From Sideroxydans sp. (GTDB taxonomy: Bacteria > Pseudomonadota > Gammaproteobacteria > Burkholderiales > Gallionellaceae), in contig JAQUAD010000027.1 of assembly GCA_028687425.1 (NCBI GenBank), positions 1 to 38,507 on the forward strand: a stretch of DNA of 38,507 nt, read 5' to 3'. A program made the position numbers and the translations under genes. Positions 1-38,507 of the stretch are shown here, piece after piece (the stretch's first letter is position 1; the number at the start of each line of letters is the position of its first letter). The notes beneath the pieces are model-generated. The model ran no database searches and was not told the DNA's origin. It saw only the letters and a list, made by a program, of their open reading frames with translations.

Positions 1-208
1 CATGCAACAGCAAAGTTGCGCCGCCGAACACGGTGATGATGCCCAGGCTCACCCACAGCATGGTATCGACCTTGCCGTGATGGTATTTCACCCAGGCGAC
101 CTGTACGAAGGTGGCGGCGATCGCTGCGGCGGTGGCAGCGAATACGCCCGCCACTTTGAACACGATGAAGAACAGGATGACCGGGAACAGGTCGAACAGG
201 ATCTTCAT
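1..208 (-). CDS. yciB: YciB/IspZ-family inner membrane protein (5' part only)
   Basis: The visible N-terminal 69 residues begin [14 protein letters not shown] and are almost entirely hydrophobic, with a short charged stretch (VKYHHGKVD) between two membrane segments. This is the typical start of the YciB/IspZ septation-associated membrane protein family, whose members have about 180 residues and five membrane segments. The family is linked to cell-envelope integrity and septation; its biochemical role is not settled. The start codon overlaps the stop of the upstream msrB by 4 bases (ATGA), so it is the last visible gene of the bcp-phoH-gst-msrB operon. The rest lies beyond the window edge. 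Confidence 0.85.
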
Positions 209-597
209 GTGCGATCCAGTGCCAGCGAGGCGGAATTGAGGCAATAGCGCAGGCCGCTGGGAGCAGGGCCGTCTTCGAACACGTGGCCCAGATGCGCACC
301 GCAGTTGCTGCACACGACTTCGATGCGTCCCATGCCGAGCGGATCTTCGTCGCTGTATTCGACAGCTTCCTCTTCGATCGGCTGCCAGAAGCTGGGCCAG
401 CCGGTGCCGGATTCATACTTGGTCTCGGAATCGAACAATGGCGCGCCGCAGCACACGCAGCGGTAGGTGCCGATGTCATGGCAATCCCAGTATTCTCCGG
501 TGAAGGCGGGTTCGGTGCCGCCCTTGCGGCAGATCTCGTATTGTTCGGGCGTGAGTTGTTCGCGCCATTCTTCATCCGTTTTGTCGATGTCGTTCAT
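205..597 (-). CDS. msrB: Peptide-methionine (R)-S-oxide reductase MsrB, cytosolic
   Basis: This 130-residue protein is a complete MsrB domain with no signal peptide. It reduces the R epimer of methionine sulfoxide in proteins, using thioredoxin. Zinc-binding pairs are C47/C50 and C96/C99; the GTGWPSF motif is at about 64-70, and the catalytic cysteine is C119 in RYCLN. The ATG at 597 is chosen because the family normally starts just before the conserved [11 protein letters not shown] segment; the longer upstream reading frame is Arg-rich and lies inside gst. The gene overlaps gst (4 bases) and yciB (4 bases), so it is translated as part of a housekeeping operon. A second, exported MsrB is at 10193-10681. 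Confidence 0.93.
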
Positions 598-1208
598 TTG
601 TTGTCCGCCAGTGAGAGTTGGATGCCGGGTCGTGCACTCATGCGCAGGAACCATGCGGCCAGGTCGGGGTGTGCGCCGCGCCAGTCGCGTCCGGGTTGAC
701 GCAGGTCGAGATAGGCCAATGCGCTTACCAGCGCCAGATCGGCCAGCGTGAGTGCATCGCCCTCGCACCAGTCGCGCGTGCCGAGCTGCGCGGCGATGTG
801 CTGCAAGGTATGCGTGATGGCATTGTTATGCAATTCGAGCGTGGCAGCGAGCTGCATCTCCTGCGGGCGCAATACTTCGTTGCGCACCACGATGGCCGAA
901 TCCATGATGCCATCGGCCAGTGCTTCCCAGCGCCGCACCCGCATGCGCGCCAGCGCATCGTTGCGCGGGATGAGGATGGGCGTGTCGTTGAGCGTGTCGG
1001 CATATTCCGTGATCACCACGGAATCGAAGATGCATTCGCCGTCGTCGAGGATCAGCGCCGGGATGCGGCCCAGCGGATTGACGCGATACACCTCGCTGTT
1101 CGGATCGCTGGGCGGGTCGACCACATAGTCGTGCGGCAGGTTCTTCTCCAGCAGCACCAGACGTGCTTTGCGCACGTATGGGCTGGTATTGGAGCCGATC
1201 AGTTTCAC
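594..1208 (-). CDS. Glutathione S-transferase family protein
   Basis: The 204-residue protein has the two-domain layout of a bacterial glutathione S-transferase. An N-terminal thioredoxin-like fold starts [17 protein letters not shown] and contains the cis-Pro/Ser glutathione-site region ([11 protein letters not shown], then DSVVITEY). An alpha-helical C-terminal domain follows, with the conserved N-capping segment ALTLADLAL. It resembles the YibF-like group; the substrate is not predictable. The start is GTG at 1208, overlapping the stop of the upstream phoH-like gene by 4 bases (GTGA), which implies translational coupling. Its stop overlaps msrB in the same way. Position between peroxiredoxin, MsrB and PhoH genes suggests a general stress or detoxification role. 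Confidence 0.88.
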
Positions 1209-2617
1209 AGCACCTCTCCGGCGTGATCCGCCAGACGCGAACGTTCGCCGCGTTGCAGCGTGACATGGCCGCTGTGCGCCCAGCCCTTGAAGCGGTCCAC
1301 CACATAGGTCAGGCCGGAACTGCCTTCGGTCAGGTAAGGCGTATCGATCTGAGCGATGTTGCCCATGCACACCACCTTGGTGCCGGGGCCGGCACGCGTG
1401 ATCAGCGTCTTCATCTGCTTGGGCGTCAGGTTCTGCGCTTCGTCAATGATGAGGAACTTGTTGAGGAAGGTGCGGCCGCGCATGAAGTTGAGCGACTTGA
1501 TCTTGATGCGCGAGCGGATCAGGTCGCGCGTGGCTGCGCGTCCCCATTCGCCGCCTTCGTCGCTGGACTGGTTGAGCACGTCCAGGTTGTCGTCCAGTGC
1601 GCCCATCCAGGGTGACATCTTCTCTTCCTCGGTGCCGGGCAGGAAGCCGATGTCCTCACCTACCGAGACGGTGACGCGGGTCATGATGATCTCGGAATAG
1701 ATCTTGTGCTCCAGTACCTGCATCAGACCGGCCGCCAGGGTGAGCAGGGTCTTGCCGGTACCGGCCTGGCCGAGCAGGGTGACGAAATCGATCTCGGGGT
1801 TCATCAGCAGGTTCATCACGAAGTTCTGCTCGCGGTTACGTGCAGTGATACCCCAGATGGCGTTCTTGCTGTGCGTGTAATCGGTCAGCGTGAGCAGGGT
1901 GGCGGTGTCGTCCTTCTGCGCGGCGACCACGGCGTAGAACGGGCTGTCCGCATTGTCCTGATAGACGAACTCATTCACCATCATGTCGCGGCACAGGGGG
2001 CCCTTGATGGTGTAGAAGGTCTGGCTGGCTTGCGTGCCCGACTTCATGTCCTTGCCGTGCGTCTCCCAGAAATCGGCAGGGAGTTCGCGCGTGCCGGCAT
2101 ACAGCAGGTCGGTGTCTTCCAGTACCTTGTCGTTGAAATAATCTTGTGCCGACAATCCCAGTGCACGCGCCTTGATGCGCATGTTGATGTCTTTGGACAC
2201 CAGTGCGACCTGACGCTTGGGCTGATGCTTGTGCATGTGCGCGACCACCGCCAGGATGGCGTTGTCGGCCTTGCCGTTGGCCAAGTTTTCCGGCAGCTCA
2301 TGCGTGATGAACTCGGTCTGCAGGTAGAGGCGGCCGGTAGCATTCTTGTTGCCCAGCGCGTCCAGTGCCACGCCTTGCTCGATGGTGTCTTCACTCTGGC
2401 TGACCAGGTTGTCCAGGAAACGGCTGGCCTGACGCGCGTTGCGGGCGACTTCGGTCATGCCCTTCTTGTTGTTGTCCAGTTCTTCCAGCACGAACATGGG
2501 CAGGTAGACGTCATGTTCCTCGAAACGGAACAGGCTGGTGGGGTCGTGCATCAGCACGTTGGTGTCCAGCACGAACAGCTTGGTGGTTTTCTCCGGCGAG
2601 GTTTTGCGGGCGTTCAT
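1205..2617 (-). CDS. PhoH-family ATPase with N-terminal PIN domain
   Basis: The protein has 470 residues. The N-terminal PIN-like nuclease domain (about residues 13-150) carries the acidic start motif LFVLDTNVLMHD. The C-terminal PhoH ATPase domain has Walker A GQAGTGKT (about residues 283-290) and a Walker B segment FLIIDEAQN. This PIN-PhoH fusion (YlaK/PhoH2 type) is known as an RNA helicase/RNase in other bacteria, so a role in RNA metabolism under stress is plausible but inferred. The ATG at 2617 lies 8 bases after the bcp stop, with an AGGAA-like site before it; the alternative longer start would overlap bcp and adds an Arg-rich tail not seen in the family. Confidence 0.93.
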   Translation of the reverse strand: MNARKTSPEKTTKLFVLDTNVLMHDPTSLFRFEEHDVYLPMFVLEELDNNKKGMTEVARNARQASRFLDNLVSQSEDTIEQGVALDALGNKNATGRLYLQTEFITHELPENLANGKADNAILAVVAHMHKHQPKRQVALVSKDINMRIKARALGLSAQDYFNDKVLEDTDLLYAGTRELPADFWETHGKDMKSGTQASQTFYTIKGPLCRDMMVNEFVYQDNADSPFYAVVAAQKDDTATLLTLTDYTHSKNAIWGITARNREQNFVMNLLMNPEIDFVTLLGQAGTGKTLLTLAAGLMQVLEHKIYSEIIMTRVTVSVGEDIGFLPGTEEEKMSPWMGALDDNLDVLNQSSDEGGEWGRAATRDLIRSRIKIKSLNFMRGRTFLNKFLIIDEAQNLTPKQMKTLITRAGPGTKVVCMGNIAQIDTPYLTEGSSGLTYVVDRFKGWAHSGHVTLQRGERSRLADHAGEVL

Positions 2618-2625
2618 GTTTTTCC

Positions 2626-4138
<1,513 letters not shown>

Positions 4139-4155
4139 CGACATAGGAGGCGAGG

Positions 4156-4593
4156 ATGAGCAATCCTTTCACAGTCAGTCTGGTGTCATGGCACGACGGT
4201 GAACCTTTGCTGCGAGCGATACGAGAGGCAGTGTTCATCCGCGAGCAGGGTGTGCCGGAGGAACTGGAGTGGGATGAGTTCGACGAGACCTGTCGTCATG
4301 CCCTGGCGCTCAGTCTGTCCGGCGAAGCGGTCGGTTGCGGGCGCATCCTGCCCAACGGTCACATCGGACGCATCGCGGTGATGCAGTCGTGGCGCAAGCA
4401 GAAGGTCGGCACTGCGCTCATGGAAGCCTTGCTGGACGAAGCGCGTTCGCGCAAGTACCCAGCGGTGGATGTCGATGCGCAAATGCATGCCGTACCGTTC
4501 TATCAGAATTTCGGTTTCGCTACGGTGGGGGAACAGTTCATGGATGCGGGATTGCCGCACATCAAGATGACGCTGGAACTCGCGCCGGATTGA
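4156..4593 (+). CDS. GNAT-family N-acetyltransferase
   Basis: The 145-residue protein has the GNAT fold: an N-terminal strand-helix part with VFIREQGVPEELEWDEFD, then the acetyl-CoA-binding motif A region (IGRIAVMQSWRKQKVGTALMEALLDEA, positions about 70-97) and the C-terminal FYQNFGF segment. The FIREQGVP motif is typical of the group related to ElaA/YjcF-like acetyltransferases, whose substrates are unknown. A strong ribosome binding site (TAGGAGGCGAGG) precedes the ATG. It is the third gene of the tadA operon and converges with the CbiM-like gene across a 6-base gap. Confidence 0.88.
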   Translation: MSNPFTVSLVSWHDGEPLLRAIREAVFIREQGVPEELEWDEFDETCRHALALSLSGEAVGCGRILPNGHIGRIAVMQSWRKQKVGTALMEALLDEARSRKYPAVDVDAQMHAVPFYQNFGFATVGEQFMDAGLPHIKMTLELAPD

Positions 4594-4599
4594 AATCCT

Positions 4600-5268
4600 T
4601 CATTTCCCGTCCAGATACTCCGCATCGCTGAAGTTTTTTACCGACTCCGGCTGGAACACGGTGAAGGCCGTGATCAGCATGCCGGTCATGAATGCCTCGG
4701 TCAGCATGATGATGGGGGCGGCGATCAGGTAGTGATGCTGTATCTCGCTCCATGTGTAGTGAGTCAGCAACAGCAGCAACAGACATGTCGCCGCCACATT
4801 GAGCACGATGGAGAATCCCGCGCAGAGGAAACCGTTCCACAGCACGTAGAAGAACAGGTTCTTCGGCAGGTTGCGCTGGCTGAAGCGTAACAGCCATTCC
4901 GTGAACAATGCCGGGACGGCGATCATCAACAGACCGTTGATGCCGAGGGCGACGTAGTCCGCGCCGCTGCGAAAGAAGGATGCGATCATCACCAGCGTCA
5001 GGCTGATCACGGCGACCGGCCAACCGAACATCAGCACGAACAGCGTTGCGCCCAGGATGTGGAAATTGACACCGGGGCGTATGCCCGCATTGAACTGCCA
5101 GAACACGAACGCACCGATGACCAGACCGACCAGTGCATTGGTCATGCTCTGGTTGTCCAGCAACTGTCGCCAGTCGGCGTGCTTCAGCGCGCGATAGATG
5201 AATGCCGCGAACAGCAGATCGAACAGCCACAGCCAGTCGGAAGTGAACAGGGTGGCTGGCAGGTTCAC
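4600..5268 (-). CDS. CbiM-like energy-coupling factor transporter permease
   Basis: The 222-residue protein has six to seven hydrophobic segments and the CbiM-type features: small polar residues within membrane helices and the NFHILGATLFVLMFGWP region, matching the helix that contributes to the metal site in CbiM/NikM. In the ECF family such proteins are substrate-specific components for cobalt or nickel. No CbiN, CbiQ or ATPase gene is adjacent, so the substrate and the energizing module are unknown. The start is GTG at 5268, overlapping the ygfZ stop by 4 bases, so it is coupled to ygfZ. Confidence 0.75.
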   Translation of the reverse strand: MNLPATLFTSDWLWLFDLLFAAFIYRALKHADWRQLLDNQSMTNALVGLVIGAFVFWQFNAGIRPGVNFHILGATLFVLMFGWPVAVISLTLVMIASFFRSGADYVALGINGLLMIAVPALFTEWLLRFSQRNLPKNLFFYVLWNGFLCAGFSIVLNVAATCLLLLLLTHYTWSEIQHHYLIAAPIIMLTEAFMTGMLITAFTVFQPESVKNFSDAEYLDGK

Positions 5269-6296
5269 GGCAGGGCGTAGGGCAGCGGTTCGAATTCAAG
5301 ACGCGGGCCGGTCAAGGCACCGAGGTGAACCGGGAAGGCATCTGCAGCTTCGGTCTGTGCCACCACCAGCATCTCGAACCCGCCATGCGCGGCTTGTGCC
5401 GCATTCACCACTTCGCCGCAGTGCTGCGCCGGATCGGCGGCGCTGAACACCTTGTCGCCGGGTAGCGGTGCGCTATCGGTCATCACGCGTGCCAGGTACA
5501 TGCGGCGTTTCGCTTTGCCCAGATAATGCATGCGCGCCACGACTTCCTGCCCGGGATAGCAGCCCTTCTTGAAATTGATGCCGCCGATGAGTTCGAAGTT
5601 GACCATCTGCGGCACGAATGCTTCCTGCGTCTGCGGCAGGATGAACGGGATACCGGCGCGGATATCCAGCCAGTCCCAGCAGGGAGAGCCGGCAGGCGTT
5701 GCAGTGGCAGCCAGCGAGTTCCATATCTCGCCGGCACGCGCGGCTGGGGCGACGATCTGCATGCGGCGCGCATCGCGGCGGATCAGTGCGGCATCGTTTG
5801 TCTGCGTCACGCTCATGCTGTCGCCCGGCATGTCTGCATACAGAGCCTGCAGGGCAGACAGCGCTTTGTCGCCGCTCAGCCCGATGCATACCTGTTCATC
5901 GCTGATGTCGGTGATCTTCACTTTGGAACGCAGCACATACATCGACAGTTTCTTGCGCATCGCTTCGCACAGTCCGCGCGGCATCTGCAGGATGTAGGCA
6001 TCGTCCTGTTTCCAGATCAGCATGCTGGCCAGCATGCGTCCCTTGGCATTGTTGAAACTGGAAAGTTGTGAGCGTCCGTTGTCGACATCGCGGATATCGT
6101 TGGAGAGCAGGTTCTGCAGGAAGCCCTGCGCATCTTCACCCGTTACCTGCAGCAGGCCGAAATGCGACAGGTCGCACAGGATGTCGCCACGCTCAGCTGC
6201 TTCACGCTCCGCCGCAGCGTTGCCGAAATCGTGCAGCACGCCTGCAACGAGGTTCGCCTTGTTCGTCGTCAGGAAATCTTGCCAGTCTGTGTTCAT
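5265..6296 (-). CDS. ygfZ: Folate-binding YgfZ-type Fe-S cluster protein
   Basis: The 343-residue protein has the GcvT-like tetrahydrofolate-binding fold and the diagnostic YgfZ motif K244-G-C-Y-P-G-Q-E251 with Cys246. YgfZ helps maintain or repair certain iron-sulfur enzymes, in a folate-dependent way. The start ATG at 6296 is chosen over more upstream codons because the family begins near this point and an upstream extension would run into the divergent promoter region. Divergent from the peptide-binding gene at 6367 with 70 bases between. The CbiM-like permease follows with a 4-base overlap. Confidence 0.92.
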   Translation of the reverse strand: MNTDWQDFLTTNKANLVAGVLHDFGNAAAEREAAERGDILCDLSHFGLLQVTGEDAQGFLQNLLSNDIRDVDNGRSQLSSFNNAKGRMLASMLIWKQDDAYILQMPRGLCEAMRKKLSMYVLRSKVKITDISDEQVCIGLSGDKALSALQALYADMPGDSMSVTQTNDAALIRRDARRMQIVAPAARAGEIWNSLAATATPAGSPCWDWLDIRAGIPFILPQTQEAFVPQMVNFELIGGINFKKGCYPGQEVVARMHYLGKAKRRMYLARVMTDSAPLPGDKVFSAADPAQHCGEVVNAAQAAHGGFEMLVVAQTEAADAFPVHLGALTGPRLEFEPLPYALP

Positions 6297-6366
6297 GATC
6301 GTGTCCTGTTGGAATCGTTGCGTAATGTTACCGTGAAGCGGAGTGTTTCGGCTAAACTCTCGCGCC

Positions 6367-8481
6367 ATGAAATCCTTGTTGCTGCTTTTGCCTTTGCTGT
6401 TGCTCACCGCCTGTGACGGCGCGCTGTGGAACTCTCCTTACCCTGCCGATGATGCCGGCAAGTCCATTCTCTATACCGCCTTCACCGAACGGCCCAAGCA
6501 TCTCGACCCGGCGCAGGCCTATAGCGAGAACGAATACGAGTTCCTGGCGCATATCTACTCGCCGCCGCTGCAATACCATTATCTGAAGCGCCCATATCAA
6601 CTGGTGCCGCTGGCCGGCAGCGACATGCCGCGCGTGAGTTATTACGATGCGCACCACAAGCAGCTGCCGCTGACCGCGCGCGATGCGCGTATCGCCTACA
6701 GTGTGTACGAGATCCGCATCAAGCCCTATATGCGCTATCAGCCGCACCCGGCACTGGTGCCGGGCAATCTTTATCTCAAGGAGCGAGACCTGGAAGGCAT
6801 CCATGGCCTGAAAGATTTCGCTGCGCAAGGCACACGCACTGTCACTGCGGAGGACTACGTCTATCAGATCAAGCGCCTGGTCCATCCGCAATTGCATACC
6901 CCCATTGCAGGCGTGATGATGGAATACATCGTTGGTCTCAAGGAATATGCGGCCGCCTTGCAGGCTGCGAGCAAGGCGCAGCCGGATGCATACCTCGACC
7001 TGAACGCCTATCCCTTGCCCGGCGTGGAAGTAGTCAATGCCACCACTTACCGCATCACCGTCAAAGGAAAGTATCCGCAGTTCGCCTACTGGCTGGCGAT
7101 GCCGTTCTTCGCGCCCATGCCGGAGGAGGCGGTGCGCTTCTACGCGCAACCCGGTATGAAGGAACGCAACCTCACGCTGGATTGGTGGCCCATCGGCAGC
7201 GGACCGTACTATCTTTCCGAGAACGACCCGAACAAGCGCATGGTGCTGACGAAGAACCCTTACTACGACAGCGAACGTTTCCCGAGCGAAGGCGAGGAGG
7301 GTGATGAAGCCGCGGGACTGTTGCAGGATGCAGGCAAGAAATTGCCGTTGATCGAGCAGGTCGTGTTCTCGCTGGAGAAGGAGACCATCCCGTACTGGAA
7401 CAAATTCCTGCAGGGCTATTACGATGCTTCCGGCATCAGTTCGGACAGTTTCGACCAGGCGGTGCAGATCAGTGTCGGCGGTGAGGCGAATGTCAGCGAC
7501 GCGATGCAACAGCAAGGCATCAAGCTCTCCACCTCGGTCGCCACTTCCACCATGTACACCGGCTTCAACTGGCTGGATCCCGTGGTGGGCGGCGATACGC
7601 CGCGTGCCACCAAGCTGCGTCGTGCCATCGCAATCGCCGTCGATTTCGAGGAATTCATTTCTATCTTCGCCAACGGTCGCGGCATCGCCGCACAGTCGCC
7701 CATCCCGCCCGGCATCTTCGGTTATCGCGCAGGTTGCGAAGGGATCAATCACTATGTGTATGACTGCGTGAACGGCGAAGCGCAGCGCAAACCCATCGAA
7801 GCAGCGAAGAAGCTGCTGGCGCAGGCGGGCTATCCGGATGGAGTTGATGCCCAGACTGGCCGACCGCTGGTCCTGCACTTCGATACCACTGCCACCGGCG
7901 TTGGCAACAAATCGCGCCTGGACTGGATACGCAAGCAGTTCGACAAGATCGGGGTGCAACTCGATGTGCGCAGCACCGACTGGAATCGTTTTCAGGACAA
8001 GATACGGCGCGGCGACACACAGATGTTTTTCATGGGATGGAACGCGGACTATCCGGACCCGGAGAATTTTTACTTCCTGTTGCACGGCCCGCAGGGCAAG
8101 GTGAAGTTCAGCGGCGAGAACGCCAGCAACTACAGCAGTCCGGAGTTCGACCGTCTGTTCGAACGCGTGAAAAACATGGAGAACGGCCCGGAACGTCAGG
8201 CCATCATCGACCGCATGCAGGAGATCCTGCGCCGTGATTCGCCGTGGCTATGGGGCTACCACCCCAAGAACTATGTGCTGCAGCACGGCTGGCTGCACAA
8301 CATCAAACCCAACATCATGGCCAACAACAAGCTCAAGTATTGGCGCGTGGATGCCGCGCATCGTGAACAGAAACGGCACGAGTGGAACAAGCCGGTGTAC
8401 TGGCCTTTGCTGCTTGGTGCAGGCCTGCTGGTGTTGTTCGGCTGGTTGATGTGGCGAGCGTTGAAGAAGAGGGAACAGTAA
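6367..8481 (+). CDS. Peptide ABC transporter substrate-binding lipoprotein with C-terminal membrane anchor
   Basis: The 704-residue protein belongs to solute-binding family 5 (OppA/DppA type), with typical segments such as IGSGPYYLSENDPNK, the DFEEFI-type region and QMFFMGWNADYPDP. A lipoprotein signal is clear: LLLLTAC with Cys16, followed by Asp at +2, the residue that retains lipoproteins in the inner membrane. Unusually, the extreme C-terminus has a second hydrophobic segment (about 680-697) followed by basic residues (WRALKKRE), so it may be anchored at both ends. The ATG at 6367 gives the exact lipoprotein leader. The matching permeases and ATPase begin 5.3 kb downstream at 13753, separated by unrelated genes. 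Confidence 0.88.
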   Translation: MKSLLLLLPLLLLTACDGALWNSPYPADDAGKSILYTAFTERPKHLDPAQAYSENEYEFLAHIYSPPLQYHYLKRPYQLVPLAGSDMPRVSYYDAHHKQLPLTARDARIAYSVYEIRIKPYMRYQPHPALVPGNLYLKERDLEGIHGLKDFAAQGTRTVTAEDYVYQIKRLVHPQLHTPIAGVMMEYIVGLKEYAAALQAASKAQPDAYLDLNAYPLPGVEVVNATTYRITVKGKYPQFAYWLAMPFFAPMPEEAVRFYAQPGMKERNLTLDWWPIGSGPYYLSENDPNKRMVLTKNPYYDSERFPSEGEEGDEAAGLLQDAGKKLPLIEQVVFSLEKETIPYWNKFLQGYYDASGISSDSFDQAVQISVGGEANVSDAMQQQGIKLSTSVATSTMYTGFNWLDPVVGGDTPRATKLRRAIAIAVDFEEFISIFANGRGIAAQSPIPPGIFGYRAGCEGINHYVYDCVNGEAQRKPIEAAKKLLAQAGYPDGVDAQTGRPLVLHFDTTATGVGNKSRLDWIRKQFDKIGVQLDVRSTDWNRFQDKIRRGDTQMFFMGWNADYPDPENFYFLLHGPQGKVKFSGENASNYSSPEFDRLFERVKNMENGPERQAIIDRMQEILRRDSPWLWGYHPKNYVLQHGWLHNIKPNIMANNKLKYWRVDAAHREQKRHEWNKPVYWPLLLGAGLLVLFGWLMWRALKKREQ

Positions 8482-8490
8482 TGTGCTTCA

Positions 8491-9126
8491 TTACCACTTT
8501 AGCGCTTTCCTTCCCGCCAGATACCCGATCAGTCCCACCATTATCATCGGCAGATAATGCCACTGCAGTACATGCAGGATGGAGTCGTTCACTTCGTACA
8601 AACGCAACCAGATCGCGCCGACGCTGAACGCAGCGAGCAAGGCGAAGCTGCCTGCCCAGTGAGGATAGGTGCTGGCATAAGTTTGCAAGACCCAGAAGGC
8701 CAGCGCGGCCGGGATCAAGGAAACGAAGGTGATATCCAGCGTGCATTCGAAACTGTGTACCGGGAATGGTGCCGGGGGCGTATCGGTCAGCCAGGCGAAG
8801 GTCATCAGCAGCATGAACATGGCGACAAAAACCGCCGGTGCATAAACGAGCTTGCGTTTCTGGTGCAGATCGGGGAAGGCGAGCAGGGCGGAACCGAAGG
8901 TGGTAGCGAGCAGGATAAGCAGCAACAACAACAGCTCTGCGACATACAACGGCTGCTGTACAGCTTGCGCCAGATCCGGCCGCAGTCCCGAGGCGGCTAG
9001 TGCGACGAGCAGATAGATCAGCGCAGTGCCCGCCCATTTCAGGCTCAGCACCCACGGTGACGGCGCGGGGCGGATGGTTGTCGCCTCGCTGCTCAGTTGT
9101 TGCACCAGTTGTTCGATGTCTTTCAT
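8491..9126 (-). CDS. nrsF: NrsF-like anti-sigma factor (DUF1109), six membrane segments
   Basis: The 211-residue protein has a short cytosolic N-terminus (MKDIEQLVQQLSSEATTIRP) and six hydrophobic segments, the DUF1109/NrsF layout. NrsF proteins hold a SigF-type ECF sigma factor at the inner membrane and release it under oxidative stress. The start overlaps the stop of the sigma gene by 4 bases (ATGA). Only one cysteine is present (C128); the region near 176-192 (RLYEVNDSILHVLQWHYLP), where relatives usually have a second conserved cysteine, has none, so the sensing chemistry may differ. Assignment rests on topology, the PxP...WH pattern and gene context. Confidence 0.85.
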   Translation of the reverse strand: MKDIEQLVQQLSSEATTIRPAPSPWVLSLKWAGTALIYLLVALAASGLRPDLAQAVQQPLYVAELLLLLLILLATTFGSALLAFPDLHQKRKLVYAPAVFVAMFMLLMTFAWLTDTPPAPFPVHSFECTLDITFVSLIPAALAFWVLQTYASTYPHWAGSFALLAAFSVGAIWLRLYEVNDSILHVLQWHYLPMIMVGLIGYLAGRKALKW

Positions 9127-9665
9127 TTTTCTTCCAGCCTTTGTCTTAAAACTTTGTAGGCCCGATGGGCGGCGACTTTCACCGCCGATTCATTCATACC
9201 CATCTGCTGCGCGGTCTCTTTTGCGGTGTAACCCTGCTGATGCATCAGACGCAGAATGGTGGCCTGCTTCTCGGGGAGTTTTTCTATCTCCCCGCTGATG
9301 GATTCGTAACTGATGGCGGTTTCGGTTACATCGTCGTGCAATATGTTCTCCAGATCGGCGATGTCATCGGCGTGCCGCAGGTGGTCGGCGTAGTGCATGC
9401 GCAGGTGATCCTGCAGGCGGAAGTGGGCGATGGCGTACAGCCAGGGCTTGAAGGGGCGCCGGCCGTCGTAGGTGTGGCGCGCCTTGTGCAGCGAGATGAG
9501 TATCTCCTGCAGCACATCATCCACCTCGTGCTCGAAGCGCAGACGTTTGGACAGGAATGGCCGCAACAGACGCGCGGTTTCTCGCAGCAGCTCGGCGTAG
9601 GCCTGCTTGTCGCCCTGCAGCGTTGCGCGCATCAACTGTTCCAGATTGGATGAAATTTGTGTCAT
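9123..9665 (-). CDS. sigF: ECF-type RNA polymerase sigma factor, SigF-like
   Basis: The 180-residue protein has sigma region 2 (about 15-90, with VDDVLQEILISLHKARHTYD and PFKPWLYAIAHFRLQDHLR) and sigma region 4 (about 125-178, with LPEKQATILRLMHQQGYTAKE and the recognition helix around NESAVKVAAHRAYKVLR). Regions 1.1 and 3 are absent, as in ECF factors. Pairing with a DUF1109 anti-sigma gene (4-base overlap) places it with SigF of Caulobacter and Azospira. It is divergent from the Met-rich peptide operon, whose upstream region carries a matching promoter at 9671-9696. Predicted to activate that operon when released from NrsF. Confidence 0.9.
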   Translation of the reverse strand: MTQISSNLEQLMRATLQGDKQAYAELLRETARLLRPFLSKRLRFEHEVDDVLQEILISLHKARHTYDGRRPFKPWLYAIAHFRLQDHLRMHYADHLRHADDIADLENILHDDVTETAISYESISGEIEKLPEKQATILRLMHQQGYTAKETAQQMGMNESAVKVAAHRAYKVLRQRLEEK

Positions 9666-9670
9666 GCCTT

Positions 9671-9696
9671 GTAACTATTTTTTCGTCCGTTACGAA
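9671..9696 (+). promoter_or_regulatory. Putative SigF-dependent promoter of the Met-rich peptide operon
   Basis: GTAACT (9671-9676), a 16-base spacer and CGAA (9693-9696) match the GTAACC-N16-CGAA pattern that I recall for SigF-type ECF promoters. It points at the Met-rich peptide gene and would start RNA near 9703, giving a leader of about 85-90 bases. The -35 half-site also forms an inverted pair with GTTAC at 9689-9693. Inferred from sequence; not verified experimentally. Confidence 0.65.
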
Positions 9697-9790
9697 TCAA
9701 GGGGTGCACGGGGCAGAAAGTGTACCCGTGTATGAGGATACCACCCGGCATCGCTCGTCATATCGAACTGAAATCAAAAAGGAGAAACTC

Positions 9791-10123
9791 ATGAAAGCAA
9801 TGCAATCGATGATGCTGGCACTCTGTCTGGCGGCTTCCGGCAGCCTGGCACAGGCCGCGGATGAGATGGGGCATGGTGCGATGGAGATGAAGAAGTCTGA
9901 CACTTCCATGGAGCAGGGAACCATGCGTATGGAGCGCAAGGAAGACAAGATGATGAAGCAGGACAAGATGATGAAGCAGGGCAGCATGGAGAAGAAGAAA
10001 AAGCTGACCGAGAAAGAAAAGAAGGCGATGAAGAAGAAAGAGCTGAAGGAAAAGAAGATGAAGAAAGAAGCAATGATGAAGGAAGAGAAGATGGAGCATG
10101 GCTCGATGCAGCGCATGAAGTAA
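9791..10123 (+). CDS. Exported Met/Lys-rich peptide, MrpX-like
   Basis: The 110-residue precursor starts with a Sec signal peptide (hydrophobic core about 7-18, likely cleavage after AQA at residue 22). The mature part of about 88 residues contains 18 Met and 25 Lys, many Glu and no Cys or Trp. It includes the near-tandem units KMMKQD/KMMKQG (53-65) and a highly charged helix-prone middle (67-100); MGHGAM and MEHGSM motifs bracket it. Composition and SigF/NrsF context match MrpX of Azospira suillum, a periplasmic methionine peptide that is oxidized by hypochlorite and regenerated by a reductase. Here the next gene is an exported MsrB. A good ribosome site (AAAGGAGAAACTC) precedes the ATG. Metal binding by Met/His motifs is an alternative role. 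Confidence 0.85.
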   Translation: MKAMQSMMLALCLAASGSLAQAADEMGHGAMEMKKSDTSMEQGTMRMERKEDKMMKQDKMMKQGSMEKKKKLTEKEKKAMKKKELKEKKMKKEAMMKEEKMEHGSMQRMK

Positions 10124-10192
10124 GCGTGGTTGCCGGTCGTGGCAGGGGCCGCGGCCGGAACGATGCAACGATCAACAGATAGAGGTGATCCC

Positions 10193-10681
10193 ATGGACAG
10201 ACGCACATTCATTTCCTTGGCAGCAGGCAGTACAGGCTTGTTGCTGCTGCCCGGTCTGGGGCGGAACGCGTTCGCTGCTGCACGCAGTGACAAATTGATA
10301 TTGAGCGATGCGGAATGGAAGCAGAAGCTGACGCCGCAGCAATATGACATCCTGCGCAAGGAGGGAACAGAGCGCGCATATACCAGCGCGCTCAACGATG
10401 AGAAACGCGCGGGCATGTTCCTGTGCGTCGCTTGCGAGCAGCCCTTGTTCCCTTCGCGCTTCAAGTTCGACAGCGGAACAGGCTGGCCCAGTTTTTACGA
10501 TGTATTGCCCGGTGCGGTCGAGACCAGCACCGACTACAAGCTGATCTACCCGCGCACCGAGTATCACTGCTCGCGTTGCGGCGGCCATCACGGTCACGTG
10601 TTCGAGGACGGCCCGCGACCCACCGGCCTGCGCTATTGCAACAACGGTGCTGTGCTGAAGTTCGTGCCGGAGAAAGGCTGA
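10193..10681 (+). CDS. msrB: Tat-exported methionine sulfoxide reductase MsrB
   Basis: The 162-residue protein begins MDRRTFISLAAG, a twin-arginine signal peptide with likely cleavage near AFA at residue 28, followed by a complete MsrB domain. Zinc pairs are C78/C81 and C126/C129; the GTGWPSF motif is at 95-101 and the catalytic C149 in RYCNN. Zinc loaded in the cytosol would explain use of the Tat route for a folded enzyme. It should reduce R-methionine sulfoxide in the periplasm. The ATG at 10193 has AGAGGTGATCCC before it and gives the twin-arginine leader exactly; upstream codons do not. It lies between the Met-rich peptide gene (69-base gap) and the DipZ-like gene (1-base gap), so substrate, enzyme and electron donor are probably co-expressed. 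Confidence 0.92.
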   Translation: MDRRTFISLAAGSTGLLLLPGLGRNAFAAARSDKLILSDAEWKQKLTPQQYDILRKEGTERAYTSALNDEKRAGMFLCVACEQPLFPSRFKFDSGTGWPSFYDVLPGAVETSTDYKLIYPRTEYHCSRCGGHHGHVFEDGPRPTGLRYCNNGAVLKFVPEKG

Positions 10682-10682
10682 T

Positions 10683-12332
10683 ATGAATACGCTCGATATC
10701 GGACTGGCGTTCCTGGAAGGGCTGGCGCTCATCGTGTCGCCCTGCATCCTGCCGGTGTTGCCGCTGGTACTGGCAGCCTCGGTGGATGGCGGCAAGCGCA
10801 GACCGTACGGCATCATCGTCGGTTTCGTGCTGGCGTTCAGCCTGTTTGCGGTGGCGGCACGCGAAGTGGTGGCGCTGCTGGGCATCGATCTGGATGTGAT
10901 CCGCGATGTATCGCTGGTGCTGCTGGCGCTGTTCGGTCTGGTGCTGCTGTCGGAGAAATTGTCCGCACGCTTCAGTGCGCTGACGCAGGGCGCGGCGAAT
11001 CTGGGCAACGATCTGGCAACAGGCAAGGGCGAGGGCTTCCTCAGCGGCATCGGTATCGGTGCCTTGATCGGTCTGGTGTGGACGCCGTGCGCGGGGCCCA
11101 TCCTGGCTGCGGTGCTGGTGCAGGTGATCCGCCAGCAAAGTGATCTGGCCGGGAATCTGGTCATCCTGTCCTTCGGCATCGGCGCGGGCATTCCCATGCT
11201 CATCATTGCGCTGACCGGGCGCAAGTTGATGAGCAAGCTTGGCTTTCTGACACAGCATGCGGAAGCGGTGCGGCGCGGCTTCGGAGTGCTGATCCTGGCC
11301 TCGGTGGCGTGGATCGCCTCTGGCGTCGATATCGAAACGCTATTCATGCCCTCCCAACGCATTGAGGTCGCGCAGGGCGAGCTGAAGCTGGAGCACGGTT
11401 TGCCCCAACCCTATGCCGCCCCCGAATTCGTCGGCATCGACAACTGGCTCAATTCGAAGCCGCTCACTATGGCCGGTTTGAAAGGCAAGGTGGTGCTGGT
11501 GGATTTCTGGACCTATTCCTGCATCAACTGCGTGCGTACTTTGCCTTACATCACCCGTTGGGATCGCAAGTACCGTGATCAGGGGCTGGTCATCATCGGT
11601 GTGCATTCGCCCGAGTTCGAGTTCGAGAAGAAGACCGCCAATGTGCAGGCCGCCATCGCGGAGCACGGTATCGAGTACCCGGTCGCGCAGGACAACCGGC
11701 TCGATACCTGGAGCAATTTCGATAACCGCTACTGGCCCGCGCATTACCTGATCGATCGCGAAGGCAAGGTGGTCTACACCCATTTCGGCGAAGGCCAGTA
11801 TGACGTGACCGAGAACAACATCCGCTACCTGCTGGGGCTGGGCGAGAAGGTCGCGCAGGCCGCCGACGAAGCGCCGGCTTTTGCCGCGACGCAGACGCCG
11901 GAGACGTATCTTGGCTATGCGCGCGGGCAAAACTTCGAGAGCCCGGAGGACGTGGTGGCGGATGCGTCCCGTCGTTACAGTTTTCCGACGCGCCTGCAGG
12001 ACGACCACTGGGCGCTTGCGGGTGACTGGCAGATCGGTTCGGAACGTAGCGTCTCCGCATCGGCGGGTGCCCAACTGAATCTGAATTTCAATGCACGCAA
12101 GGTATTCCTGGTGCTGGGTTCAGCCAGCGGCAAACCGATCGAGGTGAAGGTCAGTTTGAACGGGAAGGCACCTGCAGGCGCTGCCGGTAAGGATGCTGCG
12201 CAAGGCAGCCTGAGGGTGCAGCGCAACACCCTGTATGAGTTGATCGATCAGGGTGAGATGCGGCGCGGTGTGCTGGAGATCGAAGCGTTGCAACCGGGGC
12301 TGGAGATCTACGCTTTCACTTTCGGGGCATGA
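10683..12332 (+). CDS. DipZ-like fusion: CcdA/DsbD membrane domain, TlpA-like thioredoxin domain, C-terminal beta domain
   Basis: The 549-residue protein moves reducing power across the inner membrane. Residues 1-225 form a CcdA/DsbD-beta domain with the paired membrane cysteines C21 (SPCILP) and C136 (TPCAGP). Residues about 245-390 form a periplasmic TlpA/AhpC-like thioredoxin domain with the redox pair C280-I-N-C283 in FWTYSCINC. Residues about 405-549 form a C-terminal beta-rich domain as in DipZ proteins. Cytosolic thioredoxin would reduce the membrane domain, which passes electrons to the thioredoxin domain and then plausibly to MsrB, encoded one base upstream. A classical DsbD would instead have an N-terminal Ig-like alpha domain, which is absent. 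Confidence 0.9.
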   Translation: MNTLDIGLAFLEGLALIVSPCILPVLPLVLAASVDGGKRRPYGIIVGFVLAFSLFAVAAREVVALLGIDLDVIRDVSLVLLALFGLVLLSEKLSARFSALTQGAANLGNDLATGKGEGFLSGIGIGALIGLVWTPCAGPILAAVLVQVIRQQSDLAGNLVILSFGIGAGIPMLIIALTGRKLMSKLGFLTQHAEAVRRGFGVLILASVAWIASGVDIETLFMPSQRIEVAQGELKLEHGLPQPYAAPEFVGIDNWLNSKPLTMAGLKGKVVLVDFWTYSCINCVRTLPYITRWDRKYRDQGLVIIGVHSPEFEFEKKTANVQAAIAEHGIEYPVAQDNRLDTWSNFDNRYWPAHYLIDREGKVVYTHFGEGQYDVTENNIRYLLGLGEKVAQAADEAPAFAATQTPETYLGYARGQNFESPEDVVADASRRYSFPTRLQDDHWALAGDWQIGSERSVSASAGAQLNLNFNARKVFLVLGSASGKPIEVKVSLNGKAPAGAAGKDAAQGSLRVQRNTLYELIDQGEMRRGVLEIEALQPGLEIYAFTFGA

Positions 12333-12337
12333 ATGTT

Positions 12338-12979
12338 TCAGCCGTGGGATTCTTGCCAGGCCTTCTGTAGCGTGTCGGCGAACACCTCGACAGGCTGCGC
12401 ACCGGCGATGACGATGCTCTCATCGATGACGAAGCAGGGCACGCCGGTGATGCCGAATTCCGCAGCCCGCTCTTCATCCGCGCGTACCGCGTTTGCATAA
12501 GCATCGCTTTCCAGCACGGACAGCGCCTCCTGTTCGGTGATGCCGAACTCGGGCGCGAGTCGCGCCAGTGCATGGATGTCGCCGACCGCAAGCGACTCCG
12601 AGAAGTAGCCCTGCATCAACCGTTCGGAGGCGACATCGTCCAGCTGGCGGCTGGCGGCGAAGTGCAGCAGGCGATGGGCGTCGAAGGTGTTGCCGGGACG
12701 GGCGTTCTCCAAGTGGTAATCGAGCCCGACGTGTTTGGCGGCCTCGGTCACGCGGTCGTTCATGGCGGCGGCTTCCTGCAGCGTGACGTGATATTTCTCG
12801 GCCAGCATCTCGTTCAGTGTGCCGCTCGGGTTGCGTGGCGAGCTGGCATCCAGTTCGAAGCTGCGCCAGATCACCTGCACGCTTTCCCAGTGCGGGAACT
12901 TTGCGAGTGCCATCTCCAGCTTGCGTTTGCCGATATAGCACCACGGGCAGATCACATCCGACCAGACCTCGATCTGCAT
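12338..12979 (-). CDS. DsbA-family oxidoreductase, FrnE-like
   Basis: The 213-residue protein has the FrnE-type DsbA fold: MQIEVWSDVICPWCYIGKRKLE with the redox pair C11-P-W-C14, an inserted helical domain, and the cis-proline segment GVPCFVIDE near 180. There is no signal peptide, so it is cytosolic, unlike DsbA itself. FrnE homologues act as disulfide oxidoreductases or isomerases in the oxidative stress response. It is translated after the Rossmann protein gene with a 4-base gap and converges on the DipZ-like gene (5-base gap), placing another thiol enzyme beside the methionine repair operon. Confidence 0.9.
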   Translation of the reverse strand: MQIEVWSDVICPWCYIGKRKLEMALAKFPHWESVQVIWRSFELDASSPRNPSGTLNEMLAEKYHVTLQEAAAMNDRVTEAAKHVGLDYHLENARPGNTFDAHRLLHFAASRQLDDVASERLMQGYFSESLAVGDIHALARLAPEFGITEQEALSVLESDAYANAVRADEERAAEFGITGVPCFVIDESIVIAGAQPVEVFADTLQKAWQESHG

Positions 12980-12983
12980 GACG

Positions 12984-13625
12984 TCACTCCTGTCTCAATA
13001 GTTTGAAAGCATGCGTCCATTCGTTGTGAAGGAAGCCGGGGATGCACCATAGCATGCACAGCGGTTCGATGGCACGTGCCGCTTCCGCCTTGCCCATGTC
13101 GGCGACATCCCAACCGAACTGGTCGAGGATGGCCAGCACCGGCTGCTTGGCCGCGTCGTCGTTGCCGCAGATGAACATGGTCGGCCGTCCCTTGAGTTGC
13201 GGATTGACCATCAGCGCATTGCCCACCGAGTTGAAAGCCTTGATGAAGTGCGCATCGGGATATGCGCGCTGCAATCGTTCCAGTTGCGATTCGTCCAGAC
13301 TGGTATAGAACTTCAGCACGCCGTTGACCGGCGCTGCATCGGCGATGGGGTTGGTCGTGTCGATAACGGTCTTGCCGGTGAGATTGGCCGCGCCCGCCAG
13401 ACTCAGCACGTCGAGCGCCGCCGAGCCCTTGACTGCCAGTACCACCACTACGCCGAAAGCGGCAGCCGTGGCGAAGTCGGCGATACGTGCTGTGTGATGT
13501 ATTTTCTGCCAGTCTGCGAGTTTGTCCGGGTTGCGTGTACCCAGCGTGACATCGTGGCCGTGCTTGAGCAAACCGCCGGCCAGTGCTTTCGCGACATCTC
13601 CTGAACCAAGGACTCCGATCTTCAT
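12984..13625 (-). CDS. NADPH-dependent F420 reductase-family (Rossmann) protein
   Basis: The 213-residue protein starts MKIGVLGSGDVAKALAGGLLKHGHDVTLGTRNP, a clear dinucleotide-binding fold with GxGxxA and the R/N pair that recognizes the NADP phosphate. The segment VIDTTNPIADAAP and the FIKAFNSVG motif are typical of the NADPH-dependent F420 reductase-like family (FNO/NpcR-like), which in proteobacteria without F420 probably acts on other substrates; the function is unknown. ATG at 13625 with AAGGAGATCATC before it. Likely first gene of a two-gene unit with the FrnE-like gene, divergent from the permease at 13753. Confidence 0.85.
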   Translation of the reverse strand: MKIGVLGSGDVAKALAGGLLKHGHDVTLGTRNPDKLADWQKIHHTARIADFATAAAFGVVVVLAVKGSAALDVLSLAGAANLTGKTVIDTTNPIADAAPVNGVLKFYTSLDESQLERLQRAYPDAHFIKAFNSVGNALMVNPQLKGRPTMFICGNDDAAKQPVLAILDQFGWDVADMGKAEAARAIEPLCMLWCIPGFLHNEWTHAFKLLRQE

Positions 13626-13752
13626 GATGATCTCCTTATCTCAGGGCGCCGAATGTACGACGCAGGGAATAGAGCTGCCTGACTTTGAAAAACATTTTCT
13701 GCTTCGTACCGGTGTTTGGCAATGCAGTGTTTACCGTACAATACCGCTGCCC

Positions 13753-14730
13753 ATGATCGCTTATCTCATACGCCGCATCCTCTACGCCATTCCCATCCTG
13801 ATCGGGGTGAACCTGCTCACCTTTGCACTGTTCTTCGTGGTCAACACGCCGGACGACATGGCGCGCATGCAACTCGGCATCAAGCGCGTGACGCCGGAAG
13901 CCATCGACAAATGGAAGCAGCAGCGCGGTTACGACAAACCGCTGTTCCTCAATACGGCCGCCGATAGCGCCGGGATTTTCACCGACACTATCTTTTGGCA
14001 CAAGTCGGCCAGCATGTTCGTCTTCGATTTCGGTTACTCGGATGACGGTCGCAGCATCAGCTATGAGATCGCGAAACGTATGGGGCCGAGTCTGGCGATC
14101 GCACTGCCGACCTTCCTCATCGGACTGGTGGTGTATGTCAGTTTCGCGCTGTTGATGACCCTGTTCCGCGCAACGGCATTGGACATGGCAGGGGTGGCGC
14201 TGTGCGTGCTGCTGATGTCCATCTCCGGCTTGTTCTACATCATCGGCGGCCAGTTCCTAGTCAGCAAGCTGTGGCATCTGGTGCCCATCTCGGGTTATGC
14301 AGGCGGGCTGGATAGCTTCAAATTCGTGGTGCTGCCCATCATCATCGGCGTAGTTGGCGGGATCGGTTCCAGCAGCCGCTGGTATCGCACCATCTTCCTC
14401 GATGAGATCGGCAAGGATTATGTGCGCACCGCGCGTGCCAAAGGCTTGTCCGAACTGCGCGTGTTATTCACCCATGTACTGAAGAACGCGATGATCCCCA
14501 TCCTCACCGGCGTGGTGGTGGTGATCCCACTGTTGTTCATGGGCAGCCTGCTCACCGAATCGTTCTTCGGCATCCCCGGTCTGGGCAGCTACACCATCGA
14601 CGCCATCAATGCGCAGGATTTCAGCGTGGTGCGTGCGATGGTGTTCCTCGGTTCCGTGCTGTACATCGCCGGCCTGATCTTGACCGATCTTTCCTATACG
14701 GTGGTCGATCCGCGGGTGAGGCTGTCATGA
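13753..14730 (+). CDS. Peptide ABC transporter permease, DppB/OppB type
   Basis: The 325-residue inner-membrane protein starts MIAYLIRRILYAIPILIGVN, the characteristic N-terminus of the DppB family, and has six predicted membrane segments. The cytoplasmic EAA loop that docks the ATPase is visible as DYVRTARAKGLSELRVLFTHVLKNAMIPI (about 225-253). The C-terminus ends in DPRVRL, as in the family. ATG at 13753 chosen for this N-terminus. It overlaps the second permease by 4 bases (ATGA). With 14727-16076 and 16073-18070 it forms the membrane and energy part of the transporter whose binding protein is probably 6367-8481. Confidence 0.92.
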   Translation: MIAYLIRRILYAIPILIGVNLLTFALFFVVNTPDDMARMQLGIKRVTPEAIDKWKQQRGYDKPLFLNTAADSAGIFTDTIFWHKSASMFVFDFGYSDDGRSISYEIAKRMGPSLAIALPTFLIGLVVYVSFALLMTLFRATALDMAGVALCVLLMSISGLFYIIGGQFLVSKLWHLVPISGYAGGLDSFKFVVLPIIIGVVGGIGSSSRWYRTIFLDEIGKDYVRTARAKGLSELRVLFTHVLKNAMIPILTGVVVVIPLLFMGSLLTESFFGIPGLGSYTIDAINAQDFSVVRAMVFLGSVLYIAGLILTDLSYTVVDPRVRLS

Positions 14731-16076
14731 GCTTCATGCCCGTCATCCTGTGGAGCGATGCGCTGGTGTTCCTGCTGATCGCGGCGATCGTCGCGGCAGC
14801 AGTCCATGTGCGCAAACGCGAGCACCTGATGTTGCCCTGGAAGCGTGTGGCGCGCAGCAGCGTGGCGCTGGTGTCCATGCTGGTGCTGTCGGTGTTCCTG
14901 GTCATCGGGCTGCTGGATACCTTGCACTATCGTGCCGCATTGCCGCAGAACGGCAGCGAGAAGGTGTACTCGCCCGAGGTGCTGAGCGCATTCGATGCAC
15001 TGGTCGGTCCTTTGCGCACACATACTGAAAAGACCTATTCGGCCCCGTTCGCCCTGCATCTGTATGCCAAGGAAAGCATGCGCGATGCGCAGGACAATGT
15101 CGTGCGCGAATATCCCAGACTGCAATACGGCGGCACGCATCTGGCAGACGAAGCGGAGCGTGACATGGATGTGCTGCAGAGGGCGCTGGTCGGCATGCTG
15201 GCAGGAACTCTGGCCGGGGTGATGCTGTCCTGGTTGTTGCGTCGTCGTTACACACAGCCTGCACTGACCATCGCGCTGGTGTTGCTGGCAGCGCTGATCG
15301 GCACGATCATGAATCTGTCCGCTGCCTATCACGTGCTGGGTACGGACAAGGTGGGGCAGGACGTGCTCTATCTCTCTCTGAAGAGCATACGCACCGGCCT
15401 CATCATCGGCACGCTGACCACGCTGGTGACTTTGCCGCTGGCCTTGTTCCTCGGTGTGGCGGCGGGATATTTCCGTGGCTGGGTGGACGATGTCATTCAA
15501 TACATCTACACCGTACTGAGTTCGATCCCGAGCGTGTTGCTGATCGCAGCGGCGGTGCTGATGATGCAGGTGACCATAGATACCCATCCGGACTGGTTCG
15601 ATACCTCGGCGTCGCGTGCCGATATGCGGCTGGTGGCGCTGTGCCTGATCCTCGGTCTGACCAGCTGGACCGGGCTGTGCCGTTTGCTGCGCGGCGAGAC
15701 GCTGAAGCTGCGCGAGATGGAATACATCCAGGCTGCACAGGCGTTCGGTGTGTCGTCAATGCGCATCCTGTCGCGACACATCATGCCCAATGTGATGCAC
15801 ATCATCCTTATCGCGCTGGTGATGGATTTCTCGGCGCTGGTGCTGGCCGAGGCGGTGCTGTCCTACGTCGGGGTCGGCGTCGATCCTTCCATGATCTCAT
15901 TCGGCACCATGATCAACGGTGCGCGTCTGGAGATGGGGCGCGAGCCCATGGTGTGGTGGTCGCTGGCCTCCGCCTTTGTGTTCATGCTGGTGCTGGTGCT
16001 GGCAGCCAATCTGTTCGCCGACGCAGTGCGTGATGCCTTCGATCCGCGGCTGAACCGGACGGAGGGGCAGGCATGA
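14727..16076 (+). CDS. Peptide ABC transporter permease, DppC/OppC type, long N-terminus
   Basis: The 449-residue protein has the DppC-type transport core in its C-terminal two thirds: GTDKVGQDVLYLSLKSIRTGL, then the EAA loop EYIQAAQAFGVSSMRILSRHIMPN and the end segment DAFDPRLNR. Compared with the usual length of about 300 residues it carries roughly 120 extra residues near the N-terminus, with a periplasmic stretch (about 75-145) between membrane segments, as in the YejE-like subgroup of peptide permeases. It starts within the stop of the first permease and its stop overlaps the ATPase start by 4 bases, a strongly coupled operon. Confidence 0.92.
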   Translation: MSFMPVILWSDALVFLLIAAIVAAAVHVRKREHLMLPWKRVARSSVALVSMLVLSVFLVIGLLDTLHYRAALPQNGSEKVYSPEVLSAFDALVGPLRTHTEKTYSAPFALHLYAKESMRDAQDNVVREYPRLQYGGTHLADEAERDMDVLQRALVGMLAGTLAGVMLSWLLRRRYTQPALTIALVLLAALIGTIMNLSAAYHVLGTDKVGQDVLYLSLKSIRTGLIIGTLTTLVTLPLALFLGVAAGYFRGWVDDVIQYIYTVLSSIPSVLLIAAAVLMMQVTIDTHPDWFDTSASRADMRLVALCLILGLTSWTGLCRLLRGETLKLREMEYIQAAQAFGVSSMRILSRHIMPNVMHIILIALVMDFSALVLAEAVLSYVGVGVDPSMISFGTMINGARLEMGREPMVWWSLASAFVFMLVLVLAANLFADAVRDAFDPRLNRTEGQA

Positions 16077-18070
16077 GCAAGCTGCTCAAAGTCGACAGGC
16101 TCACTACCCGTCTGCGCAACGGTGCCAACATCGTGGATGGCATTTCGTTCGAGATGGCCGCCGGCGAGACTTTTGCGCTGCTGGGGGAGTCCGGTTGCGG
16201 GAAATCCATGACGGCGCTGTCCATTCTGAAACTGCTTCCGGATGGTGTGGAGAACAGTGCCGGCGAGATACGTTTGGGCGACACCGCGCTGGAGCGGCTT
16301 GCCGAACGCGAGATGCGCGAGATACGCGGCGGCCGGATGGCGATGATCTTCCAAGAGCCGGGTCTGAGTCTGAATCCGGTGATGACGGTGGGAGCTCAGA
16401 TCGCCGAGGTGCTCGCGCTGCACAAGGATATGTACGGCGATGCAGTGCTTGTGCGCAGCATCGAGCTGTTGACGCAGGTCGGCATCCCGGATGCCGCGCG
16501 CCGCGCACAAGAATATCCGTTCCAGATGTCGGGCGGCATGAAGCAGCGCGTGATGATTGCGATGGCGTTGGCCGGTGAGCCGCAGTTACTGATCGCCGAT
16601 GAGCCGACCACGGCACTGGATGTGACGATACAGGCGCAGGTGCTGCAACTGTTGCGCGAGACGCAGCAGAAGAGCGGCATGGCGATGCTGCTCATCACCC
16701 ATGACCTGGGTGTTGTGGCGGAGAACGCGCACCGCGTGGGTGTGATGTATGCGGGGCAGATCGTGGAACTGGCGACGCGAGAACAGTTGTTTGCCAAACC
16801 CTTGCATCCGTACACGCAGAAACTTTTTGCCGCCTTGCCGGATGCGCAGCGCAATGGCCACACGCTGGCGGCGATACCCGGCAATGTGCCGCCGCTGGGC
16901 AGCATAGAGCAAGGCTGCCGTTTCGCTCCGCGCTGTGACCGGGCCTGGGCATTGTGCCGTGAGCAGATGCCGGAACTGTTTGCAGTGCCAGGCGGGGCCG
17001 AGGTGAGGTGCCATCTGTATCAGGCAACGGGAGGCGGGAAAAACAGGTCGGCGACTGCAACGGAGCTTAAGCAGACGGCGCTTGCTGCCCGTCCTGAATC
17101 TAATAGCCAGAATCCCCTGTTGCAGGTCGAAGACCTGAAAGTCCATTTCCCGATCCGCAAGGGGTTGTTGCAGCGCGTGGTCGGGCAGGTGAGGGCAGTC
17201 GACGGTGTGTCGCTCTCGATCGCCCAGGGCACTACGCTGGCGCTGGTGGGGGAATCCGGTTGCGGCAAGACCACGCTGGGCAAGGCCTTGCTGAGATTGA
17301 ATCAGCCAACATCGGGACAAGTGTATTTCGAGGGCGCGTTGATCGAGGGTGATGCGCACCGCAACATGATGCAGATGGTGTTCCAGGATCCTTATGCTTC
17401 GCTCAATCCCAAGATGCGGATAGCTGAGATACTGGAAGAGGGTATGGCTGCGCTGCACATCGGCAACGACAGTGCCGAACGACAGGCGCATATCGATGAA
17501 TTGCTGGACAAGGTCGGGCTGGCGCGCGACAGCAAGTGGCGCTATCCGCATGAATTCTCCGGCGGGCAACGTCAGCGCATCGCGATTGCGCGAGCATTGG
17601 CGGTATCGCCCAGGCTGCTGGTCTGCGACGAACCGACCTCCGCGCTGGATGTGTCCGTGCAGGCCCAGATCCTGAACCTGTTGCGGTCCCTGCAACAGGA
17701 GCTGGGCCTGAGTTATCTGTTCATCACGCACAATCTGGCGGTGGTGGAGTATCTCGCGCAGGAGGTGTGCGTGATGTATCTGGGGCGTATCGTGGAACGC
17801 GGTACGACGCAGGAAGTGATGCGTGCGCCCAGGCATCCATATACTCAGGCGCTCTTGTCGGCCGTTCCTCGCATCGATGGTGCAGGCAGGCAATATGTCA
17901 GTCTGGGAGGGGAGCAACCCTCGCCGGCTAATCCGCCGCAAGGCTGCCCTTTTGCGCCGCGTTGCCCGCAGGCAATGGCTATCTGCAGCGACAAATTCCC
18001 TGCCATGACCCATGCCAAGGGTGGCACGCACGGTGTGCGTTGCCATCTGTATTCTGCTGAGCCAAATTGA
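16073..18070 (+). CDS. Peptide ABC transporter ATPase, DppD-DppF fusion (two ATPase domains)
   Basis: The 665-residue protein holds two complete ABC ATPase domains in one chain. Domain 1 (about 1-320): Walker A GESGCGKS at 38-45, signature QMSGGMKQR and Walker B LLIADEPT. Domain 2 (about 345-665): Walker [10 protein letters not shown], signature EFSGGQRQR and Walker B LLVCDEPT. Each ends with the oligopeptide transporter tail containing clustered cysteines (CRFAPRC and CPFAPRC). This is the YejF-like arrangement, supplying both nucleotide sites for the permease pair. The two halves are joined by a short polar linker (about 318-345). Last gene of the permease operon. Confidence 0.93.
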
Positions 18071-18071
18071 A

Positions 18072-18100
18072 TTGACAATTGCGCCATGCAGGCATAAAAA
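18072..18100 (+). promoter_or_regulatory. Sigma-70-type promoter before the yqjD-like operon
   Basis: TTGACA (18072-18077), a 17-base spacer and TAAAAA (18095-18100) form a good housekeeping promoter. It begins only 2 bases after the peptide ATPase stop codon and lies 80 bases before the DUF883 gene, so that trio can be transcribed independently of the transporter operon. Confidence 0.6.
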
Positions 18101-18179
18101 GAAAATGCGATGTCAGGACGAAGGAGTTGTATCTGACATCCGGTGTTGTTCCCTTTCAACCAATTTCGAGGAGTGGATC

Positions 18180-18509
18180 ATGAGCATGAAAGCGGGAAAT
18201 TCAGCCTACGAGGTCAGCAAAGAAAAACTGGCGAGTGACATGCGTGCAGTGGTGGCGGATGCTGAGGAATTGCTGAAAGCGACAGCCGATCAGGCCGGTG
18301 AGAAAGCTGCATCTTTGCGCGAAAGAGCCAAAGCGAACTTGGCTGTGGCCAAGGCCCGCCTGGAAGAGGCGGAACATGCGATGCTGGAACGCACCAAGGT
18401 CGCTGCCAAGGCGACGGATGAATACGTTCATGACAATCCATGGCAAGCCATCGGTGCAGCGGCCGGTATTGGCTTGCTGATCGGGATGCTGATCGGACGT
18501 AGCCGCTGA
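18180..18509 (+). CDS. DUF883 (ElaB/YqjD-like) membrane-anchored protein
   Basis: The 109-residue protein has a long polar helix-forming region (about 15-85, Ala/Glu/Lys-rich) followed by the DUF883 hallmark DNPWQAIGAAAGIGLLIGMLIGRSR, a single C-terminal membrane anchor with glycine zipper spacing. E. coli YqjD/ElaB proteins are stationary-phase, inner-membrane, ribosome-associated proteins. ATG at 18180 follows GAGGAGTGGATC. First gene of a compact trio (3-base gap to the next gene), the same order as yqjD-yqjE-yqjK elsewhere. Confidence 0.9.
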   Translation: MSMKAGNSAYEVSKEKLASDMRAVVADAEELLKATADQAGEKAASLRERAKANLAVAKARLEEAEHAMLERTKVAAKATDEYVHDNPWQAIGAAAGIGLLIGMLIGRSR

Positions 18510-18512
18510 TCC

Positions 18513-18893
18513 ATGCCGGAATCGGATGGATTGTTCGCCTCGTTGAAACGGTTACTGGGCACCTTGCTCGCTATCGTTTCAACCAGGCTGGAACTGCTGG
18601 CGAACGAATGGGCAGAAGAGCGCATGCGCTTGGTACGCATGCTCATGCTTGCCTTGCTTGCAGTGTTCTTCGTTTGCATGGCGGTGGTGTTGTTCAGCAT
18701 TTTCATCGTTGCCATGTTCTGGCATGACCATCCGCTGTTGGCGACCTCTCTGCTAGCCATGTCCTTCTTCGTGATGTCTGTTGTGTGTGCACTGTCGCTG
18801 CGGCGTTTGCTGCATCAGCGCCCGGTGTTGTTCTCGGCCAGTCTGGCCGAATTGCGCAACGACCGACAGGAGCTGGGAGCGTCAGATGAATAA
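18513..18893 (+). CDS. YqjE-like (phage holin family) membrane protein
   Basis: The 126-residue protein starts with an amphipathic region (GLFASLKRLLGTLLAIVSTRLELLANEWAEE), followed by two membrane segments (about 44-68 and 75-95) and a polar tail. This is the YqjE pattern, annotated as phage holin family 3-like or Actinobacterial holin-like superfamily, but there is no phage context here. It overlaps the following YqjK-like gene by 8 bases and follows the DUF883 gene at 3 bases, so the three products probably act together at the inner membrane. Confidence 0.85.
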   Translation: MPESDGLFASLKRLLGTLLAIVSTRLELLANEWAEERMRLVRMLMLALLAVFFVCMAVVLFSIFIVAMFWHDHPLLATSLLAMSFFVMSVVCALSLRRLLHQRPVLFSASLAELRNDRQELGASDE

Positions 18894-19200
18894 GCGTTTG
18901 CTTGAGATACGTTTACGACGGGCTGAACTGCAGAATCTGATCGCAGAACAGCGCGGGCAAATCGCAGAGTTCGGCGAGCGCTGGCAAGGCGTTTTTCGGC
19001 TGGCGGACAAGGGTTTGGTCGTGCTCCGATTCTTGCGTCATCAACCGTTGCTATCAGGCATGTTGACTGCGCTGCTTGTCAGGCGTCGGCGCGAAGCCTG
19101 GAAATTGGCGCGTACCTCTTTCGGGCTTTGGAAAGGTCTGGGGATCTTCCGCAGTTTGGCCAACAGATGGCTGCCGGCAGGTGAATCGACTCAGCGTTGA
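18886..19200 (+). CDS. YqjK-like small basic protein
   Basis: The 104-residue protein begins MNKRLLEIRLRRAELQNLIAEQR, a basic, helix-forming N-terminus as in YqjK-like proteins, followed by a moderately hydrophobic middle (LADKGLVVLRFL) and further basic residues (LLVRRRREAWKLART). Function unknown. Its start lies inside the end of the YqjE-like gene, and its last 10 bases overlap the 3' end of the convergent transglycosylase gene. Confidence 0.75.
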   Translation: MNKRLLEIRLRRAELQNLIAEQRGQIAEFGERWQGVFRLADKGLVVLRFLRHQPLLSGMLTALLVRRRREAWKLARTSFGLWKGLGIFRSLANRWLPAGESTQR

Positions 19201-20711
19201 TAGCTGGTCATCTCGTGTTTTTTGCTTCCGCGCTTCACCGCCACTCTCACTTTGCTGCGGCTTGACGAGGCACGGCGCGAACTGCCGGGCAGGATAGTGA
19301 ACTTCTGTCCTACGCGCAGGAAGCTGCGTCCGTTGTTCATGGCGATCAGGCTGCGCTGGCTGATGCCGAATTTGCGCGCGATGCCCGAGATGGTGTCGCC
19401 CCTGCGTACCACATATCTGAATCCAGACATCTCCTGCACGGCGGTGGCGTGCATATTGAATGGCGTGAACTCGGTATCGCTTTCCTCTTCCTTGGCCGGC
19501 ACCAACAGGGTCTGCCCATTGCTCAGTGTGGCGTACTTGGACAATCCATTCGCCTTGCGCAGCTGATCCAGCGTCATGTCGAAATTCTCGGCGATGTCGG
19601 CGAATGCCTCGCCTTTGTCGGATTCGTATGCGCGCCATGACACCAGGCGCTGGTCGCTGTTCTTGAGATTGTTGCGGAAGGTCTCTACTTTATCCGCCGG
19701 CAACAACAGCACCTCTGCCTGATCCTGCAGAATCACCGGCCGGTTGTGACCGGGATTCAAGGCCAGGAATTCCTCGAGGGAGACTTCCGCAAGCTCGGCT
19801 GCGACCTTTACATCCATAGGTTGGGATGGGGTGACGGCTTCGAAATAGGGGCGATTGGGAATCGCCTGCAGCGTCAGGCGATAACGTTCAGGATCGCTGA
19901 CGATGTTCTTGATGGCGAGCAGCTTGGGGACATAGTTCTGTGTTTCGCGCGGCATCTTGAGATGGGCGTAATCGGTGGGCTTGCCGCGACGGCGGTTGCT
20001 GGCCTGGGCCCGTGCGACAGCATTTTCTCCCCAGTTGTAGGCAGCAACACCGAACTGCTTGTGCAGTTTTTCCAGATAGTCGAGCGCGCCATTGGTGGCG
20101 CCGATGATGTCGCGCCTGCCGTCGTACCACCAGTTCTGTTCCATGCCGAAGTGTTTGCCGGTGGACGGTATGAATTGCCAGATGCCGGATGCGCTGGCGA
20201 CCGAGTTTGCGCCCGGGTTGAATGCGCTTTCGATGATGGGCAGCAAGGCGATCTCGGTCGGCATGCCGCGTCGCTCCACTTCCTCCACGATATAGAACAA
20301 GTAGCGGTTGGCACGTTCGCTCATGCGCAGCACGTATTCTGGGTGGCTGGCATACCATTTTTCATGACGTTTGATGAGCCGGCTATTCAATGGCTTCATG
20401 GCGAAACCACTGCGGATGCGTTGCCAAACATCTTCGTCCGGCAAGGCTGAAAGTTCGGGACTGCTTGCTTCATCAGCGATCGCTGCCGACTGAGTCGCAT
20501 CCTCAAGGATGTATTCCGGTGCAACGATCAGTGCTTCCCGGATCGGGGCCGGGGGTTGGGTCAGGTCGATAACCGGTTCAGTGGTGAGCTCGGTATCGGC
20601 GACAAGTGCCAGCTTGATTGCGGGATCGCTGGGGGGATTTGTATCTTCCGCTGCGTGAGCGGAGGAAAGGTGGATCAGCAGTAAAGATAGGAACAGCTTG
20701 CTAAGTCGCAC
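19191..20711 (-). CDS. mltD: MltD-like membrane-associated lytic transglycosylase with LysM domains
   Basis: The protein of about 506 residues cleaves peptidoglycan glycan strands to anhydromuropeptides in the periplasm. The SLT catalytic domain has the Glu-Ser motif in LLPIIESAFNPGANS and the SASGIWQFIPSTGKHFG segment. Two LysM peptidoglycan-binding repeats follow near the C-terminus (about 375-425, and FRYVVRRGDTISGIARKFG near 437-480), then a basic tail. The GTG at 20711 is preferred because it gives a clean signal peptide (RLSKLFLSLLLIHLSSAHA); ATG codons at 20759 and 20789 would put about 16-26 polar residues before it and have no good ribosome site. A terminator lies just upstream at 20828-20860. 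Confidence 0.9.
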   Translation of the reverse strand: MRLSKLFLSLLLIHLSSAHAAEDTNPPSDPAIKLALVADTELTTEPVIDLTQPPAPIREALIVAPEYILEDATQSAAIADEASSPELSALPDEDVWQRIRSGFAMKPLNSRLIKRHEKWYASHPEYVLRMSERANRYLFYIVEEVERRGMPTEIALLPIIESAFNPGANSVASASGIWQFIPSTGKHFGMEQNWWYDGRRDIIGATNGALDYLEKLHKQFGVAAYNWGENAVARAQASNRRRGKPTDYAHLKMPRETQNYVPKLLAIKNIVSDPERYRLTLQAIPNRPYFEAVTPSQPMDVKVAAELAEVSLEEFLALNPGHNRPVILQDQAEVLLLPADKVETFRNNLKNSDQRLVSWRAYESDKGEAFADIAENFDMTLDQLRKANGLSKYATLSNGQTLLVPAKEEESDTEFTPFNMHATAVQEMSGFRYVVRRGDTISGIARKFGISQRSLIAMNNGRSFLRVGQKFTILPGSSRRASSSRSKVRVAVKRGSKKHEMTSYQR

Positions 20712-20827
20712 GCGCGGCTTTCTGTGGATTTCAAGTGCGAGGATGGTAGCTGAGGGCATGGGGTGCGTCAATGCAGAACAGGGTTGCAAAAGCGCGCCGA
20801 TTCGGCGTTTTGGAATCGCCGGGAGAT

Positions 20828-20860
20828 AAAAAAGGCCGGTATCGGATACCGGCCTTTTTT
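20828..20860. terminator. Bidirectional rho-independent terminator
   Basis: A-rich tract, GGCCGGTA stem, TCGGA loop, TACCGGCC stem and six T. The stem at 20834-20854 is perfect and flanked by A and T tracts, so it can stop transcription in either direction. For the minus strand it closes the HD-GYP-acs unit, including the relic acs end at 20863-20907. Confidence 0.85.
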
Positions 20861-20862
20861 CT

Positions 20863-20907
20863 TTACTTAACGACTTCCTTCAGCTGTTCCAGAATGGCCG
20901 GGTTTTG
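20863..20907 (-). pseudogene. Relic second copy of the acs 3' end
   Basis: Read on the minus strand, these 45 bases encode [14 protein letters not shown] followed by TAA. The acs gene itself ends [17 protein letters not shown] only about 60 bases upstream (20966-21007). The amino acids are nearly identical, but most third codon positions differ, so this is not a recent tandem copy. It has no start or upstream coding sequence. It looks like a leftover acs terminus of different ancestry, possibly the original end displaced when a homologous end was acquired. Confidence 0.7.
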
Positions 20908-20908
20908 G

Positions 20909-20953
20909 TTTCGGCGTAACGCCCGCATTCGCGGGCATTAGCCTGCACCGAAA
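20909..20953. repeat. Palindromic spacer between the two acs ends
   Basis: The 45-base segment has outer inverted ends TTTCGG (20909-20914) and CCGAAA (20948-20953) and a central hairpin GCCCGC-ATTC-GCGGGC (20921-20936). It lies exactly between the relic acs end and the functional acs end. It could be a REP- or MITE-like element or a recombination remnant; copy number elsewhere in the genome cannot be seen here. Confidence 0.5.
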
Positions 20954-20965
20954 TCCTGTTCCTCA

Positions 20966-22933
20966 TTATCGAACAACTTCTTTAAGTTGTTCGAGAATCG
21001 CAGGATTTTCCAATGTGGACACGTCCTGGGTGATCTCTTCGCCCTTGGCGATGGCACGCAGCAGGCGGCGCATGATCTTGCCGGAACGGGTCTTGGGCAG
21101 GTTCTCGCCGAAGCGGATCTCGTCCGGTTTGGCGATGGGGCCGATCTCCTTGCCCACCCAGTTGCGCAGGTCTTCCACCAGTTTCTTGGCGGCAGCGGCA
21201 TCGGCCGGACGTGAGCCCTTGAGCACCACGAAGGCCACCACGGATTCGCCCTTGACCTCATGCGGCTTGCCGACCACGGCGGCTTCTGCCACCAACGGGT
21301 TGGCGACCAGCGCGGATTCGATCTCCATGGTGCCGAGGCGGTGACCGGACACGTTCAGCACGTCGTCGATACGGCCCATGATCCAGAAGTAGCCGTCGGC
21401 ATCGCGGTGCGCGGAGTCGCCGGCCAGATAGGCGCCCTTCATTTCTTCCGGGAAGTAGCTCTTCTTGTAACGCTCCGGATCGCCCCAGATGGTACGGATC
21501 TGCGAAGGGAAGGGCTTCTTGATGACCAGGAAACCGCCGTGTTCGTCGTGCACTTCGTCGCCGGCTTCGTTGACGATGGTGGCCATGATGCCGGGCAGGG
21601 GCAGGGTGCAGGTGCCGGGCTTGATCGGCATCGCGCCGGGCAGCGGGGCGATCATGTGGCAACCGGTCTCGGTCTGCCACCAGGTGTCCACGATGGGGCA
21701 GCGGCTCTGGCCGACGGTCTCGTAGTACCACATCCAGGCTTCTGGGTTGATCGGCTCGCCCACGGTGCCGAGCAGGCGCAGGCTGGACAGGTCGTATTGC
21801 TTGGGCAGGTCGCCGCCCAGCTTGATCAGCGAGCGGATCGCGGTCGGCGCGGTGTAGAAGGTGGTGACCTTGTGATCCTGGATCATCTTCCAGAAACGGC
21901 CTGCGTCCGGATAGGTCGGCACACCTTCGAAGATGACCTGGGTCGCGCCGATGGCCAGAGGGCCGTAGGCGACATAGCTGTGGCCGGTGATCCAGCCCAC
22001 ATCGGCGGTACACCAGAAGATGTCGGATTCCTTGTAGTCGAACACCCATTTCAGCGACATCATCGCGCCCAGCAGATAACCGCCGGTGGAGTGTTGCACG
22101 CCCTTGGGCTTGCCGGTGGAACCGGAGGTGTACAGCAGGAACAGCGGATGTTCGGCGCCTACCCATTCCGGTTCGCACACGGAGGACTGGCTGTTGAACA
22201 GGTCGTGCCACCAGACTTCGCGGTCCTCGTCCAGCTCGATATTGGCACCGGTACGGCGGTAGACGATGACGGTGTGCACACCTTCGCAACCGCCCAGCGT
22301 CAGTGCTTCATCCACGGCCGGTTTCAGCGGCATGGCTTTGCCGCCGCGGAACTGCCCGTCGGAGGTGATGACGGCAACCGCCTGTGCATCGGTGATGCGC
22401 TCGTGCAGGCTCTTGGAAGAGAAGCCGCCGAACACCACGGAGTGGATGGCGCCGATGCGGGCGCAGGCTTGCATGGCCACAACGGCTTCCACGCTCATCG
22501 GCATGTAGATGATGACGCGGTCGCCTTTCTTGATGCCGCGCGATTTGAGGCCGTTGGCGAACTGGCAGACGCGGCCGTGCAGCTCTTTGTAGCTGACGTT
22601 GGTGACCTGGCCGTCATCGGCTTCGAAAATGATGGCGGTCTTGTTCGGTTGGGTCGCGAGGTGTTTATCCAGACAGTTGTACGAGACGTTCAGCTCGCCG
22701 TCTTCGAACCACTTGTAAAAGGGAGCATTGCTCTCGTCCAGCGACTTGGTGAAGGGCTTGTGCCATTGAATGGTGTCGCGTGCCAGATTGGCCCAGAAAC
22801 CAGCGTAGTCTTGTTCAGCTTCGGCGCACATCGCCTTGTAAGCATCCATGCCAGAAACGTTTGCCTGCTTGACGAAATCGTCGGAAGGCTTGAATACACG
22901 GTTCTCATGCAACACGGATTGGATGTTGGACAT
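20966..22933 (-). CDS. acs: Acetyl-CoA synthetase
   Basis: The 655-residue protein activates acetate to acetyl-CoA through acetyl-AMP. It has the AMP-binding signature [20 protein letters not shown] (about 265-284), the core [10 protein letters not shown] (about 415-424) and the C-terminal [11 protein letters not shown] with the lysine that is acetylated to switch Acs enzymes off. Length and N-terminus ([20 protein letters not shown]) match the family. TTGTTTCTCCC on the plus strand corresponds to a GGGAGAAAC ribosome site. It lies 24 bases after the HD-GYP gene and is probably co-transcribed with it. The 3' end is followed by a second, diverged copy of its last codons. Confidence 0.96.
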
Positions 22934-22957
22934 TTGTTTCTCCCTTGATGTTGATTG

Positions 22958-24172
22958 CTATATTCCTGCGATCTGCTTCAGGTCAAAGCCCCATTTGGTC
23001 GGGTCTTCTGCACTGACGATACTTTCCTGCGAACGTCCCAAGTCTAGCATTTCAGGCATGATCGGTTCGTTGGACTTGGTCGAAAAGAAGATTTTGACGA
23101 TAGGTGTGAGCAGGCTTTTTTCTGTTTGCTCCATGACTATAGCGAGTTTTCCTGACTTGAGCCTTACTAGCGTGCCCGAAGGGTAGATGCCGATGGTTTT
23201 GACGAAGGCCTGGAATATTCGCTCGTCGAAATGGCCGGTGCGCCATTCGGCCATCTTGCGGATGGTCTCGGCCGGCTCCCAGCCGTTCTTGTAGCAGCGG
23301 TTGGAGGTAAGGGCATCGTATACGTCGCACACCGCCCCCATGCGGGCGAACAGGGAAATCTGCTCGCCGCCCAATTTATCCGGATAGCCCTTGCCATCCA
23401 TGCGCTCGTGATGGTGCAGACACACATCCAGCGCCGTGGGAGTAATGTCGCTTGAACCTTGCAGAATCTCCCAGCCTTTGCGCGGATGTTCCTTGATCAT
23501 CTCGAACTCTTCGTCGGTCAGCTTGCCCGGTTTGTTCAGCACTTCCTGATCCACCATCATCTTGCCGACATCGTGCAACAGGCCGGCCAGCCCCGCTTCC
23601 CTGAGGTCGTCATCTTCCAGTCCCAGCTGTTTCCCCAGTGCGATCATCAGTGCGCAGACCGCCACCGAATGCATATAGGTGTAATCGTCCTTGGTTTTGA
23701 GGCGCGCCAGATTGAGGAAGGCTTCCGGGTTGCGGGTGATTGATTTGCTGATTTCCTCCACCAGGGGCGCGGCTTCGCTGACCTTGATGGCGTTACCCAT
23801 GCGTGCTTCCTGGAACATGGAGGTGACGGCGGCTTTGCTCTTTGCCTGCAGCTGGCGCGCGCGCGCGAGTTCCTCGTGCAGCGAGACGCGGACTTCAGTT
23901 TTGGGCTTGGCTTTGGTGATGCGATCCAGCTCGGCGGCGATCTCCCGTTCGGCCTCTTCATCCGTTACGGCGACAACGTCGCCTTCGACATCCAGTCCGC
24001 GCGACGGATCAATCCATACTTCCTGGATGCCGCAGGTGCGCAAAGTATTCAGGTCGGCCTCGGAATCCAGCAGGAAGGATTTGCGCCAGAACGGGTGATC
24101 CATCCAGCTGCCGCACAATTCATGGATGAACATGCCGATCTTGATGTTTTGTACCGGAATCTTTTTGCGCAT
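22958..24172 (-). CDS. HD-GYP domain cyclic di-GMP phosphodiesterase with DUF3391
   Basis: The 404-residue protein starts with a DUF3391 domain (about 1-130: KIPVQNIKIGMFIHELCGSW through WIDPSRGLDV). The HD-GYP domain follows (about 150-330), with the metal-binding HD motif LLHDVGKMMVD, the downstream EHPRKGWEIL segment and the HHERMDGKGYPD motif holding the GYP triad. Such enzymes hydrolyse cyclic di-GMP to pGpG/GMP and affect biofilm and motility. No receiver or membrane domain is present, so it is cytosolic and its input is unknown. First gene of a likely two-gene unit with acs. Confidence 0.93.
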   Translation of the reverse strand: MRKKIPVQNIKIGMFIHELCGSWMDHPFWRKSFLLDSEADLNTLRTCGIQEVWIDPSRGLDVEGDVVAVTDEEAEREIAAELDRITKAKPKTEVRVSLHEELARARQLQAKSKAAVTSMFQEARMGNAIKVSEAAPLVEEISKSITRNPEAFLNLARLKTKDDYTYMHSVAVCALMIALGKQLGLEDDDLREAGLAGLLHDVGKMMVDQEVLNKPGKLTDEEFEMIKEHPRKGWEILQGSSDITPTALDVCLHHHERMDGKGYPDKLGGEQISLFARMGAVCDVYDALTSNRCYKNGWEPAETIRKMAEWRTGHFDERIFQAFVKTIGIYPSGTLVRLKSGKLAIVMEQTEKSLLTPIVKIFFSTKSNEPIMPEMLDLGRSQESIVSAEDPTKWGFDLKQIAGI

Positions 24173-24270
24173 TGATGAATAAGGTGCATCGGCAGAATTG
24201 TTCTGTGCGAGATTCTACAGCACTCGATGCACTATCAAGAAATGCGCCGCAAAGGCCGCCGTGTTTCCGG

Positions 24271-25530
24271 TTAGTGCGGTGAATGTTCTTCCGTTGCGTT
24301 CGGCCACAGCTGATGGGCGTCCAGCAGCAGTCGATAGCGGGATTCGTTGGCATCCAGCCGTGCCAATGTCTCGGTCAGCGTCGCTTCCAGCGCCTGGCGT
24401 CTGGATATCAATGTTGTTTCCAGACTGCTTTCTCCCAGACTGTAAGCGCGGGCGACCAGGTCAGCGTTGTGGCGCAAGGCACCGGCCGCCGTGCCGGCCT
24501 GCTGCCAGATCGCATAACTGCTTACCGCATGCGTATAGGCATTGAAGATGTCGCCTTCCACCTTGCGCTGCAGTGCCTGCGCCTGGTCGGCGGCGATGCG
24601 GGCCTGGGCGGCGGCACTGTCGGCATTGGCCGAACGGGCGCTATAGCCTAGCGGGATGGAGACATACAGCCCGGCGATGCGTTGTTTGCGATCGAGCAAG
24701 GATGTGTATTTCAGGCCGAGCGTGGGGTCGGGCAGACGGTCGGCACTCGCGCGATCGGCAAGTCCGCGCTGGTAGTCCGCCTCTGCCTGGGCCAGTCCGA
24801 TCTCATGATTGTGATCCAGCATGATGTCGTGCCAGTAGCTGAGCGGCTGGGTGATGGCTTGCGGTTCCGCCAGGGATGGGCTGGCAGGCAAGGGCAGGGC
24901 GGCGAACTGACGTTTCAGTTCATCCGCGGCCAGTGCGGCGCGCAGTTTCGCCTGCTGCATGGAGACTTCCGACATCGCGGCGGCGGCGTTGACCTGGTTC
25001 AGTTCCATGCGCGGCGCATCGCCGGCCTTGATGCGTTTTTCGGTGATGGAAGCCTGCTGGCGCAGGATGTCCAGCTGTGCCTGCCATTGCATGACCTGGG
25101 CTTGTTCGCGTTGCCAGGCGAACCACAGGCGCAGCAGTTGGCGTGAAGCTTCATGGCGCGCATCGCCCAGGGCATGCTGACCGCGGGCAAGGGCTGCCGT
25201 ACCGATGTCGCTGTCTATCCACACCTTGTTGGGCAGACGCAGCGGGCGTTCGATGGCCACTTCCCAGTCGCGGTAGTCGTTCTGGGTCGTGCCTTCCAGC
25301 AAACGGTCACGGTATGCCGCACCATGCAGGGTGAACTCGTACTCGCCGGTGTCGCGCTTGTATTGTTCGCTCTGCTCGATCTGCATGCGTGCCTGAGCAT
25401 TGAGCACGAGGATGTGCTCATCCAGCGCGCGATCCACCTGGGCATGCGGGGGCAGGTCGATTTCCGCATAGCTGAAGGATGTACAGAGGCAGAGGCTTGC
25501 AGCGGCCAGTGCATAGCTCGGGAACTTCAT
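24271..25530 (-). CDS. czcC: CzcC/TolC-family outer membrane efflux protein
   Basis: The 419-residue protein has a signal peptide (MKFPSYALAAASLCLCTSFSYA) and two long helical hairpin regions rich in Ala, Gln and Leu, as in the outer membrane factor family (TolC/CzcC). It would form the outer membrane channel of the tripartite heavy-metal efflux pump encoded upstream. The ATG at 25530 overlaps the DUF3240 stop by 4 bases. Last gene of the operon czcB-czcA-DUF3240-czcC; having the channel gene last, rather than first as in classical czcCBA, is notable but not rare. Confidence 0.88.
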   Translation of the reverse strand: MKFPSYALAAASLCLCTSFSYAEIDLPPHAQVDRALDEHILVLNAQARMQIEQSEQYKRDTGEYEFTLHGAAYRDRLLEGTTQNDYRDWEVAIERPLRLPNKVWIDSDIGTAALARGQHALGDARHEASRQLLRLWFAWQREQAQVMQWQAQLDILRQQASITEKRIKAGDAPRMELNQVNAAAAMSEVSMQQAKLRAALAADELKRQFAALPLPASPSLAEPQAITQPLSYWHDIMLDHNHEIGLAQAEADYQRGLADRASADRLPDPTLGLKYTSLLDRKQRIAGLYVSIPLGYSARSANADSAAAQARIAADQAQALQRKVEGDIFNAYTHAVSSYAIWQQAGTAAGALRHNADLVARAYSLGESSLETTLISRRQALEATLTETLARLDANESRYRLLLDAHQLWPNATEEHSPH

Positions 25531-25838
25531 GCCAGCCTCCCGAATTCGAGTACCGGCACCAGCCAATAGGCGATCTCATTGTTGGGTTCGGCCTGTTTCA
25601 GGTGGGCGATCAACAGTCTCGCATCTTCCAGATTCATTACCGAATCCAGTTGTACACGCTGCGAACGGCCGCGCACCTGCTCCAGCATGCTGGGCAGTTT
25701 CTCTTTCTGGCTGCCGCCTTCAATATGCTTGATCGAGAAGCCGCGCACCCAGTCCGGGTGAGAGAGCAATTCATCCACCAGCCGCTCTTCCAGCGATTTG
25801 TGGCAGACCAGCGTCAGACAACAATTCATTTCTTTCAT
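25527..25838 (-). CDS. DUF3240 small protein linked to metal efflux
   Basis: The 103-residue soluble protein (MKEMNCCLTLVCHKSLEERLVDELLSHPDWVRGF) matches the DUF3240 family, which is found almost only next to CzcA-type efflux genes. It has an N-terminal CC pair and another Cys/His (VCH at 11-13) and a PII-like compact alpha/beta pattern. A regulatory or metal-sensing role for the pump is plausible by context, but no function is established. Overlaps both neighbours by 4 bases. Confidence 0.82.
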   Translation of the reverse strand: MKEMNCCLTLVCHKSLEERLVDELLSHPDWVRGFSIKHIEGGSQKEKLPSMLEQVRGRSQRVQLDSVMNLEDARLLIAHLKQAEPNNEIAYWLVPVLEFGRLA

Positions 25839-28800
25839 GCTTGCACCTTGGTTTTTTCCAGGCCGAAACGGCGATACAGAATGGGCAGCATGATCAGCGT
25901 CAGCAATGTCGAGCTGATCAGGCCGCCGGTGACGACGATGGCCAACGGTTTCTGGATCTCCGAGCCCGGGCCGGTGGCGAACAGCACCGGCAGCAGGCCG
26001 AAGGCCGTGATGCTGGCAGTCATCAGCACGGGACGCAGACGACGCTTCGCACCTTCGAACACCACATCTGCCAGCGACAAGCCTTCATCATGCAGCTGGT
26101 TGAAATAGGACACCATCACCACGCCGTTCAATACCGCGATACCCAATAATGCGATGAAACCGACCGAGGCGGGAACCGACAGATACTCGCCGCTGATCCA
26201 CAGTGCGAACACGCCGCCGATCAGGGCGAACGGGATGTTGGTCAACACCAGTGCGGCCTGGCGCACCGAACCGAAGGTGGCGAACAGCAACATGAAGATC
26301 ATGCCCAATGCGACCGGGATGACCACGGCGAGCCGTGCGGCAGCACGCTGCTGGTTCTCGAACTGGCCGCCCCAGGTCAGGCGATAGCCGGGCGGCATGT
26401 CGATTTTGGACGCGACGGCAGCTTTCGCTTCATCCACGAATCCGACCAGATCGCGTCCGCGTACATTGCTCTGGATCACCACCATGCGCTGGCCATCCTG
26501 ACGATCTACCTTGACCGGGCCATCCGCTCTTTCCAGTTTGGCAACGACGGAAAGCGGCACGGCCTGGCCGTTGGGCAAGGGCAGTTTGATGGCTGCGAGC
26601 AAGGCCGGTGATTGGCGGACCTCGGCCATGCCGCGCATGATCAGCGGTGTGCGTCGAGCGTCCTCGATGACCGTGCCCAGTTGCTGGCCTTCGATCTGGC
26701 TGCGCAAGGCCACGCCGATGTCGTCCACGTTCAATCCCATACGTCCAGCGGCCAGCCGATCGATGATGATGCGGTAGTACTGCACACCGCTGTTCTGCAC
26801 GGTGTACACGTCCTCGCTACCCTTGATGCCTTCCAGCACTTTGACGATCTTCTCGGCGCGGTCATTCAGGGTGGCCAGGTCGGTGCCGAACAGTTTGATG
26901 GCGACATCGCCGCGAGCGCCGGTCAGCATCTCCGATACGCGCATGGCGATGGGCTGCGTGAAACCGTATTCGATGCCGGGGAAGTCATCCATCACCTTGC
27001 GGATGTCGTCGATGATCGCGTTTTTGTCAGGGGTGCGCCATTCCTTCTGCGGCTTGAGCACGAGGAAGTTGTCGGTCTCGTTCAACCCCATCGGGTCCAG
27101 ACCCAGCTCGTCGGCACCGGCGCGCGACACGATGCCTTTTACTTCTGGCACCCGCGCCAGGATAGCTGCCTGGATGCGTTTGTCCAGCTCGCCTGTCTGC
27201 TCGATGTTGATGGATGGCAGCTTGGAGGTCTGCATGATGATGTCGCCTTCATCCATCTCCGGCATGAAGGTCTTGCCCAGCAGCATGTAGACGCCAGCCG
27301 TCACTACCAGCAGCGAGACGGCAGTGACGATGACGATGCGCTCCTTGTCCAGTGCGCGTTGCAGCATGGGTACATATATGGACATCGCCTTGCGTACCAG
27401 CCATGGTTCTTCATGTCCGGCGGACTTGAGCAGGAAAGAAGCGAGCATGGGCACGAAAGTCAGCGACAGCAACAACGAGCCGAACAGTGCGAACACGATG
27501 GTGACGGCGACCGGGATGAACAGCTTGCCTTCCAGTCCTTGCAGCGTCATCAGCGGCAGGAACACGATGATGATGATGGCGACGCCAGCGGCGACAGGGG
27601 TGATGACTTCTTTTACGGCACGGTAAATTACATGCAGGTGCGGGATGTGTGCCTTGCGGTGTGCAAGGTGGTTGATGATGTTCTCCACCACTACCACCGC
27701 CGCATCGACCAGCATACCGATCGCGATGGCCAGGCCGCCCAGCGACATCAGGTTGGCCGACATGCCGAACTTGCGCATCAGAATGAAGGTGAACAATACC
27801 GCCAGCGGCAGGGTGAGCGCGACCACCAACGCGGCACGCAGGTTGCCGAGGAACAATACCAGCAGGATGACCACCAGGATGATGGCCTCACCCAATGCTT
27901 TGGAGACGGTGCCGACCGCACGTTCGACCAGACTGCCGCGGTCGTAGAACACACGGGTGCTTACGCCGGCGGGCAGGGTGGGGGCGAGTTCTGCAAGTTT
28001 GGCACGCACGCTGTTCACGACCTTCTGTGCATTCGCACCGCGCAGGCCGAGTACCAGTCCTTCTACCGCTTCACCTTTGCCGTCTTTGGTGACCGTGCCG
28101 TAGCGGGTCAGGCTGCCGATACGCACTTGTGCAACGTCGCTGACGCGGATCAGGTTGCCATGCGTGCCGACAATGACGATGTCGCGCACATCCTGCAAGT
28201 TGCGGATGCTGCCCTCGGCACGGACCAGCAGCGATTCGTCTCCATCGCTGATGCGGCCTGCACCATCGTTGCGATTGTTGGCTTCGATTGCCGCTTGCAA
28301 CTCGGCAAAAGAGATACCGCGAGCGGATAGCGCGTTATGGTCGGGGACGACCTCGAAACTGCGCGCCAGGCCGCCCAGCGAGTTGACATCAGCCACGCCG
28401 GGCAAGGTGCGCAGCGCGGGGCGTATGGTCCAGTCGAGCAGGGTGCGGCGTTCTTCCAGCGAGACGCCATCCCCTTCCACGGTGAACATGAACATCTCAC
28501 CCAGCGGTGTCGTGATGGGAGCAAGTCCTCCAGATACATCGGCAGGCAGATCGCGCAGCGCATTGTTCAAACGCTCCGCGACTTGCTGGCGTGCCCAGTA
28601 GATATCAGTGCCATCGTTGAAGTCGATGGTGATGTCGGCGATGGCATATTTGGAGATGGAACGCAGCACGCGCTGATCGGGGATGCCCAGCATCTCCAGC
28701 TCGATCGGGGCCACGATACGCGCTTCGACTTCTTCCGGCGTCATGCCCGGCGCCTTCATGATGATCTTGACCTGGGTGGTCGAAACATCGGGGAAAGCAT

Positions 28801-28912
28801 CAATAGGGAGTTCGCGGAAGGCGGATACGCCGGCGCCGATCAACAACAACATCAAGGCAGCAGCCAGCATGCGCTGGGTCAGCGCGAATTCAACCAGCTT
28901 CGATAACATCAT
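25835..28912 (-). CDS. czcA: CzcA-like heavy-metal RND efflux pump
   Basis: The 1025-residue inner membrane transporter has 12 predicted membrane segments and two large periplasmic loops, the RND architecture, and drives export of metal ions with proton flux. The N-terminus (FRELPIDAFPDVSTTQVKI) and the WARQQVAERLNNALRDLP region are typical of the HME-RND subfamily. The helix-4 motif is AIGMLVDAAVVVVENI (about 398-413), with a single Asp near 404; the CzcA-type DFG-x3-DGA pair of acidic residues is not present, so zinc/cobalt/cadmium specificity cannot be assumed and the substrate is open. It overlaps czcB and the DUF3240 gene by 4 bases each. Confidence 0.9.
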   Translation of the reverse strand: MMLSKLVEFALTQRMLAAALMLLLIGAGVSAFRELPIDAFPDVSTTQVKIIMKAPGMTPEEVEARIVAPIELEMLGIPDQRVLRSISKYAIADITIDFNDGTDIYWARQQVAERLNNALRDLPADVSGGLAPITTPLGEMFMFTVEGDGVSLEERRTLLDWTIRPALRTLPGVADVNSLGGLARSFEVVPDHNALSARGISFAELQAAIEANNRNDGAGRISDGDESLLVRAEGSIRNLQDVRDIVIVGTHGNLIRVSDVAQVRIGSLTRYGTVTKDGKGEAVEGLVLGLRGANAQKVVNSVRAKLAELAPTLPAGVSTRVFYDRGSLVERAVGTVSKALGEAIILVVILLVLFLGNLRAALVVALTLPLAVLFTFILMRKFGMSANLMSLGGLAIAIGMLVDAAVVVVENIINHLAHRKAHIPHLHVIYRAVKEVITPVAAGVAIIIIVFLPLMTLQGLEGKLFIPVAVTIVFALFGSLLLSLTFVPMLASFLLKSAGHEEPWLVRKAMSIYVPMLQRALDKERIVIVTAVSLLVVTAGVYMLLGKTFMPEMDEGDIIMQTSKLPSINIEQTGELDKRIQAAILARVPEVKGIVSRAGADELGLDPMGLNETDNFLVLKPQKEWRTPDKNAIIDDIRKVMDDFPGIEYGFTQPIAMRVSEMLTGARGDVAIKLFGTDLATLNDRAEKIVKVLEGIKGSEDVYTVQNSGVQYYRIIIDRLAAGRMGLNVDDIGVALRSQIEGQQLGTVIEDARRTPLIMRGMAEVRQSPALLAAIKLPLPNGQAVPLSVVAKLERADGPVKVDRQDGQRMVVIQSNVRGRDLVGFVDEAKAAVASKIDMPPGYRLTWGGQFENQQRAAARLAVVIPVALGMIFMLLFATFGSVRQAALVLTNIPFALIGGVFALWISGEYLSVPASVGFIALLGIAVLNGVVMVSYFNQLHDEGLSLADVVFEGAKRRLRPVLMTASITAFGLLPVLFATGPGSEIQKPLAIVVTGGLISSTLLTLIMLPILYRRFGLEKTKVQA

Positions 28913-30003
28913 TCGTCTCCGCTGTTGTTCATTGCGCTGGATTTCAGCGTCGACACGCCTTGCACGGCGAACAATTCGTCGCCCTTGAAATCACCATCTA
29001 CCAGGCTGCGCTGGGCACCTTCCAGCTTTACATTGACCTTTACGCTGCGGAATCCGCTGGCGGTCCTGACGAATACGACGGCCTGCTCACCCAGCCGGGC
29101 CAGCGCACTGTTCGGGATGTTCCACTGCTTCATGCTATTGCCTGCGGCGGTGATGTTCGCTTCCACATACTGGCCGGGACGGAGGCTTTCAGTCCCTTTA
29201 TCAATTAGTGCACGTACCAATATAGTCTGGCTGCCGCCGCTCAGGCTGCGGCCGATCGCGGCAACTTTGCCGCTGGCCGAGAATGCAGGGATGTCGATGG
29301 CAGCACCGGTCTTGATGTTTCCAGAGCTGGACAGCGGAACCTGTATCTCCAGTCCGAGGGGATTCAGTCTGGCTACCTTGAAGATGGGGGTGGCCGCATC
29401 CAGTCGTTGTCCGGAACTGGCCGATTTATCCAGGATGATGCCGTTGATGGGCGAAGTGATGGCAAGCTGGCTGCTCAATTCGCTTCCGGACAGCAGTTGC
29501 TCGATCTCCTTTCCGGACATTCCGAACAGTTTCAAAGTCTGCTGGCGTTCGGTCAGCACGGCTTTGGCTTCGTTGCGCAGGCTGCGGGTCGCGCGCAGTC
29601 GGCTTTCTGCGATGATGCCATCCTTCCAGAGTTCCTGATCGCGGTTGTAGTTCTCCGCGGTAAGCTGGTATTGCATGTGTGCTTGCAACAGGCTGCGCTG
29701 GGCTTCAATGTACGCAGGGCTTTGCAATCTCGCCAATACTTGCCCCTTCTTAACAGAGTCCCCAACGCCTGCCAGCGTCTGTTCAACCATCGCCGGGAGC
29801 GGCGTGCTGATGGTGTAGAGCTGATCTCCCGGGATGACAACCTGTGCGGGGAGGCCGGAGATCTCGCCGCTCGCCTGCGCCGGCAATGCCGCCGTCACGA
29901 TGCCAAGCTTGCTGATTTGTTCTTCAGTCATGGCGATGTCTTGCGCATGGGCGCCGGTGATGAGTTGTGACAGGAACAGGATGGCGATGGCTATCTTCTT
30001 CAT
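28909..30003 (-). CDS. czcB: CzcB-like RND periplasmic adaptor
   Basis: The 364-residue protein has a signal peptide (MKKIAIAILFLSQLITGAHA), two lipoyl half-motifs (GDSVKKGQVLARLQSPAY and GIILDKSASSGQRLD) around a helical hairpin (about 100-160), and beta-barrel and membrane-proximal domains after residue 200. It bridges the CzcA pump to the outer membrane channel. No His-rich N-terminal metal domain of the classical CzcB kind is seen. First gene of the efflux operon; its upstream region (30004-30213) is AT-rich. Confidence 0.9.
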   Translation of the reverse strand: MKKIAIAILFLSQLITGAHAQDIAMTEEQISKLGIVTAALPAQASGEISGLPAQVVIPGDQLYTISTPLPAMVEQTLAGVGDSVKKGQVLARLQSPAYIEAQRSLLQAHMQYQLTAENYNRDQELWKDGIIAESRLRATRSLRNEAKAVLTERQQTLKLFGMSGKEIEQLLSGSELSSQLAITSPINGIILDKSASSGQRLDAATPIFKVARLNPLGLEIQVPLSSSGNIKTGAAIDIPAFSASGKVAAIGRSLSGGSQTILVRALIDKGTESLRPGQYVEANITAAGNSMKQWNIPNSALARLGEQAVVFVRTASGFRSVKVNVKLEGAQRSLVDGDFKGDELFAVQGVSTLKSSAMNNSGDE

Positions 30004-30213
30004 TGGTTCGAATTCTCCGGTGGGACTCAGTTTTGTGTTCTCAATTAATTTAGGAAGGAAAGGAAATTGACAGAAGACCTTATTTATCCTGCTGACTTTA
30101 CCCGAACAAAAGTGAGCTATAGGTTGTTTACTGCCGAATTAGTTCCGTGGCTCGATGTGAATTTGTTCACAAGCTTGTTGCAATTATTTTTCGAGAAATT
30201 TTCGGGGAAAATC

Positions 30214-30241
30214 TTGACAAAAATAATCGTGCCCCTAAAAT
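30214..30241 (+). promoter_or_regulatory. Strong promoter of the tRNA-Lys gene
   Basis: TTGACA (30214-30219), a 16-base spacer and TAAAAT (30236-30241) are followed by a GC-rich discriminator (GCGCAG), as in stable RNA promoters. The mature tRNA begins 14 bases after the -10 box. The AT-rich tract upstream (30060-30210) may act as an UP-like element. Confidence 0.75.
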
Positions 30242-30254
30242 GCGCAGCTCTTCC

Positions 30255-30330
30255 GGGTCGTTAGCTCAGCTGGTAGAGCAGCGGACTCTTAATCCGTTTG
30301 TCGAGTGTTCGATCCACTCACGACCCACCA
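30255..30330 (+). tRNA. tRNA-Lys (anticodon CUU)
   Basis: The 76-base gene folds as a standard cloverleaf: acceptor GGGTCGT pairs with ACGACCC, D arm GCTC-AGCTGGTAGA-GCAG, anticodon stem CGGA/TCCG with loop CT-CTT-AA, and T loop GTTCGAT. The anticodon CTT is at 30288-30290 and the CCA end is encoded (30328-30330). No integrase or duplicated 3' end is seen beside it. Confidence 0.97.
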
Positions 30331-30336
30331 AACATG

Positions 30337-30364
30337 AAGGCCTGCAGAAATGCAGGCCTTTTTG
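30337..30364 (+). terminator. Rho-independent terminator after tRNA-Lys
   Basis: A perfect 10-bp stem AAGGCCTGCA / TGCAGGCCTT with a GAAA loop is followed by a T run, starting 7 bases after the tRNA. Confidence 0.88.
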
Positions 30365-30572
30365 TTGTCTTAATGCTTTATATTTATTTTGCAGTGTAGT
30401 TTGATGGGTAGAAGGAAGATCGAGTCAACTGCGATCACCGATGATAATCGGCAATGTGTTCGGTTGATTCCAGGTGCTGGAATACGAACTGAAATTCACA
30501 GTGGAACTTGCTCATTGCAGGCAAGTTGTTTGCGGGTCAGCTAATTCTTTTGCGCCCCACCATATATGGAAA

Positions 30573-30602
30573 TTGGCTATGCAATATGGAGCGGTCTATA
30601 TA
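30573..30602 (+). promoter_or_regulatory. Candidate promoter for the HU gene
   Basis: TTGGCT (30573-30578) and TATATA (30597-30602) are separated by 18 bases, about 77 bases before the HU start. The match to the sigma-70 consensus is moderate. Apart from this and the tRNA terminator, the gap 30365-30678 shows no gene. Confidence 0.35.
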
Positions 30603-30678
30603 TTTTTTCTCCTTGATGTCCCCACGGTTTTCTACAACAATCGCGGCGGTCTTTCAAACAACACGCAGGGAGCTTCAA

Positions 30679-30963
30679 ATGAATCGCAAGGAACTGATCG
30701 ACGCGCTTTCCACTAAAACGGGCAGCAGCAAGGCCGATGCAGATCGCAACATTGCAGCTCTTATCGAAATCGTTGCCGCTACCCTGAAGCAAGGCGACAA
30801 CGTCGCACTGGTTGGTTTCGGCACCTTTGAAGTACGCAAGCGTGCAGCACGCACTGGCCGCAATCCGGCCACAGGTGCGGAATTGAAAATCAAGGCAAGT
30901 AAGGTGCCTGCGTTCAAGGCGGGTGCGGGTTTGAAGGCTGCCGTCAACGGTGGCAAGAAATAA
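30679..30963 (+). CDS. hup: HU-family DNA-binding protein
   Basis: The 94-residue protein (MNRKELIDALSTKTGSSKADADRNIAALIEIV) is a typical HU subunit, with the dimer core VALVGFGTFEV at about 43-53 and the DNA-binding arm RKRAARTGRNPATG (about 55-68) followed by the conserved VPAFKAG segment. It bends and compacts DNA non-specifically and works as a dimer. The ATG at 30679 follows CAGGGAGCTTCAA; more upstream starts would extend into AT-rich non-coding DNA. Whether it is the HU-alpha or HU-beta equivalent cannot be told. Confidence 0.95.
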   Translation: MNRKELIDALSTKTGSSKADADRNIAALIEIVAATLKQGDNVALVGFGTFEVRKRAARTGRNPATGAELKIKASKVPAFKAGAGLKAAVNGGKK

Positions 30964-31095
30964 CTTCAGGCAAATTCCCACGCTTCCAGTGTGAATCACG
31001 CCGGGTGGATGCAATGTATCTTCCGTGACAGCAGTTTGCTTTGAATGCGTAGCGGTAGCTCGACAGAGTCACATCAATAAAAAGAAAGGCGCGCG

Positions 31096-32454
31096 ATGCA
31101 TCACACAGGGCAAGACATGCTATGGCTGATTGGCAGTCTGTCGCGCATCTTCCGATTACCGTTCGACCCGCAACTCATTCGCCAGCAGTTCCCACCACCT
31201 TATTCGCGTGTAGCTGTGCTTAATGCACTACAGGCACTGGATTTCAAGGTAGGCGAACGAAACCTGGATACCAAGACACTGGCAACACTGGATCAGCTGC
31301 CTTTTCCTGCCGTGGCATTCCTGCGTCCCCCGCCAGCCGAACAAGCAACCGCCAAACCTGAGGCCGAGCAGGAGTCGGCTGCTCCAGAATCTGACGCGCC
31401 AGAACAGGAAGAAGCACCACCAATCACAGTTCCCGTGTTGCTTATCAAAGCCAGCGGCGGGCAAGTGCTGTTCTTCCGCGCAGGCTCGGAATCGCCCGAG
31501 ACCATCCCGCAAGCAGAATTCTTCAAACATTTCCGCACCGACATCTTGCTCATCGCACGCAAGGAACAGAATGCCAGCGAAGGGGAAGAAGCCGCCAGTG
31601 CACCGAAGGAAGCCGAGCCGTTCGGTTTTCGATGGTTCGTGCCCGAGTTGATGAAACACAAACGCATCTGGCGCGACGTATTGATCGCCTCGCTCGCCAT
31701 TCAGCTCGTCGGCCTCGTCACGCCGCTGTTTACCCAGGTCATCATCGACAAGGTCGTGGTGCACCAGACCCAAAGTACGCTCATCGCCATCGCAGTCGGG
31801 CTGGTCATGTTCATGATCTTTTCCAGTGCCATGACCTGGTTGAGGCAGTACTTCGTTCTGCATACCGGCAACCGCATTGATGCCGTATTGGGCAGTCACG
31901 TATTCCGTCACATGTTGCACCTGCCGGTGCCATATTTCGAGCAGCGACCGACAGGCACGCTGGTCGCTCGTTTACATGGGGTGGAGACCGTGCGCGAGTT
32001 CATCACCGGTGCTGCTGTTTCACTGCTGCTGGATTTTCCTTTCCTGCTCATCTTCCTTGCGGTGATGTTCTGGTACAGCTGGCAACTGAGTCTCATCGCC
32101 TTGCTGCTGATGTCGCTCATCACGCTCGCCAGCTTGCTCGTGACACCGAACTTGCGAGACCGTCTTAATGAACAATTCATGCTGGGCGCAAAGAACCAGG
32201 CTTTTGTTACCGAATACGTGGCCGGTATGGAAACCGTCAAATCGTTGCAGATGGAACCCGTGCTGGTGCAGAAATACGGCGACTATCTTGCGCAATACCT
32301 GGCCGCTGGTTTTGCTACCAAGCAACTCTCCAACTCCTTCAATGTCGTGGTCAATGCACTGGAACAGATCATGACGCTGTCCATCCTGGTGGTGGGCGCG
32401 ATACTTGTGATGCGTAACGACGGTTTTACCATCGGCATGCTGGTCGCCTTCTAG
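31096..32454 (+). CDS. Type I exporter, C39-like and membrane domains (first half)
   Basis: The 452-residue product starts with an inactive C39-like substrate-recognition domain (about 1-165), interrupted by a Pro/Glu/Ala-rich insert (about 78-112) not typical of HlyB. The membrane domain (about 185-452) contains TM1-TM5 and ends inside TM6 at the amber codon. Characteristic segments are LFTQVIIDKVVVHQTQSTL and FEQRPTGTLVARLHGVETVREF. Without the second half it lacks the ATPase. ATG at 31096 preceded by AAAGAAAGG. Confidence 0.8.
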   Translation: MHHTGQDMLWLIGSLSRIFRLPFDPQLIRQQFPPPYSRVAVLNALQALDFKVGERNLDTKTLATLDQLPFPAVAFLRPPPAEQATAKPEAEQESAAPESDAPEQEEAPPITVPVLLIKASGGQVLFFRAGSESPETIPQAEFFKHFRTDILLIARKEQNASEGEEAASAPKEAEPFGFRWFVPELMKHKRIWRDVLIASLAIQLVGLVTPLFTQVIIDKVVVHQTQSTLIAIAVGLVMFMIFSSAMTWLRQYFVLHTGNRIDAVLGSHVFRHMLHLPVPYFEQRPTGTLVARLHGVETVREFITGAAVSLLLDFPFLLIFLAVMFWYSWQLSLIALLLMSLITLASLLVTPNLRDRLNEQFMLGAKNQAFVTEYVAGMETVKSLQMEPVLVQKYGDYLAQYLAAGFATKQLSNSFNVVVNALEQIMTLSILVVGAILVMRNDGFTIGMLVAF

Positions 32455-33315
32455 ATGTTTGCCGGACGCATGACGCAACCCATGTTGCGATTGGCCAGCC
32501 TGTGGCAGGAATTCCAGCAGGCCAACATCGCCGTCAAACGACTAGGCGACCTGATGGATGTGCCGAACGAGCCGCATTCGCTCACCCCAGCGCGTGCGCA
32601 GGGCGGGGCGGGCGGCTGCGTGGAACTCAAGGACGTCAGCTTCCGCTACAGCGACAAACATCCCTACCTGTATCGCAACCTATCGCTCACGCTGCAAGCA
32701 GGCAAGCTTACCGTACTGATGGGGCCATCCGGTTGCGGCAAGAGCACGCTGGCCAAGATGCTGCAAGGCTTCTACTGGCCCAGCGATGGCAGCATCCTGC
32801 TCGACGGTTACGACTTGCGTCATCTGGCGGCCAACGAATTGCGTGCCAACTTCGGCGTCGTGCCGCAGGAAACCCGTCTCTTCTCCGGCACCATCTACGA
32901 CAACCTGCAACTCGCCAACCCGCATGCCGGTTTCGAAGAGATCGTGCACGTATGCAAAATGGCCGAGATTCACCATGTCATCGAACAACTACCGCAGGGC
33001 TATCAGACGCCCGTCGGCGAAAACGGCGTCGGCCTATCCGGTGGGCAAAAGCAACGTATCGCCATCGCGCGTGCCCTACTCAAGCATCCGCGCGTGCTGA
33101 TCTTCGACGAAGCCGTGAGCAACCTCGACATGCAGACCGCAGAGCATTTTGCAGTCACCATCAACAAGCTCAAGGGACAGGTGACCATGCTGTTCATCAC
33201 CCACCAGTTGCCAAAATCCCTGCAAGTGGACGAGGTGCTCAAGTTCGGTAAGCAGGAAACGAGTGCGCCTTCCGAAGCGGCGACACCGGTAGCGCATGCA
33301 GCACCGATAAGATAG
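32455..33315 (+). CDS. Type I exporter, ATPase domain (second half)
   Basis: The 286-residue product begins MFAGRMTQPMLRLASLWQEF, the rest of TM6 and the linker, then a full ABC ATPase with Walker A GPSGCGKST at 90-98, Q-loop VPQETRLFSG, signature LSGGQKQR and Walker B VLIFDEAVSNLD. The usual glutamate after Walker B Asp is present (DEA). A short extra C-terminal tail (about 20 Ala/Pro-rich residues) follows. Its ATG is directly adjacent to the upstream TAG; no separate ribosome site is evident. Confidence 0.8.
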   Translation: MFAGRMTQPMLRLASLWQEFQQANIAVKRLGDLMDVPNEPHSLTPARAQGGAGGCVELKDVSFRYSDKHPYLYRNLSLTLQAGKLTVLMGPSGCGKSTLAKMLQGFYWPSDGSILLDGYDLRHLAANELRANFGVVPQETRLFSGTIYDNLQLANPHAGFEEIVHVCKMAEIHHVIEQLPQGYQTPVGENGVGLSGGQKQRIAIARALLKHPRVLIFDEAVSNLDMQTAEHFAVTINKLKGQVTMLFITHQLPKSLQVDEVLKFGKQETSAPSEAATPVAHAAPIR

Positions 33316-33486
33316 TTGGCGTTTTGCTTTCATCAGCCGACGGGATGATTATCAGGCCCGAATTATTCAGGCCGTAATTCTCCCAATTCATTGAGACTTC
33401 ATGGAGTTCCACCTCTGACGAATTCCATCAGCCAGGCTTTCCTGATGAATTATTAAGCAATCTTGCAAGCTTGTTACATTTTTATC

Positions 33487-33524
33487 TATATCTTTTGGCA
33501 AAAATATATAGGCCAAAAGATATA
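33487..33524. repeat. 13-bp perfect inverted repeat upstream of the adaptor gene
   Basis: TATATCTTTTGGC (33487-33499) and GCCAAAAGATATA (33512-33524) surround a 12-base AT-rich loop. There is no T tract, so it is not a classical terminator; it may be an operator or an RNA hairpin. It lies in a 324-base gap (33316-33639) without a gene, 116 bases before the adaptor start. Confidence 0.6.
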
Positions 33525-33589
33525 TTGTCCGGAAGCCTAAACCCCAGTAAGTTCCCGTACGTCGCATAGGGGGAATTCCTGGCGACAAG

Positions 33590-33605
33590 CGCATCGAAAG
33601 ATGCG
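33590..33605 (+). other. GAAA-tetraloop hairpin in the adaptor leader
   Basis: CGCATC (33590-33595), loop GAAA and GATGCG (33600-33605) form a 6-bp hairpin that ends 34 bases before the GTG start of the adaptor gene. It may be part of a structured 5' leader; I do not recognise a known riboswitch class in it. Confidence 0.45.
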
Positions 33606-33639
33606 AAACCAACAAAGATAAACTTGTCGAGGAACACCT

Positions 33640-35031
33640 GTGGCGGCTGCTAAGAAAGTAGCGCGTAAGGCGCGTATTGTCGGAGTAGATCCTCAGGATT
33701 TTGCACCCAGCCTGCTCCGGGTTCAGAACCAGCCTCCGGCCCCCTTCGCGCAAGCCATGCTGCGCATTCTGCTGCTCCTGCTCTTCGCACTGCTGCTATG
33801 GGCCGCATTCGGCAAGCTCGACATCGTTGCCAGCGCCGAAGGCAAGCTCATCCCGCAAAGCTACGTCAAGATCGTCCAACCATTCGAACAAGGCCTCATC
33901 AGCGAAATACTCGTCAGCGAAGGACAGCACGTACAAGCCGGACAAGTCCTCATGCGGCTGGATACCACCCTGTCCGATGCCGACGGCAAAGCTATCGACG
34001 CCGACTATCGCGGCAAACAGATCGACCTGCGCCGCATTGATGCCGAACTCGCCGATAGAGAATTCAACCGCGAAGACAGCGACCCGGAAGTTTTCTACAA
34101 CGAAGCGCTCGCCCAATATCACGCCAACCGAACCGCCTATCACACTGCCTTAGCTGAAGAACGCAGCATCCGCGATAAAGCTCAAAGCGAACTGGCCGCC
34201 GCCGAACAAGCCAAGACCAAACTCCTCGAAACCCTCCCGCACTACCGCAAACAAGCCAACGCCTTCAGCGACCTTGCCAAGGACGGCTACGTCAGCAAAC
34301 TCGAAGCCGCCGACAAACAACGCGAGTACACCGAAAAAGCCCAGGACCTCAAAACCCAGCAACACCTCATCGCCAGCGCCCAAGCCACCCTCAAGGCATC
34401 GCAGCGAAAACTCGAACAGATCAGCGCCGACTATCGGCAGCGCCTGCAAGCTGAACGTGCCGACATCAGCGACAAGCTCGACAAGACATTGGCCGAAGTC
34501 ACCAAACAGCAATACCGCAACGGACTGCTAGAACTAAAAGCCCCGCAAGACGGCATCATCAAAGACGTCGCCACCCACACCATAGGCACCGTCATCAGCC
34601 CAGGCACCATCCTTATGACCCTTGTCCCCAAAGACGAAAAACTGCGTGCCGAAGTATGGGTCTCCAACCAGGATGTCGGCTTCATCCATCAAGGCCAGTC
34701 CACCAAAGTCAAACTCGCTTCCTACCAGTTCCAGAAATACGGCATGGTGCAAGGCGAAGTCGCCCACCTCAGCGCCGACGCCAGCGACGCCAACCAACAA
34801 GGCGCCGGACAAGCCGCCCCACCCAACGCAAAATCCCCCAACGGCCAACCCTACGCCTACCGCGCACTGGTCGACCTCAAAGCGCAGGAACTCATTGTCG
34901 ACGGCATCAAACATGCCTTGAGTCCCGGCATGCAAGTCACAGCAGAGATACATCTAGGTACAAGAACCATTCTCGAATACCTGCTCTCGCCGGTGATGGG
35001 GGCGTTTCAGGAGGCGGGGAGGGAGAGATGA
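33640..35031 (+). CDS. HlyD-family type I secretion membrane fusion protein
   Basis: The 463-residue adaptor has one N-terminal membrane segment (about 45-68: LRILLLLLFALLLWAAFG), then the HlyD layout: lipoyl half GKLIPQSYVKIVQPFEQGLI, a long coiled coil (about 110-300), second lipoyl half LKAPQDGIIKDVATHTIG, and a beta-barrel domain ending TEIHLGTRTILEYLLSPV-like (seen as AEIHLGTRTILEYLLSP). It connects the ABC exporter to a TolC-like channel. The start is GTG at 33640 behind GAGGAACACC. It likely serves the RTX protein at 36731. A Ser/Asn/Gln-rich insert (about 378-405) lies in the barrel region. Confidence 0.92.
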   Translation: MAAAKKVARKARIVGVDPQDFAPSLLRVQNQPPAPFAQAMLRILLLLLFALLLWAAFGKLDIVASAEGKLIPQSYVKIVQPFEQGLISEILVSEGQHVQAGQVLMRLDTTLSDADGKAIDADYRGKQIDLRRIDAELADREFNREDSDPEVFYNEALAQYHANRTAYHTALAEERSIRDKAQSELAAAEQAKTKLLETLPHYRKQANAFSDLAKDGYVSKLEAADKQREYTEKAQDLKTQQHLIASAQATLKASQRKLEQISADYRQRLQAERADISDKLDKTLAEVTKQQYRNGLLELKAPQDGIIKDVATHTIGTVISPGTILMTLVPKDEKLRAEVWVSNQDVGFIHQGQSTKVKLASYQFQKYGMVQGEVAHLSADASDANQQGAGQAAPPNAKSPNGQPYAYRALVDLKAQELIVDGIKHALSPGMQVTAEIHLGTRTILEYLLSPVMGAFQEAGRER

Positions 35032-35046
35032 GCTTGACCGACATAG

Positions 35047-35082
35047 CTCCCTCGCCCTCTGGGAGAGGGCTGGGGTGAGGGC
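35047..35082. repeat. Interspersed palindromic repeat (CCCTC...GAGGG type)
   Basis: The hairpin GCCCTCT-GGG-AGAGGGC (35054-35070) lies within outer CCCTC (35049-35053) and GAGGG (35077-35081). It is of the GC-rich palindrome type often found between genes in proteobacteria. It lies 15 bases after the adaptor gene and could stabilise or end its transcript. Confidence 0.6.
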
Positions 35083-35130
35083 GGGCTTGATGAATTGAAA
35101 TGCCATTAAAAAGACACAGAGAGGAACAGC

Positions 35131-35418
35131 ATGACCGAAGCAGCAAGCACCACCCAAAGCAAAGCAGCCAAGCAAACCAAAATCAACGGCAACGAAAAAG
35201 ACAAACCACAACGCATCATCAGCGACCCGAAAGACGTCGCGCAACTGGTGATGATGCGCATCGACCACGTCAACACCAAGAAAGACGAACTCACCATCGC
35301 AGTGAAGGGGCTGGCCGATACGGCCAAACAGCTCGTCAGCACCTATGCAAAACAGCAGGCGCAGATCGCCATACTGGTGAAGCGGGTTGAGGAGTTGGAG
35401 AAGTCGGTAGGCAAGTAA
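35131..35418 (+). CDS. Conserved small hypothetical protein, coiled-coil
   Basis: The 95-residue protein is not recognised. It is rich in Lys, Gln and Ala at the N-terminus (about 1-30, low complexity) and then shows a heptad-like helical stretch (about 35-93: DVAQLVMMRIDHVNTKKDEL through ILVKRVEELEKSVG) that could form a coiled coil. No signal peptide or membrane segment. The ATG follows AGAGAGGAACAGC. It sits between the secretion adaptor and the RTX cargo, which suggests an accessory role, but this is only positional. Confidence 0.65.
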   Translation: MTEAASTTQSKAAKQTKINGNEKDKPQRIISDPKDVAQLVMMRIDHVNTKKDELTIAVKGLADTAKQLVSTYAKQQAQIAILVKRVEELEKSVGK

Positions 35419-35466
35419 ATCAGGCGGTAGGAAAGAGCAGCAAACAAAAATCCTTTTGGAGCTCGT

Positions 35467-36006
35467 ATGAAAACTGAAGCCAGTCGTTCACTGAAATGGT
35501 TGTATTGCCTGACACTCATAGCCGTCATTTTCCCTTCGGGTGTATTCGGTGCAGCCGGATGGATCGGGCTTGCTACAGGCGGCGGGTTGTTCCGTGGTGG
35601 AATCATCATGATGCTCATCCTGCTTGGACTATTCATCTATCGTATCGTGTTGGTCGTACGCCATTCACACACATTAAATGCCTTCATACCTGGCGCGCGG
35701 ATCAAGGTTATGCGCAGATTCGGGATATTTCTGATGGCTGTGGGTTTGCTGGGTTCGTTCGCCATATTCTTGGTGAAACCTATCGCGCTTGGAATTTTCG
35801 GGAAACCCGGAGATAGCGGTGTCGCATTCTTTGTAACCGGCATGTACCTCTACTTGCTTTCCAGTGTCGGTTTCCCCGGCTTGCTCATGTTTGAAGCCAG
35901 CCGATTATTCGGTTTTGAAGCGCAGTTTGGTGTCGAGGTCGAAGAAGTATCTGAACCCAAGCCTATCCACGCACTAAATATCAAACATCCAAGGAGCGAA
36001 GCATGA
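35467..36006 (+). CDS. Hypothetical membrane protein with four predicted segments
   Basis: The 179-residue protein is not recognised. Hydrophobic segments are visible at about 10-30, 42-62, 85-108 and 118-145, with a basic loop between the second and third (VVRHSHTLNAFIPGARIKVMRR) and an acidic C-terminal tail (EVEEVSEPKPIHALN). ATG preceded by TTGGAGCTCGT. Its stop overlaps the start of the next gene by 4 bases, so the two are probably co-expressed within the secretion cassette. Confidence 0.65.
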   Translation: MKTEASRSLKWLYCLTLIAVIFPSGVFGAAGWIGLATGGGLFRGGIIMMLILLGLFIYRIVLVVRHSHTLNAFIPGARIKVMRRFGIFLMAVGLLGSFAIFLVKPIALGIFGKPGDSGVAFFVTGMYLYLLSSVGFPGLLMFEASRLFGFEAQFGVEVEEVSEPKPIHALNIKHPRSEA

Positions 36007-36701
36007 GTGCATTGTTATTGGCGAGAGATCGCCTTATTACACTTGGATTGATCCTGACGATGGTGGTGAGCATGAGTGCATGCTCAGAGAGCTGGAAAGA
36101 AGAAGTGATGCTGCATGACGGCAACAAAATCATCGTAAAGCGTTCGCAAAGTTTTGGTGGCTCTCGTGAACTTGGGCAAGGTGCGCCGATTAAGGAGCAA
36201 GAGATTAGCTTTACGGTACCCGGCAATGATAAAGAAATCACTTTCAAGAATGAATTCAGCGAAGACGTTGGGCGAGCCAATTTCACATTACTTGCTTTGC
36301 ATATCTTGAACGGCACAGCTTACATCGTGGTTGAGCCTCTAGGGTGCATGTCCTACAACAAGTGGGGCAGACCAAATCCGCCCTACGTCATTTTCAAGCA
36401 CGATGGGAATACGTGGCAACGCGTCACCATGCAAGAGTTACCGCTTGAGTTTAAGGACATCAATCTAGTGATTAACACAAAAAGCCATGCGGATGAATTG
36501 GTCGCATCTTCTATTGTTTCAGCGGAGCGTGTTCGAAAGTTGAACAGCAGCCTTACCCAGCCGGAATTCAAAACAATTCTGAAGGAGAACATTGAAAACG
36601 CGGGGGGCGAGAGGTGTGGTGAGATGGTTTTTTACAAAGGGATGTGGGTTGGAGTAGGTGATTCTATTGGCAAGCGCATGATGGATCGCAAGACAAAATA
36701 A
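36003..36701 (+). CDS. Hypothetical lipoprotein
   Basis: The 232-residue protein has a signal sequence and lipobox ending MSAC (Cys at about residue 27), followed by Ser at +2, which would send it to the outer membrane. The mature part is a beta-rich, mostly polar domain of unknown family with two further cysteines (in [15 protein letters not shown] and GERCGEM). The AT content is higher than in the upstream genes, suggesting different ancestry. It overlaps the preceding membrane protein gene by 4 bases and is followed 29 bases later by the RTX protein gene. A role in surface display or immunity to the cargo is speculative. Confidence 0.65.
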
Positions 36702-36730
36702 ATTTTGAAAAATTTCAGGGAGAAATAATC

Positions 36731-38507
36731 ATGGCTACTCAAATTGACCTCGCACTGATGGCTGGCGCAGCTTATGTTTCCACACGCCCTTTTGATAAAA
36801 ATAAATTTCCGATACCTGATGGTTGGTTTGAAGTTCCCGCTTCACATGCTAATGACCCTGCTACTGGTTTTGAAGCCTCCACCTTCACCAACGTCAGCGA
36901 ATATGTCATCTCCTTTGCAGGCACCTACGACAAATCCGCAGCCGACCTAGCCGCTGATGCCAACTTGGGAACGGGAGTTATTCACGATCAGCTCATTCAG
37001 GCTGCCGAGTATTACTTGCAAGTAAAAGCTAGCGCACCAGTGGGAGCCAATATCACGCTGACAGGGCACAGCTTGGGGGGCGGCTTGGCTGCTTTGTTGG
37101 CAGTGTTTTTTGGTGAAGCAGCAACAACATTTGACCAAGCACCGTTTCGCAACGCTGCAAATCTGGTCGTAGCCACGGCATTGCGAAGTACGTTGTCAAA
37201 TAGTTTTTCTGCTGCGGAACTGTTTTCGCTGGATAAGTTCATTTGGTCGTTCGATCCATTGGGTGTGGGGTGGTCGAATTACGGCCTTGATGCACGTGAA
37301 GCAAATGTCACCAGCCTGAGCGTTCAGGGTGAATTCCTATCTGCAGGGTCTTTGCTCAGAATCGGTACAGAACTTCCTTCACTGCAGCATGGCGAATACT
37401 TTGATCCTTTCAGCCTACATTCTCATGCATTGCTTACTGCCTTTTTGCAGAGCGATGCTTTCCGACAAATGACAAGTAGGCTGCCGTCTTTGCTGGACGT
37501 GATTTTTGATACAAATATATTTTCTCATCCGACTGATACGGGCGATCAAAACTTCCTTGAGCTCCTCGTCCGCCACCAAACAGGCGGCGTTGATGGAGTG
37601 CCTGTGGGTGGTGACCACTTGCTCGATCGCTTCACGACAGATCTAGATACATTGGCAACAGCCGGTGGAAAAAACACCTACCGCGATCTGGGCAAAGCCC
37701 TCATCGCCTTTGCGATGGAAAAGTACTACAGCGAAGACCCCGCCATTGATCCCAATGCCCAGCAACAACTCTTCGAAGCGGTAACAGGCGGCCTGCAATT
37801 CGACACCACCCGCATCAATGCCAACATCACGCAAGCAAAAGGCTACGCGCAATACTTCACCAGCTACCTCAACACCGATGTGCTGTTCACCGCCGAAGAG
37901 CGCAGCCAGATACGCAGCAAGATCGCCGACTTGCACGACTGGAGCGTTGCAGTTGGTACTGGCGGCATGACCGCGACAGACAGCAAGAACAACGGCGCCT
38001 TCATGCTGGGCGAAGCCGGGGCAGACAATCTCACCGGCGGGACAGGCGATGACCTGCTCGTAGGCGGACAAGGCAACGACACGCTGGACGGCGGCGACGG
38101 TGCAGACACCCTTCTGGGCGGCGCAGATTCGGATACGCTGAAGGGCGGCGCAGGTGGCGACAAACTCATCGGCGGCAAAGGCAACGACACGCTGGAAGGC
38201 GGTTCCGGCAACGACACTTACATCTACAAAACCGGCGATGGCTCTGACACCATCACCGACACAGACGGCCAAGGCACGATCAAATACGACGGCACCGGAC
38301 TATCCGGCGGCATAGGCGGCGACAGCGAAGGCAAACTCCAAAAAGCCACCAAAGCCGGCACCTTCAAGAGCGCAGACGGAAAATACACCTACGAATGGGG
38401 AGGCGAGGGGACTGATCTCACCATCAACGGCAACATCACCATCAAAAATTTCCAGAACGGCAAACTTGGCATATCCCTGCTGGAGCGGAAAAAAATCGAC
38501 ACGCCCA
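36731..38507 (+). CDS. RTX lipase-like secreted protein (3' end beyond window)
   Basis: The visible 592 residues begin [15 protein letters not shown] without a signal peptide, as expected for a type I secretion substrate. The N-terminal part is an alpha/beta hydrolase-like domain with the nucleophile motif TGHSLGGG (Ser114). About 10 RTX calcium-binding nonapeptides (GGxGxDxLx) run from about residue 427 to 490, for example GGTGDDLLV and GGKGNDTLE, followed by a beta region and the cut end. The predicted activity is an extracellular lipase or esterase. The type I exporter and adaptor genes upstream are its likely secretion route. The start has a good ribosome site (AGGGAGAAATAATC). The C-terminal secretion signal lies outside the window. 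Confidence 0.88.

Follow-up and report, generated by a model that had tools for sequence, protein, structure and literature searches.

The window analysed here, i.e., the whole stretch of 38,507 nucleotides of contig JAQUAD010000027.1 (Sideroxydans sp., assembly GCA_028687425.1), carries genes for an ECF sigma factor and its NrsF-type anti-sigma factor, which are divergent from genes for a Met-rich peptide, an MsrB and a DipZ-like carrier (Table 1). According to their open reading frames, sigF and nrsF share 4 bases, and the carrier gene begins 1 base past the msrB stop. This five-gene layout, including the divergent orientation, the overlap and the 1-base gap, had been described in an earlier note and was confirmed for all five genes. 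The TGTAAC-N17-CGAA site is the sole exact match in the window, with 0.08 expected over its whole length, to the ECF16 promoter consensus, (T/C)GTAAC-N17-CGAA, of the Brucella BcrS system (PMC8315932). The locus thus combines an NrsF protein gene overlapping an ECF sigma gene with a target promoter, as in an ECF16 sigma/NrsF pair. Genome-wide, the ECF16 pattern is not enriched (50 matches vs 109 for a reversed control), and prediction of a genome-wide regulon was dropped because the pattern is too weak. Neither terminator-like nor sigma-70-like sites were found in 9600-12450, which is weak evidence.

Table 1. Genes and promoter of the locus (positions in the window).
Feature	Position	Strand	Basis or remark
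nrsF, NrsF-type (DUF1109) membrane anti-sigma factor	8491..9126	-	Pfam NrsF PF06532 3.4e-38
sigF, ECF sigma factor (SigF type)	9123..9665	-	Sigma70_r2 1.2e-12, Sigma70_r4_2 1e-12
ECF16 promoter TGTAAC-N17-CGAA	9670..9696	+	oriented towards peptide-msrB-dipZ
Met-rich peptide, predicted exported, MrpX-like, 110 aa	9791..10123	+	22 Met (20%), 24% Lys
msrB, Tat-like leader	10193..10681	+	SelR PF01641 1.7e-44; TIGR00357 157 bits, cut-off 113.05
DipZ-like carrier, CcdA-TlpA-Thioredoxin_10	10683..12332	+	PF02683, PF08534, PF17991

The peptide, which had been described as exported and about 20% Met, indeed has this composition and, as judged by eye, a Sec-type leader; AAGGAG precedes its ATG. Lying behind the SigF promoter and predicted by eye to be exported, it has the features of a SigF-linked Met-rich peptide. 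Among the 295 open reading frames of the window with at least 45 aa, it reaches the highest Met density (10 per 40 residues, the next 8), and searches against Pfam and NCBIfam gave no match at E 0.001. The MsrB, with the Tat-like leader MDRRTFIS, contains two CxxC pairs and the catalytic RYC, and no Cys besides, as befits an MsrB. The DipZ-like carrier combines a CcdA membrane domain, a TlpA-like thioredoxin domain with CINC and a C-terminal Thioredoxin_10 domain; the closest solved structure of its thioredoxin part is M. tuberculosis DipZ (2hyx, 1.5e-59). Since MsrB handles only the R epimer of Met sulfoxide, the earlier note had left open whether a second reductase serves the S form or the peptide is only partly regenerated. 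The former is probably the case: a different contig of the same genome, C86, encodes an MsrA that looks exported, with a Sec-type leader (by eye), and probably closes the gap. It shares 79% identity over 183 aa with the MsrA in the L107 cluster; the pattern list holds no ECF16-type site near it. The MsrP/YedY component of the SigF/NrsF-MrpX-YedYZ system is absent from this lineage as surveyed: no MsrP-family (Oxidored_molyb) gene was found in the window's own genome (control matches in 9/14) or in any of the 34 genomes searched for the genus, some of which are incomplete and among which is that of the window.

In an alignment of 142 NrsF proteins, the window NrsF has a single Cys (C128) and a Glu (E178) where the second conserved Cys would be, i.e., it does not have the Cys pair represented by C129 and C179 of OsrA. 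Cys128 is kept in all 142 proteins; the second position is Cys in 71, Glu in 64 (the window among them) and His in 7. Against the NCBIfam equivalog AntiSigF_NrsF (NF042994), the window protein scores 44.2 bits, below the required 300. Its AF2 model (mean pLDDT 90.3) consists of six long helices and found no match in the PDB in a fold search at E 0.001, nor did an accompanying sequence search at E 1. In a tree of the 142 rows, calculated with columns 124, 178, 185 and 190 excluded and unrooted, so that gain and loss are indistinguishable, residue 178 changes only twice, and the 64 Glu rows form one side of one branch (SH-aLRT 98). The members of this clade are mostly records named Gallionella, Sideroxydans, Nitrotoga, Sulfuricella and kin; they display coupled Glu/His differences, with extra His or Glu at positions near one membrane face.

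In Bradyrhizobium, OsrA needs the second NrsF Cys for its peroxide response (PMC3420878). The absence from the window NrsF of the Cys that OsrA requires for peroxide release is an observation against the explanation favoured below. An essential second Cys is not general across NrsF: in Caulobacter, stress still caused further induction in each single-Cys mutant, and this was lost only when both Cys were mutated (PMC3511200). Sensing via periplasmic Met, as proposed for OsrA, was rejected as a candidate for the window NrsF, whose predicted loops 47-58, 115-125 and 178-182 are free of Met (sides inferred from the helices of the model). For a repeatedly evolved link between sensor residue and reductase type, the tree of 142 rows offers only one independent pair, and there is a counter-example at the regulon level, Bradyrhizobium OsrA, which has both Cys and yet an Msr and CcdA regulon. 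Tentatively, the Glu-178 NrsF might be a differently built sensor, with a Glu/His site (E64, H124, E178, H185 and H190, plus Cys128) near the periplasmic face instead of a thiol trigger, possibly a metal site that oxidant reads out. Such a sensor would work without sigma autoregulation, and one promoter would drive an MsrB-DipZ(-MsrA) arm fed by thiols, whether or not a sacrificial peptide is present. An argument for a non-thiol sensor would be that the CcdA/TlpA relay might reverse the thiol switch by which it is induced.

The same gene order, whose recurrence the earlier note had suggested checking, is found again in relatives. A search of the phylum gave 102 NrsF places, of which 82 were taken in 80 stretches, plus the window and one more, with 18 weak or partial ones left out; neighbours were counted within 6.5 kb of nrsF, targets elsewhere in those genomes being beyond the reach of these counts. 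Near the 64 Glu-clade NrsF, MsrB is found in 48 cases, MsrA in 38 and TlpA/DipZ in 37, numbers that are lower bounds because several contigs of the family end close to nrsF. None of the partners sought lies near 9 of the 64, and some Glu-clade NrsF (loci L123 and L124) precede bufferin-like genes instead. Of the 60 NrsF loci of the same family, only 16 have a recognised peptide, which therefore appears to be optional. These 16 Glu-clade loci contain MsrB in 15, MsrA in 14 and TlpA/DipZ in 14 cases, and all four peptide-bearing loci of the ordinary clade contain MsrP: the peptide accompanies whichever reductase is near.

Promoter scoring left out 4 of the 60 Glu-clade loci of the family, 3 of 71 Cys rows and 2 of 7 His rows. 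A strict ECF16 site on the same side is present in 47 of the 56 same-family loci scored, the window counted, with 0.25 expected after base shuffling, and was not found in the other 9. Within the stretch scanned, the strict site occurs towards sigF in none of the 56, compared with 49 of 68 ordinary loci, and a looser pattern in 4 (3.6 expected), compared with 56 of 68. The sigF gene of the window thus appears to be without the self-directed promoter that is common in ordinary loci. The optional peptide, the loci without a strict promoter, the clade members placed before bufferin-like genes or without any of the partners sought, the missing ECF16-type site near the C86 MsrA and the lack of genome-wide enrichment of the pattern are further observations against our preferred explanation.

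The locus is beyond chance, with a peptide frame that is the most Met-dense, under constraint and part of a recurrent gene order. It is real and, in a relative of iron-oxidising bacteria, seems to be a variant of the SigF/NrsF/MrpX-type bleach-scavenging systems whose stress sensor is differently built. We consider it likely, from gene content, spacing and promoter, that it is a stress-controlled operon that uses periplasmic methionine for scavenging and repair. An envelope signal would make NrsF release SigF, which would turn on peptide-msrB-dipZ without inducing sigF itself. Once exported, the peptide could then take up oxidant as Met sulfoxide, the R form of which would be reduced by the Tat-exported MsrB with electrons passing from cytoplasmic thioredoxin via the CcdA part to the TlpA-like domain of the carrier, while the exported MsrA from the other contig would reduce the S form.

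Alternatively, MsrB and the carrier might form a general repair operon that mends periplasmic proteins, with the peptide as a bystander or unrecycled sink. The recognised peptide is missing from 33 of the 48 MsrB-bearing Glu-clade loci, and for MsrAB in the periplasm or at the surface of Haemophilus and Streptococcus, a role in protein repair or in resistance to stress has been described, both of which would fit. However, in 15 of the 16 loci with a peptide, the peptide was the first open reading frame picked behind the promoter; with both clades taken together, 19 of 20 peptide loci carry an Msr arm no more than 6.5 kb away; and the peptide gene is under purifying selection (dN 0.12-0.14, dS 0.73-0.77 against three relatives). 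We regard a general repair operon as rather unlikely. In a metal-stress operon, NrsF would be the metal sensor, the peptide would bind periplasmic Cu(I) or a different soft metal, and MsrB and the carrier would mend the damage; the extra His and Glu near one membrane face of Glu-clade NrsF would agree with this. Genes that we take to be bufferin-like by their motif lie within 6.5 kb of 15 of 64 Glu-clade NrsF vs 8 of 71 in the ordinary clade. In Caulobacter, chromium and cadmium elicit a response of SigF/NrsF (PMC3511200). The commonest partners are nevertheless Msr and the thiol carrier, and the peptide contains no more than 2 His, its sole Cys being in the leader, so that we regard a metal operon as unlikely. 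That the genes are chance neighbours without joint function is highly improbable, for although they occur in other settings, e.g., in the msrB-dipZ-msrA row of B. multivorans beside a two-component system, gene order and promoter are conserved in relatives.

Scavenging and repair by periplasmic methionine thus remains our preferred reading, and in this genus MsrB-DipZ probably takes the place that the MsrPQ arm has in other SigF/NrsF/MrpX systems. This suggests that, under a single family of regulators, Met-peptide scavenging uses two reductase chemistries: MsrB fed by a thiol relay, or a molybdenum enzyme paired with MsrQ. The 64 aligned proteins without the Cys central to the OsrA model, many of which retain promoter and Met-repair target, provide a natural test of NrsF sensing. 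A circuit dedicated to Met repair in the envelope would be physiologically sensible in bacteria that live on Fe(II) and oxygen.

Among known systems, Azospira suillum SigF/NrsF-YedYZ-MrpX (Melnyk 2015, via PMC4623255 and PMC8315932) and Brucella BcrS/AbcS-BcrXQP (PMC8315932) resemble the window in joining a sigma/NrsF-type pair, a Met-rich peptide and a Met-sulfoxide reductase in one locus, and the Brucella BcrS promoter consensus is the same. Their reductase arm, however, is MsrP/YedY with MsrQ/YedZ instead of MsrB with a DipZ-like thiol carrier, and Brucella AbcS keeps both Cys where the window NrsF has one. Bradyrhizobium japonicum EcfF/OsrA likewise places an ECF16 sigma factor over Msr genes (one exported) and a CcdA-type/thioredoxin pair; that this co-regulated pair feeds the exported Msr was proposed in 2012, an electron route identical to ours (PMC3420878). 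There, in contrast to the window, the genes lie in separate transcription units, OsrA keeps C129 and C179, and ecfF is autoregulated; the term methionine-rich does not occur in the main text of that paper. In perchlorate reduction islands, MsrA and MsrB are predicted to be exported, the latter as in the window, beside the key stress genes sigF/nrsF, yedYZ and mrpX, and are described as an addition to yedYZ, with no carrier mentioned in the parts of the paper concerned (PMC4623255). Burkholderia multivorans (NZ_CP020399.1) has a Tat-leader MsrB, a DipZ-type carrier (37% identical to that of the window) and MsrA in a row, which, unlike the window genes, adjoin a sensor kinase and a response regulator; the 8.4 kb concerned have neither a sigma/NrsF nor a Met-rich gene annotated, in a gene table that can be incomplete. 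The replacement of the reductase arm proposed in the earlier note holds in this lineage, where no MsrP was found, MsrB adjoins a DipZ-like carrier and an ECF16 promoter faces the operon, but its presumed novelty is only partly true (PMC3420878, PMC4623255): it is less new than thought, given the thiol-fed exported Msr proposed under an ECF16 sigma factor in Bradyrhizobium, the exported Msr of perchlorate islands and the gene row of B. multivorans.

The five genes that the earlier note placed at 8491-12332, an ECF sigma factor and its anti-sigma factor NrsF divergent from a Met-rich peptide, MsrB and a DipZ-like carrier, are borne out in identity and arrangement by gene coordinates and domain matches, and the operon is real and recurrent.

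Genes of the operon and of its surroundings in the window
Gene	Position	Strand	Remark
second msrB	205-768	-	no RR motif in listed ORF
nrsF	8491-9126	-	4-base overlap with ECF sigma gene
ECF sigma gene	9123-9665	-	overlaps nrsF by 4 bases
Met-rich peptide gene, 110 aa	9791-10123	+	125-base gap from sigma gene
msrB	10193-10681	+	downstream of peptide gene
CcdA-TlpA-Thioredoxin_10 gene (dipZ), 549 aa	10683-12332	+	1 base past msrB
DSBA-family oxidoreductase gene	12338-12979	-	tail to tail with dipZ
F420/NADP oxidoreductase-type gene	12984-13625	-	alongside DSBA-family gene

Of the window's 295 ORFs that reach 45 aa, the peptide's is the richest in Met per 40 residues; its product would be periplasmic, and neither Pfam nor NCBIfam gave a hit to it at E 0.001. 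Compared with the three loci nearest to the window on the NrsF tree (L111, L113, L116), its dN is 0.12-0.14 and its dS 0.73-0.77; of the 22 Met positions, 17 are occupied by Met in each of the three as well. At another relative's locus, L068, the usual peptide position between promoter and msrB is taken by a gene (5565-6320, minus strand) for a protein of ~250 aa, presumably FecR-like. Peptides of other relatives carry repeats of the MXKDX kind, a name applied to Brucella BcrX (PMC8315932). In the operon's MsrB every cysteine belongs either to one of two CxxC pairs or to the catalytic RYC, and the protein starts with a Tat-like leader, MDRRTFIS. Of 51 MsrB ORFs collected, 45 have an RR motif in loose form, the window's second MsrB, likely a cytoplasmic copy, being among the six without it. 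For the thioredoxin part of the carrier, the nearest solved structure is M. tuberculosis DipZ (2hyx, 1.5e-59). The DSBA-family gene beyond dipZ, which we take to be FrnE-like, and its F420/NADP-type neighbor are possible further redox genes.

What the earlier note overlooked is the sensor: NrsF carries Glu at its second-cysteine position. In an alignment of 142 NrsF proteins (the window, 59 from the family, 82 from the phylum), Cys128, equivalent to C129 of the Bradyrhizobium anti-sigma factor OsrA, is invariant (142/142). At the position of OsrA C179 (residue 178 here), 71 proteins have Cys, 64 have Glu, that of the window among them, and seven have His. Membership of the Glu clade co-varies with positions 64 (E in 63/64 versus K in 61/71 of the ordinary, Cys178 clade), 124 (H in 63/64 versus chiefly N/S/T), 185 (H in 64/64 versus F in 58/71) and 190 (H in 63/64 versus Y in 64/71). 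The AlphaFold2 model of the window NrsF (mean pLDDT 90.3) has helices at 24-46, 59-82, 85-114, 126-147, 155-177 and 183-208; if these alternate across the membrane, residues 64, 124/128, 178 and 185/190 would lie close to one membrane face. Six ordinary-clade proteins, four of them near bufferin-like genes, combine H185 with C178, so the His and Glu traits can occur apart. The NrsF tree shows just two changes at residue 178, with the Glu rows on one side of a branch, which places the link between Glu178 and MsrB beyond a test by independent events. Sigma release under peroxide stress requires OsrA C179 in Bradyrhizobium (PMC3420878), whereas in Caulobacter either single Cys mutant of NrsF is still further inducible (PMC3511200), which speaks against a general need for the second Cys.

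The consensus (T/C)GTAAC-N17-CGAA is given for ECF16, the sigma group of SigF (PMC8315932). It has one match in the window (0.08 expected window-wide), at 9670-9696 within the divergent gap and directed at the peptide. With a strict pattern (spacer 16-18; expectation from base shuffling), a site toward the target side was found at 47 of the 56 scorable same-family loci (of 60, window included) versus 0.25 expected, and toward sigF at none of the 56. Among the 68 scorable rows (of 71) of the ordinary clade, 49 have a strict site toward sigF and 18 one away from it. A looser pattern toward sigF occurs at 4/56 same-family loci (3.6 expected) versus 56/68 in the ordinary clade. The forward site is also present in two of four Glu-clade rows from outside the family, and a hand tally of named records, overlapping with the 56-locus set, gives 57/68 NrsF loci with a forward and 0/68 with a reverse site. 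Most loci of the window's lineage thus have a target promoter, and none of those scored has a strict self-promoter. At L123 and L124, a Glu-clade NrsF is accompanied by a strict ECF16 promoter ahead of a gene other than msrB, which we take to be bufferin-like with a DUF2282 motif.

As for the reductase arm, no Oxidored_molyb (MsrP/YedY) gene was found in the window's own genome (2.79 Mb, 119 contigs; search control positive in 9/14 genomes) or in any of the 34 genomes of its genus, its own being one of these and some being incomplete; 34 of 158 family genomes have one. MsrB lies within 6.5 kb of NrsF at 48/64 Glu-clade, 0/71 ordinary-clade and 2/7 third-group (His178) loci, and MsrP-type genes at 6/64, 9/71 and 0/7, respectively. 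The peptide was recognised at 16/64 Glu-clade loci (with MsrB at 15, MsrA at 14, TlpA/DipZ at 14 and an MsrP-type gene at three) and at 4/71 ordinary-clade loci (MsrP at four, MsrB at none). It therefore goes with either arm, in keeping with the earlier reading of the reductase as exchangeable. Four loci (L069, L079, L084, L104) have MsrB and MsrA, no recognised carrier, and a ~254-aa molybdenum oxidoreductase-family gene beyond nrsF, from which carrier and molybdoenzyme may be mutually replaceable; L114 has neither. Two loci with His-178 NrsF (L204, L205) have CcdA-TlpA-Thioredoxin_10 and MsrB close by. Outside the family, a Glu-clade NrsF stands opposite a presumably DoxX-like gene, followed by msrB and msrA (L191, L192).

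Of the 48 MsrB-bearing Glu-clade loci, 38 also have MsrA inside the 6.5 kb around NrsF; the cluster in the window lacks it. The earlier note reasoned that either a second reductase elsewhere handles the S epimer or the peptide is regenerated only in part, and a probable candidate for such a reductase does exist outside the cluster. Of two MsrA proteins encoded in the genome, the one from contig C86 has, judged by eye, a Sec-type leader at its N-terminus and shares 79% identity over 183 residues with the L107-cluster MsrA; for the other, from C65, the best of the matches listed reach 41-50%. The genome pattern list has no ECF16-type site near the C86 msrA, which makes co-regulation with the operon doubtful.

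In the most likely mechanism, an envelope signal would release SigF from NrsF, and freed SigF would transcribe peptide-msrB-dipZ. The peptide, by analogy with MrpX and BcrX, would absorb oxidant as Met sulfoxide; the carrier, judging from domains and adjacency, would hand electrons from cytoplasmic thioredoxin to MsrB, and the C86 MsrA would reduce the S form.

The chief interest lies less in the reductase swap alone than in NrsF, which is built differently, and in the lack of a self-promoter. Among the papers listed by a literature search, which is no proof of absence, none dealt with the Glu clade or with a compact peptide-MsrB-DipZ operon under SigF/NrsF. The novelty suggested earlier is only partial: for Bradyrhizobium, the same electron route was proposed in 2012, with a CcdA-type protein and a membrane thioredoxin feeding an exported Msr under ECF16 sigma control (PMC3420878). 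Perchlorate islands have genes for MsrA and MsrB, both with predicted export, adjoining sigF/nrsF/yedYZ/mrpX (PMC4623255). B. multivorans has consecutive genes for a Tat-MsrB (leader MPTRRHFLF), DipZ and MsrA beside a two-component system, its carrier being 37% identical to that of the window.
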